DNA of 64,000 nucleotides from Paramacrobiotus metropolitanus (lineage: Eukaryota > Tardigrada > Eutardigrada > Parachela > Macrobiotidae): positions 34,847 to 98,846 of the forward strand of contig NW_026570465.1 of the NCBI RefSeq assembly GCF_019649055.1, read 5' to 3'. The translations under genes were made by a program, and so were the position numbers. Below the pieces are notes generated by a model. The model searched no databases. It was not told where the DNA came from and saw nothing but the letters and a program-made list of their open reading frames with translations. Each line of letters begins with the position of its first letter. Positions within the stretch are counted from its first letter, which is position 1. Below, one piece after another: positions 1-64,000 of this stretch.

Positions 1-2120
1 GGTCACTGTTCCCAGTATCAATAACGTGCTCACTTCAGTAGGCACGTCCAATGTTTACCCCTACTGAAGGAAATACATGCCTGTACATGTACAGTAAATG
101 CAATAATCTCGAAGTTCATCCGGACTTTGAGACAGGACCACGCATGGTTTCCAGGGCGCCGCAGTTCCGGCTCTGATTCCGTGCTGCACGGCTTCCGCCG
201 TGCAGCACGCAGCACGCGTCTTCACTAAGCCGCCATAGCAACAGACAGGCATAACCAACACACGTTCTCCCTCTCCCCTCTTTCTGTCTCTTGTAACACG
301 CCATGCGGTGATCATCCGCACATGCAGCGCGGCATAATATCAAGCCGAGTTCTTCGCTGTTCCGCATTTGCAGCTAACGTCTGGGATTCCACAATATTTT
401 CGCTTTCAGAAAAGTCGCGCGGGATTACAGAAAATTAGAATTGTTAAAAGTATCATCTCCGGGATTCTCTCCTTTCTGGGTATCTGGACGTCGCAATTGA
501 GTTTTAGTATGGCGGTGGAGGTATTGAATACAGCGCTAGTCTTTAATTGTCGTAATTCTTATGTTATCTGATTTATTTTAACAGTCTGGCAATAAAATTG
601 TATTCGGTACTTAAAGTTCGTTATTTATGTAAAAACAATGCTACCTGATCAGGATAAGATAGACGAGATATCTTTTGTAAAATTTCTGTGTCATCTTTTG
701 TTGTTGTTGTGTTCTGTCAGTTGTGGGCTGTCTTGTTGTGAAATGTTTCCTCGCTTTGTAAGCAATGGAGTACATACGAGGCTAGCGAAAGCAGGGTAGT
801 GCCGTGTAGACCGATTAAAAAATGGCATTTTTCTTGTAAATCCATTTGGATTACATCATCAGTATAACAGACCAGGGCGAGTGCGACGAGTATTACTGCT
901 AGTGATATTTTAATTGTGACTGCAGCCAAACTACGTGCAAATTTTAAATATCGCAATGATTACCTCTGCGTATTTATAATCAAATATTACAATAATTTAT
1001 ATGCTGGAAAAAATATAATAAAGTACACTTAGTCAGAGAATGCTGCACCGTGCAAAACTCACATTACGTTGCCACTGCTTCGAGCGCCAGAAGTCTTAGC
1101 GGCGAGCGGTCCACCGTAGCCATCGTGTGCCCCCGCCCCTGGCGCCCGTATGTGGAACCGTCGCCTGCCCGTCCACCCGTGAGTTACCCCAGGCGCCTGT
1201 CATCCCCACACCAGGCGCCTTGGTTTATAATGCAGAAATATGAAAAATAGGCTAACTTCCACGAAACGATCTCATGTGAGTCATGGCATGGAAGCTTCCA
1301 TGAAATTTTTTAGAAGCCACTGATTTTCGTGGAACTTGGCGAATCCGACGGAAATCGAGCGGGGATGATGGGGGGCGCTTCGGGAGGACGGTCCGGAAGT
1401 GGTGGACAAGGGATGGTCAGGAATCGGAAGTGGGGGTGACCGGAAGTGATCAGAATTAGTTTCCCTGCCCACTTAGATCCGTTTTCACTGATGGTCTGGT
1501 TGGACTGATCGTGCTTGGGTGTGAGGTAACAGCGAGGTAGAGTGAGTTGCAGTGCGCCACGAGACTCCCAGGCACTCCGCCTTGGCAAGGAATGTGGGGC
1601 TGCCGGGCGATGCCGAAAGATGCGATATACTATAACAGTACAAGAAAAATATTTTTTTAAAATCAGAGATTAACTCCTGGTTTTCGAATGGAAAAATTAA
1701 GACCACCAGTTAGTTAATTAAACCATCGTTTTTTTTAACCTTTTGTGATCATAGAAAAATTATCTGATGTAAATTTCAAAGTAAAAGCATGTTTTGGAAA
1801 GTAAAAGGAAGATACTGTTCACGTTTTTCGCTTGAAAAAGTTTATCCCAAGAAATAACGAAAAAAACTTGAAAAAGAAAAAAAAAAGAAAGCCATTGTGA
1901 AGGAGAACAGCGCAAACTTAAACACGATGAATTAAAAAAAGCTGTTCAAAGGACGAAATTATAGAAGAAGAAACTTCGCTATTTAGGACTCTGATGACGA
2001 TTCCATTACAGTACCAAAAACTAATAAACAGACACCGGAATTCCGACCAAAGAGGACAGTAAATAGGCCAGAGCGATTTGGATACGTCAATACTATAAAA
2101 ATGGATTATTGCCGAGGCGA
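1..2120. other. Non-coding stretch, nothing recognised
   Basis: All reading frames here are short and none shows a domain I know. A GC-rich patch at about 1045-1230 carries a 66-codon plus-strand frame rich in proline, serine and arginine, with no recognisable motif. A poly-A/AT-rich stretch lies at about 1700-1900. The only structured element I see is the hairpin at 181-208. Confidence 0.6.
181..208. repeat. Perfect 12-bp hairpin
   Basis: GTGCTGCACGGC is followed by a 4-nt loop (TTCC) and its exact reverse complement. It does not end in a T-run and has no gene next to it. It could be the tip of a small inverted-repeat element or simply a stable stem. Its function is unknown. Confidence 0.7.
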
Positions 2121-2129
2121 ATGCGGTCC

Positions 2130-3034
2130 CTTCACGTTTGGTTTGGGCGATTAATGCGGCACTGGCTTTGCCATTCACAGAGTCTGGAAATAAGAACATT
2201 ATTATTGCCGTAGACTAGTGCAAAATACATCGTCGCTGAAGCAGTAGAGCGTAAAAATGCTGCAACTCTTGCGCTCTCCTTTGACCGTAGGATTCTTACC
2301 CTACTCGGAATGCCTGTCCATATTAGTTCCGATCGGGGAATTAACTTCACGTCGAAAATGTTTCGCGAGTTGCAGGCGTTGATCGGCATGGCGCACGCGC
2401 CCACTGCATCGGGAAACCAACAAGACAATAGCTTAGTTGAGAAAGGATTGGGCGAGAGGAAGAAAGCCCTTGCTAAATATGCAAATGAACAACAAAACGG
2501 TTTGGAAACGTTTTCACTGCCTTGTGTGTTGGATTCAACAGTATTTTGGTCGAAAAACTTGGCAGAACTTCGTTTTTTATGATTCGCGGAGCGGAAATGC
2601 GCCTGCCAGCGAGAAATTTCCTGCCACTTCAAGAAGAAGAATTCGTAATTCAGGTTCACAAATATGTTCAACAAATGCAACATGGTCCAGGCGAAGCTTT
2701 AGACATCGTTAATGCGGAAGAATTTTGCTCCAAATCAAAAGATAAAATTAGTTATGACGCGAATGCATGGCACACAAAATACAAGGCCGACGATCACGAA
2801 CTTATCCAGGTTTTACACCTGTAGCTTGGTAAGAATCCTTCCCTAATGACAAAAGGAACGGCCGGGTGGGCAGTCGTACGAGCAAGTGGCCCAGTGCACT
2901 ATGTCGTAAAGTCGAATAGAAAGGGAAATGTCAAGATCAAAACTGTACACGTTAGTTGCCTTAAACTACACAAGTCAAGAGACGTTGATGAGATATTACA
3001 GGATAAGAAACCGTCAAAATCATGTCGTGTGTAG
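2130..3034 (+). pseudogene. Decayed Ty3/gypsy-type integrase
   Basis: This is the integrase region of an LTR retrotransposon, broken by stops and frameshifts. At about 2130-2215 the frame reads into TESGNKNIIIAVD, the stretch around the start of a Ty3/gypsy integrase core, and a stop follows directly. Another frame (about 2220-2480) carries VHISSDRGINFTS with the second catalytic Asp, then NSLVEKGLGERKKAL, the region of the catalytic Glu. At 2846-3010 a separate frame has SGPVHYVVKSNRKGN followed by KTVHVSCLKLH, the typical tail of this integrase after the core. The order core then GPY-like tail fits Ty3/gypsy. I see no LTRs, reverse transcriptase or gag next to it, so it is a fragment. The long minus-strand frame over the same bases is a shadow. 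Confidence 0.85.
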
Positions 3035-3985
3035 AAATGGATTGTCCAGACGAAAATGAGCAGATTCCGGCTCCACCGCCTGCATTTGTTTCAGCTGACA
3101 TGACGTCATCGCCATTGGACGCCGAGTATGCAGAGTATGTAGAAAACAGAAATGGAAAAAGTGCATGGGATACGCATTTTTTCCAGTAGAACAGTTAAGC
3201 CAGTGGAAAAGTTCTGCACAGATAACGCAGTTTAAAAGCGCAAACCTGATATATCAATAAGCAACAACAACAGAATTGCTGCAGAAAACCGAATACGGCC
3301 CGAGTTGAATGTATCCCACCCGTTGATTCAAAATGAACAAAAATCTAAGGCAGTACCAGAATTCACTACTGATGATTCCGGAATATTCTGTGGCTCTATG
3401 GAAGTTGCATTTACCGTAAAGTCTCCAGCGTAGATAATGCGTTACCGCGGAATTCCGATGAACCCAAACCCATGCCGGTCCCGGCTTGGGCGAAACATTT
3501 ATAGCAATATTGGTCAGAGGTAGGCATTACCGATGACATTTCAGATAAACAGGAGCTTTGGCGATATCGTCAGTCTGTTTGTACTTTTTAGCGATTCACA
3601 GTTATTACGAGCAGTGTGGGAAGAGGATATATCCCTGGAAAATCACAATCCATTTGTCACCATATTCCGCTACTAAAGATCGTAAATGGGTGTTTCGCTG
3701 ACCTTGGTAAAATACAGGATATGAGTAAGCAAATTTGGAACGTTTCTATCCCTTTCCAGTGGCGCCGAATCCTTGTGGAATCGGTACACCGACACTTGTA
3801 CAACTGACTTCCAGGGGACACAATACTGCAGTATCTAAAAAAAGAAATACAGTAGATTCACCTTGTTAGTCTGCACCATCCGATTCCATACTGCCAGCAC
3901 CTTCCTAACCTTCCGCACCTACTTCTTGCCCGTTCGCAGCTTCTTGCTCTTCGACATTATCGTCATTCAGCTCTCCAGTTTTTTC
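3035..3985. other. No gene recognised
   Basis: This stretch holds only short frames. It directly follows the integrase tail and may contain its untranslated remainder, but I find no second LTR or polypurine tract. Confidence 0.5.
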
Positions 3986-3988
3986 AGT

Positions 3989-4721
3989 TCACAGCATGTC
4001 CTCTTGACTCACTTCCTCGAGAAATTCATCCATAGTCGGTGGCGCTGTGTCTCCAAACAATATTGGCACATCTATTTAAAAGGCGTTCGTCGGCCGTTTA
4101 GCACACGGACGCCGTTTCAGCTTTACAGTGCCATGCATGTGGAAGCGCACATTATCCTTTCGGGCGTCGGGTTTTCGGCAGTACGGGCATACGTACATCC
4201 TGTCGCTATGTTTCCGTTTATTCATGATTTTTTTGTTGACTTTCTTCACCACGTTTATATGATGCTGCACAAATTCTGAGAATGTGATCACAATCACGTA
4301 ATTGATAGACAAAGAACATACTATCTATGTCACCTGTTCTATGCGATAAATTGCTCACGATTCTTCTTCAGCTTCCAGGACACGGTTATCCAGGACAAAA
4401 AAGCTCCTGCAGAGCCATTGATGCGATTAATTATTGTCAAAATGGTTTCAGGTTACAGATCCAGAGCAGGCATTACGGGAGTGGAGGAAGTGGAGTCTTT
4501 GTGCTCCGGATGATGAATACCACCCTATCGTTTGGATTTACACAAGGCTCACGAAATAGCGTTCCAATAAGCTCTTCGTAGAACTTCCCCAGCGCATATT
4601 CCGCTTCGTCGAATGTCATCGTTTCATACGGAATTGCATGATGGACTGTAAAGTTATCTTCAACTGCCTGGAAGGCGTTGCCGCGAACCGATGATCGCGT
4701 TGTTTTGTCGATCATGAACAT
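3989..4721 (-). pseudogene. Broken zinc-finger-type gene, related to the gene at 12.6-13.3 kb
   Basis: On the minus strand, 4721-4473 encodes a frame with ALGKFYEELIGTLF and NDRVVFIIRS. This resembles an N-terminal region I associate with large transposon- or virus-like hypothetical proteins in invertebrates, but I cannot name the family. Reading continues weakly to about 4320 in mixed frames. At 4312-3989 follows YVCPYCRKPDARKDNVRFHMHG, a probable C2H2-like zinc finger, then KRRPC, then an in-frame TAA, then APPTMDEFLEEVSQEDML and a stop. The last part matches the 12581-13316 gene residue for residue in spacing (TNA, 12 residues including the stop, then APPTxDEFLEE). The in-frame stop and mixed frames mark this copy as degenerate. 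Function unknown. Confidence 0.55.
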
Positions 4722-5094
4722 TCCACAAGATACAAATCACCTTAGTGAATAGCGGTGAAAAAGTTAGAGGAGAATGAGGGAAGATTAGGTAGAGATATAA
4801 GCAGAGGTGTGTGCAAAGCAGGCAGATTTTGGAATGCTTCATGGGCCGTTGCAGCTGGCTTGATTCCGTTTATCTGAATATCGTTTGACAATGTAAAACC
4901 GCTTCGTTTCTCTTGAGTACGCAGCGGCGGATTTCTACCATCTTTACTCAGTTTGATCACTACGACCGTGTTGATTTGTATCTGTTGTCATTTTTTCCAG
5001 GATAGTGACGTGGAGTGCCAGGCCCAGCGAAAACTTTTATCGTTGGAACCCCAGATCCACCATAAAAAACGTCTGCTTTTCCTGTTTATCTTAT

Positions 5095-5220
5095 GATAAG
5101 TCCGTGGAATAACTGCGTTAGAGCAATTGAAACGTTTGATATTATTTTTGCTGTCGTGATAAGTCCGTGGAATAACTGCGTTAGAGCAATTGAAACGTTT
5201 GATATTATTTTTGTTGTCGT
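5095..5220. repeat. Tandem duplication, 2 x 63 bp
   Basis: The 63-bp unit beginning GATAAGTCCGTGGAATAACT occurs twice head to tail with one visible base change (GCTGTCGT versus GTTGTCGT). Because 63 is a multiple of three, reading frames run through both copies; they are not genes. Confidence 0.95.
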
Positions 5221-5941
5221 GCAAGTCGGCTGCTACCCTTTACATGCGCATATGTTACGTGCGATGTGCCTCAAAAGCCATCTTAGGTGCGTTTCGTTTG
5301 ACAGAAAGGTATTAAATCGATCCTAGAATTTTCTGCAAGTTATTTATTCAGATCGTAGGAACGCACTAATTTTGGAGATGCAGCCGTTATCGAACTAGGG
5401 TCGGGACCACACGAACCCGAACATTATACTCAAACTGTGAACAGGTTTGTGCGATTCATTAATAGCATATTGCTACGAGCCATGGAGGCCGTAAAGGGGT
5501 GGACAGCATACATTTTCTACTGCAAAATGGTTGTGTGGACCTGGAAATGGATCGGAACTCGGAATGCACGATGAGCTGTGTTTAACTACTGAGTTCCTCT
5601 GAAATATTTGTTGCTGACTTTTCTCACTGTTTCATATTTACAGAGGCGGCTGCGCATAAAATTTAACCTAGCTATATTCAACAAAAAAGAAGGAATAACT
5701 CGACGATAATTCATGCGAAATGTCAGACTCACTTTTTGTACAGTATTAATACCAGTATCAAGGATCCGCGCTAAACACCGCAAAAAACATGATTATATAT
5801 ATCTGCCCAGCGCTTTAATGCTTTCCATATAGTAATGGTGGCCATTGTGGCCATGGTTGGCGGTCCTTTATCCAGTTTCGGGTGCAGGCATAGCGACTTC
5901 CGCCAAACTTTCAGCAGGTTGAATTCGTCCGGTGTCTTTAG

Positions 5942-6599
5942 TCAGGTCTCCACGGCCAAGGCACAGCGTGCAATTATCCGCATGCGCAGGAAGAGCCAGT
6001 GCTGCAAGTAAAAATTAATTCTAAGTAAATTAGTGGCGCGGAAAAGATTAGAAATGTACATGTGAACAGTAACAGAATTCTCACCTTGTAAAATTCCAAC
6101 TTCCATGACTGCGGCATGACTGAGGTCGACTTCCTGTGGGGTGAGGCATATCCGCATCCAGAAGGACAGTGCGGATGCTCTGCCGCAGTTGAATATAATG
6201 GGTGATAATGTCCGTGGTCCGCCGTTTACGACGAGAATCCGATTCAGCCACGATGTACGACCCATCACAATGAAGTTGCTTCACAAGGAAACCACTCGAG
6301 ATTGAATGCTCCAAGAATAATTTCACGCGTACCGGAGTGAAATCTTTGTGGAGGATAACCAGAAATCCGTATAAATCCTCGGAAGTGACCAACTTTCCCT
6401 TCATCTACGAGTCAAATAATTTGACCCGTGTAGCAAAGCGCAGTCCTTCTTTTAAACGAATAGTGAATGTCTCCAGGCGCTCGAGAGGTTTGACTTCCAG
6501 ATCTAACAAGTTGTCGAGACCAGCCCGAAGTCGCCCTTCCGTGGTGCAGCTAATAAATAAGAAATGATAAGCGGAAAGCAAAATGGGAATATAAAACAA
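5942..6599 (-). pseudogene. Unknown gene family, copy 1
   Basis: I do not recognise this protein. It is supported as coding because a diverged, independently broken copy lies at about 58450-58960 on the plus strand. Shared blocks in order are RFATRxKLxDS, KLVTxxD, VRxKLxLExxIxSGF, KQLHxDGxYxV, and IQLRQxIRTxxLDA. In this copy a TAG interrupts the frame at about 6408-6410, just after KLFDS, where the other copy has a tyrosine codon. The frame then stays open to about 6081. At about 6086 an alternative frame meets a GTGAGA donor-like site. No membrane segment or signal peptide is visible. A mobile-element origin is possible but not shown. Confidence 0.55.
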
Positions 6600-7002
6600 A
6601 AAACCAACAAATAAAAGAAAACGGAAACAGTAACGAATTGAGAACTCGGAAATTTAAAACTTTAAATTTTGAATTTTACGTAGGCTTAACAGCCGGCATA
6701 CTGTGTATGATACAGCCGCCAGGGCGGCCGCTAGACCGAAAAACTGCAGTACTACACGGCAACTTCCGGTGTTGTTGTCATTCCCAATTGTGCACCCGCC
6801 AGAAACTGTTTGGGAAAGTTTAAATTCAGCCAATTTCCGATTCGAAACTATCAAACCTTACAACAAATTAAAAACAAAGATTGTTTTTACGGAAAAAACG
6901 GCGGAAATCTCAAGTAAAGTGTGGAAAACGGCGAATTTTAAATTATTAATTAAAACAGAATTTATGGTTTTCGTACGTCAAGCACTGTACGTACGCAGCT
7001 GC
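6600..7002. other. No gene recognised
   Basis: This stretch lies between the copy-1 pseudogene and the Mutator-like element. It is AT-rich with short frames only and no repeat that I can see. Confidence 0.5.
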
Positions 7003-7345
7003 GTTAGTTTTGGCCCGCGCTCAAGCTCTGACTCTGACTCAGACTCTGACCGCTCAAACTCTGACTCTGACTGACCAAACTCTGACTCTGACTGAATAAC
7101 CAAAGAATAACTTAAAAAACCTAAGAAACCTAAGAAAACTAAGAAACCTAAGAAACCTAAGAAAACTAAGGAACCTAAGAAACCTAAGAAACCTAAGAAA
7201 CCTAAGAAACCTAAGAAGCCTATAAGAAACCTAAGAAATCGTCAGAGTCAGACTTTGAGCGGTCAGAGTCAGACTTTGAGTGGTCAGAGTCAGAGTTTGA
7301 GTGGTCAGAATCAGAGTCAGAGTTGGAGTCTAGGCCGTTAGTTTT
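7003..7345. mobile_element. Mutator-like non-autonomous inverted-repeat element with 9-bp target duplication
   Basis: The element spans 7012-7336. GTTAGTTTT occurs directly before it (7003-7011) and directly after it (7337-7345), a 9-bp target duplication. The left end starts GGCCCGCGCTCAAGCTCTGA and the right end, read inwards, starts GGCCTAGACTCCAACTCTGA. The arms are runs of the CTGACT/AGTCAG motif broken by CGCTCAAA-type spacers, in opposite orientation. The core, about 7108-7232, is a tandem CCTAAGAAA-type repeat. There is no coding capacity. A 9-bp duplication with long inverted arms is typical of Mutator-like elements. A related end lies at 63091-63137. Confidence 0.8.
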
Positions 7346-7503
7346 CTGTGCACTCGAATTTAACAGTGTACACCGGTGTCGAATTTAAAATTCAAATTTC
7401 ACTGTGCGTCGCCACAGTATTTCGGAAGTTTTTGTCGAGTTTTCTGCTGCTCAAGAGCTTTTGCGTTCTTCGAGGCCCAGTGTCGTTATTGTGTTGGCCA
7501 TTA

Positions 7504-8244
7504 TGTCGGAACCGGCCAGTTATCCGACGCCACCGCGGCCAGCCAGAATTTTGTTAGCTGCAGAGCGTCGCGCACAGGAGGCAGTCGAGGAAGAACCGTC
7601 GAGTGCTTCTGCTGCACCGGACTCATCTTCCTCGAGCGCATCATCAGTTAGTTTGCGGGGTGCGAGACAACAACTAGCACCAATGCCCGATTCGGACGTG
7701 TCGTCCTCCAGCGAAGTGCCGATTGTTTGCCTGCGATATCGTAGTAATGGGAATCAGTGTCAGCCTAGCACTTCCCGTGGGTTGCAACAAGGTGCTCAGC
7801 GAGCTTATCAGCCGCGCCGTCGGGATGACTCCACACCACCATCATCAACGCCAAGTCCAGGTAGAAAATTGGGACGATATTGTTTATTAAAGAGTTGTCA
7901 AAATTTAACGCACAGCGAGAGCGGTATGGTGCAGTACTGGGCAAATGTGATTGAAATTTCACTGTTAAATGTACGGTGTTATGGTGTGTTTTACAGTGCG
8001 GTATCAGCGCCCGCTGCGTCCTGGTTTCGGTAGAAAAACGAATAATCCTTCGCCGGTGCGTCAGCGCCCAGGGCGATTGGCGAAAGAAGAAAAAAGCAGC
8101 TTAGGAGATTCGGGTACGAATTCGGGTACGGAGTACATACTTATTCTCTGGCAGAGCATCCGGAAATTCATAGACGAATGGGGTCTCTTCCTCCTCTGGT
8201 TTATCACGCAGCGATGGCCAAGCTCCAATGTCGCAACTGCGTAA
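7504..8244 (+). CDS. Candidate two-exon gene, Pro/Ser/Arg-rich protein, product unknown
   Basis: Exon 1 would start at the ATG at 7504 (MSEPASYPTPPRPARI) and run to a donor at 7860/7861 (CCAG|GTAGAA). Exon 2 would start after the acceptor TTTTACAG at 7996, and the phases match. Exon 2 then reads VRYQRPLRPGFGRKTN and stays open to 8244, although a donor-like GTACGA at about 8113 could end it sooner. Exon 1 is rich in serine, acidic runs and arginine (PPSSTPSPG near its end), like a disordered nuclear or regulatory region. No domain is recognised. An upstream open frame reaches back to 7404 but starts without ATG. The coding call rests on composition and compatible splice sites only. Confidence 0.4.
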
Positions 8245-11200
8245 CCCAAATCGCTCACAGAGCGCACAGCCGACTTTTTCCTCTTCGCGCAAAGCAACTT
8301 CGTTGAGCTACTCCCGCTCTAGGCGCTCAAACTCTTCGTCTGTCCGTTTAATGAATGTGGACGACAAAGTTCCTTGTAGATTTTGTTCACTGCAGTAAGG
8401 CGGGCAAACGTGCGCGGACGTGAAATGAAACTAGCTTTCACGTTGTCCATCTCAGTGGGACTAATCTGCACCTCCGCCTAGAAAACAAGTGTCTTCGAAC
8501 CTGTAGGATCCGTGTGGTCCCGTTTCAACATGGGGATCGCTTTCTCCGGGAAGGATAGAAATTTCCGAATGGGCAGGTAGCGTCCTTTATACCTTATGCC
8601 ACATGTGAACAAGTTTGTTCACATGCGCAGGTCTCCGCCAAATAGAGACCTGGATCGACTTCCTTGGCGTCCTTGCGACGTTGCATTTCAGAAATAGCCT
8701 CCCTGACCGTAATCTGATATTCAGCAGAAATTATAATCTGTCTCGGATATTGTGGAAAATTAAGCTTCAAACGGTGAAAAACGGAAGGGATTCAAATGAA
8801 AGAGTAAAGAGAAATTTAGTCTATAAAGCTAGCTACAGACTAAAACGTGGTAAGCCAAAGCGGAAGTGATTTTACAGTCCCTGGCAGCTAGAGTCGCAGC
8901 GCCCTCTAGTCTGAACACATACGCGGTGGTTGGTGCAGCGACTCAACGTAATTCAGTTAAGCTGTGCACAGATTGTAGTTTTCACTTGGTTCTTCACCTT
9001 TCTTCGTATTTTATTGAAGGTTTGTGTTTAGAGAGCAAATTTCTATGTAAGTCTTGATTTTATTTGTAAAATGGAGACCGGGGAATCGGATCTGTGATAC
9101 TACGACCGGAATCACCCAGCCGAGGATGTTCCTGCAAGTTTCTGAGTTTGTACTACAAAAATGTCCATCAGAACCGCTTTTAATTCAAGAATTTATACTG
9201 TGCAACGGCAGAAATTAACTGAATTGTTCTATAATTTTACGCGCTACCGCAGGAATTCTGGGACGATTTCCGGGCATAACTGGCAATGGAGGCCGTCCAT
9301 GGTGCGCGCTCCATGCACATCTCTGCAAACACATTTATGGACGATCTGAAGCCCGTCTTCGCGGAAGTCTTAGAAGCTGAATTCAAATCTTCTCTTTCGT
9401 CAATTTTTGAAATCATAGCCAATCAGGCGAGAGGTACTTACAAGTTAATTCGGTAACTGCGACTACAGTCCCGTTTTTTGTCGGAACAGATTGAGATCTT
9501 CCATAAAACCAGAAGGAAAATTTTGTCGCGGGCATCCAAACTAGCAGTAATCTTGCACATGGTACCCTTCAGATAGTTCGGGCATTCGTACTTCGTGCGC
9601 GCCAGTCTCACAAATGACTTCGGACCACTCGTGACCGTTAGTGACCATTGATGACTTTTCATGGTTTTTAAGGACCTTTATATTCAGCAGTGCCTTACCG
9701 ATAGCGTGGATCCCGATTATATGAACCACCGTAAAATGCATGTGTAATTCTGCTAATCTATACATGGACAAGAGTTAGGAAGTAAATTATTTTACAACAG
9801 GTTTGCAAGGGGAAAACATACGAAGTAACATGATGCGCCATCGTAATGCGGTGACTTAGCTGACAGAAAGGCTTCTGGCATCACATTCCTAACGGGCGGT
9901 AGTCACTGCGGCTGACGTGATACTAGATTTCATAAATATTCCTACTCGTATTGTCGTTACGTCAGATTCCATTGACAATCCATTGTTGAATCTATAATAA
10001 TTCCTACGCAACGACGTTCGGCCGCTTAACTATGGCTTTTATTTTCCTTACCATGGTGAAGAATTTGTCGTGAATTACGTTACAAGTGGATCAGAAGCAA
10101 GGCTAAATAGAAAAAAAAATTTAGAAAATTAGCAAAAAAATAAACCGGATCATCCAAGTTCCTTAGAAAATTATAAACCGGATTATCCAAGTCCTCCGGA
10201 CGAAAAGCTTGAGATACTTAAACATTTTATTTTTCGTTTTCTGGGAGTGCTCAGTGCGAAGATATGAGAACATGGGACAGCTGTCAAGTCCCTGATTACC
10301 ACACGAACGTTCAACTTCCGGTATATTACCAACTCTACTCTGTGGTAAGTAACACGCCTACATTTTTAGGTTATGCATGTCGAATTTGGGTAAATGTATC
10401 ATTTATCAATAAGTTTTTTGGGGTAGTACGAATACTCACGATCGTTCTTACCCGGTTGTGGTAGGGCCCCCGCACTTCTAAAAGTCCTTCTAAAAGTCCA
10501 AGGTTTCGCATGTTGAATGTTGATTGTATTGTGACTTTCAATCCAATGTTTTTCAGTAGTGTTAAATTCGTAAAAAAAAAAAATTTTATCACCGAATTCT
10601 GCATAGTTATTGCTATGCAGCCATGGCGTAATCTTGTAAAGACTGAATCCTTCTGCACCGATAGTATAATTTTCACAGATCAGTGGTTCTTAACCACAAC
10701 GGGTTAGTTTTGTGGCAACGTCGACTGTTCCAACCGGACATTGTTAAGGAACCGCCCGTTCTCCGTGCGGGACAATGTTGGCACACAGGTAGGTAAATCT
10801 ATCAGTCTGACGGCTCAAATGCCCGAAAATTTTGAAACCATATGAAGGAGTTCAGTTGTTATTTCAGGACGTGGCGTTACAGTAAGGTTTAATACACTTC
10901 TGTTATAAGGTGATTTAGTTTATGTGTACCACTTTACCATATCCACTCGGTTTTACAGCTCTGTAAGGACGAGGAATTTACTTCAGTTGATCACAAATTT
11001 TCCTGGACAGGGAAAGGCTTGTATCAGGTTTGTTGGGTCAAATAAAAAACCGTACGTAATGATGCGTCGGTTTAATATGGCCGTGGCTCCGAAAAATTAT
11101 GCAACGACTGGGAAAATGCAGGAGTTCCGCTAGAATACTTGTTGCCAGCAAAACGTGAGTTCTTTTCGAGCACGACGTTCCGTTTTTTCAGTACTGTTAC

Positions 11201-11590
11201 CTTCCCCTTCTCCGTCGTCGGACGACTGGACGTCTCGGCCCAGCCCGCCTGACCTATGTGGTAAATGCTGATGTGAATCAGCCTCACCACATACTGTGCC
11301 GCTTTTGGGATGCATTTTGCGTGATTTTTTTTTGCGTGATTTTTTGCGTGATTTTATCATCACAGCACAATGTCATATTTGCGAATTATGCCGGAACTTG
11401 GTACACCATGCCGCTGCCGTTTTTGGCTTTGAAAATGGCTCCGCAAGCCCATCAGAGAAGGAAAAAGTGGTTTATGTGGATGAACTTTTGGATAAGTGTA
11501 ATGATTCAAATCGCTATGTTCGAACGTCTTGCCACCGTGCGTATCTCTAATGTTCTCGGGCACGCTGTTTATGTCGATCTAAGCGAAATG
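8245..11590. other. Long stretch without a recognised gene
   Basis: Frames are short and show no domain I know. The longest minus-strand frames (9438-9771) overlap each other in different frames. A short imperfect duplication around 10140-10190 repeats TAAACCGGAT and ATCCAAGT. Poly-T/A tracts lie near 10575 and 11330. Confidence 0.5.
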
Positions 11591-11596
11591 TTCCCA

Positions 11597-11738
11597 GATC
11601 GGAAAGTTATCGCGCGAGATTTTTTTCAGGAAATGCAGAAGATTTATTCAAAAGGAAAACAAGAGTTGATCGGAAAGTTATCGCGCGAGATTTTTTTCAG
11701 GAAATGCAGAAGATTTATTCAAAAGGAAAACAAGAGTT
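11597..11738. repeat. Tandem duplication, 2 x 71 bp
   Basis: The unit starting GATCGGAAAGTTATCGCGCG is present twice head to tail with no visible differences, which indicates a recent duplication. It lies inside a 184-codon plus-strand frame (11258-11812). The duplication shifts frame (71 is not a multiple of three), and I see no domain, so I do not call that frame a gene. Confidence 0.95.
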
Positions 11739-11812
11739 GTAAGAACTGGCAGAGTTCCGTATTGCGTATGTTCTATGCTGTTGTAAGGGTTCCATGGAAC
11801 GGTATCCTTTAG

Positions 11813-12570
11813 CTGGCCGTTCAGTTTTCAACGGATAATTGGGATGCACAATGTGTCAAGCGCAAACTGACAACTTCCATAATATGGATAAGCAAGCTTC
11901 TCAGCGGCAGGTGTATCTGTATCTGGAAACACCAACAAAATCGCCCGGTACTCCCGGTCCGGTAGCGGCATTGTTTACGCTTTTTACGCTCTAGGTTTCA
12001 ATTTTAGCCTGACCCAGTGTAGAAAACATGTATCGTCATTTGTACATTTGATGCCGCTAGAGAAGAAACGAAGGGATCCATAGTTAGACTGACCTGATAA
12101 TTTTCGTAAAATAATTTTCAGACCATAAATTCTTGTATTTCCTGAGAAGGTCAGTTAGCTCTTGTCTGAGGGAACCGGTCAAAAATTTCCCCTTTTTGAT
12201 TCGTTCAACACGGAAGTCTTCAGTAAGTTCCGATCTACTTGTTGAGAGCTGTAGGATTTCGCACTGTCCTAGTATAAAACCGGAACGGCTGCCAAACAAA
12301 ATAAAAATCCAGTTTGACGAAAACTCTGAAATATGTCAGATAGTTTGGTTACCGATGTCAGTTCACATTCTCCTCGGGAAACACAAGCATCAAAACAGAA
12401 GATCATAACGAAAAATGCAATGGCGTATTTAGCTAAGAAAAAGGAACACAACACCGCGCGTCATTCGTCTGAAATGGCTACATCCGCACAATACAACAAC
12501 CGCGGTATTTTAAAGTTTCGAGTTACCATTATTTATTTAAAATATAAATGTGCACACAACTTTTTTTACC
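11813..12570. other. No gene recognised
   Basis: This stretch contains only short overlapping frames on both strands. The plus-strand frame that crosses the 12.6-kb gene is antisense to it. Confidence 0.5.
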
Positions 12571-12580
12571 TTCATCTGAT

Positions 12581-13316
12581 TCAGCGTCGCCTTCCACTCC
12601 TTGGTCGATTTCCTTCTCTTTTTTCTGCAGCTTCTTTCCCAGTCACCACTTCATCCTGTTCCATTTCTTCCAGAAATTCATCCAAAGTCGGAGGAGCGGA
12701 TTTTGGAAGCATCAGGGGTTCATCCGATGGTGACGCGTTTGTCATCCGCATGATACATGGGCGACGACGATCTTCTGCGTTCCCGTTCATATGTCGGCGA
12801 ACATTGTCATTTTTATCGCGATGGTTGACCATGTAGCCTAAAGAACAAAAACCGTTTATTTACATTACCTAGACATACTGCGATTTATTTACTCTGTGAT
12901 GCTGCGTAAAAAAAATGTTTTGATTCATTTATCTAAAACGAATCAGAAAATATATTCCACTGATTTTATTTACCGATAAAAAATAAATCGGAAAACATAT
13001 TCCACTGCTTTATTTGCTGATCAAAAATAGGACGAAAAATATATTTCACTTATTATTTACCTATCAAGATTGAATCGGTTAAATTTTTTACAACAAAAGC
13101 AAACTGATGCAATCGGAATTAAATTTACTCACCCTGCTGTGATCTTCTAGTGTGTTTCACAATTGGCCCAGCTTTTCCGGTGGAAGATATAGACTTCTGG
13201 CTCATGCAGCTAGCTTCGGGTTGCGACATCCGCTTGTTCTGGATGCCGCCAGATGGTCCGTGGTACTCGGGAGATTTTGATGGATTCTGGCGTGAATCTG
13301 TTTCGATAAATGGCAT
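12581..13316 (-). CDS. Spliced gene related to the broken 4-kb copy, function unknown
   Basis: Two exons fit. Exon 1 runs 13316-13133, starts with ATG (MPFIETDSRQNPSKSPEYHG) and ends at a canonical donor (CAGCAGG|GTGAGT). Exon 2 runs 12837-12581 after the acceptor TTCTTTAG. The split codon gives Gly and the frame continues YMVNHRDKNDNVRRHMNG, then DRRRPC, then SAPPTLDEFLEEMEQDEVV, and stops after a basic tail. The block from KDNVR to DEFLEE matches the minus-strand copy at 3989-4312, which there includes CPYC and HMHG like a C2H2 finger. This copy lacks the CxxC pair in the same position, so zinc binding is doubtful. More exons upstream are possible. Conservation between copies supports coding; the biological role is unknown. 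Confidence 0.55.
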
Positions 13317-15340
13317 AATAAATAAATCAGTTGCTAATATAAGATGTTTTGCGTGTATTTTATTTGCCGCACTGTATTTATGCAGAATTTATTTTTGATG
13401 ATTTATCTGCAGTATTGCCCATTTTGCAGGTTTCGTTGCTTAGTCGACTATCACAGAGCAAGCGATATCGAGTCGACCCAGATTGCATCCCGTGATGCTC
13501 TCACTGATGCAGCCAAAGTACAGCAATTAGCACTATCGTCGAGCAGAATAAACAGATAACATACTGACAGAATTCTTATCATGCAAGAGCAAGAACATCC
13601 AAATTACGAAGAATCTCCCGTAATCCTCCTGAACACAGATATTTGACCTACAGAAGCTTTTATCCATACAGGTTCGGCCCTGTCGATCAACCTTAAAGAA
13701 CAGGGCTTGGTAAAATGCAACCCTTTTACTACTGTTTACTTTCATGACGGTCGGCACACGGTGGTTATCGTAATCCAGTGGACATGGACTATGCCGATGC
13801 CATGCATATGCCAGTCAGCATTATAACACTTGCTTGATTGACCTACGAAATGTAGCAAAATTCTGGCGAAAATGATACAATGAATCGAATGTATGAGTGT
13901 TTTATTAAAAGTGAAGCACCGCAGGCGTATTGTTCGGATACTTTTGTATTACTTGCCAGTGCAAATGTCATCAACGTCTTTTAATGATGCGTAACAGGTA
14001 CTTAGCATTCGAGTGTACTGTACTGTCATGATAATTAGGTATTTGACTGTTAACGATATGTACTCATTGTACTGCGGTTCAGTTAAACAACTGTTTTTGC
14101 CTCGTTAGCGCTATCATCATTCGGTCTCAGGTGAGGCTTCAACACTGAATCATTTAGGACTGCTGGATTTCTGATGTGCGCTGTAGGCCGACGAGCGGTC
14201 TTTCCCGGCTCACCAGTGACGGAAGCCTCGTTATCAGACGGCAGTGCCTTTTGCTGCACATTAAATTACGTTGACTACGGTCCACCATTAACCGACCGAA
14301 TACAACCGACAAATTAATAAATTAGTAGTGAATACAACCAATAATGGTCAGCAAGAAACGGCAGTTAAACAAACCGGTATCCATGCCTATCTCACAGAAG
14401 TTTTTTCATAGAAGGAAATTAATACTAACCGAGCGCGCTACTGTGTACCTGTTCATATCAAAAAGCAGTGTAACGGTATGCGTAGGATTATTTTTTCAGC
14501 ATAAAGCAATTCCCCTCGACGCAGATCCAGTTTGAAATTTTATTACTATAAATGATTTGACGCATTTGTATTTTGTAAATTTTATTGGCTTACCATGCGC
14601 AGAAAGCCAACCCACAATGTAGCTACGCTCAAAGTGGAAAATAACAGGGCAGTCAGCGCTGTTCTATATAAACACCACAGCATATAAAATTATAGTAATA
14701 TTTGAGGCGTAGATGGTTTCTGTATGCGCATAAAGTAATCGCAAAATTTTCCGGTTGATTTAAACACAATCGCAAGAATTTACTGCAGTGCTTCTCCCAT
14801 AGTCGGGTATAATGTTGGAAATGCAAAGCCGAAGAAGAAATTCCTTCAAATATGTAATATCTTCGAAAGTTACATGAGACCTGTCGCGCCGGACGCCAGA
14901 AGTAGACGCTGCTGTCGCTTGCAAGGAAATCGAGTGATTGTCAACAGGGTCGCCACGTCAGCAACATCAGTGTTGCCTGCCTATCAATATACCTAATACT
15001 AGTTAAACAAACTATTTAGTAATACAAGCTTTGTATTCACTTGCTCTACTTTCTGCTATCAGCGCTGTAGCAGTACTTATGGTAAAACAGCCATAACTTA
15101 ACGGAAAGACAAAAAGCTGGTGCGGGTTTCTCTGGAGCTGCAAAAAACAAATTTCGCGTGACTCGTGAAGGTCTATATGTTCCTTCCTGCACAACAACAA
15201 AGAATCTGATGAAGAGCATCGCCACCGGCCAGCGGATTATGGCGTTCGTGATAACAAAAATATCTTCCAAGGCAACGTGTCGATTCATTGCCGTAATTTC
15301 TCGTTAAATGCTTTAAATGTAAAACCAAATTCCAGCATCA
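13317..15340. other. No gene recognised
   Basis: This stretch holds only short frames. It is AT-rich overall, and I find no repeat structure or domain. Confidence 0.5.
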
Positions 15341-15347
15341 GCTTGGA

Positions 15348-15629
15348 ATGCTAACAGTGCTCCGGCATTTGGTGATTAGACACACTGTTCGTCGATGGTG
15401 TGACGAAACATTCAGGAAACCACAATTCGTCCACTGGGAATCGTCCGGTTTCGATCTCAACTGCTGTACCGATAGAAACGAGATGACCGCGACAGGCAGG
15501 CCGCCTCCTTCCAGCTGCAGTTTCCTAGGGCTAATTTTCCGCAACAAAATGACGACATTCTTTGTTTTCCTCAGTGTGCTTACGATTTTCATCTCAATCG
15601 CATTGGTAATTATGCGAAAACGCGCATGA
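15348..15629 (+). CDS. Small ORF ending in a membrane segment, doubtful
   Basis: A 93-codon frame starts with ATG and ends in one strongly hydrophobic segment (FFVFLSVLTIFISIALVIM) followed by RKRA and a stop. This is the layout of a tail-anchored or C-terminally anchored membrane protein. The first 65 residues show no motif. No splice sites or related copy were found to back it, so chance is a real alternative. Confidence 0.2.
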   Translation: MLTVLRHLVIRHTVRRWCDETFRKPQFVHWESSGFDLNCCTDRNEMTATGRPPPSSCSFLGLIFRNKMTTFFVFLSVLTIFISIALVIMRKRA

Positions 15630-16054
15630 CGGTTAGAAGGGCGAATTAAGTAAGTTCATTACTTCGATGCGCTGATCCCGGCAGGGCCATCACTGATTCA
15701 CCATTTACTGTACCGTTGTTTTCATTTCGATCTAAGGTTGTGGAAGCGTATCATGGAGATCATCGGTTTCTGCTTGGCAAGAATAAACTTGGAAACGTCC
15801 TTCTGGTTGCATTATTCTTGGGCCTATCACAACGGTCATTATGTGCATTTTTTCGACTTTCGTAATCTACACATTCCAATGAACATAATGTCACAGCCAA
15901 TCATTCTTAGAACAATACATTTCCGCTACGATTTTCACTTCCACTACGACACACAGCGCTTTTAACAAGAATATATAAGAATCATACAGAACAAAAACAT
16001 CGAAAGAAAATGCCATTTCTGTAACTCGCGGCAATAAGCCTAATCGCTATTCTC

Positions 16055-17372
16055 CTAGGCCCCACGCTTCCGTTTCCGTCCTTGCGCGAGTTTGCGTAGT
16101 TTGCGGCGCTCCTTCTGTCCCTTTCTCTGTGCACGATAGTGCTCTCTTCGGGCCGGATTCTTCCGATCTTCTGCGCGGTGCTCGTGGGTACGCCTATTGC
16201 GGATTTCCTTCCGCACCCCTGTCCGCATCCTCCACGCGTTCCTGCTGCAGTTGCGCCTGCTTGGCCTTCTCGCGCTTCTCCTGTTCCTTGCGATCTCGCC
16301 GCTCCTTTCGCCTGCTCGCGCGATCCCGATCAGCCTCCTGATCGGCCAGCAGCTTGGCGTCCGCGTCGCGCTGTCGCTTGCGCTGGTCGTCCTCTTCATC
16401 CCGCTTTCGCTGTCGCTCGGCCTCCTCCTCCGCCCGCTTCTTGTCAGCCCGTTCCTGCTCCTGGCGAACAGCCTCCTTTCCAGCTTCCAGGGCAAGCTGG
16501 CGTTCGCAGAAGACTTCATCCCCAGCCGTAAATGATCGCGACAGACAACGGTAGAATTCTTGGTAATTCTTGTGGGCGATGTGGATGCCGTCGTTGCGCA
16601 TTTTCATAGGATGTGGCAGCTGGACGTAGGCCCATTCAAATCTGCGCTCGTAGCAGTACCTCAGCAGCTTCTTGTTAAGGCTGTTCACAGTCGCCGTACA
16701 GGTGTGGAAATTGCGCCTCTCCGGACCGATTTTCCCGTTTTTATCCTCCCGGAAGTGAGGGACGCTAACGACGTGAATCTGGCAGAACCATTCCTCCAGA
16801 TCGTGCCGAAAGTCCCGGAGAGTCTTAATGACCTCGTTGACGCGCCCATCGATCTGCCCCATGTGACCACCGTGACGCCAAAACAGGTCCAAATCGTTGG
16901 TGCCTCCCATCAGGACCAGACGCTTTTTGGGGACATTGCGGGAACGGCGTGGAAAGCCACGACGGAAGTCCGGCTTGGCGATATGGGGATAATGTTCGCG
17001 CCAAGGCTCCTCGGACAGCGCCAGCAGAATCCGCTGCATCTTGGCCCCCGAAATGCTGTGCATGTATGTGCTGCGGCAGTTGATGCTGACGAAAGCACGG
17101 CCGGGAACAGTGCCGGGAGCAAGGTAGCCGGGCTCTGATGATGAATCCGGATCGATGGCTGCGCAGAAGCCGACCTCGCGCAGCTCCGAGTCGCCGAAGA
17201 TCAGCACGTTAGCGAACATCAGGGTGCCCACAATGTCCACATTCGAATCGGGATTCTTTCGCAGAACGTAGAAGTGCGGTGGGAAGTCGGCAGCGGGGAG
17301 GATAGGATGGCGTAGTGGATCCACGGCGCCGTGCGGCCGGCAAACTCCTACGGGTGAATGGTAAGCGCACAT
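16055..17372 (-). CDS. SGNH/GDSL-type hydrolase with charged C-terminal coiled region
   Basis: The minus-strand frame 17372-16194 (392 codons) holds the blocks of the SGNH hydrolase family in order. Block I is LIFGDS (Ser62), a GGTND block has Asn159, and the final block is NDGIH with Asp261 and His264, giving a Ser-Asp-His triad. Such enzymes act as esterases or lipases; the substrate here is unknown. From about residue 290 the protein turns into a long run of E, K, R and Q (heptad-like, probable coiled coil). The ATG at 17372 is the first in frame, but an acceptor-like CACCCGTAG lies just inside it, so the true start may be an upstream exon. The frame stops at 16194, while an overlapping frame continues the basic composition (ending GRKRKRGA) to 16055, hinting at a frameshift or alternative exon. 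The region is clearly more GC-rich than its flanks. SGNH domains also occur in some retrotransposons, so a mobile origin is possible. Confidence 0.75.
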
Positions 17373-18500
17373 GCATACACGCCTATGTACATATACACAT
17401 CTACAGAAATTCTATTTGAAATTTGGTAAACTGGTAGTGCACCCTCTCCTTCTTTCTCTCTATCTCTCTTTCTTCCAAGTCCACTCTATCTATAAATTAC
17501 ATAAAATTCTACACTACCTTGACTCAAGCGCCTGGCTAATTTCCTCCGTTTACCGTTCCTCTGATCCTGCACAAACTTAAAATCAGATGCGCCGTTCCAG
17601 ATTCTAATCGTTGTTAATTACGCTCTGGTTTCTTTAAAAACAAAAAAAATATAAAAAAATAAGCAACTCTTAGTACATTCAGTTTATTGAAGCAGCATAT
17701 TTTCTAGTCGATTTCTACAGCGAAGTAGCTTTGAAATACCGCTAGCAAACCTCTAAACCCAATCTATTTGAATTTACCAGTTATATTAAAGCAGTAAAAA
17801 ATATAACGTGTAAAATTCATGTGCTTTACTGTGACTGGTAACACATGCGCGAATAAATAAATCATTAATACATATGCAAATATATCCTTATGCAATAAAA
17901 ATTCGCGATCGGTTCGTGATTTCCAGCTAGTCCGACGATAGATTAACAAGAACTACACAGCACAGACGCAATCCAGACGCGCATTATAATTGGCATTCTG
18001 CTTACCTCCTAGTTTTACTTGCTCGAGTACGAATTACCCGCACAAGGCCCACAGTGGCTCCGAGTTTCCCGAAGGTAACACCAGAACCGAATGCGGAAGC
18101 TGCTTTCGGCTCGAGTTAGATAACACCGAACCAAGTAGCAGTTCCAGGTGGGAATCCGCTAAAGAAGAAAATGGCTGGCGCCGGCATAGACACGGAGGCT
18201 GGAGCGTATCTGCTGGTGATGGGAAGCGGTCGCGGCCAGGCTGTTGGTAGGATGATTCATTGACTGCCTCTGTAAGGTAAAAAAAGACAAACCTTCATCA
18301 CCGTGATATTCACAATAAGAAATAATTGCCTGACAATCATGAAAACCAATATTTTTAATATGCGTGAGAGTGCCGAATTTTATCTGGCTTAACTACTCAA
18401 CAAACAATTATTTAATTATAACAATACCATTACTGATAATAATATTAATTATAAAAGCGGTTACATTAATGAATCCAAAATGAAATAATTTAAGCGCGGC
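17373..18500. other. No gene recognised
   Basis: The stretch is AT-rich. On the minus strand a donor-like GTAAGC near 18002 and an open stretch of about 240 bases around 18010-18250 could be an exon, possibly upstream of the SGNH gene. I could not match its phase to the 17.4-kb frame. Confidence 0.4.
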
Positions 18501-18519
18501 ACTCGATGCGCCGGCTGCC

Positions 18520-19990
18520 AGCTTCTTCAGATTGCAATACGAAGAGGCTAGCTACGTACTGCGTACACGACAATACTGCACGGTATTTCATACGCAGTCG
18601 TAGTGAAAATGGGTGGTTTTCTCTTTGGATAGCTAGCCTCTTCGCACTGCAGTCCGAAGATGTCAGCTATGTACTGGTATCCAGCACCGTATTGCCGTAT
18701 ACGCAGTACATTAAATACGTATTTCGGTTACCCAGCGAACAGCAGCTGCCCACTTCGGATTGCAATCCGAAGAGGCTAGTTATCCATAGAGACAAACCGT
18801 AATTTTCACTACGGCTACGTACTGCTTAGCCATACAGTATTGCCGTATACGCAGTACGTAGCTGGCCTCTTCGAATTACAATCCAAAGTGGCCAACTGCT
18901 AGCTGAAATAATTATGTAATTATTGTACTGTGTATACGGTAATACTGAACAGTACAGCAGTGCGCCGCTACACTCATCGGATTGCAATCCGAAGTGGCTA
19001 GCTGCAGCTAAGGCGGGTTGGAGAAATACGCAGCTGCTTTACTTCTTGGGATTGCAATGCGATGAGTGTAACGGCGCACTGCTGTACTGTTTAGTATTAC
19101 CGAATACACAGTACAATAATTACATAATTATTTCAGCTAGCAGTTGGCCACTTTGGATTGTAATTCGAAGAGGCCAGCTACGTATTGCGTATACAACAAA
19201 CTGTACAGTGAAAGTATACGACAGTACTGTAGTACGTAACAATAAAATTCTTCAAATGTATTTTGAAAAACAAGACGCAAAACTAACCCTAATACTGTTT
19301 TTTAATATTTTTTCATACTTAAATATCCACAGACAAACACTTTTCAGCGGAAAGACTTAGAAAGCACATCAAACATATTTTATTTTAATTACAAGGCACA
19401 ATTTAAATTTTTTTTACTGTATTTAATCCACTAGTAATTTCCCCACCTACTTGGAAGTTGACATTGCAGAACCGCAGCCTGAAGGAAACCCAGGGTATCG
19501 TATAAACGTCCAACGACAGCAGCACAATCTGTAAATCATAATATTATTAAATTATTTTACACTGCACAGCATAAAATAATCCCGAACCAACGAAACACAA
19601 TCTTGCAACCAATTTACATACGAAAACAGTGCAGAGTACTTACGTGCTAAAGCTGTATGCCAACCGCGCATTCAAAAGGCTCGTAACATCCACAAATGGC
19701 GCAACAATATCGGAGTTTTCAAATTAAAAGCAATAAATCAAACCTTAGAAGGAGCTGGATGATTTATTAGTGCAATCGGTGAAGAACTATCGGCGAACCG
19801 TTGCACTGAAAGTGCTGAATGCGGTATGAGCACACCGTGTTCAACTGAAGTTATACACACAGTGCGCTACTAGGCAACAGCACCTGGTTGTGTTACCCAT
19901 GCAGTACTTAACCAATATTAAGTGTGCATGGGCGGCGCTATCGCTTCCGATTGCACTCCGAAGTAGATAGCTGCCGAGTACAGGCTATGG
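18520..19990. repeat. Cluster of ATTGCAATCCGAAG-type palindromic repeats
   Basis: A diverged motif built on GATTGCAATCCGAAG followed by GGCTAGCTACGTACTG occurs about eight times in both orientations: near 18530, 18645, 18756, 18866, 18970, 19052, 19152 and 19948. GGATTGCAATCC is itself a palindrome. Copies are joined by GTATACGCAGTAC-type linkers. The arrangement suggests a foldback or other non-coding inverted-repeat element that has amplified and rearranged in place. No coding potential. Confidence 0.75.
18826..19212. repeat. Large imperfect inverted repeat (foldback), arms about 160 bp
   Basis: The segment from about 18826 to 18985 is mirrored by the reverse complement of about 19046 to 19212. 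Shared landmarks are CGTATACGCAGTACGTAGCT, GGCCTCTTCGAATTACAATC, GCCAACTGCTAGCTGAAATA, and ACAGTACAGCAGTGCGCCG. The spacer is about 60 bp. It would form a long hairpin in single-stranded form. I could not find clear target duplications. Confidence 0.85.
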
Positions 19991-20085
19991 GTCAGACACA
20001 GCACCGCGTTGGCAGTAGTAGCCCGCGGTCAGTACTGCCCCTGGCGCAGGGGCGCCCCTCATGGCAGTATATTGGGTAGTATTCA

Positions 20086-20431
20086 TCAAGTGTCACAAGG
20101 AATTGTTTCAGTAGAAGGCTGTGTTTCCGGTTGTAAAGGGGCAGAAGGGGTAGCCTGTGTTTCGGCTGCTGACACTTTGGATTTCCGTTTACTGCAGCAT
20201 TGGAAGAACGTTAAAATCGTCGATCTAAAGAACCAAGTGGCAAAGCCAAATGCAGCCACGACCAATAAAGTTGCACCAATATAAACGCCGTTTCGGAAAA
20301 GCCGAAAGCCGGCGAAAAAATCGGGCAGTTCAGGTATGCGTGTGGCGGCTTGTGCTAGCTGTCCAACACTGATTAGGCCGTGCTCTTCCATTGCGCTTCC
20401 GAGTTGCGCTAACAGGTTAAAGGTGTACGAG
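20086..20431 (-). pseudogene. Downstream part of an interrupted envelope-glycoprotein-like ORF
   Basis: This is the C-terminal part of a membrane protein whose upstream part lies at 29318-29850, beyond the transposon. Visible here are a short ectodomain stretch, one hydrophobic membrane segment (ATLLVVAAFGFATWFF), and a tail of about 40 residues rich in Ser, Pro, Gln and Thr, ending at a stop at 20086. Ectodomain, single membrane anchor and short tail is the layout of a viral or LTR-element Env protein. The transposon lies at the 6-bp duplication TACGAG, and the reading frame on the two sides is in register. The insertion therefore broke an otherwise open frame. Family assignment is tentative. 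Confidence 0.6.
20426..20431. repeat. Target site duplication, left copy (TACGAG)
   Basis: TACGAG directly precedes the transposon end TGTGACCGGC. The same six bases directly follow the other end at 29318-29323. Confidence 0.92.
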
Positions 20432-20664
20432 TGTGACCGGCAAAAATGTCCCCCCTGTCCCCCCGGACATTTTTGCCGTGTCCCCCCTGCCACCATCTCC
20501 AAAACGGTAACCCTTTGGTCAGAATGGTGACATGGGGGACCTACAACGGAAAGCTGTTTTTCAGGGCGATCGGTGACCTTTAAAAAACTGCCACCAGCGT
20601 TACCACAGCGTTACCAGTCCAAAACAGTTGAGGGACATCAGTCACCGAAGGGAAATTATTGCCG
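20432..20664. repeat. Left terminal inverted repeat of the transposon
   Basis: It mirrors 29085-29317 with only about four or five differences (one C more in a C-run and a few substitutions). The outermost 45 bases contain an internal palindrome: GGCAAAAATGTCC near the tip and GGACATTTTTGCC a little further in, separated by a C-run. These are plausible transposase binding sites. It leads into the 42-bp array. Confidence 0.93.
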
Positions 20665-21385
20665 GAACGAAACTACTAGTATCCGACATGGGGGACATTA
20701 TTGCCGGAACGAATTTAGTGGTGTCCGGCATGGGGGACATTATTGCCGGAACGAATTTAGTGGTGTCCGGCATGGGGGACATTATTGCCGGAACGAATTT
20801 AGTGGTGTCCGGCATGGGGGACATTATTGCCGGAACGAAATTACTAGTATCCGGCATAGGGGCATTATTGCCGGACCGAATTTAGTGGTGTCCGGCATGG
20901 GGACATTATTGCCGGAACGAATTTAGTGGTGTCCGCCATGGGGGACATATTGCCGAAACGAATTTAGTGGTGTCCGGCATGGGGGACATTATTGCCGAAA
21001 CGAATTTAGTGGTGTCCGGCATGGCGGACATTATTGCCGGAACGAATTTAGTGGTGTTCGGCATGGGTGACATTGCCGGACCGAATTTAGTGGTGTCCGG
21101 CATGGGGGACATTATTGCCGGAACGAATTTAGTGGTGTCCGGCATGGGGGACATTATTGCCGGAACGAATTTAGTGGTGTCCGGCATGGGGGACATTATT
21201 GCCGGAACGAATTTAGTGGTGTCCGGCATGGGGGACATTGTTGCAGGAAACAATTTAGTGGTGTTCGGCATGGGGGACATTAGTGCCGGAACGAATTTAG
21301 TGGTGTCCGGCATGGGGGACATTATTGCCGAACGAATTTAGTGGTGCCCGGCATGGGGGACATTATTGCTGGAAAGAATTGTAAG
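20650..21385. repeat. Left 42-bp minisatellite array (about 17 units)
   Basis: The unit contains GGGGGACATTATTGCCGGAA followed by CGAATTTAGTGGTGTCCGGC. Several units are shortened by one or two bases or vary at the CGAATTTAG part (for example ACAATTTAG). Because 42 bp is 14 codons, long repetitive reading frames arise in several frames on both strands; they are not genes. Confidence 0.95.
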
Positions 21386-21665
21386 GTACTAAGCAATGGG
21401 TGAACAACATTTCTCTAATCTTGTTCAGTTGCTCCCAGTCTTGGCGTGAGACCCTTCTGTGGTTCTCAAAACATATCTCTTCGCAGGTATTTTACATCTG
21501 TTCTGACAAGCCGGTGAGTTAACCGTCAAGTTCCGATTACGGTAAATGAAGCTGGTTTCGAAGTTTTGCATAATTGTCAGACTAATAAGTTTATGTTTTG
21601 AGATAACTGCTGGAAAACTTCCGCTTCAATCATTTGACCCAACATTTTGAAGTAGGCGATGTTAA
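21386..21665. other. 3' flank of the transposase gene inside the element
   Basis: This is unique sequence between the left array and the transposase stop codon (minus strand). It presumably holds the 3' untranslated region and polyadenylation signal. I did not identify a clear AATAAA at a convincing position. Confidence 0.5.
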
Positions 21666-24600
21666 TTATTCCATTTCGATAGGAGAAAGCTGTCGACGTC
21701 GCGTGGTGACCCTTTGTACTCTTGTCTGTTGACTGGGGGTTATGAAGTCCAGTAAATTTTCCGTTTCCGCATGACCTGATAATAAAATTTATTTGTTCGT
21801 CAACGAAGAAAAAATTAGTTAAAAACTTAGAAGTGTACCTTCGTTCGTGAGTGTCCGTTCTTTCTGCTTGCAGCCTGCGCATTTCCAGTTTGCCGGGCAA
21901 GTCATCGTGACTTCTGTCGCTTTTTTTGTTGTCATGCACAGTCGATGGTACCTCCCTTTGCACACTGAGCAGGTCCACATCAGGTTCCCGAAAAGATTGA
22001 CTGGCATTCGACAGATACAGTACAGGGGCACGATCCTGGATAACGATGCACCACCTGGCTTTACTGGCGAACTGGGAAAAGGGGTCAGGATTTGGTCTTT
22101 AAAACACTGCATCAAATGTCGGCGCATTTCCTAAAAGTTAGAGAAAACACTAGAAAAATACGAAACGAGAAAGAACACATCGCATCGAAATATTTATTTA
22201 TTGTACACAACTACCCAAACTTTCAAAGCACGGCTGCAGATGTGCACTTGGACGAATTTTTATGAACAGTTTCACTCATGATTGGTGACATTTACTACAG
22301 TAAATAGTTTCATCGGTGCCAGCACCCTGCCCGTTTGCTTAATAGAAATGTTACGTAGCCCATTAGTGTGGTGATTTAATATCGGCTTCGCGGCATCTAC
22401 AATGCCGCCTAACAAATAACGGGATCATTCATTACTTACGTTTTTATTATAACGCCTTTTTGCCGGATCGCCACCGTGGCATCTTTCGGTTAGGTAAGCA
22501 ACGGTATAGACTCCGCAGTCGCAACCGTTTTGTTGGTGTATCATAGGAGGAAAGCAGATCTGCATGGAATTGCAGAATTTAAACCGAAACACTGACGCTA
22601 TTTCCTGATCAAGGATATAATCCGGTTTCGCAGTTAAGCTGTCGTAAACAATGACTTCGTTTGCTGAACCATCGTGATGATTTGTCACAAATATCCAATG
22701 ATTTCCTTGCGTAAATAATATTTGCGACTTTCGAAAGTCGTTATCGCTACTCATTTCGTTCTTCTTCCTGAGGCCGGTTACAGTCTCCTGGAAAGCTGCT
22801 CCCTTATTCGCGCGCGGGATACAGTACTTGAGGGGGTCATCAAGCCCGTTCATGTGTGGAAACTGCTTTCTTAAAATTAATTCTGCGGCATAAATCACGA
22901 CCTCAGTAAGCCATCCGGTACAGTTGGAAATCGACAGCCAGTCTTCATATGTCACTGATAATTTAACTGGCTCAGTGATAACGAACCAAATGACTGCTCG
23001 ATCCATGTTCTTTTCTGCAAGAATGCAAAAGTATTCATTGTTAACGTACCGCGGTGATGTTATTTAAAACAGCTAGTAATGGTGCACTTCGCTTGTGAAC
23101 GTAATCGTGTTGATAATTGCGCGAGGTGCATTGAATGGTGCGTTAACAAGTTCTGCTTACGTCTTTAGACTCAATTAGCATTCTGTGTATGTGCCAAATT
23201 CAGTTATTTGCCCAAGATGGCCATCTAAAATAACTCTTTTGAGTTGGCCATTTTACGGAACAGATGTCTTGATATTTCCGTTACTGTTTGTAGTCTGTTG
23301 TTCGTCATGTACAGGTAAAGGTTTTAAGGATAGTCGAGGTGTAATAACGGAGTGTGCTAATGTACGTATTATGCCAGCTTACCGTCGTTTTCTTCCTCTT
23401 TGGTGAGATTTTCGGATATTTGAAGTGCTTCCTTAATGGCATGGCAAGCATCTGCGTGGATGCACTGCACCACCGCCAGTGGTATTGCTGCAAGTCCCTT
23501 GTAAAAGAGCTTCCTTTTTTCGCTTTCGTCCTTAGAACCAAAGTCCGGTGATACGTCAAACACCTTCAGTTCGCCGGCTAAGGACTTGAAATCTTTTCCT
23601 GCGGCATCCAGCACCATCAACTGACCCTCAAGAGCTTCAATGGCTAGGTGCGTAAAAAATGGTCGCAAAGCTTGCATGCCGTTAAACATGGACTGGTAGT
23701 CGGTTTCGTAAAGTTCGCCGTGCGCGAAATCACACGGAAGGTTTTGGTTTTCAACGTTGACAGCAAGCCCGTCATCTGAACTTCCCAAGGGATCGCAGGA
23801 TTCTCCGTTCGCACTAGCTATTGCAGTCAGCGACGCGTCAGAGGCAACCCTTGCTCCTGCAGTCATAAGAAATCCTTAGAAGCGACTTAATATGTAATTA
23901 ACGTGTATGAAGTATTGCTACCAGAAAGTGTTGGATAAATACATATCATGTGTAACCGTACATAACGTCAACTACATCCGGTAAAAGTGCGAGAAATTTC
24001 AAATGCAATAATTATTTTGAGCGCTAAGCATTAGACGTCTATATGCACACCTGTCGTCTTATCCGAATCAGTAAGCAGTGACTTCTTCCGTTTGTGCTGT
24101 TTCGATTTCACACCCTTCACGTCCTTAATATTAACCAGAAAAGTTGATTCTTCTGACCGGACTTTAAGCTCATGTCCTTTCCGTTGTATTGCAACAATCT
24201 CCAACGGGCCCGTATACTTCGCTTTGCCGAACTGTTTCGCTTTAAGGGAGCCCCTGGGCGCCACACTGGTGCGCACCCAAACTTCCATTCCGATTTTCAT
24301 TTCGCGTCCTTTCTTTGTTGCGTTCATGTATTTTCGTTGCTGTCGGGCTTGTCCGAGTCCGATATTCTCCGCAACTTTCGCAAACAAACTTTCTTCGTTA
24401 GTCTGGCGTGACTGGGCAAAGTTATCCCGCACGGCATCGGAAAACAGGCTTTCTTCGTCAACAGTGATTCGACATTCAATGTCTTGCTCAGAACTGCTGT
24501 CATTACCAGCATGACTTGTCGGTAGTTTGGGGTTGCGACCAAACATGATGCGAAACGGTGGGTACTTCGTTGTGCTTTGCACTGTCGCATTTGCAGCAAA

Positions 24601-26957
24601 TATCGCAGCATCCACCCACATGTCCCACTCACCGCCACGCTCCAAACAATACTGAGTTAAATCCCTGAAAACCACCGTGAAATATAACAACTGTTTAGCT
24701 CCGGATTGGTGTGTCCGACTCCGCACCAATCCGGAGCCGCACTTTGCTGCCTTCCGCAGCGATGCACGTGTCGTAGTTTGCGCCTCTTCCCAACGGGTTA
24801 TGCCGGCATTGGCTTCCTAGTTTATGCTGAATTGTACCGTTAAATCGAAACTGCCCACCAAAAGTGCGCGAATTTACACTACCGGCACGCATGCGCATAC
24901 AAAACTCGTCTGATGGGAATGAACAGGATTTTCTCATCGATGAAGGTCCGATTTCTAAAAACTGTCATCCCTACGACATGTGCAAGCTCGATTCGGCATT
25001 TCAGGCGGCGCACGCCACTCAGGCGATCAACTGCAGTCAGTAGTCACACACATTTCGGCATTTTATTGGTGCTGGTTATGGCGCCCAACAACCAAAAATT
25101 CTGCCACGTTTGGTATAATTACGGACAAACACAACCTAACGCTAGACCGGATGGTCAAAATCGTCGACAACACTTCCACTACGACCATTTCGCCAGAGCG
25201 AATTCGAAGCTGCCGCAGTACAAGATCGTAGCCGGATGGTTTGAAGATACCTTTACGGGTTGGACCGACAAAAATTTCAATCCGGAAAAATCGCCTATGA
25301 ATATCAGATTGCGTTGCGAGTTCGGTGGTTGTCGTTCGCAGTTAGGAGCTTCGGAATAAACTATTGGTAATTCTCAGTAACGTGATAAAAACACTTACGC
25401 TTTCAGTTGCTTATTGATTTGTTCCACCTGGCCGCACGTTCGAGGGTGCCGCGGTTTGGCATACCGATGGCGAATGCCAAGCGTCTTTTCCATATCATGG
25501 TTTTTATCGTTCTTAAATTCCAAACCTTTAAAGAATTTATTGTCAAATTGATTATAAATGAAAAAAATTTTCGTCTGTTTCGTACACATTCCGAATAAAG
25601 AATATACATTTACCGCTGCCTCTCGATGAGAGTGCACCACAAAATCTGATATACGAGTGTAACCGTCACATACGAGAATCGTGGCACACGGTACAGTGCG
25701 TTTTACCTAACGCGCGCAGTGCCCGGTAGCGAAAAGACAGCGACAAATCAAAATACGGTGCAAGCTCATGGAGCAGCTACTAACTAAATACAAACAAATT
25801 TGTAGGAAATTGCTGTCTGAAGAACACCGTCAAAAATCAAGCGTAAAGTTGAAAAAAATTTTGCTATCTAAATATATGCGCCGAATGCTATCTAAATATT
25901 TGGTAATTAGAAACTTCGTGAGCTTTCGGTAAACCGTCCAACGCGTACCGTTGTCGGAAATTAAGTTTTCTGGAATTCCGAATAAAGAATATACATGAAA
26001 AAGCTTTTCCACGATTGTTTCGGCTTTTTTGTTGTGGATTGGGAACGCCATTCTGAACTTGGTGAAGTAGTCTACGATGGTCAACACAAAAACATTCCCC
26101 TGTTTGGTTTCGGGTAGTTCGATCAGGTCGTAGCCGATAAGCGCCCAAGGTCGGCTGGGAATAGCTACGGACGATAAAGGCTCCTTCGCAGCATCTAGTC
26201 CCTTTCCTTGCTCGTGGCAAATCGTGCACCCATTAATCTAAAAATATTTATGTTTAAAATAAGGATCCTTCAAGCTAGTTAAACGTTTCCGAAGCGCTTA
26301 CCACTTCGTCAATAGTCTGCCTAATTCCATTCCAGTAATACATGCGATTAATGGACGCTTCCAGCGCATCCCGACGAGCGTGACCAAGAGTACTACAACG
26401 TACCACACTTGAAATGCTTTAAAACAACACATATCACGCAAATTGCAAGATAGCAATTTTGTTTAATTTTTCGGTTAGGCGATATTGACATGCTCTCCCG
26501 ACGAGCGCTTGTTAGCGCACTATCTTCAAAGAAGTCGCCAGCTAAATTAACTACGCGCCCTCGTCTATGAACAAGGAATTTGCTTTCCGATATCATTTTC
26601 ATTGTACAGTAAATCTCAGAACTTGTCTGATTCGCTGCTTTGTTTCTCGATGAAAATCGCAGCTACTGCTTAGTTCTACCGCTTAGCACCACCGCTACAT
26701 TACCTATGCAGCTCAGTAACTAGCTTCTGGGCTTCCTCAGCACTCAGAATCACAACAAGGTCTTCCGCACTCTCCGTAGTGTCAGATGCCTTTCCGCGCG
26801 AAATCTTCCGAAATAACTTTCCGTCACGAATAAAAAAGGCTCCAGAACGTCGCCGAAAAACTCGCTTCTGATCCTTTGTCGTTACGTCAGCTGGATATTT
26901 TTTAGTCTCCAAATAGGCTTTGATAGCAAGTAAATCGACGTGCTGTTTCGAACCCAT
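21666..26957 (-). CDS. Transposase: integrase - Ulp1 protease - PHD finger, nine exons
   Basis: Proposed exons are 26957-26704, 26392-26302, 26237-25949, 25525-25399, 24664-24051, 23856-23393 minus ten bases (ending 23383), 23014-22440, 22130-21839 and 21775-21666. All introns are GT-AG, all phases match, and the frame is open from ATG to TAA (941 aa). Visible in the spliced protein are an HHCC finger (H84, H89, C119, C122) and an integrase core with D152, D210 and E246 (exactly 35 residues between the last two). These are followed by a GPY/F-like stretch (KYTGPLEIV, near 405), an unrecognised acidic middle (about 458-616), a Ulp1/SENP-type protease (H722, D741, Q778, C783) and a PHD finger (C846, C848, C862, C865, H870, C873, C892, C895). 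A short basic tail ends the protein. The integrase should cut and insert the element via the terminal repeats. The protease suggests SUMO processing and the PHD finger chromatin targeting; both are inferences. The start ATG at 26957 is preferred over an upstream in-frame TTG. Confidence 0.88.
24698..24737. repeat. Perfect 14-bp hairpin in transposase intron 4
   Basis: GCTCCGGATTGGTG is repeated as an exact inverted copy after a 12-nt loop. It lies 32-71 bases upstream of the acceptor of exon 5 on the transcribed strand, a position where structure could affect splicing. That role is a guess. Confidence 0.85.
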
Positions 26958-27835
26958 CGCGACAGCAAACGAACTCAAAACGGAACAAAATAACTGCTTT
27001 ATCTATATATTCATGAGTTGATAAACGTTTTAAGTTCAAAACGATACAAAACGGAAATTACGAAGCACAACATGATGATGTCAACATCTGATTAATGTTT
27101 TCAAGAAATCACGAGCAAGCATCGAAGAAAAGCCTACTGCCAGAGCGTTCGGCTCTGAGCTCACGTCGGTCTCGGATTGGACCGCCGGATCGGAGCTGCC
27201 GAGCCGCTCTTGTGCAGCGATGTCCATTCATCGGATTCCACGGATTCATTACGATGTTTTTGGCCTCAGTGAAAGATCTCTAGATTTTCACTTCGGTGTT
27301 TTTCTGTTTGTCTTTTCGCTGATGATTTGTGTTTTGGTTTACGATCTAATAAAATACGATTTTATTTGATCTCGTTTGGTTGCATTTCCGATCCCGATTC
27401 TCGCTCACGTACAAACGTATCGCTCAAATCAGCCATCCTTTCACTACCATAGTGCATTGGCAACTACATGGATAACTGGATGGAAAGAAAACCGTCCATC
27501 ATTCAGCTAACAAACATTGTATTCAAACTTGATCGATCAACACATACAAAACTTTTTGAATATGTCTTCAAGCAGTTTGATGAGAGGCACATCTGCATTG
27601 GGGCAATTTTTAAAAAAGCCAGAAAAAACCGAATTTTTTTGAAAAATAGCTCAAAATCATCTTCCGCCTTTTCAGCAAAAGAGCCGAATTGACCTTTCGA
27701 CACTCCAATATTCCGAAGTTTCACACAACCCTTAGAAAAGCCCACTCGGGAACACCTAGTGAATCACTCCTTTGCTGTACTGTGCACATAATAATGCCCT
27801 TGCAGACAGACACCTAGTAATTCACAACCGGCAAT
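26958..27835. other. 5' flank of the transposase gene inside the element
   Basis: This is unique sequence between the transposase start (minus strand) and the right array, presumably promoter and 5' untranslated region. I see no convincing TATA box. Short frames on both strands have no recognisable domain. Confidence 0.5.
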
Positions 27836-29098
27836 ATCATCCACCCTGCCGAACACCACTAAATACGTTCAGGCAATAATGTCCCCCATGCCGAACACCA
27901 CTAAATTGTTTCCTGCAACAATGTCCCCCATGCCGGATACTAGTAATTTCGTTCCGGCAATAATGTCCCCCATGCCGGACACCACTAAATTCAGTCCGGC
28001 AATAATGTCCCCCATGCCGGACACCACTAAATTCGGTCCGGCAATAATGTCCCCCATGCCGAACACCACTAAATTCGTTCAGGCAATAATGTCCCCCATG
28101 CCGAACACCACTAAATTGTTTCCTGCAACAATGTCCCCCATGCCGGATACTAGTAATTTCGTTCCGGCAATAATGTCCCCCATGCCGGACACCACTAAAT
28201 TCGGTCCGGCAATAATGTCCCCCATGCCGGACACCACTAAATTCGGTCCGGCAATAATGTCCCCCATGCCGAACACCACTAAATTGTTTCCTGCAACAAT
28301 GTCCCCATGCCGGATACTAGTAATTTCGTTCCGGCAATAATGTCCCCCATGCCGGACACCACTAAATTCAGTCCGGCAATAATGTCCCCCATGCCGGACA
28401 CCACTAAATTCGGTCCGGCAATAATGTCCCCCATGCCGAACACCACTAAATTCGTTCAGGCAATAATGTCCCCCATGCCGAACACCACTAAATTGTTTCC
28501 TGCAACAATGTCCCCCATGCCGGATACTAGTAATTTCGTTCCGGCAATAATGTCCCCCATGCCGGACACCACTAAATTCGGTCCGGCAATAATGTCCCCA
28601 TGCCGGACACCACTAAATTCGTTCCGGCAATAATGTCCCCCATGCCGGACACCACTAATTTCGTTCCGGCAATAATGTCCCCATGCCGGACACCACTAAA
28701 TTCGGTCCGGCAATAATGTCCCCCATGCCGGACACCACTAAATTCGGTCCGGCAATAATGTCCCCCATGCCGGACACCACTAATTTCGTTCTTGCAATAA
28801 TGTCCCCCATGCCGGACACCACTAAATTCGTTCCGGCAATAATGTCCCCCATGCCGGACACCACTAAATTCGGTCCGGCAATAATGCCCCCTATGCCGGA
28901 TACTAGTAATTTCGTTCCGGCAATAATGTCCCCCATGCCGGACACCACTAAATTCGTTCCGGCAATAATGTCCCCCATGCCGGACACCACTGAATTCGTT
29001 CCGGCAATAATGTCCCCCATGCCGGACACCACTAAATTCGTTCCGGCAATAATGTCCCCCATGTCGGATACTAGTAGTTTCGTTCCGGCAATAATTTC
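27836..29098. repeat. Right 42-bp minisatellite array (about 30 units) with higher-order structure
   Basis: This is the same 42-bp unit as the left array in opposite orientation (CCGGCAATAATGTCCCCCAT, then GCCGGACACCACTAAATTCG). Variant units (TTGTTTCCTGCAACAATG type; ACTAGTAATTTCG type) recur in the same order with spacing of five and four units between about 27878 and 28560. Blocks of several units have therefore been duplicated together. Repetitive frames through it (14-residue periods) are artefacts of the period. Confidence 0.95.
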
Positions 29099-29317
29099 CC
29101 TTCGGTGACTGATGTCCCTCAACTGTTTTGGACTGGTAACGCTGTGGTAACGCTGGTGGCAGTTTTTCAAAGGTCACCGATCGCCCTGAAAAACAGCTTA
29201 CCGTTGTAGGTCCCCCATGTCACCATTCTGACCAAAGGGTTACCGTTTTGGAGATGGTGGCACGGGGGACACGGCAAAAATGTCCGGGGGGACAGGGGGA
29301 CATTTTTGCCGGTCACA
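29085..29317. repeat. Right terminal inverted repeat of the transposon
   Basis: It is the reverse complement of 20432-20664 with very few differences. It ends GCCGGTCACA at 29317, directly followed by the duplication TACGAG. Confidence 0.93.
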
Positions 29318-29323
29318 TACGAG
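29318..29323. repeat. Target site duplication, right copy (TACGAG)
   Basis: These six bases equal those at 20426-20431 and directly abut the right transposon end. Confidence 0.92.
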
Positions 29324-29850
29324 TGTTCTTTTTCCAATGCTGAGGAAAGGTATTGCGCTGAGTTATCGATGTGACTGTCAAAGTGTATATTAATCCACTT
29401 GTGTTCCGCATGTATTGTCGACTCCAGCTTGATCCATTCATTGTCACGGGCGGTGTACGGTTGGCCCATCAAGTTGATTATCCTGTACCGCCATAAACAC
29501 GGTGCGTACGGCAATAACAGGTAGCCGTCTTGTCCGATTCCATACTTTCCGCTACGTGGTGGCGGTCCACATGGCAAGTCGTTATCTACGGTGATGTCGA
29601 CGTTCACTGTGCGGCATTTACGTAACACAGCCATTTCGTGGAACGACTCTAAGCTGTGACAGTCGTTGCAATGAGCCGCTCTCGCTGCGAGTATCCCGGA
29701 AGTGCGGGAAAGGGCATACATAGACTGTACATGGATTTTTGAGAACTTGCAAGCTAAAGAGTTAAGCGCGTCCGCTGCGGCATTTTCTTGTGTTTCGAAC
29801 GTATCCATGATCCATTGAAGATGATGAGGTAGGAACTGCTCCTCTGTCAT
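29318..29850 (-). pseudogene. Upstream part of an interrupted envelope-glycoprotein-like ORF
   Basis: The frame from the ATG at 29850 runs unbroken to the transposon boundary (about 177 codons). It has an N-terminal part with helical heptad-like character, several cysteines (CNDCHS, then CRTVNVDI, then CGPPPR, then CLW) and a DGYLLLPYAPC stretch. The in-frame bases just upstream encode KSRNKRLRVGSR, which includes an RNKR dibasic site like those cut by furin in Env precursors; a stop lies further up. Together with the membrane segment at 20086-20431 this suggests a class of viral Env glycoprotein. The Cys/DGY pattern reminds me of chuvirus-like or LTR-element glycoproteins, but I cannot confirm it without a search. 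A host glycoprotein is the alternative. Confidence 0.55.
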
Positions 29851-29937
29851 TATTTCCGTTTCCTGTGATCGAGATCCAACTCGTAGCCTTTTGTTGCGAC
29901 TTTTGGGCTCGTTCTTTTGTAAACTGAGCTATGATGG

Positions 29938-31003
29938 AAACTCGTTCTTAAGCAATTTTCTGGCCTTAAAGGGGGCTCCAGTTGAATCGCAAACCAGATT
30001 CACAGCTTCAACACCAAACTCCTTGTGCAACAAATCTTTCTGCCGCTTTGACATACTCCACTACGTCTTCAGCAGTATAGGTCTTGTCACTGACGTTCTC
30101 TGTTGACAACAGTGTCACTGCAATTTTGCCTTCCGTGCGATACAGGAAAAAAAAACCTGGAAAATTAGTAAACGTTGAGCGGACCACTATTCGATTACAG
30201 GCAGTTAAGTAAATAGTTACTTATTAGAATAGCTCTTATAGGTTCTTATGTATTAAATTTTACTTACGAAGGTGCGTTCAGTTTTACGTACCCAGTACGC
30301 TTTCTTTTCGGACATTCTTAAACGAGTCCATAGACAACCTTACTGCTGGCTAAATGATCTCCAGCTTTTTCTTGACGGCAGTACTAAGCCTGGCAGCTTC
30401 TGGAGGCAAAACAGTATCGGACAAGCGTTGACGATGCGGTATATTTTGAGCGGGGATTCCTAGTCGCAGAAGTGACATCATTCGTATAAAGGTACGAGAA
30501 TTGAAAAAACGGAAGGCAAGATTTTTTTCGGCCAGCATTTTCAGGAGAATCCGCTCGAACTGTTCTTTCTGATCAGCCGTCAAGTCACGATCCAAGAAGC
30601 TTTTTAGAGGTTCTACGGCTGATTTCGGCTTCTTTGCGGAATCGACAATTGCGCACTCGCTCTTACGCTTAGACTGAATTTCGAAAAGTGCTTTGTGTGC
30701 TGTTCCGCGTGACTCAGCAGTTTGGCGTTTGCACATGGATAAATGTTTCAGCATCACCGTACGACATCCGCGAATGAGGTTTTTCTGCACTTTGTCACAG
30801 TGCTTGCAGAAAACTTCGTACTCATTAGTCTTTTTGTATTTGATGGTTCCCTTTGTAAACTCATCAAATTCTTTCAGTCGGTGTTTTGGATCTCGTGCTC
30901 CTGCTGTAGGATTTATCAACAGACATGAAGCATGCAGGATTTTATCAGTAAAAACTCTTACTTTACCTGTGGCATAAATGTCCTCCTCTTCTTCGTCTGC
31001 CAT
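29938..31003 (-). pseudogene. hAT-like transposase, N-terminal half, broken
   Basis: The frame starts with ATG at 31003 (MADEEEEDIYATGK). Residues about 60-95 hold a BED-type zinc finger (CKHCDK, then HLSMCKR). Next comes FRFFNSRTFIRMMSLLRLGI and IPHRQRLSDTVL, the typical hAT stretch before the catalytic region. An in-frame TAG follows at about 30350, after which the same frame continues LSMDSFKNVRKESVLG, matching the hAT DGWTNVR-type block. A donor-like GTACGT and the acceptor TTTTCCAG (near 30162) would join to KTYTAEDVVEYVKAAERF. Then a frameshift leads to NLVCDSTGAPFKARKLLKNE, the region of a second catalytic Asp. The C-terminal half and dimerisation region are missing. The element is dead; no terminal repeats were found. 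Confidence 0.72.
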
Positions 31004-31315
31004 ATTGATTGCCCTGCTACACCATAATCGCTTCTTTCACTTACAAAAGACAAAGAAAATCGCAGCAATTCACGGTTCAGAAGTTCAAACTAGGAGAACA
31101 CTTTTGGATTGCAAAACACGAGCTCAGTAAAGTTTGCAGAGATCACGCTGATGTGTACGTGCTTAGTAAGGCTGCCAGATGCGGGCGTTGAGCCCTGAAG
31201 TACTAAAAATACTACAAAATCAGCAGTCAGTGCAGCCCGATCTATGGTCGGCATTGTTAATATTATTAGTAGTTCGTATTTTGTAAATATTTTGAAACTA
31301 CGCTATTTGTCACTG
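31004..31315. other. No gene recognised
   Basis: This is upstream flank of the hAT-like fragment with short frames only. Confidence 0.5.
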
Positions 31316-31490
31316 CTGTTTCGTTTCATCGTTTCATTTCGCGAATCCGCGTTTCATGCGGTTTCACTATTTCACCATTTCACGAATTTCACATTTCATT
31401 TCATTTTACTTTCACATTTCACGCGAGGGTCAGCGTGATTATGAAATGAAAGTGAAATGAAAAGTGAAATGTAAAATCGTGAAAGCGTAT
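31316..31490. repeat. TTTCA/TGAAA microsatellite arranged as an inverted repeat
   Basis: The left part (about 31316-31425) is a degenerate run of TTTCA on the plus strand, and the right part (about 31441-31490) is a run of TGAAA. A GC-rich spacer (CGCGAGGGTCAGCG) separates them. The two sides can pair. It may be a foldback formed by an inverted duplication of a simple repeat. Confidence 0.8.
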
Positions 31491-32775
31491 TTCAACCCTA
31501 CTTAAAGAAAGGAAGCCGCTAGCGGCAAAGCAATGGAAATCTGTAAACCAAATCTTTTGGATGCAAGAAACGCTTAATTTTTTAAATAAAACAATAAAAA
31601 GGTGTAGTCAGACGCGATGTCATCAGCAAATTGTTGATGTTCAAAATAAGCAGATCAGACGGGTTTAAGATAGCCAAAAGAGGTGTACGAAGGTCGTGGC
31701 AATAGCCAAATTGTAGTTTTAGAATTCATTTTTAAAAGGTAGTGGCGCAAAAAGATGGTGCACGGTGGTGGGGATAGCCACACCCTATTAAGAAATAATT
31801 ATATTTAGTCGATATGCTTTTAAAAAAATTAAAGTTAAGACTGGCAAAGTACTAGCGTGGTTTACTAACTAAGTTTACTAAATTCGGTTTCAAGCATACC
31901 TAAATTTCAATCGCGCAAGGATCTTCTGCTGACCCCTAACATACACCTCCGGGGTAATTTAACGGTTCAAAAAAGATTTACAGACAAATATTAACGAGTG
32001 AATTCGTGGAAGAGGCATTTATAAGGTTCCAGAAGATGGTCACTACTCCAACTGCTTAAAAGCCCATTAGCTCATACAACCGTGTTTAAAGATTTCAGTT
32101 TTAATACTGCTAAATTTGCGATGAAAAGTCATACTGAGAAAGTCCAAAACAAAAGCGAAACTTATGTATGGAAATATTTATAATTTATTTCACAAAACTG
32201 CCTCAACATGGCTGTCAAGGGCTGTAAATAAATTTCAGAATTTGTTCATAGACAATCTAGGGTGGTTAGTCTTAAAAAAACATTTTAGCCTCCTAAATGT
32301 TAGTTAAATCACGGTGCCATACGAGCACTCCAATAGCATCACGCACCGGAAATCTGTAAAGACTGGGGGTTTTTAAACGAATCTTTATTCAAAGGAAAGA
32401 CGTTTTTGAGGAATACATGACAGTTTGGCAAAAATGACTCATAACTCAGAAAGATTTCTTATTGGGTGTTTTCAACAGACATTATGCGCCAAACTGATAG
32501 CCTGCCTGTAAAAGTGTAAATAAAATTCGGCGGGCACATAACCAATCTACGGCGACCCGTTTCAGAGTTGACAGAAATATTTTGTTATGGGAAGCCTTTG
32601 CCCGCACCCGCCTAAATTCGACACTGATTAATTTTAAGACTGGCACACCCAAGGTGCAAAATCTTTGAACTAGAACTTAAGGCAACGCATAATGCATATT
32701 CTGGAAGCAGAGTTTGATTTCTGTGTTTCCTTACCCGTGCTTAACGTACTTTTGTAACGGTTGTTATTCCCCTTG
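31491..32775. other. No gene recognised
   Basis: AT-rich sequence with no frame above about 60 codons, no repeat and no domain. Confidence 0.6.
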
Positions 32776-33058
32776 TGTCGGCAAGTGACAGTATACGTGG
32801 TCCACCGCTGATTCACTGGTGGTTCTATGTGGTTCTATAGGTTCACCTGTTTCACGGGGCAGAGTGGTAGTGTGACAATGTGTCGGCAAGTGACTGTACG
32901 TGGTTCACTGCTGGTTCACTGGTGGTTCTATGTGGTTCTATAGGTTCGAGTTCTCATTTCGCTGTGGTGTCTAAATTCTATTTGGTTCAGAACCAGGTGA
33001 ACCACTGCTGTCCTGGTCTATAGATTCAAACCTACAGAACCGCTGGTGACCTAACTTG
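32776..33058. repeat. Diverged tandem and inverted GGTTC-rich repeats
   Basis: TGTCGGCAAGTGACAGTATA-type sequence at 32776 recurs at 32881 (period 105 bp), each copy followed by TTCACTGGTGGTTCTATGTG and GTTCTATAGGTTC. Further right, partly inverted versions (CCTACAGAACCGCTGGTGAC) appear up to about 33055. Confidence 0.8.
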
Positions 33059-33064
33059 GACATT

Positions 33065-33986
33065 CTATGGCCGAAAATGAAGTTTAACTAAGGATTTGCC
33101 GGTTTCGAACTTGGCGTTCTCACCACTATCGTTAGCAATTGTTAAATTAATAGTCTCAAAGTAGGAAGGTAAAACTGGAACATATTGGGGACTATCGAAC
33201 ACATTATCTACCATCTTATTCACTTGCCATTTAATAGGCACGACACGCAAAATCTGCGCAGAAGTGTCTCCAAGGTAGCTGAAATCAACAATGGCGCAGT
33301 ACAGGAACAGGCCTTCTGCAGCAGAGTATTCACCGTCTTGTTGCCAAATACTCATCCCTTGTTTTTTTTATTTTCTTTTCGCGCTGCCAGGAAGCGCTTG
33401 ATACGAATTTCTTTCGATGCGTTAGATAGGACAGACTCGTTAAACACAAGAATACTCCAGCGGCTGGAGTAAGGCTGATTCTTTAGGAAATGGAACAAAA
33501 AATTCGCGGACTGTACACTTAGACGACTACGCGATGGTTTGCTGGTGCCAGAAAGTGAAAGTTCACTGCTCGCGCATCAGGACGGCCGCCGTTGGCATCC
33601 TCTATGGGCTCTCCAGGGTGTTGCGTGAACCCTTTTATTTTTGGAGCTTGCTTGTTGATTACGTCGAGCAATAACTCGTCCCTCTTGTAGTTTCGAGGTG
33701 GCACCGCAATCTGCTCTGTAAACTCTTCTAGAGGGTACAGAGTAGTGCCATCATCTTTGGGAACAATAGCAATATCATCAATACTAGTAATTTTGATAGT
33801 CTGAGGATACTGTATGGTAAAGAGAGAACTTAAAAACTGCAACTCGACCAGTGTCACTTCCCAAGCTCCTTTCAACTGAATCGCCTGTTTCAGCCTGGTC
33901 TGCCAGTCGGAAACGCTGTTATCAGGGTAATCAGACATACTGGCGTCGCTGGGCAAGGTCATATAGAACGCTCGATTTTCATGCAT
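33065..33986 (-). pseudogene. Polinton/Maverick minor capsid (penton-like) gene, frameshifted
   Basis: The N-terminal part (33986-33519) starts with ATG and contains FYMTLPSDASMSDYPDNSVS, then WEVTLVELQFLS, the conserved opening of the Polinton minor-capsid (penton, jelly-roll) protein family. The C-terminal part (33355-33065) contains GLFLYCAIVDFSYLGDTSAQ, PQYVPVLPSYFETI and a final VKLHFRP, the conserved ending of that family. Between them the minus strand has stops and only about 160 bases, so part of the middle is lost or shifted. Polintons are virus-like DNA transposons whose capsid genes descend from double-stranded DNA viruses. No other Polinton gene (PolB, integrase, ATPase, protease, major capsid) was seen nearby, so this is an isolated dead fragment. 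Confidence 0.85.
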
Positions 33987-35212
33987 TTTTGTGAAGACTC
34001 GGCAACCCCGTGGAGAGGGGGAGTGTTTGTAGCAGCGAATTAGACGACGTCTCTTAAATCAATTTGAACACGAACATTGAGCGTGATTTCTAATGTCTTG
34101 AGCATTGCGCGGTTAGAATTGTTCGTTTGTAGAGCATTTAACTTAGGATACAAAAAAATTATCAGTCGGACTACCTACATTTCAGTAAGTTAATCTTAAG
34201 ACTGTGTTGCGTAGAAATTTAGGTAAAAGGATGACATCAACAAAAAAAACTTTTCAAAAGTTTGGAAAAATTACTTTTTTAGGTAGCTAAGATGAGCTTT
34301 TGTTTTAAAGAAATGGATGGATAATAAATCTGTACTTCCGAAATGCCATCAAAAGTACAAAATAGAGGTTGGTTTGGTGGCTTTGGTCGGGGAACGTCCA
34401 CGGGAAGCTACACCAGCTGTTTAGCTGGTCTACGTCGTAGACCGTAGTTGCATTTCCGTGGAGCACAGCGACCTATCACGGCGCAAGGCGGGACCAGCGA
34501 GCTCCACGGAGTTGCAAACCTGTGTAGGGAGTTGAAGTTTGATTGAGACTAATATCAAGCACACAAGCGACAACAAGATGATCGTATCAGACACCAGAAA
34601 AATGCAAACACGAATCATCCAGCTCAAATTATTCCTACCACCACGAGAAAACCGTCACGTCGACCACTACAAATGAAGTGAGCGCCAATTACACCTTCCA
34701 AGTATCTAAAACCTACTACAGACTGGGCAACCAGGCGACCATAACTAGCGCAAAAAGCTCACCTACTTTACTTTTCAGTCGACGACCTAGACTCCTACCA
34801 GACTTTGCCAGTTTCTTTAAATCGTAGTACAAGAATGAAAAAATCCTTAAACGAGCCACATACTGTAGATGTTTTCAAATATATGTATGCCCACCTGCAG
34901 TATTTAATACAACATCAAACAGCAATATCAAATATTTTAGCTCAGTACGTACATCTAACTGACTGCAAACAAAAATAGTTGTCCAATTTGAGTTCCTGTT
35001 TCTGCAATCTGCGAGACCACACTGAATGGGGAGTATAGACAAAGGCTATCAGGTCTGGCCATCAATCCTCTTCGGTCTGCATGCAATCTCACTCCCCATC
35101 TGTTATGTTTTATACCACCGCGGCTACCAACAGATAATACGGCCTCTATGGCACAAACGCCATAGGGCACAACACGAGCGGTTGGTGAGTGCCAACTTGC
35201 ATATGAGGTAAT
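33987..35212. other. No gene recognised; small hairpins
   Basis: No domain is visible. Around 34405-34445 short stems occur (CCAGCTGTTTAGCTGG; GGTCTACGTCGTAGACC). Confidence 0.5.
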
Positions 35213-35488
35213 CGGCAGCTCTGGAGTGGAAGTTCGAGATCGGTGATACCGTGGACGCTGTGGTTGTCGAGTCGCGGTCCGTGGGGGAATAGGTACCAAC
35301 CGGCATGGCGTTACCGACCGGGTATGGGTAGGTCTGGGATGTCTTTGTGGTGCAGCGGGGCGAACATCTTGGATTTCGGGGTAGTTGTCGCGCCTCCTTC
35401 CATGTGTTCGGCGTTGTGCTGCTGTACGGCGAGCAACATATAATTCCATGATATTATCTGTCTCATAAATCTCGTCGAGTATTGTCAT
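35213..35488 (-). CDS. Arg/Pro-rich open frame, doubtful
   Basis: From the ATG at 35488 the frame reads MTILDEIYETDNIMELYVAR and then becomes rich in Arg, Pro, Thr and His to about residue 95, after which composition changes. No domain is recognised and no splice site is convincing. It might be the N-terminal exon of a transposon gene or a chance frame. Confidence 0.25.
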
Positions 35489-36735
35489 CTCGTTGATTTA
35501 AAAAACTAACTTTTCGCCAGGAAACTTGCGCGGAAAAGCGAGTTGAAACGTGTTAGCATGTTCGAATTCAGAGAAAGTCTGTGAACTGCCTTCCTCTCAG
35601 AGGCACTGTTCCCGTACAATTTGGTAAAGCTTAGCTGCTTAATTCATGGTTTAAAGATGAATGATTCTTGCTTCTGTTATTTAAAACACTTCTTCCGCTG
35701 CCTGAACCGTTGGGTCGAAGAGAGGTTTGTCCAGCCCTTCATAATGGTATCCGTATTTGTTGAGTCTGGTAGGCGGGCCGGGTCATGCAATAGGAAATAT
35801 TGGGTACATTTTTTCTTAAGAATCCTACCTTTAGTTTGGCCAGAATTTCAGTAAATACGATAAGTTTCTTTCACCAGCTTATTGATAGTCGATACTGATT
35901 CTCTTCCATGGCAGAAGGCGTCATTTTTCTGAAAATTGAGGAAGTTTAACAAATTTTGAATGTACCAATGTCCGCCCAAGGTCGGTCGAAGTATTCTGAA
36001 TGTATCCTTACATGTGTGTGCCCTTTACGCTTAACTTAATGCAACGCTTTAAGGGACAATAATCACCAAAGCCTACTCCTATGGTTTAAAAGAGAATAAT
36101 CTCCAAAAATGCTGGCTAATAAGGCTATCAGTCCTTGTCTGTCGGAATAAAACACAAATATCGTACGCAACAAAACTAGTGACGGCAGAAGGTGTGTTGA
36201 TTAGAGGAACTCAAGGACGCTTAATGACGTCACAAAAAATTTTCTCCTTCCGATACCAGGCAAAAACATTGCTTACTAATTCAATCCGCTGTTTTTCAGT
36301 ATAAACTCAGCCACCGGCAACTGACAAATTGAATTAGAAGAACTATCTAAAGACAAAATTGCTTTCACGGTGCCAAGTGCGCATGGTGGCCAGTACCGCT
36401 CTGAGCGGATGGGTTTTGGATAATGGACTTCGGTGGAACTATGGATGATATTTTCGGGTGTGGACGCGGATTCAGTAATCGTACTCCAGTGCTATATGAA
36501 CGTACGGAAACTTGCCTACTGCAATGCACTTCCTGCGGGCGCAGTCGCCCTATCGAAGCGAAATCTCGTGATAAAATCGTTGCCATGAAGAAGAGACGTA
36601 AACGCGGAGCTCAATACAGTGAACAGCCTAAAGCAGAGTAGGAACCTCCGTTAATCCTAGCCAAAACGCAATTATGTAATAGCGTTTATATACTAAATAC
36701 AGCGTCCGAAACTGGAAACCCTGATCCTTTTCACA
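35489..36735. other. No gene recognised
   Basis: A 72-codon plus-strand frame at 36423-36641 (basic C-terminus, KKRRKRG) precedes the reverse transcriptase remnant and may belong to the same retroelement, but it has no recognisable domain. Confidence 0.45.
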
Positions 36736-36739
36736 AGTT

Positions 36740-37110
36740 TGCTATTCACTTGAACCGAACATTCATTATGATAGCAAACCTTCCTCGCGTAGAGGATGCT
36801 GTTAACTCGTTCGGCAAGTCAAAATTTTTCAGTTACTTGGGTTTTTACTCTGCATTCTGGCAGTTAACAGTCAAAGACTCTGGCCAGGCTAAATGCAGTT
36901 TCGTTACGGCAGATGGCCAATACGATTCCTGCAGAATGCCCTTGGGCTCAACGGAGCTCCAGCCACATTTCAACGGGCTATTGATACTTTATTAGGACAC
37001 CTGAAGTGTAATGGTGTCATTTGTTACATCAACGATGTCCTTGTCGGTGGAACATCGTTCGAAGAGCATCTAAAGCTTCTGAGTCAAGTGCTGACGGCTG
37101 TCGCAAAAGT
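36740..37110 (+). pseudogene. Ty3/gypsy reverse transcriptase remnant
   Basis: One frame reads NLPRVEDAVNSFGKSKFFSY, then FYSAFWQLTV, then CSFVTADGQY; after a frameshift near 36930 a second frame reads LNGAPATFQRAIDTLLGHLK, then YINDVLVGG. This matches the order of blocks in Ty3/gypsy reverse transcriptase. The active-site box is YIND instead of YxDD, so the first catalytic Asp of the box is lost. Homology stops at about 37110, exactly where a repeated non-coding block begins. Dead fragment. Confidence 0.85.
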
Positions 37111-37453
37111 CAAAAAATGGTAAATCACTTAACCCTGTTAAAACCTTCATAAAAATCCACAGATCTTAATTTAAATCATCGTTTTTTGTCTGCCACATGT
37201 ATTATGGTGAGCGACAATGTCGAAAAATTTGCACTACATTTAATTACCAGAAATATCCGGTACATCTGTAATTACCAAACATTTTTTTAAAAAAACCTGG
37301 CATTAACTGTTTTCTCACACTTATTAAAAATTACAAGTGCAACAACAGCCAGCAAAAATTACATAAAAAATTATAAGATCAAAAGTATTTTTGGGCAGCA
37401 ATAAAAACATAAGAACGGTAAAGGTCACAGAGGAATTTCATGAAAAATGTAAA
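37110..37453. repeat. Duplicated block, copy A (no insertion)
   Basis: This block, from TCAAAAAATGGTAAATCACT to TTCATGAAAAATGT, occurs again at 40877-42224, where a 1001-bp insertion splits it after ACAAT. The two copies are nearly identical outside the insertion. Confidence 0.92.
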
Positions 37454-37778
37454 ATCGTGGTTTGCTATTCACGAACTGAAATATTAAAAATAAAAGTGAC
37501 TGCTAGTAAAATACAAATTTGCATTATTATCATAAATAACAGCATTCGGGTTACACTAAATAAGAAATTTTTCCTCAGTCAAAATGTTTTTTTTAAAGAA
37601 ATCCGTTTCACCAATTTTTTTAGACGGTAAATTACAAAGAAAAGCCTTAAAAGCACCAAAGCGTTTCTTATTGTTACATACATATTTCACTAGTCCAAAA
37701 CTATCATATAAAATAAATGGATTTTAAAAATGGCACACAGTTTTCGATTGGACGTACATTGGTTGCGAGGACAGCCAT
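37454..37778. other. No gene recognised
   Basis: AT-rich stretch after duplicated block A with short frames only. Confidence 0.5.
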
Positions 37779-38137
37779 TGACGTCAATGTCAAAGCCATG
37801 GACGCTGATAGAATCGATCTTTCTCAGATCACCATTCAAGTATTTCATCAACAGTTATTGCGCATGACTGTGATGTGAATGAGATCATATACAAAAATCA
37901 ATATTCCTTCGAGCTGGAACTTACATAACACTTTCTCTTGATCCATTACAAGAGCATCCCTTGACAGCTGACGTCAATGGGATTCCTCAATCAGCTTACT
38001 TCAATTTCATTGAAAATTCGTGACCATTTTCTTTTCGCTGGAAGTACCGCTGACGTCAATCAACGTCAACGGAATATCTGGCCCCAGTTTAATTAAATTT
38101 ACAGTTTTTCTCTCAGCCAGTTCTTCAGTTGACGTCA
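37779..38137. promoter_or_regulatory. Cluster of four perfect TGACGTCA sites in a diverged tandem repeat
   Basis: TGACGTCA occurs at 37779-37786, 37969-37976, 38051-38058 and 38130-38137. The spacings are 190, 82 and 79 bp. The last two copies share more sequence (CGTCAAC/TGCCAAC GGAAT), so the cluster is at least partly a degenerate repeat of about 80 bp. TGACGTCA is the consensus CREB/ATF binding site. The cluster could be an enhancer-like element, or merely a repeat that happens to contain the site. Confidence 0.55.
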
Positions 38138-39455
38138 ATCGATGCCAACGGAATTTCCGCTTTAAGTTTCCAATTATTTTGTTGACACACATAGTCATGG
38201 CATAGGTCACTGAACATCATCAACAAGACGCACGTAGATCATTACAGTTATTGACAACGTTTTGCTTGCCGACATACGTCCTTATAATGCTAAAGCTGGA
38301 TGCAAGCTCTTGCAAGCAGCGAAGTGAATATTTTCAGTGTGGAGAAACAAGGTTAACGAAGACATTTTAACCATACTAATAAAATAAATTAATTATCTGT
38401 GCTAATAAAAATCTTTTATCAGAAATTTTTGTAATATCATAAATTCAAAACAGAAGCACAACGCTGATAATTTAACAATTTTGCCGTATCACCAATTTTT
38501 CAAAATAGAAAGTAGTACATATCTTCAATACTACAATACCTTAACAGACACATCGCTAAACTAAAAAAGAATGATAATTACAAATTATTTATTTCGAACC
38601 GAAACAATATTGAAAACTTTTCAAACTTTGCTAACTGAAGTGCAACGGAGTATTAATCTGAATCAGGAACAAGAACCTTACAATCCAGGTTTAATTTACA
38701 TACAATAATTTTTGCGCGCGAATTAAGGGAGTAATTTTGAAATTTCAAAAGTGCACTAGTTTTGAGGAAGCCTCAATGAAATTTTCATGAATTTGATAAA
38801 TCCTTTAAATTTAAAAATAGTAAGATTAAGACCGTCCCACTGTGACTACCTGGAGGTGGTGGGACACTACCAGGTGTATCACAGGTTTTAATATTACTAA
38901 AAAATATTACCAAGAAACAAACAAACTTGAATGTTGGCCAAATTGATTTGAAATTTAAATTTAAAATTTCTCAACGTTGTAATTTTCCAAATGAATTTTT
39001 ATTCTATTGTTATTTTTTATAGATAACATATAGTTGTTTAAATGGATCCGAATGTTCTCCCTCTTCCAAATAATAATAATAATGCACTCAAACCAATTTA
39101 TTAACACGAAATTAAGTGCTGTATAAATCTAACACAAAAAGGTTCCTGAGAAGTTGCAACATTTTAAATCAAAGTTAATTGAAAGCCACTAAAACCAGCC
39201 AATTTCATTGATTCATTGATTAACATGTCTTTATTTAACTTGCACATGAGTTAATACAGACCTTCCTTAATAAATCCTAGTTCTGAAAGAAAAATAAAAA
39301 TGCAAGAACATAATTTCAGCAAAACAAAATTTTCCTTCAAATTTATTAATAAATCAAAAAGCCAAATGCTACATACAAATCGAGAAACTATTTTGTCTAT
39401 TTTGCATAAAACTGCGCTAATTATTAAAAATAAGAAAACGACTGACAACAAATAT
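38138..39455. other. No gene recognised
   Basis: AT-rich sequence. A short stem around 38852-38880 pairs CTACCTGG with CCAGGT. No coding potential. Confidence 0.55.
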
Positions 39456-39530
39456 ATAAGTTTCCCCCACTGGTTGTGTGAGAGTACATGTATATAGGCG
39501 GGCGGGTGCTGCCCTACATACTGGTAGCAG
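39456..39530 (+). mobile_element. LTR-end-like sequence followed by a primer-binding-site-like motif
   Basis: The stretch AAGTTTCCCCCACTGGTTGT to GCCCTACA (ends 39518) is repeated at about 43475-43541, next to a TATA box. Here it is followed after three bases by TGGTAGCAG (39522-39530), which matches the first nine bases of the primer-binding site used with initiator tRNA-Met in many LTR elements. This fits a U5 end plus primer site of an LTR retrotransposon in plus orientation, with the upstream part of the LTR missing. Confidence 0.5.
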
Positions 39531-39654
39531 CCCGTGGTTTATTGTGTAAAGGTCCCGTGACCTTCGGTAGGCAACAGCGCCCACCCGCCCATCCCATTTG
39601 ATCTGCTACTGACAACTTTTTTACTGTTATAAATTCTTTTCTACTGATCTCGGA

Positions 39655-39785
39655 GTGAACTTTAAAATGTATCTCCAACCTGGATCTGTCACATTCTACC
39701 TAGATGACCTTTTATACTTTACCGGCTACAGTCTGATGACCTTTATACACCTGGCCCCATCCGAACGGATGGCCCGGGGTAAGTG
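39655..39785 (+). CDS. Short open frame ending at a donor site, doubtful
   Basis: An ATG at 39667 opens MYLQPGSVTFYLDDLLYFTG and reaches GCCCGGG|GTAAGTG at about 39779, a strong donor. The position just downstream of the LTR-like end suggests a 5' exon of that element. Product unknown. Confidence 0.25.
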
Positions 39786-39903
39786 TATTCATTTTTATTA
39801 CATAATAAAATATCAACAGTTCAAAAATAATTGCTTGACATTTTACAAAAATAATAATAAGGACAGGCTGACCTTTCTGCTCCTTAAACATGTTTTAATA
39901 TAA

Positions 39904-40707
39904 ATATATAGTTAAAGGTACCATATATACTATTACTGCACTATTCCTCAAATAAGGCAAAAATTTATTAAAAAAAACTATAGCTTAAATGACGGCTATT
40001 GGTGTCAAACGGATAAATATACATCTGCGTTTTACAGTTTGATACAATAAATATTAAATTGTGTGATTGTCCGAAAAAACCTAACTCACACCTTGGTTGT
40101 ACACACATTGATTATTAGCACAAAATACAGAATGGTAATCGAGTATTCAAACAAACACCTTGGTTTTACAAGCGCTAAAACAAATTGTTAAAATTCAAAA
40201 TTAGAATAGGAAGTACAAACACGAAACAAACACCTTGGTTTCCACGTATTTATCTGTACAATGCATATACAAAAAGCATAATGTAAAAGGTCACCAAATT
40301 TTTGGTTGATCAACACTTTGTACAAATATTGTGCTAACAAGCCCATATGCAAACATTTAATAACGTATAGCCGACACTAATAGTCCGTTTGAAAATATTT
40401 AGCAAAACAAAAAATGTTGATAATATCAGAAATTCCTCAGTAACATAAACTATTCGGACCACCACATTAAAGGCTCCAAGTACATATTATATTTAAAAAT
40501 AAGAACGGAAAAACCGACGATACCCTGCATATAATTACCCTTATGAGTACAAAAAATTATAGATTTGTAACATTCTCAATTCCAAGCGAAATAATTATCT
40601 AAAAAATTCAGGCATTTGTGATCCAAATTTTAATTACTTGAAAATGGCATTAATCTGTATTATATTTCGTAAAAATTAACATTGAAAATAATTTAACGTA
40701 ACGGTTC
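39904..40707. other. No gene recognised
   Basis: AT-rich sequence. The phrase CACCTTGGTT recurs a few times (near 40090, 40158 and 40232) with irregular spacing. Confidence 0.5.
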
Positions 40708-40839
40708 CAACAGCACGAGTATGCGGCAAAATGCATTAATCAACAGCACGAGTATGCGGCAAAATGCATTAATCAACAGCACAAGTATGCGGCAAAATGC
40801 ATTAATCAACAGCACAAGTATGCGGCAAAATGCATTATT
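40708..40839. repeat. 33-bp minisatellite, four units
   Basis: The unit CAACAGCACGAGTATGCGGC plus AAAATGCATTAAT occurs four times. Units one and two have CACGAG, and units three and four have CACAAG, so the array grew by pairwise duplication or one substitution followed by duplication. Confidence 0.97.
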
Positions 40840-40876
40840 CAAGAATAGACCGTACAACGCATAGATCTAAAATTTT

Positions 40877-42224
40877 TCAAAAAATGGTAAATCACTTAAC
40901 CCTGTTAAAACCTTCATAAAAATCCACAGATCTTAATTTAAATCATCGTTTTTTGTCTGCCACATGTATTATGGTGAGCGACAATAGACAGCGTGCGCCA
41001 AGCTCTAACACGGACAGACAACGAGCAGCAGCGACAGACAACGAAATTCAAAAAAGGCGTACCAACTCCCAATTGGCTGGGCTTAGATGTAAGTCGATTT
41101 CTGCTCGGAGTCTGTCGGTGGGCGTTGACGAAAACCGTTACCAAGATGGGCGTACATTTGCTTTGGCATTGTTTATACTATGGATTCAGATCCTGATCCT
41201 GATCCTGTGCTTTGATCCAGTGCACATCTTGATATTCAGTAGATTTGGGGCAATGGGACCTGCAAGACGACCAAGAAGCAGCTAAAAAGATAACTAAATC
41301 TCTTTAGCTTTCTTGGGCAATTTGCGGAACATTGTTGAATGTCTTGAGTTATGAAACAGGGAACCCTGCTTGGCTGGCTCCCCAGTCGTAGCTGATGCTT
41401 AGATTAGACAGCTTAGTGCGCTCTGCAACTTCTGAATTTTGCTTAATCTGGCTTGATACTCGACTGCCAGTGACATCGCTGGACAGCCCTGTACGGTAAG
41501 CAAACGATTAAATTTTTAAATCTTTAATTCCAGAATCTGAGGAGATGGGATTATCGTTCTGTATTTTCTACCACGAATGATGTTCAACATTGTGGCAGCG
41601 CAGCGGGTTCCCGCTTGATCTGGCTACCCAGACGTATTTTAAGTCTGCTTATTGTTATTGTAGGACGTTATTAACTTTGGAATTGTTATAAAATTATCGA
41701 ATAATCCATAGTGCAACCCCTTTTTTTCTGCTCACCAAACGTTTAAACTTGCATCACCATTTACGGCAAAATGCTGTGGCAGAAATTAGAAAGCACTAGG
41801 CAGCGGAGGTTTGTAATTTTGTATTGAAGTCTGTGCGTCACGACTGTTGTGCGCACGCGGTCGGGTTCAGCCCGTACATACATACATGCAAGACGTGCAA
41901 TCGGGCGCGGTTTTGCCTACTTTTTATGTATGTGCACGGTAAAAATCGATGTAAGTATGTCCCTGATGCGCCTATGCGCAATTGGTACAATGTCGAAAAA
42001 TTTGCACTACATTTAATTACCAGAAATATCCGGTACATCTGTAATTACCAAACATTTTTTTAAAAAAACCTGGCATTAACTGTTTTCTCACACTTAATAA
42101 AAATTACAATTGCAACAGCAGCCAGCAAAAATTACCTAAAAAATTATAAGATCAAAAGTATTTTTGGGCAGCAATAAAAACATAAGAACGGTAAAGATCA
42201 CAGAGGAATTTCATGAAAAATGTA
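40877..42224. repeat. Duplicated block, copy B, split by an insertion
   Basis: 40877-40985 and 41987-42224 correspond to the two halves of copy A (37110-37453). The split point is flanked by ACAAT on both sides. Confidence 0.92.
40986..41986. mobile_element. 1001-bp insertion with 5-bp target duplication, family unknown
   Basis: Comparison with copy A shows that this segment was inserted. ACAAT lies at 40981-40985 and again at 41987-41991, and only once in copy A (37214-37218). The segment starts AGACAGCGTGCG and ends GCGCAATTGGT; it has no TG...CA ends and no terminal inverted repeat that I can see. Frames are short; one has a basic start and one hydrophobic stretch (LFILWIQILILILCF), neither recognisable. 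It may be a truncated retroelement or a non-autonomous element. Confidence 0.75.
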
Positions 42225-42789
42225 TATTGCCATTATATAATATTACCGGAGAGCGCATTAACGACCAGTATTTCTGCCTCTGCGGATATCGTGATTGTTG
42301 CCGTGAAAGGGTAAGAGCCCATGCATTCATTCGGCATTTTCTACAACATATGCTAAATGAAGAAACGATAGCTTATTTGGAACAGTCACTAATTTTTTGA
42401 TGGACGAAACTGGTATGGATTTCACAAAGCCCTCACCGAAGACTACTCCTCAATTTGAAATAGACACAACCTCTCAAGTAATTAATTTAAAAATACCGCA
42501 TGGAAATCGATGGATTAGTATCCTATATTCCATCACTGATCTCTCAGTACAGAGGAACGCATATGGATCTCGTTGCCACTGCGGCATTATGTATGGATCA
42601 TCCGCCATAGCGTATAAACATGCCCTCATCGATCATGTTCTCAAAGGAATTATTAATGCAGAATTATATGTTCAACTTAAAGAGACAACTCCAACAGCAC
42701 GGAAACAAATTACTACATTACCACGAAAAGTTTCTGGAAGTCCCTTAAAGCGAATACGTACACCTTCTGGATCATCCTCTTCCAGTTAA
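42164..42789 (+). CDS. Two overlapping ORFs with related zinc-binding-like modules
   Basis: ORF 1 (about 42164-42400) ends with FCLCGYRDCC, then RAHAFIRHFLQHMLNEE. ORF 2 (42400-42789) has RCHCGIMYGSSAIAYKHALI, then DHVLKGIINAELYVQLKE. Both share the pattern CxCG, about 12 residues, H, 4 residues, H, then a leucine-rich helix, so they look like two copies of one C2H2-like module. The stop of ORF 1 overlaps the ATG of ORF 2 (TGATG), as in stop-restart arrangements; a frameshift in one ancestral gene is the alternative. ORF 2 ends in a basic, serine-rich tail. ORF 1 begins inside duplicated block B, and copy A has only its beginning. I do not know the family; a mobile-element gene is likely. Confidence 0.5.
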
Positions 42790-43261
42790 GAAGCAGCTTA
42801 TAATTTCCATCATGAAACTGCCTCTACCTCGGAACAACAAACTGCACCATTATCAACAGAACTAATATCTGAACAGCGTACAGAAGAGCCCTATGTCACA
42901 GCACAAGATGCCGATATGAATATATCCGATGAGCAGGACAACTCCTCACAAAACCACCAACATTTGGATGGATTTTAACCGGAACCATCAACAGGAACCT
43001 CTTCCACAGTGGATCTTGATTTCGACCGTATCCAGGAGGGATACGATTAAACTAATTTAAAATTCAATAAATTTTTTGGTATTTTTTTTTACGTGAATTT
43101 GTCTATTGTCTTCACCAAGACGGTTTTGGAAGTTTTTACGGCTTGGACTGTTTCTTTGTCTTCTTTCCTATTCTGTCTTTACTGTCTTTTCTTTTTCTCC
43201 TTATACAAACAAGTTTGTCTTTTTCCTTTTTTATGTGTATTTTATGTCTCGAAAGAGGGCA
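42790..43261. other. 3' flank of the paired ORFs, no gene recognised
   Basis: The plus strand retains open, Gln/Ser/Asp-rich fragments in mixed frames to about 43050, then AATAAA at 43066, which could serve as a polyadenylation signal. Confidence 0.4.
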
Positions 43262-43541
43262 GTCTGTAGGGTTTTTCCCTACAGACGCGTATGGGCACCA
43301 GATCGATAGCACGCCGGGGATGCATGATCCCGGCGTGCACATTGTACGATCATCGATTTCCCCACTGACGTCCATAGACATCAGCGGGATCTTTCCCAGC
43401 CGTATGTGTATTTGCCGGCTCGCCGCTATATAAGGGCGGCCGGCTGTGTTGTTCAGAGAGCAGTAGTGCGTGTATAAAGTTTCCCCCACTGGTTGTGTGA
43501 GAGTACATGTATATAGGCGGGCGGGTGCTGCCCTACAATAT
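43262..43541 (+). promoter_or_regulatory. LTR-like promoter region with TATA box and two hairpins
   Basis: In order: a perfect 10-bp hairpin at 43262-43286 (GTCTGTAGGG, loop TTTTT); a 9-bp-stem hairpin near 43311-43338 (CACGCCGGG ... CCCGGCGTG); TATATAAG at 43427-43434; and from about 43475 the stretch shared with 39456-39518. A TATA box about 50 bp before a repeated U5-like end fits an LTR with its promoter. The left edge of the LTR is not clear. Confidence 0.5.
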
Positions 43542-44094
43542 GTTTTACAGTGTCCACTGACTTGTAAATATTCCGTTTCTACAATCCTACCCTGAATTCG
43601 GTACGGCGACCGAGTTTTGTGTGTTTGCTTTTGAAAGAAATATTGGATGCAGAGAGGGAAATGTACAGACACAATAGAGTGACGCGCGACATCGGTAACC
43701 CAATAAGACCGCAAAACTGCGGACTGCTTAGCAGAAAATGTATTCCGGCAACCATTAGACCGAATGACGCCAAGAGTTCTGCGCATTTTGGAAACCACCA
43801 GCTCGGCAAACCTGTATACAATACAGCCCCCTGAAACGCTTGTGTTATCTTGTCGGATCTGGGAAGCCGCATAAGATCAAACGCTGTCTGGCCTGGAGGT
43901 TTTGAAAAACTATGCCACGGAAACTCCACCGTGCCCGGATAACGTGAATTACGCGATAAACTCAAAAATTAGAGTGAAAGGATTTGTCTTGGACAACAAT
44001 AAGTTGGTAGCGGCCGATGCTCAAGCTAGGATTTGGACTCGGATATTTGCCAAGTCCGAGCCCAAGTACCATCATTGCGCGGGCCATCGGTGGC
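43542..44094. other. No gene recognised
   Basis: Open frames on both strands (for example 43579-43965 minus) have no domain. The sequence lies between the LTR-like region and the reverse transcriptase remnant and may be part of one decayed retroelement. Confidence 0.4.
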
Positions 44095-44262
44095 CAGTAC
44101 TTTCAAGCATCGTGTCCTTCCGTTCGGCATGAAAGATGCTCCCTCCGCCTTCTAAAGGGCGATGGATCTGGCGCTGGCCGGTATGAAATGGCGAAATATC
44201 TTGGTCTATACTGATGATATCACCGTTTTCAGCAAAAGTCTAAAAGACTTTTATTTGCTGCT
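44095..44262 (+). pseudogene. Second Ty3/gypsy reverse transcriptase remnant
   Basis: A single plus-strand frame reads HRVLPFGMKDAPSAF, a stop in place of the usual Gln, then RAMDLALAGMKWRNILVYTD and DITVFSKSLKDF. This is the palm region of a Ty3/gypsy reverse transcriptase with the active-site box YTDD. Only about 55 codons remain recognisable. It differs from the remnant at 36.7 kb (box YIND), so it is a separate element. Confidence 0.8.
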
Positions 44263-45719
44263 TCCATGGAGTAACGAACGTCCCAAATACTGCAGCTCCT
44301 CACTAGTGTCTGGATTGAAACCGATTTTCCGAAGCTTTTTTAAATCTTTAAGGTATAACGTCTCCAGTGACGTCATGCATTCCTCAGCTAGTTGGCCGAT
44401 TTTTCGTATAGCGCAAAACTGGCCCGTTCGCCTTTTATGTAGTTCTATGTCCCTTTTCTCACCGTTTTTATCCAAAAAGATCTGGAATTCCGGACATGCT
44501 CTGCATACTTCGACCAGTGGAGCTTGTCTGAAGGGGTTCTCTACTTTAAACTAAAGCTCAGGACCATACAACGTGTAAAATTGGTCCGGTTCAAACGTGG
44601 AAAACCTGGAGACTTATTCGGTCACGACACGCTGAAAAATTTCACGCAGAACAATGACGCCTTCAAGTCCAGTTGGCGCCAGTACATCGTGATGGTACTT
44701 ACGGCAGTAATACGTAAGCAGATGCATGATATCGTCTCGGTCTGGGTTCAGGTAGACAGTTCCCAAGAATCTTTCAATTTCTGGGTTTTGCATGTGACTC
44801 AGAAATTTTGTCCATATATTTATGGAAGTGAAGTCTATATTTTTACTTATCATGCTTCGATGACGTGGGTGATGTCATAAAAACCCAAAATCAGAAATTA
44901 GCGACATGGTCTTTACGTCTTTCTGAATTTTAGCTAAGCATACATCACCGTCAAGAAATCAATATGTAAACTCAAAATAAGTCTTTACCCGTCCAAGGCA
45001 ACGGCGCATACCTCCAAATATTAGCGGATCAGCAAAAGACAATACTGCAAACAGACTTTGAATGGATGAACAAAAAACCAAAAAAAAACAAAAACAAGCG
45101 GAATAATGGAAAAACTGATTCATGCCTGACAGGAGTGTTGAGTGATTTTTATTTCTAAAAAAAGTGTTACGGAAGAGTGCAAAGACGGAAGAGTGTTACG
45201 GAAGCTTTTTGCCATATACTCAATTTCTTACTACAGTGCTGCCGTACTTGACGGTTTCTTTAAAATGAAGCGCATTTGCGACGTAAGAGTAATTCAGATT
45301 GTTATTACAAACCGTGAACTGATTATTGATTTCCATACTGTCACAAAAACTGATAAGCGTATTGATAAGAGCAGCCGCGTATGGGTGTTTCGAATATAGA
45401 GCTTCATAAATAGATCGAATCTGCATCTTGGCTCCGCGAACAGCTAGCAGACTGCCACCTATAGACCGAGAACTTTGATTGACTTTATTCAAAACAGAAT
45501 CAAGATCATAGAGATTATGCAAAACCAACGGTGCCACTCGAGTAGGGCTGCCGTTACGGTGCTAGCGTACGAGTCAGTTCCATAGAATTGTAGGACGACC
45601 GGATCGTGCAGTGTGTACGGCTGGATTTCGTAAAGTGTCCACGCAAAAAAAACACATTTTTGACAGCTGTAAAACATTATTTGTCTTTCGGAAAATTCAG
45701 AACTGAACAGTTTCAACAT
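44248..45719 (-). pseudogene. Unidentified decayed coding region, possibly virus-like
   Basis: On the minus strand, coding-like stretches follow each other with frameshifts and stops. 45719-45489 contains LQFYGTDSYASTVTAALL; 45537-45220 overlaps in another frame with KHPYAAALINTLISFCDSME; 44853-44614 contains DDIMHLLTYYCRKYHHDV and APTGLEGVIVLREIF. The frame of the last runs through two in-frame stops into NPFRQAPLVEVCRACPEF and ends at about 44251. The composition looks like a real globular protein. The style recalls nucleoproteins of negative-strand RNA viruses, and an old viral insertion is possible, but I cannot confirm any family. Confidence 0.4.
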
Positions 45720-45839
45720 AATTCTGACGAAATGGGCAGTGTTCTTAAGATTTACGTCCGGAAATTAACAGGAAATAGATTGAGAAATCAGAAAACCGAA
45801 AAAAGACGTTCACTTAGTGGCTTATCGTGACGCCCTTTC

Positions 45840-46120
45840 GGCGCCAGTCGGTTGTGTCAGCGTGGGCGATGTATATCCCAATTATTTCACAACACTATAA
45901 TTGAAATCCCATCAAAATTTTTTTCACAGGTAAAGTCCAGAAGACATATACTACACCTCGATCGCAATTAATAACTATAGATTCCAAACAATCTAGGTAA
46001 GATCAAGATCAGGAAAGAAGTCCAAGCATTTCAGTTGCGAGCGCTGTTATAATAGAACGTTTGGGCTTGCTGAAAATTAATATGAAACAGATAAGAAATA
46101 TGTTGTGAAGGAAAAAATGA
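45840..46120. other. No gene recognised
   Basis: Short frames only between two minus-strand coding-like regions. Confidence 0.4.
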
Positions 46121-46130
46121 ATTATAGTTC

Positions 46131-46541
46131 TCACTTCCGTGGCATTATCAAGCAGTCCTTCCGTGGGAATGTAGTCCAATTCGTCAACACCATTTGACAC
46201 CGTGCATGTTGATGACGGTGACGGCATTTCGTAAACGTGAGCGGAATCAAGTGGATTATCCGGAACAGGAGGTACGACGGCGGCGCTGCTGGCTGCAGTG
46301 TTGCTAAATATTTCGCCACGGTCATAGTGTCTTCCGACATTGATATAGGCGCTTTGTTTACTGGAAGCTTTCTTATCCGCATTAAACTTCGTCCGACATA
46401 CTGTACAACGTATAATCGGCGGTTCTGTAATATCGTCAACGTGCTGCTTAATACGGTCGATTTCACTTTGGGTTGGTATACTGTAGCAAGCTGTTGGCTG
46501 CCCGTGCTGCTCTCTCCGGGTTTCAAAAGAACTTCCACATA
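46131..46541 (-). CDS. Possible internal exon, product unknown
   Basis: A minus-strand frame stays open for about 135 codons without needing an ATG. It starts after an AG at about 46542 (ACGTACGTAG) and ends at a donor-like GTGAGA near 46129. It contains SEIDRIKQHVDDITEPPIIR, then CTVCRTKF, and a Pro/Ser-rich second half. One CxxC pair is present, but no full zinc finger is visible. The acceptor lacks a good pyrimidine tract. A different overlapping frame with ATG covers the same bases and looks less natural in composition. Confidence 0.35.
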   Translation of the reverse strand, partial: YVEVLLKPGESSTGSQQLATVYQPKVKSTVLSSTLTILQNRRLYVVQYVGRSLMRIRKLPVNKAPISMSEDTMTVAKYLATLQPAAPPSYLLFRIIHLIPLTFTKCRHRHQHARCQMVLTNWTTFPRKDCLIMPRK

Positions 46542-46549
46542 ACTACGTA

Positions 46550-47379
46550 CGTTTTTTTTAATTGACCCGTTTAATGGCGCTTTTTTGCCACCTCAATAAT
46601 CTCAATCTCAAAAAGTTTTTTAAAAGACTTGGCTGGGTATAATCCTGAAGCACTTTCTTGTGCACAGGAGGGCATTTCCGACACACTACCCAAAACTTGC
46701 CCCTTCACCGCTACAGGCAATATCGTTCAATATGTCTCGCAAATCGATTACCACACCTTATTATACTAACTCTAACGTAACTAGCTTAGAAAAAAGGTGA
46801 ACTGGGCTGCTATACGCATTACGTTTGGGCTTCAGCACAAAACACCATAATTATGTAAACAGTTTTTTTAGGATCGGCTTGATATCGTTTGCAGTTTAAT
46901 TTATTTGACCCAGGAATGTCCACTTGGGGTTGAGGAGAGCTTTCTTCTATTGGCACTGGGAAGACATCGACTTGTTATCCAATAATTTGTAGTTCATGGC
47001 TGTGAGAAATTTTAGTATGCTGTCAATCTAGACAGTCGTAGTCTTGCTGAGACGGCTGTTGATAGTGAGAGTTGTAAAATTTAAAGCGCGTTTTTGAAGA
47101 GTTATTGTGTGTTGCAAATTTGATTCCGGATAAAATAACTGGCTTGCAAAACCTTTCTCCGCCTTAAGAGCTGTCTAATCAAGCCTTCAGCGAGAGAAAA
47201 TCCCATATACTCTGTACTTTTGTAGGCTGACCAGCAGAAGTGTAAGGACGAGTACGTCCAACTGACATCTGCGATCTTGGCCTTCGAGCAGGGCAAAATG
47301 CCACGGATCGCATTATATTGGTGTACTACACTAATTCGGAAAAAATAATCCTATAATATTGGGGATTTATCTCCAAATG
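46550..47379. other. No gene recognised
   Basis: Short frames only, with no repeat or domain seen. Confidence 0.5.
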
Positions 47380-47930
47380 CGACACCCGATGGATATTTTA
47401 AATCCGCTAAATTGTCGGCATTCTGGCGTTGCAAAAACCGGTAAGAACACCCAGCTCTGCCGTGTGGAGAATTTCTGACAGAATTAGATCCGCTAAACTT
47501 ATTACCCTGACAGATCGGAAAAAAAGGTACTAGAATAATTATTGTGACAATATTCACGAATGCTTGACTGCGCAGAGATTTTATATCGGCTGAATGAGCG
47601 GCGCTTTTGCATTGCGGAAACCGGTAAAAACATCCGGCAAGTGTAGGTGGAGAATTTGTGACAAAATTTCCACCACTAAAATAACGCACACGAATAATAC
47701 GGAAAATATTTCCGGAAAATATTGGGAAATAATTCCCCAACATACGAGAGGGTGGACAATTTATATCCGCTTAATCTGCTACACGTGGCATTACGGAAAC
47801 CGGAGAGAACAATCGGGAAGAGCGTGTGGAGAATTTGTGACAGAAGTTTTCCCGTCAAAGGGAAATGCACAGTGTATTGGTTGAGAAATTCGGAAAATAA
47901 TTGCTCGTTCACTTCCCTTGGTGAAATAGG
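47380..47930. repeat. Diverged tandem repeat, period about 182 bp, three units
   Basis: The anchor GGAAACCGGTAA (or CAAAAACCGGTAAG) lies at about 47434, 47615 and 47797. Each copy is preceded by an ATCCGCTAA/ATCGGCTGA phrase about 35 bases upstream and followed by GTGTGGAGAATTTGTGACAG about 30 bases downstream. Similarity between units is moderate, so the array is old. Confidence 0.8.
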
Positions 47931-48516
47931 AGTCGGGTTTGATGGCAGTTTAATCGGTCATTTTTTTCTGAGTGAGGGAGCACTCAGCAACAATCTAAAG
48001 TACTTCTGGTTGACGGTTGGGAAATAATTCTTCCCATTACGGACGCGCACAGGATGCAATGCGCCAAACTGACGGGGCAAGTGAGAGAAACGGCGCTGAC
48101 GGGGCAACAGTGAGAGGCGGCACACTGTTGACACGCACAGAGGCGTTAAACCTCTGTGGATATATTGGATTTGAAACGGACCAGTTAAAGCCGCGCAGAG
48201 TTCATAATGGCGTCGTGGGGACAAACATGTACTGACGTGACAGCCAGGCATGCAGAGCTTAGTTGAAGCGTTGAAGCAGTTTGCAGTTGTTGAAGTTTGT
48301 TTTCTGACAATTTTTTTTCGACACTTTCATTTCTTCCCTTAACGTGCGATTGATTTCATGATTGTTTGCCATTTTATCCCGTTGATTTCTGTACGAGCAG
48401 CCTGCCCGGTGACAGTTTGTGTGATCAGCAGCGTTTACAGCGTGTAGTGTGACGGCGTGTAACGGGGAGTAGTTGTTTGGCGTGCTATTTGTGGAGTATC
48501 TGCAGTTCATAGAACC
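47931..48516. other. No gene recognised
   Basis: This continues from the 182-bp repeat. A weak echo of GGGAAATAATTC occurs near 48018. Confidence 0.45.
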
Positions 48517-48627
48517 ATGGAGTCTTCTGGCAGTGGCACATTCCCTGATGATGGCCAGGAGCCGAAACCGATAGGAGCAGCCCGCCAGCAGGAGATCTCC
48601 GCAAGTGGTGCACCGGAGCTTCCTCGG
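48517..48627 (+). CDS. Possible first exon, product unknown
   Basis: An ATG at 48517 opens MESSGSGTFPDDGQEPKPIG and the frame reaches a GTGAGC donor after CCTCGG at 48627. The 37 residues are polar and disordered-looking. I could not find a convincing second exon; the downstream frames at 48700-49040 are in other phases. Confidence 0.25.
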
Positions 48628-48889
48628 GTGAGCGCAGAGTTGCTTTGTTGACTAACGAGGTCGCTGTACGGACCCCCAGAGGAACCAGAGTGACATCCGG
48701 TGCTGGCAGAGTACACCGCCACAGCGCATTCGGGCAACACGTCGAATGAGCTCGCTGATTTTGAGGAGACTTCGCTACTGGGGGGATTGATCTCTATAAG
48801 GTGCGGGGCCAATGACACGACGGCGCGAACGTTATGTCAGGCGTTCGTAACGGAGTGCAGGCTTTCGTCAAAAGGGAACAACAGTTAGC

Positions 48890-50280
48890 GACATATGATC
48901 ATTGCTGGGACCATTCCTTAAATTTTGCCTTGGTTCACTTATGCCGACTTCTTCGGAGCCCCGAGCGGATGCAGGAATTCCAAGCAGCAGCCGTTATCAG
49001 TAGCGATACTAGAATAATTGTAACAGGCTTCTGGCGTTGACTTTAAAAAAGATTTCTAATACGAGCATGTCAATTGCAACGTTTCAAGAAATGTGATTAA
49101 TTTCTCGATTATTTTTTTCCGCAAATGCAGTGTCTCCAACAGTAGCCAAGTAAGCGGCATATGTGATATATTGTTTTCGAACGTCGTTGGGGTTAGACAT
49201 ATCTAAGCGCACCAAGTCTATTTTGCTACCCTTCAACAGGCATCAGACGTTTTGTATAGATGGCAGCTGTGACAGATAGCTTGAAAAAAAAATCCGTTTT
49301 GCAAGTTGAGAGTGCGTTCCGGGTTGATATTTCTCATATAAGTTGGAGACAGACTTTATCACTTGCTACATTCATATATGCTGACTGATCCATTTGAAAG
49401 TGAAAAGTAAAACCAAAGCAAAAGAAATAACATCACAGAAGAAGAATAACTGTTGCGTCCGGATCCACAACAGATTTTATTAATACGGCCACTACACGTC
49501 CCTTAGCGCGATATTTCTAGTCGGTTCTTATATTCGCGAGAACTGGTACTGATTTGCACCACCTTAACAGGAATGTTTACATATGGAAACAAGGAAGCCG
49601 ACGACGAAGAAAAGGATGGGAACTAGGTGAATTCGTCCAAAAAGTCGTCCAGATCGACTAGCATCTTACACTCGGTTTGTTCGAAATCTACAACGGTTTT
49701 AATGCCTCTCGTGCCAAAACTTACCATCAACAATGTCTGTTTACCGGTTTCCAAATAATAACGAGCAGAACTGAGGTTTATTGCTGTAACTGAGTCACCG
49801 TCGGCAACGTCAGATACTGGCCAACGGACCGACGTTTCTGTTTCTCCTTTATGCTAGCATGCAAGATAACCACGAAAACAATGACAGTCTGCACAGGCCG
49901 GACACGTACGCTTTCAACAGAAGATCCATACTGTAGTATTTCAACTTGCACGCTGGCGGGGAAAGAGCTTGCTCATGTTGATGCCAGCGGGCCGGTTCGG
50001 CACTTCATCAGCAGGATCAAAATACGCGGTGTCAATATTTGTAGGTAATTTGTTTAAAGCTCACTCAAACGCTGTAGTTGTAATGAAAGTGTTGACATAA
50101 GCTTTCTGCTTAGAGAACTCGAAATCAGTTGTATCAGCTCACTGATCAGCGTTTTCCTGCTGATTAACAGTAACCGATATTTATGTGACAAAAATCTGAG
50201 CAGCTGACTGTTCCCAGCCGTATGAACATTCAAGCGCAAAGAGTGATTTCGATTCCTAGCAAAACCGATTTAACATAACA
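48890..50280. other. No gene recognised
   Basis: Short frames only, with no repeats or domains seen. Confidence 0.5.
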
Positions 50281-50283
50281 CAC

Positions 50284-50763
50284 TTTATTTGCCCTGCGGC
50301 CATATCGCAAGACGTGGATAAACGTGCAAAACTTCGAAAAAAAGAGCTTGAGCGTTGCCGCCATGCTGAAAAGCAACGCGGTGGTTCAGCAGAACGAGTA
50401 AAATATTTTAGTCGTAAACTTGTTACCGCCGAGCGCACTATTCGAACGGGAAGACCGCCCGAAGACACCTTGCAGATACTGCGGAGCCTATCGAGGATAA
50501 GCTGCGGTGTGGAAACGCCTATCACCGGAGGTGACAAAACGCCATCTACCTTCAGCGGAGGTATCACCGACGCTTTCAATTTTGCCAGCATCAACGACGG
50601 ACGGGGCGCCGAATCACTGAATTCATTACCGCTCAATCCTTTACTACCCCGCCGGAAAAAGATACCGAAGATGGTTTTACCGGGGCCGGTTGTTCTGTTA
50701 ACAGCCCGTCACACTGACCGGAAGGCGGAAGTGGTTTCGCCACAGCAAACACTGACAAGTTGA
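50284..50763 (+). CDS. Open frame with basic N-terminal helix, doubtful
   Basis: About 150 codons are open on the plus strand without an ATG near the start (the first usable codon is a GTG at 50314), so it would have to be an internal or terminal exon. It begins with a Lys/Arg/Glu-rich helical stretch (AKLRKKELERCRHAEKQRGG), then polar sequence, and stops at 50763. There is no known domain. Confidence 0.25.
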   Translation, partial: FICPAAISQDVDKRAKLRKKELERCRHAEKQRGGSAERVKYFSRKLVTAERTIRTGRPPEDTLQILRSLSRISCGVETPITGGDKTPSTFSGGITDAFNFASINDGRGAESLNSLPLNPLLPRRKKIPKMVLPGPVVLLTARHTDRKAEVVSPQQTLTS

Positions 50764-51290
50764 AGCCGGCGCGTGTAAGCGGTTTCTAAAAAATCTGTTG
50801 TGAATTTTTGTAGCAGATTTTACGACAAATTTGTTATAAATTACTGTAGCATGAACTTTAGCAAAGTATCTGAAAAGATGTGTGCATCCAGAACATTACT
50901 GGCAAAGTAACTGAAAAGATGTGTGCAGGGTTTCCCTAGGATCGGTTTGCCGTGCTGCACACTGTCAGGTAAACAAATATGGACTTTTTCGGGATTGCCG
51001 GCAGCCACTGAGTGGAAAAGAATTTGTGCAAAGCTGGGAGCGCTTTATGATTCCCTTGAAATGGTCCTAAAAAGTCCAGCACAATTTGGCTGGGAAATCT
51101 AGCTGTAACGACTGGGGTCAAAAATTTATTTGTTGATTTTGATTTTGGTTACTGTTCAAAATAACGTTTTTTTCAGAGCAGGTAAAAAATAGTTCGGGGT
51201 AAACAACAGTTGCACTTTGATGGTGACCGGCGCTGCAGATTTAATGTGCAACGTGTCGCTGGTTTTGTCGCTAGTTTTTTCTTGCTGAGG
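50764..51290. other. No gene recognised
   Basis: A short phrase (CTGAAAAGATGTGTGCA) occurs twice at about 50869 and 50911; otherwise unremarkable. Confidence 0.5.
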
Positions 51291-51375
51291 CTCCTCATTT
51301 AAAAGAAACCGCTAGTGCAGCGGCACATACAGCCTGTATGCGGTGCTGCAATAGAGACCTCTTTTAAATGAGGAG
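51291..51375. ncRNA. Pre-miRNA-sized hairpin (85 nt), candidate only
   Basis: The 5' arm starts CTCCTCATTTAAAAGA and the 3' arm ends TCTTTTAAATGAGGAG (16 exact pairs). Pairing continues with internal mismatches (GTGCAGC with GCTGCA, CATACAG with CTGTATG) to a tiny loop. Length and imperfect stem are like a microRNA precursor, but a small inverted-repeat transposon end would look the same. It is placed as a candidate only. Confidence 0.35.
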
Positions 51376-52837
51376 TCGCAGCTGCTTAAGCAGCTTACAC
51401 CGGTTAAAAAGGCAAGAAATTGGTAACAAAGAACCCGAAGAAATCGAAACGTAGCACAATAATTCGACGTGTACCACCCTTTGGACTACTTGACTATGTA
51501 TATTTAGAAATGGTTTCCATAATCAAGGATCGGAACCGGCCATTGCTGCAGGATCACATACTGTATTTTCGCCATACCTTCTACGGTCGCGGACCGCTTC
51601 CGAAAGGGGGAAGATTCGGCCCCACGCCATTCCGGAAAATATTCGGTCGCGTTGTAACATTATCTTTTATATAGCTCTTCCATCGAAAAGTCGGAAGCGT
51701 GACAGCACGCCCATAACGAGTTCATGTGTGGATAAGAAGCCAGTTTTGAAATGTACATGCGGTAAAGCGGCTCATGTTAGGTTGGCAAACCTAGCTGAGT
51801 AGGAGAAAAGTGTTCCCATTTGGACTTATAGTCGATCAAAATCATCATCAAAATTAGAGCTCGATAGCCATGTTCTTTCGGTTCTTATGCATTACAAACT
51901 GCGCTGCAAAATGGGGCCAGTACAAATGCAGTGCTGATGCTCAGTGCATGAGCTTAAACGATAGTGTGCTGCTGCTTCTTCGTTGTTTTTGGTTTCTAGT
52001 TTTCCTCCCCGAAAATTATCGTTCAAATCAATATTAGTATGAAAAAATCTCTGACATAGGAAAATGACGTCTACAGATAATGTTGCTGCTCCGGGTTTTC
52101 TTGTGATGGCAAAGTGGTGCACTGAAAAGGTTCCAGTTTCTAAAGGTCCTTTCACTCGGAAAACTGAAATGCAAATAGTTGATTTTAACTTCTGAATTTG
52201 CGATTAAGCTACGCAGTCGAAAATTAAAGGACGGCAGGCCTGCCACCGGTTAGCGAGCCTCAAATTGCATCCCCAAATTTCGCTTTATTTTTTTCGTGAA
52301 TTTTGCCGTTCATTATTTTATTTTGGCATGATACTTATCTTGCGTTTTGTCAAAATTAGTATTACTCCGGATTAGCAATAATTTCACCTTAATAACCTTC
52401 ATCTGTAAGATTTTGTTGTTTTCCTAGAGATTTTACTAGAGTTATTGCTTTCATGCGGAAAAGGCGATGTCCGTACCACTGAACTTGAGTGTCGTGTATG
52501 GTCTGTTTTAAGAGTTGCACGATTCATGTACTTGTACGAGTTTAATTAAAAGGATTAAAAGCCGCGTTACGATCGGTTGACGGATATTTCGAATCGCGGT
52601 GAATTCCACAGCGGTAAATTTATCATTAACATCTCGTTAGCATAGGCGCAGTAATGCGCAAGGAGTTTAAACTTCTGCGAATAAAAGTCAGCGGCACGCG
52701 TGTAAGAGGCACCACCCTTTAAGTTTCTGCTTTCGCCGCAGTAATTACACTTTTATTTTCTCTGCTCACGGTAGCGCAGTGCGTGCACGTTATCATGTAA
52801 TTGATGCCGCATAGTAAGGTCATTTCCTGATTTCTTT
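51376..52837. other. No gene recognised
   Basis: Short frames only. AT-rich between 51800 and 52560. Confidence 0.5.
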
Positions 52838-53054
52838 TTGTGTCGGATGCCTCCGACTGCTTTGGCGTATCAGTCCGATATAAATGTGACAATTGCTGAC
52901 AAGACATTTGCTCATGAAGTTTACATCCTATGTCATGCTGCCAAAGAATTTCTCATTTTGGGAAATGATTTTTGTCAGTCATCTTTGCCATCCTTGGACT
53001 CGTCGCGTGTTCTTCGAATCTGAAATACCCGTGTTCTTCGAATCTGAAATACCC
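52838..53054 (+). pseudogene. Possible retroelement protease fragment, with 2 x 24 bp repeat
   Basis: A plus-strand frame reads INVTIADKTFAHEVYILC and then FLILGNDFCQS, resembling the C-terminal half of a retropepsin (the hydrophobic-LGxDF block). The active-site Asp-Ser/Thr-Gly is not visible upstream, so the call is weak. A 24-bp direct repeat (GTGTTCTTCGAATCTGAAAT + ACCC) follows at 53007-53054. Confidence 0.3.
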
Positions 53055-54004
53055 GTTGAACATAATATGATAACTACTGTACTCACACAAACCAGCCATA
53101 TTTCCCAGTCCTGCCGTATCGCACCGGTGCCAACCTTATTTTTCTCTTGTGCCGCACGTACGTTGAGGCCAGGTTACAAGAAGCATGCGCGCACAGGCGC
53201 TGGTGAAAGTTCGCTCCACGGCGCATGGTGCAGCAATTAAATACACGCCGCAGTTGCCACGGGGTTATTGTACTCTGCAAATCGATGAGGTGACATGCAA
53301 AGCGCTATATTTTGTGCACAATAACCTACATTGTTTGCTGTAGGTCTGGGACTACCAAGAAAGCTAAGAAAGGCTTTTTGCCGATTATATGAATGTATTT
53401 TTAAAACTAAAAACTGATGCCATTGGTTGTGCAGCGACTGTGGAAACGCCGGAAGAGAAGCAACGGTACATCCAGGATTTTGGTGAAAAAGAAGACATTT
53501 GGCTAAAAATGGATAAAATCGAAAAGAATCAAGGCATGTGTACCTTTGTCAATGTGAGTCTAAATAGGTCTGGCTGAGTCGTTTTGATGTTTTTTTCCTA
53601 CGCAAGCAAAATATCTCCGCAGTTTTTAGGGACGATTCGGCATCTAGGACGGGCGTGCTAGCAATGTGCGTGCGCGTTCTTCATGGGAATCGATCATGCG
53701 CAGATCAGAATTTCGGCATTATTTGTATCAGTCAGTAACGTTAATACTCATTACAAATGTATGTAAACTTTATCCAATACACTCGTTCATAGTGAGAGAC
53801 AATTCCGTGGCCAGACAACTTGTGGGCATGATGCGAAACCACAACTCCACGCAAGGATGTGGAAAAAGATTGCCGTTGACGATGCGCATTTCCTTCTTCC
53901 GCAGCAGTATCCTTATCGCGTGCTCGAATACACTTGGAAATTCGTCGATCTTCAAGCGATAGGTATGGTTCCGCCATACCTATCGCGTGGAAATAGTTGT
54001 TTTC
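53055..54004. other. No gene recognised
   Basis: Frames of 60-98 codons occur on both strands without recognisable domains. Confidence 0.5.
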
Positions 54005-54412
54005 TTATTGCGATTCAAAAAAGGAGGTGAGGAAATCGGCATCAGGATATAAATCAGGTGGTACAATTTCGCGCATGTTCTTCGAACAATGTTCAATAAT
54101 GAAACGGAATATTTCAGGATCATATTGGCAAATATTTTCGAGTTCTTTTCCATTTAGTAGGTCGGATAAGTTGTTAGGAATAATATCCAACAGCGCCTGT
54201 TTTAATGTAGATAAATGGTATCGGGTTGCCGGTAAAAAATAAGCCATTGCCTTTACCGGCGAAATAATTTGAGTAAGAATGAACTCGCATGAGCTGGAAA
54301 GATTACAAGTTTCGTATTTGTCTGCCATGATTAGTACTTTTTCCACATTTTGCATGTTAATTTTTGTCAAATCGCTCTCCTTCTCCAAAAAAACCTCTCC
54401 AAAACTATAACA
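54005..54412 (-). CDS. BTB/POZ-domain gene, 3' exon
   Basis: The minus-strand frame reads VFLEKESDLTKINMQNVEKV, then LIMADKYETCNLSSSCEFIL, the second half of a BTB domain. It continues PVKAMAYFLPATRYHLSTLK and NNLSDLLNGKELENI, like the helical BACK-type region after BTB, and stops at 54005. An acceptor-like TTGTTATAG precedes the open stretch at about 54407, so the first half of the BTB fold should lie in an upstream exon, which I could not find within 1 kb. BTB proteins form dimers and often act as adaptors of cullin-3 ubiquitin ligases; that role here is inferred from the fold only. The frame has no stop and may be functional. Confidence 0.6.
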   Translation of the reverse strand, partial: CYSFGEVFLEKESDLTKINMQNVEKVLIMADKYETCNLSSSCEFILTQIISPVKAMAYFLPATRYHLSTLKQALLDIIPNNLSDLLNGKELENICQYDPEIFRFIIEHCSKNMREIVPPDLYPDADFLTSFFESQ

Positions 54413-57400
54413 ATGCCATCGTTGATTAACCGCTTAGTTCAATCGGCATCCTGCATGACGGGATACGGCGTGGTTTCTTTGATGCCCTCACTGCCGCCAT
54501 TGAGAGTCCATATTCAATCTCCTTTTTCAACTTTGGCAGATATTGATGTCAATCCCACAGTTCGGTTAGGTGCAGTTGTCGCGAATTAGATGAAAATCCT
54601 TCGGTGGGAGTTCTGAGGCACTTCTGGAATTATCAACTGATCTCACCAGAATATGGTACTAAAGTTATAATAATCATGAAAAAGAATACTGTGCACTACA
54701 GAACAATATTCATGGACGAAGTCGTCCTCCCTGTACGGATATTCGCGATTTGCGGTAACCTGTCCAAATCAAAAGCCGTCAGCAAAATTTGGCTGCCACG
54801 TACGCATTGGTCGACCTTCTTGAATTTCCTCACTTGACGGTTCTCTGGCGCTCTGTGGTTAAGATGAATCGTCTACCAGTTCCATGACATTGCACTCGAT
54901 AACTGATAATACCCAGTTCGTGAAGTCTCAGGGACTATGGTGCCAGTATAGTATTTTCTGTCTTGAGGTTCTGGACCAACTGAATGCTACAGTGGCCCGC
55001 ATGGAGCAAGAATTTATGACTAAAGATGAAACCTGTATGTTTCAACCTCCGAGGTTGAAAACTACAGGACAACATGAAATCATACCCTATGCCTCGTACT
55101 GAGGACAACATGAAATTTTTTCTAAGATATGGCAATCGCCGGTATAACCCGGTCTTCTTCTTAATGGCCGAACATACCGCATTCGCCATTTTCGTCATTT
55201 AATTTTCTTCTTCCATTATGTCAGAATGTCTGGTTGAATGGTTCCGGCTGACCGCCGCCGGGGTTTACCTGGCATCCAACAAATAGAGAAGCAATCAGTA
55301 CATACTGTTTTATTGTTATTATGGCGCCCAATGCCTTGATGACACAAGAGATTTGTATTGAGGACCACAAGAGATTTTCCCAAAGCTATGCTGACCATCG
55401 ATATAATCCGGTCTTACTCTTAATGGCACCTTTTTCTCCAGCAAGCTTCAGTTTGGCCTTGCTCGATACGGCCAGGGGTCCTACCGGTCCTCAATTCGCC
55501 ACTATTTAAGGAATATTCACGGGCGCTTGCTGTTGAGCTACCATACAAAATGTTATCGGCACCGAGAGGAATGCCCGGAACTGATGCCAAAAGATCGTAT
55601 GTTCTGCCAAAAGTGCAAACGGCAGTTGAACGACAACGATTGCTTCGACATTCACCACAAGCGGCGTCAGAACGGAAGAAGCTTCTGTCAGGACTAGTAC
55701 ACATTCCCAAAGTGGGGGGTTTTGTCAATTCACAAGCCGTTCAAGGTCGTCATAGTTCAAGATCTGAGTTCCTTGTAACAGCGTTATTCACATTGAAACG
55801 CTTAAGCCGTACTCTCTGCGCAAAGAGCAATAGCCATAGCGATGAATGCGCTGGCTGTTTTCGGCCTCATCATCTCGTCATCCAAAATCCAAATCGTCGT
55901 TGCCGCGCCGGCATGCATTTCCATACTTGGCGTCGAGGACGTCATGCTTGGCCTTCCCTTAGGCGCAAGGTTGGCTTCCAGTTCCTCAACTCTTACATTC
56001 TCAACTCGACATCCGGCACCAGCGCCTCGCTGGTGTCTGGTGATGGCATTAATTATTAGTCCATTTGCATTCCGGACGTTCTACAAAAACTAATTCGAAA
56101 CGAACCATAACTTTCCTATCAGGCTGGCCATCATAACACAAGTTAATTGAGCCAGCCGTTGCAAGCGTCATTTTTCCGCCGTGTAGATGCCAGATGGTTT
56201 TTTCCGAATCTTTTCGATTCAAAAGTTTTCAGGAGCGCGTACTTTTGGCAATGGACGCGACTGAAGCGGCGTACGGAAGCTGACCACGTTGCTTGGATGC
56301 GTCGGTGTCGCAGTTTTAAAAAAATCGGCAACATAGTTATCATAATCCTGTCGTATTTATTTTTATAGGCACCGTATTTTGTGATCACGGTGATAGAATC
56401 GTGGATGATGTCCGCAGTTGAAGTGGAATCGTCGTCGACGGATCCGGTATCGTAAGTTTAAAATCGTACCCTCTGTCATATCTCCACACGAAGCCATATC
56501 AGCTACAACTCTATGGAGCGGGAAAACTGTTGGTTTGGATAACTACCTTCATAGTTTTTTAAAGTTAGATTGCAGGAATGTCGTACTAATCGTCCAGGCA
56601 CACCCCTCCCGGCATCCCTTCCTTTGTTCAGCGCTCCGCCCTGTCTGCCAATCAGGCTATCTCTCCCGCATCGCAGTTGCCGCCGTGCTCCCGCGCGAGT
56701 AGGTGACGGAGTATGGCAGATCGGACATCCAGGAGTGTGCCTGCTTTGCGTAAGCTGTGCTTAATATCTGTGGTAAATATCTGTGTCCCCGGGACGGTTT
56801 ACTGGATCGGGCAAGTGAGGCTAAATAGCGGTAGCCCACAATTGAAAACAATTCACATATTCAACCACGTAAGCTAGAACCGTAGTTTCTAATCTGCATT
56901 TTCAGCAGGTGTAGATCGCCAGTACAATATGCAGTTACAGCATTGCTCGACACTAAATTACTAGGTGAAAATCGTAGGAATCTGGATATCATCTCATAAA
57001 AGCATGTTTTTTACTGCGATTTATTTACACTCAGTCGCTAGTTTCGACCAAAAATTAATATGAGTGGTGGAGTCAGTCAAACAGATCATTCGCGAGAAGA
57101 TTCAAGTGCGTCTACCAGCACGGATCATGCTGGCTAAGCAGTTGTCAAAACAAGAAGGTACGATCACAGCTGAACGCAAATATATTCACGAATTACAAAA
57201 AAACATTATAATACTAAATGTAGAACCTTAAGCAAGACTGTTTACTTTTGTTTTTTCTTAGAAAAACCGTTGTGGTATACTCGGTGTGCCACTGTGTGTG
57301 CAGAGTGGCGATGAGCAAGGCCCAGAAAAACATCCACTGTATGCTGGTGTTTGACTTTCGCTCCATTGCTTCCCTACTGTTCATGGAAAATCGTCCACGT

Positions 57401-58440
57401 ACGCGACTACGCGTACATTTTTGTAGATTTATCCTGGGGCTTACATCTCAAAGATAACGATAGCACAGCTGAATTGGCATCCCGCGTGTCAAAATCTGCT
57501 GCAGCCAGAAAAACGAATTCACCATTATGCAAGCAAAACTGCGCGGCGAAACTATGCTGTTGAAGAATTAGGCCTGTGTTTCTTAACATAGCCTGTATTA
57601 AAGAGAAAATTCCCATGAAATTTCCAAAATATGTAGCTATCAGGCCCTTAGCCAATTAAAAAATTTCACTTTTAAGATCAGAAAAAGTGAGCAGTGAAAC
57701 ACAACAAATGCAGCAGCAGCAGTCTGTACAATCTACACCTGCTGGACGATATTAGGCAGTAAGCGCCACGTGACAATCGACCAATAGAATGCTAGTCCGT
57801 CCTTTATGTGAATTGGTCAATTAGGCAAAACGAAAACTGTCTCTGCCGTAACAACAAAGCTGAACCTATGTTGCTAATCAAGAAGGTTCAGCTGATCTGC
57901 ATACGGTTTTCTAGTACATAGTTCTATAGTAGTACTGCCAGTAACGTTGCAGTGATTCGAGTGCTAATTTTGCGGATGAGTCAGATTGGAAACGCATCGT
58001 TTCTCAGCGGAAGTTGATCCTCATGCTGTGGGCTATATTGTCAGTCCTGATCAGAAATCAGTGGTTTGCGTGATGTGACTGAGTTTGGAAGTGTGCACAG
58101 TGGTAGTACCAGTGCGAGACTCAGTAATTCGGCTGAGATGTTTGATTGCTATCAGGATACAGGTCAAGCGCTACAAAGTCATCTACAGAATGACACACGA
58201 AGGGATGTTAACCACTTTGGGATCCAAGGCGAGTGACTAGTATGCTGATGATGATACAAGACGAGTTTGCATATTATTCTACTTACCGAATGCAGTACAG
58301 AGACCAGCAGCTCTTTTGCGGATGTTCATGTAGAAGTTGAATCGGATAAGAGCTCAGAATTCAAAAAACAGCGTATGGATTATCGAGATAACCGCTTCCT
58401 AAGCGCGACAAAAAAAGTTTATATTGTCCTACATCCAAGA
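54413..58440. other. Long stretch without a recognised gene
   Basis: Frames of 60-170 codons occur, the longest at 55550-56059 plus, but overlapping frames of similar length suggest chance. One of them (from the ATG at 55842) starts with a hydrophobic segment (ALAVFGLIISS). A phrase around 55075-55120 (ACATGAAAT, GAGGACAACATG) repeats. GC content rises at 56580-56760 without a clear exon. Confidence 0.45.
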
Positions 58441-58449
58441 ATTGGACTG

Positions 58450-58962
58450 CGTTCTTAATGGCAAGTTATATACTGTCCGCATCAAGGAGGAAATGCGCTT
58501 TGCCACCCGGCTGAAACTTTACGACTCCTACATGGAGTCCAAGTTGGTAACCGCGAAAGATGCTTCGACACCGCCAATTTACGGCTGTGCGGAGTAAATT
58601 GCTCCTAGAATACACCATCGCCAGCGGTTTTTTTGAATAAACAACTCCATTTAGACGGAACGTATGTCGTACAGGAAGCAGATTCACTGCGCAAGCTCCG
58701 AGCAGACGGTACTATCCTTAACTTGATTCAGTTACGACAGGCCATTAGGACTGACGTCCTGGACGCCGGATACGCTCTGCTTCATTTAGATTGGCCTCTG
58801 GATCCGCCACACTTATACTGTCAACATGACCAACTATGTGCTGTCGTTCCGTCTTCCACTGCGCGACTTAGTTATACTGGGCGATGTGCTTACTGTTGCC
58901 ATGAATTTATTTATACATCCTTGTGTCGAGTAAAAGATGAAAGCCTGGATTTCGGTCTGTAA
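58450..58962 (+). pseudogene. Unknown gene family, copy 2
   Basis: This is a relative of the minus-strand copy at 5942-6599. In order it reads RFATRLKLYDSYMESKLVTA, then in another frame FTAVRSKLLLEYTIASGFF, a stop, and in a third frame NKQLHLDGTYVVQEADSLRK and IQLRQAIRTDVLDA. Two frameshifts and stops break it, at positions different from those in copy 1. The protein family is not recognised. Confidence 0.55.
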
Positions 58963-61090
58963 TTTTACCTTTTGATTTTAATCCTTTAGCGTTAACTGTG
59001 ACTGCGCACCCAAATATGATGTAAATGTTAATAATTCCACGTTTCTGCTAAAGCGGGGACGAGAAGTTGCAGAAGCAAGATCGGAATCAAATTGGCAATG
59101 CTGTTTGTTCGAGCGTTCGAGCCCATCTTCGCAAAGCACCAATTTTAAAGAAGAATCGCAATGGTAGCATTACTAGAATATGCAAACATCTTAGTTGGGA
59201 AATTACAGCGGGGAAGATCTACAATACCTTACGGATTCCCAAGAAACTGGAACAGCAGCAACCTTCGGAATCGAAGAAGGTCCTGCTGAGAAATTCACTC
59301 GGACCAGGTAGATTTCCGTCTTCTGAAATTGCCTTTGCACTGTTTGGCAAATGCAGCAGCCTACCTTGCGTTTGAGAGATCCATGCGATATTTACACCAA
59401 ACAAAGGTTAAGCAGTTTTTGTGTATTTTTGTAGGGTCGGTTTTCAACGACAAAATAGTTCTTTTTGTTTCTCGATGTCCTGCAACGTTTTAGTCCTACC
59501 CTCAGCTGGGTCAAAACCGGTTCCGGACCAAGAAATAAGGTTACGGCAGTGCAGCCTTTCCGCCGCAATGCATTCGGCGCTCCGCAGTGTTTATCATTTG
59601 CGCTCACTGGAATTCGAAATCTCGTCTGCACTTCGGCTTAGCGGGGATTGCGGTTTATGGCGCAAGAACTTCATACTCAGGCTTGTCGAAAAACGTTTTG
59701 ATCTCATTTACTCCATTTTCCCTTTCGTGTCCTAGACGAATGCTCTTGGTGCGTGCGCGTCCCAGGGTTCACCTATATGTGAAACACGGTTTCCATTGCA
59801 CCAGATTTTACCGAAGCAGATCTTTAGTCACGAGATTTTCATCGAACCTCCCTTTAGCGCTGATGCGTTGTTAATAAACCCCTATTTGTTCATCATACAT
59901 GACCTTTTGGAGTGAAGCCTTCTGTTCGTTGCCACGCTACTGCTACCCAGTCAATCAGTTTCTAGCCCCGGCATTACAAACAATTCCTTATCAGCAGTTT
60001 GAATAAAGCAACAACGCGTTCGACTGCATCGAAAGCCGTCTTGTTGACATGCCTCCTGGCATGTTGAACATTTTGCAGTAGCTCTATTGCGTTTAGTTAT
60101 TAGACAGTTGCGTTTTTAGACAATCCTTTGTGCTCACAGAAACCTTTTCTGAGAAGGCACAGCTATTCTTTTTAGTTACAGTATTGAACGCAATAACCAT
60201 TTAGAAATATGATCACTGGTCCTGTTAATGCAAAAGCGCTGCAAGTAACTTTGTCACCGATTGTTTCAGGAAGATGACTTTGCTGCGTAGCTAGCAGAAA
60301 TGAGAATGTGGTAACTTAATTTTTTAGCCTGGATCTGTTTTTAGGAGATTATTTGGTTTTCTTTTTGATTATAAGCCATATGACAGGACAAAAATGCCTG
60401 GAGTTGTGTCAAATCAGAATATATATAAACTTCACTGTTTTTAGCACGGCCAGCGGAATAACTGCATACGCGCTGTGCTTGCTCTATACTGATTTATTTG
60501 ACTGCGGTCTACCAATTTTACGCTACAAGCGATTTCGAAAAAACCGTGTGATAAAAATTACCAAATTCCGAAGAGCAATCATTTAAGAGAACTGCTAATT
60601 TCCCGTTTATACTGAAAATTTTATTTTATTCCTTTATTTAGCGTTGGTAGGGCTTTGCCAACACAGATAGGACGAGGGTCACCGTAGTATGTATTTTGTG
60701 ATTCTGTAATAGACCGTTCGTTTGTGTTGGTTGCTGTATGCTAGATATTACGGGATAATTTTCTCAGAAGATGTTATCGCGAACCATATGTTTGTGATAA
60801 AAGACAGCGGCTGTTGTTCAGAGCCTGGAAGGGCTCCCTGCGGACCTTTATGCGAGGCGATTTTAGCAAACGTCCATACTCAGAATATCAGTAAGTGTAC
60901 GATTACAGGAGAACAATTTGTGAATTACAATCAAAATACCGCGGTGGCGAAGGCGGATTCATGGTTTCTTTAAAAAAAAAACAGAATCGTTTTTTAAAAA
61001 ACCACATTTTCTCAACCAGTCATGAAGTTTCGGTACGAAACCGAAAGAAAGTAAAAGGGCCTAGGACCACGCAAAAATAGGCAATCATAT
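58963..61090. other. No gene recognised
   Basis: The longest plus frames (59067-59375 and 59421-59735) have no domain. The sequence is otherwise AT-rich. Confidence 0.5.
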
Positions 61091-61232
61091 ATGCTCGCCA
61101 TCTGGGGAGGCATTTTGGGAGAGACATCTCGGCGAGCCATCTGGAAAGAGACATTTGGGGAGCTACATCTGGGGAGAAACAATTGGAGAGGAACGTCTGG
61201 GTGAAAACGTCTAGGGAGAGACATCTGGGCAT
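61091..61232. repeat. Degenerate ACATCTGGGGAGA-type repeat
   Basis: About ten diverged units of 11-14 bp built on GAGACATCTGGGG follow each other. Minus-strand frames through it are simple-sequence artefacts. Confidence 0.75.
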
Positions 61233-61755
61233 ATCAAGGTGGTTCATTGAACGCGGTCCTAGCTCACCCGATTGTATTATCTGAAGTGCTTCGCGAAGGC
61301 AGTGGAAGCAGACCCTGTACGCCCTTGTTTCCAATACTTCTTAAAAGACATCTGTGTTCTAAATATTTCCAATGTCTTCATTTTCTGTGTTTTTATACAC
61401 GCCCATATACCCGTCAGACTAGTGTTCCTTGATGTTGCATTGCTGCATGCATATGGAAGTCAGTGATATAACGTATAAAGGCTAGAAGGCTTCGAAGGCA
61501 GGAAACAGGAAGGTTGGGAGACTGGAAGGTTGAGAGCGGAACGTGGGAGGCTACATTCTTCTGATGGTGGTAGACGCTACCAAGCCTAACCTATTTTTTA
61601 TCCTATACTGCTTGTATTCATACACCTGTAACATTCGATGTGCGATCGTTGTGTTGTATATTCCGGTAATGGTTAAAATCCGGGTGTAGCCGGAATTAAG
61701 CATTCATTAGTCGCACCAAACCGCAGAACATCGGCGGCTCTCGCTCTCCCATCTA

Positions 61756-61821
61756 CTACTTTAACAGCAGCAAAAATGCCAACAAGAACTACTTTAACAG
61801 CAGCAAAAATGCCAATGATTT
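61756..61821. repeat. Tandem duplication, 2 x 33 bp
   Basis: CTACTTTAACAGCAGCAAAA plus ATGCCAA is repeated after 33 bp. Confidence 0.9.
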
Positions 61822-62049
61822 CGCGTAGAAATCAAATGTTATGTGATTGAGTTCACGTGCTATTACTTCACTTAGAGTAATTATACGCAAAGTTTAAACA
61901 ATATTAATTTTTTTTGTACGAGTATTATGCTTAATAACAGCGGACGCTAATTACATCCCGACTAAACGGACAGATAAATTGATAAAATACATCGTGAAGT
62001 GCGATTTTTCATTCATCTTATATCATATAGGACAGTTATAAATGTGTTA
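61822..62049. other. No gene recognised
   Basis: AT-rich spacer before the hairpin at 62050. Confidence 0.5.
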
Positions 62050-62110
62050 AAGTTATAAATGTGTGAGGATGCCATATAGGCTGTATGGCATCCTCACACA
62101 ATTATAACTT
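62050..62110. repeat. Nearly perfect hairpin, about 27-bp stem
   Basis: AAGTTATAAATGTGTGAGGA continues to GCCATA and is mirrored by TATGGCATCCTCACACAATT followed by ATAACTT, with a 7-nt loop and one mismatch. A partial extra copy of the 5' arm (AGTTATAAATGTGT) lies just upstream at 62036. It may be a tiny inverted-repeat element. Confidence 0.85.
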
Positions 62111-62301
62111 CGCGATAACCCGCAACGGCATAAATGCGCTCGTGTTACAGTACTAATAGCGAGAAGTGGCTCAATCTGTACACAGTTCGGCTGTAATCGT
62201 CAATGTCTCGTTTTGGACGAGAATCCGCAACGACCGCAGCATCATGTGCACAAATACAAACAGCATGTCAAACCATGCTGCTGCAACGCCGCAACACGGG
62301 T

Positions 62302-62430
62302 TATAAGCCGCAACACGCAGCAACGAGCCGCAGCCAGTGCTAGGGTCAGGCTAGCACAGGCTGCCGCAGCACGGTTTATAAGCCCTGTTGCGGCAGTCTA
62401 ACCGACCCCTGACGTGTGTTGCGGCTTATA
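62302..62430. mobile_element. MITE-like element with TATAAGCCGCAACAC ends
   Basis: TATAAGCCGCAACAC at 62302-62316 is mirrored at 62416-62430. Inside are an extra partial copy (TTTATAAGCCCTGTTGCGGC) and a small stem (GTGCTAG ... CTAGCAC). The length is about 129 bp with no coding capacity. I could not define a target duplication. Confidence 0.6.
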
Positions 62431-63090
62431 GATTAAGCTGGCGACTGGTCTGTCCATCAGCCACGCTTGCGGTCCAGGGCACCAAATAATGTTGACTGAT
62501 TTTGATTTGCGCAACTTGTTGCGCAATACGATCCTGGTACGGATCGAGCCAGTCCTGTTTTGAATGAATCGTCTGAGCTCTGCGGATTAACCATGTGAAT
62601 CATTTTCAAAATTCCTTTGTATGGAAGCTCGCGTTTTCCAGATTTATCCACTTTGTTTGCGCAGCTACAATTTAAACAATATGTAGCTGGATACAGACGA
62701 CAGCATGCACCAGTTGCTATGGGTAGCAAATTTTAGTGCCACAGCAAAAGCGGAGTTCGTGGCTTTATTATCATATGCAAAAAAGGCATTGAGTTTGATC
62801 TATGCAGAGAGTTCAGCGCAGATTTTAAGAAACTCGGCTCTAAGTTGGCATTCCAGCAAAGTAATATTCATAATTGTGCCTTGCCAGATAAAGACATACA
62901 ACTGTGTCCGAACCACGGCGAACGTTTAGTACGAGTTGTGATCACTGTGGTTCTCCCAGTACACATGTGTCACAAAGCCGGAACATCATTTTGGCTGCCG
63001 AAATGGTGAGCTGTCTGGATTCTGCAAAATCTTTGCGGACGCGGGACGCTTGATATTTATTGCCCAGGTTCAAGGGTGCGTAGTGAGTAG

Positions 63091-63137
63091 TCAGAGTCAG
63101 AGTTTGAGCGGTCAGAGTCAGAGCTTGAGCGCGGGCC
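63091..63137. mobile_element. End fragment of the Mutator-like element family seen at 7 kb
   Basis: The sequence TCAGAGTCAGAGTTTGAGCG up to GCGCGGGCC is the reverse complement of the left end of the 7012-7336 element (GGCCCGCGCTCAAGCTCTGA). No matching second end or 9-bp duplication was found nearby, so it is a solo or truncated end. Confidence 0.75.
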
Positions 63138-63670
63138 ATTTATGGCCAATTAAATTTTCCAACAATTCCTACTTTAGTACGAGTACTCTTCTCCTGTCTA
63201 CTTTAACTCACTTAAGGGGAACACAGTAGTTTCACGAAAGATGTTTCACTTACCTGCGCTTTCCACCATGATGATCATAACGCTGTTATTATTCATATCC
63301 CTAACGAATGCGATAGTACGACTAAAACCAACCCATTCATAACCGCGGTGCTTATACGGGGCCGAATCCCTTAAAAGGCAAAACGAAAAAAAAGCAGGGC
63401 ATAATAGCAATCAAAAAAGGTGTAAGAAAAACTTCAAATTATGGATTTTGCTATTATCGGTCCCGGAAGAAATGGCAAACGTCTGGCAATGGCAAACTTC
63501 ACTGAGAACCTGCATGGTCAGCCAAAATAGTGCCCGGATGGGAAACACTTGCCCGTTCCATCCACCTTGTGTGCTATAATGCCCAAAAATTATCCCGTTT
63601 GCAATTGGAGTTCACGACAGAGTTCGAATTAGACCAGAGCAGACATCTTGTAAGCAAATAAGGACAATCC
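63138..63670. other. No gene recognised
   Basis: Short frames only. Confidence 0.5.
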
Positions 63671-63677
63671 TTTTCAG

Positions 63678-63986
63678 TTATTGTATCACCAAGATCCTGG
63701 CGGCCAGCAGTTGCAGGTGCTGCATCCGCTCGAGTCAGAGAATATTGATATCACCCAGAAGGCCTTTAATCATACATCTGCATGGATGCCCTATACCCGG
63801 TTTGCAAAGAATGGGTCTTACTGTCGTAACATCCTAGGAACATGTGTTCGGCCAGCGTTTCCAAAACGATTTGATTTTCGCAGAATTTGTGCAACCGTTA
63901 ACCTTAAAAAGCCGATGAATCCGCTTGATGCATTCTATCTACGGAGATTTCCCAGTTCATTGAAATGTCTGCCGAAAATTCATTGA
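63678..63986 (+). CDS. Possible exon near the window edge, product unknown
   Basis: An acceptor-like CCTTTTCAG at about 63677 is followed by an open frame of about 100 codons (YHQDPGGQQLQVLHPLESEN, later KAFNHTSAWMPYTRFAKNG) that stops close to the window end. The composition is balanced and could be a real exon. I see no known domain. Confidence 0.3.
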   Translation, partial: LLYHQDPGGQQLQVLHPLESENIDITQKAFNHTSAWMPYTRFAKNGSYCRNILGTCVRPAFPKRFDFRRICATVNLKKPMNPLDAFYLRRFPSSLKCLPKIH

Positions 63987-64000
63987 AATGTTTTCCGAAC

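Follow-up and report, generated by a model that had tools for sequence, protein, structure and literature searches.

A Ginger1-like transposon with 6-bp target duplications and Foldback-type arms in the tardigrade Paramacrobiotus metropolitanus

A whole DNA transposon of 8.9 kb occupies positions 20432–29317 of the window, by which we mean the entire 64,000-nucleotide stretch of contig NW_026570465.1 analysed here (Table 1). A preliminary description had presented the element as complete, with near-identical terminal repeats and a target duplication, and this is borne out by its borders, by the 6-bp target site duplication (TSD) TACGAG on both sides and by an open nine-exon gene. The element starts with TGTGA, and its ends are of the TG..CA / TGT..ACA type. 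Its two terminal repeats are 98% identical and measure 217–218 bp rather than the 230 bp given earlier; the inverted match of the two ends extends beyond them into the adjoining arrays, reaching 412 nt at 99%, and the outermost ~50 bases of the left repeat form a palindrome (z-score -8.0).

Table 1. Features of the element and its target site, in window coordinates.
Feature	Position	Strand	Basis
TSD, left copy, TACGAG	20426..20431		sequence; one-copy empty site at C90
Left terminal inverted repeat, opens TGTGACCGG...	20432..20649	+	sequence comparison
Left array, 17.6 units of 42 bp	20650..21380	+	repeat analysis
Exon 9: C-terminus	21666..21775	-	gene model
Exon 8: PHD-like finger	21839..22130	-	under Pfam cut-off
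Exon 7: Ulp1-like protease, H, D, Q, C motifs by eye	22440..23014	-	Pfam C48 just under cut-off
Exon 6: linker	23383..23856	-	gene model
Exon 5: post-core, GPY/F-like motif	24051..24664	-	gene model
Exon 4: catalytic E	25399..25525	-	gene model; D35E spacing read from sequence
Exon 3: zinc finger C..C, catalytic D and D	25949..26237	-	gene model + Pfam
Exon 2: H2C2 zinc finger	26302..26407	-	gene model + Pfam
Exon 1: start codon, YPYY-like motif by eye	26704..26957	-	gene model
Right array, 30.4 units of 42 bp, inverted relative to left	27828..29100	-	repeat analysis
Right terminal inverted repeat, closes ...CCGGTCACA	29101..29317	-	sequence comparison
TSD, right copy, TACGAG	29318..29323		sequence; one-copy empty site at C90

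The single gene lies on the minus strand, and its nine exons join across eight GT-AG introns into a frame of 946 aa with no stop, in agreement with the unbroken gene first proposed. Open frames of at least 80 aa were listed across the element, and Pfam was searched with seven of the exon frames and with the spliced protein. In the spliced protein, Integrase_H2C2 (PF17921, 32.3 bits) and rve (PF00665, 41.8 bits) score above their cut-offs, while in the full protein Ulp1 (C48) and PHD_4 fall below theirs (17.5 bits vs 20.7 and 17.1 bits vs 30.6, respectively); a capsid family (PF16903) is also matched weakly among the exon frames, below its threshold (14.8 vs 24 bits). Among the proteins of solved structure that the integrase part matches (16 sequences) are retroviral and Ty3 integrases. 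For the Ulp1-like exon, an AlphaFold model is of too low confidence for use (mean pLDDT 35.6) and a profile search against solved structures returned a lone, unrelated match (E 0.65); its H, D, Q and C motifs are retained in the genes of two further copies, C419 and C35. By eye, the YPYY-like region reads KYP...FF...LF, and the GPY/F-like position is GPL in the window gene, GPF in C419 and GPS in C35.

The element belongs to a multi-copy family. A genome-wide search with a 24-base end pattern, allowing up to three mismatches, gave 91 matches and 24 facing pairs, and the reversed pattern gave none. Thirteen two-ended copies were examined, and the borders proposed in the preliminary description recur among them: all 13 have identical starting bases and 12 share the ending bases, the exception (C1a) ending 14 bp further inward, also at TGT and with a perfect 6-bp TSD. 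The TSD is an exact 6 bp in 8 of the 13 copies, matches at 5 of 6 positions in three and is absent from two; at the other lengths tried, from 2 to 10 bp, no exact TSD was found in any of the 13. Mismatched flank pairs, used as a control, reached a 5/6 match in 2 of 156 cases. An unoccupied site at C90 carries a single TACGAG, as the proposed ends had implied, and its matches to the left and right flanks overlap by exactly six bases. The dinucleotide CG stands at the insertion centre in seven left flanks and eight right flanks out of 11 each, with counts of 0–2 at other offsets. That the insertion is young, as first suggested, stands as an upper bound only, given by an insertion-free paralogue of the target that is 97–98% identical to the flanks; the window gene is open, unlike the broken genes of C419 and C35.

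Long inverted tandem-repeat arms around a unique middle, the structural criterion for Foldback elements, are found in 12 of the 13 two-ended copies. The layout had been remarked on as unusual; the architecture is a known one, but in other superfamilies, as far as the accessible text of the sources cited here goes. Galileo and Tetris of Drosophila similarly carry tandem repeats inside long inverted repeats around a middle (PMC3688188, PMC4079207), and in Galileo the THAP domain has binding sites within the tandem-repeat arms (PMC3688188). However, Galileo has a P-superfamily transposase with a THAP domain (PMC3688188), in contrast to the integrase domains found here, Tetris is apparently nonautonomous (PMC4079207), and an integrase-type enzyme goes unmentioned in the available parts of both descriptions. 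The Tm1 elements of root-knot nematodes (Mutator/Foldback) likewise have composite Foldback-like ends, with a transposase in some copies only, but this transposase resembles the Phantom subclass of Mutator and the TSDs are 9 bp, according to the available part of PMC3169594. Membership in Galileo or the P superfamily was rejected because Pfam gives integrase domains and, in the spliced protein at E up to 0.1, no THAP domain.

A transposase-type gene lies between the arms in three separate two-ended copies (the window, C419 and C35), and these genes have diverged far more than the ends that surround them. Synonymous sites are saturated between the window and C419 (pS 0.74), and still their terminal repeats differ at just 11 of ~190 compared bases, none of them before alignment column 95; across 26 ends, columns ~1–54 are almost invariant. 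The distance between the two ends of one copy (0.033) is lower than that between copies (0.076; p 5e-5, a value this low arising in none of 20,000 permutations). The two ends are mutually closest in seven of the 13 copies, whereas in five the nearest end belongs to a different copy, with a tie in C419. The same arms enclose both the synonymously saturated transposases and interiors that lack the gene, and in one type of these interiors there is a fragment of a captured gene. The arms thus behave as a module, in that ends within a copy tend to be alike and are common to different cores. We tentatively raise a further possibility, less likely than not in our view: what endures in the family may be the arms and not the gene. 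On this reading a Foldback pair of site arrays, kept alike by conversion, would be passed between cores that include deeply diverged transposases as well as unrelated fillers and at least one fragment of a captured gene. That diverged transposases have these arms in common might instead come from selection acting only on the ends, with no exchange between lineages, and the identity of the window and C419 up to column 95 fits this; so few differences over ~190 bases beside saturated synonymous sites, and the likeness of a copy's two ends, argue against it, and we consider this explanation possible without favouring it.

The arms themselves repeat the sequence of the ends. As first described, they are large arrays of a 42-bp unit in opposite orientation, and an 18-base core of the terminus, at up to three mismatches, occurs at 45 sites within the element and at none in the rest of the window, where two sites appear at four mismatches. 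Fourteen sites in the left arm are the reverse complement of the terminal core and 29 in the right arm stand in array orientation, making 43 array-oriented sites for ~48 units, all oriented opposite to the outermost terminal copy; 50 single-base shuffles of the arms gave a mean of 0.04 sites per shuffle at up to four mismatches. Because most units repeat the terminal core, the arms are most likely arrays of predicted binding sites for the transposase. They could also be passive minisatellites with no role in transposition, the product of replication slippage after a chance duplication close to the ends. In line with this, the unit number varies from about 10 to 92 among copies and arms, and the C381 copy has one array only and still shows a 5/6 TSD. 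Against passive growth stand the arrays at both ends, in the same inverted order, in 12 of the 13 two-ended copies, the echo of the terminal core in most units and a dominant period that stays at 41–42. Conservation within the unit points the same way: the units were chosen by an anchor over positions 1–12, so that conservation there partly reflects their selection, but outside the anchor the commonest base reaches 0.84–0.99 of units at positions 13–18 and 30–42, and the three most variable positions (0.40–0.62) all fall within 19–29. We therefore regard passive arrays as unlikely, and arrays of predicted sites as the better description. A free satellite was also considered and rejected, as the array places, among the matches listed, sit on contigs that bear the end motif (compared by eye).

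It might further be asked whether the gene belongs to the arms at all, or whether the core is the integrase of a Gypsy-type retroelement caught between the arms of an unrelated transposon, whose true transposase would be another gene. The ten remaining two-ended copies have the same arms and no match to the gene at the thresholds used, and the arms are common to transposase lineages with saturated synonymous sites. In an integrase tree whose forks are weak and which lacks certified Ginger1 reference rows, the rows nearest by path, C419 and C35 aside, belong to proteins with a reverse transcriptase and sit on long branches. Searches with the whole protein (at least 17 relatives, 8000 candidates scored) and with its first 464 residues (11 relatives) recovered many proteins with reverse-transcriptase or RNase H domains, while the Ulp1–PHD part had no relatives at E 0.001 among 289 candidates. 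Against a captured core, like genes lie between the arms in three separate two-ended copies, and in C135 a gene part covering about the first 259 residues adjoins an arm; the C-terminal order of the Ulp1-like and PHD-like parts matches Ginger1, and TGT..ACA ends are typical of integrase-type transposons. The dN/dS of the window gene, about 0.07 against both C419 and C35, also speaks against a captured integrase; C419 and C35 compared with each other give 0.32, and the window gene with C135 gives 0.59 over 258 codons, so that the ratios do not demonstrate recent constraint. On balance a captured Gypsy integrase seems improbable. A protein of the sponge Ephydatia muelleri (P0002) has an integrase followed, by eye, by Ulp1-like and PHD-like motifs. 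Within the genome, relatives at a greater distance lie on C252, C58 (166–173 kb), C84, C284 and C1 (3.58 Mb).

The earlier designation 'Ginger1-like' fits in domain order, ends and repeat length. In the accessible text of Bao, Kapitonov and Jurka 2010 (PMC2836005), Ginger1 is described with 4-bp CCGG/CCGT TSDs, TGTNR ends and repeats of 40–270 bp, and its proteins carry a C-terminal Ulp1 or OTU protease, sometimes with a PHD finger; the available part of PMC10045372 also gives the TSD as 4 bp. Our element resembles this group in its TGTGA start, its repeat length, the CG in its target and its YPYY-like, H2C2, DDE and GPY/F-like regions followed by Ulp1-like and PHD-like parts, an order seen in Ginger1-9_HM (PMC2836005). 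It differs in its 6-bp TSD, its 42-bp array arms, its length (8.9 kb vs about 2.6–7 kb) and its eight introns (vs 0–4 in Table 1 of PMC2836005). As the TSD of Ginger1 is a 4-bp CCGG/CCGT and that found here is 6 bp, strict Ginger1 membership fails on this feature, and 'like' is apt. The 6-bp TSD as a departure from Ginger1 went unremarked in the preliminary description. A plain Ginger1 with misplaced borders and a true TSD of 4 bp, for all its similar ends, repeat length, domain order and CG-centred target, is highly improbable given 4-bp matches in none of the 13 copies against exact 6-bp ones in eight, and an empty site consistent with 6 bp.

Polinton/Maverick and IS3EU/GingerRoot elements share the 6-bp TSD and an integrase-type enzyme, and GingerRoot has occasional TG..CA ends; however, the HHCC motif present here is absent from both groups, and IS3EU/GingerRoot ends are TA..TA (mostly so in GingerRoot), as given in the available part of PMC10045372. 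The presence of H2C2 and the TG..CA ends speak against membership in IS3EU/GingerRoot. Polinton/Maverick elements are further recognised by DNA polymerase B and capsid genes of their own. No published Ginger with a 6-bp TSD or Foldback arms was found in the literature searched, which covers subscription journals and Repbase reports poorly. The family is thus a variant that differs from described Ginger1 in its 6-bp CG-centred stagger and its Foldback-type arms.

We conclude, with a probability of roughly 0.7, that the element is an autonomous cut-and-paste transposon with a Ginger1-like integrase-type transposase, a 6-bp CG-centred stagger and Foldback arms that serve as arrays of sites. Counting against it are the two copies that lack a TSD, the one-array copy C381, the orientation of the array cores opposite to the outermost copy, and the Ulp1 and PHD scores below their cut-offs. 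In the proposed scheme the transposase would bind the terminal palindrome and also the many core copies within the arrays, where cores four helical turns apart would present the same face of the DNA; the binding of Galileo THAP to tandem-repeat arm sites offers a precedent (available part of PMC3688188). The arms may mark the true ends and aid their pairing, cleavage would occur at TGT..ACA, and the 3' ends would attack the two strands of the target at CG with a 6-bp offset. Copies without the gene are presumably mobilised in trans.

TSD length serves as an indicator of integrase-type superfamilies (available part of PMC10045372), and a clean 6-bp stagger in a Ginger1-like enzyme suggests that this length can shift while the CG-centred target is kept. 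With Foldback arms on P, Mutator and now integrase-type enzymes, such arms appear to be a solution that recurs across superfamilies and not the peculiarity of a single one, and this family offers a direct way to test their function, the resemblance of the 42-bp unit to the end being plain to see. Polintons may have acquired their integrase and protease from Ginger-like elements, as mentioned in the available part of PMC6431247, which makes a 6-bp relative with an Ulp1-like part worth placing in a tree. If the arms are indeed the lasting unit, a modular arm element with a Polinton-like 6-bp stagger would be a natural intermediate from simple integrase transposons to large carriers of cargo.

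The layout proposed in the preliminary description, namely a complete Ginger1-like transposon with a single gene between inverted minisatellite arms, is borne out, and structurally the element is a Foldback element. Its terminal repeats are near-identical, the inverted match of the ends continuing into the arrays for 412 nt at 99% identity, and the 42-bp arrays inside them (17.6 units on the left, 30.4 on the right) lie in opposite orientation, with TACGAG duplicated at both borders. The single gene, on the minus strand, joins nine exons across eight GT-AG introns into an open protein of 946 aa, in which Pfam models for Integrase_H2C2 (32.3 bits) and rve (41.8 bits) score above their cut-offs and Ulp1 (17.5 bits) and PHD_4 (17.1 bits) below; the catalytic spacing, as read from the sequence, is D35E.

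Features of the window, within and beside the element
Feature	Position (nt)	Strand	Observation
Tandem repeat cluster	7022-7315		short; periods 6, 9, 21 and 27
Interrupted open frame	29318-29928 + 20089-20431	minus	interrupted by the element
Transposon	20432-29317		
Left terminal repeat	20432-20649		98% identical to the right one
Right terminal repeat	29101-29317		98% identical to the left one
Separate frame	33522-34058	minus	no Pfam match; by eye, presumably like proteins of Polinton-like elements

The family extends well beyond the window. Searching the genome (169.8 Mb, 533 contigs) with the terminal repeat gave 40 scored matches from 101 candidates, and our sample of 13 two-ended copies comprises the window copy and 12 others with both ends scored in that search; five one-ended copies were retrieved as well. 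A 24-base end pattern matched 91 sites at up to three mismatches (53 exactly; reversed control, none), and a simple neighbour rule places 24 facing pairs less than 16 kb apart among them, those found only by this pattern lying outside the 13-copy sample. Arrays occur inside both ends in 12 of the 13 copies, with one array only in the copy on contig C381. On C95, around position 20578, one copy is inserted within 42-bp units that apparently belong to another copy of this family.

A 6-bp duplication is exact in eight of the 13 copies, matches at five of six bases in three and is absent from two (C113 and C58a); at 2-5 bp and at 7-10 bp no copy shows an exact duplication, and only 2 of 156 mismatched pairs of flanks reached a 5/6 match. 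Among the 11 duplication-bearing copies a central CG is found in seven left and eight right flanks, as against 0-2 at other offsets. Ten further ends with flanks, one of them (on C31) degenerate, have CG in seven cases and TG or CA in three, and the latter could derive from CG by deamination. In copy C1a the right end lies 14 bp further in, again with TGT, and the 6-bp duplication is perfect.

Sequences matching the right flank of the window element occur at four other places in the genome, and those matching the left flank at two. On C90 both flanks match (98% and 97%), the matches overlap by exactly six bases, and the DNA holds a single TACGAG, as the proposed borders require; on C97 and C3 the target likewise continues across the insertion point without an element, with TAGGAG and TAGAAG there. 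The insertion therefore postdates the split of these 97-98% alike target copies, unless C90 represents a precise excision. The interrupted frame has, by eye, a C-terminal membrane-spanning stretch and its halves, scanned separately, matched no Pfam family; repeated in the genome, this target could be part of some other mobile or viral element.

The terminal ~50 bases are palindromic (z-score -8.0), and the 18-base core of this palindrome recurs in the arms. At up to three mismatches the window element has 45 core sites, two of them the termini, while the rest of the window has none (two at four mismatches); shuffling the arms base by base 50 times gave a mean of 0.04 sites at up to four mismatches. 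The arrays, with about 48 units, contain 43 of these sites, which are opposite in orientation to the outermost terminal copy and share the orientation of the inner half of the palindrome. Across 587 units of exactly 42 bp, from 813 cut from 16 elements, the commonest base is kept in 0.84-0.99 at positions 1-18 and 30-42, although conservation at positions 1-12, part of the anchor used, partly reflects how the units were picked; the three most variable positions (0.40-0.62) all lie within 19-29. Forty-two base pairs are four turns of B-DNA, and this spacing would set the core sites on one DNA face.

The histories of arms and cores appear to be separate. Besides the window element, two of the 13 copies (C419 and C35) contain a related transposase gene, which is disrupted by a stop or frame breaks; the remaining 10, whose interiors form several groups, gave no match to the window gene at the thresholds used. 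Over about 190 positions the terminal repeats of the window and C419 copies show 11 differences, all from alignment column 95 onwards, whereas their genes, like those of the window and C35, are near saturation at synonymous sites (pS 0.74 and 0.75), with dN of 0.22 and 0.27 and dN/dS about 0.07; the open window gene has been under long-term constraint. In all these comparisons low-identity alignments were kept in and stops dropped; dN/dS is 0.32 for C419 against C35 and 0.59 for the window against C135, where the gene part covers only about the first 259 residues. C135:1-5404 reads from this first transposase part into arrays and a terminal repeat, the other end presumably lying beyond the contig start. 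More distant transposase relatives are found on C252, C58 (166-173 kb), C84, C284 and C1 (3584554), and the 24-base pattern has no match near any of the five.

Mean end-to-end distance is 0.033 within and 0.076 between copies (permutation p 5e-5), and a copy's own two ends are mutually nearest in seven of 13, tied in C419 and not nearest in five. Own ends differ by 7-10% in C113, C58a, C44 and C69; in C113 and C58a, divergent ends without a duplication are the pattern expected from recombination between copies. Between the arrays of C58a (C58:102810-103133) and C46 (87312-87635), both of which lack the transposase gene, lies a frame 99% alike in the two, with 87% protein identity to one of seven clustered matches on C27, and about 500 bp of this interior match C27:1139895-1140395 at 85% DNA identity. 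C27 has no match to the 24-base end pattern, and the related copy C44 matches other stretches of the interior, not the C27-like piece. From sequence, the frame looks like a captured host-gene fragment, the C27 cluster probably being an ordinary host gene.

The Ginger1 assignment held in part. Protein plan, ends and repeat length agree with Ginger1 as described in PMC2836005, Ginger1-9_HM, with Ulp1 and PHD, being particularly similar; in contrast, the 4-bp CCGG/CCGT duplications given there for Ginger1 occur in none of the 13 copies examined. An integrase tree without certified Ginger1 sequences gave no clear placement of the protein, and within the portion of the open-licence literature covered we found no Ginger with a 6-bp duplication or Foldback arms. 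The element probably works like Ginger1 and, pending a proper tree, would best be named a Ginger1-like variant.

With ends, stagger, target preference, empty site, open gene and repeated core established, a mechanism can be proposed. Arms of the same kind are found in Galileo, a P-superfamily Foldback-like Drosophila element, whose THAP domain, according to PMC3688188, has been shown to bind sites in the repeats, and whose authors suggest that many sites provide specificity. The transposase of the present family would recognise the terminal palindrome together with the repeated cores, the arms may make the pairing of ends more specific or more stable, and gene-less copies would move in trans.
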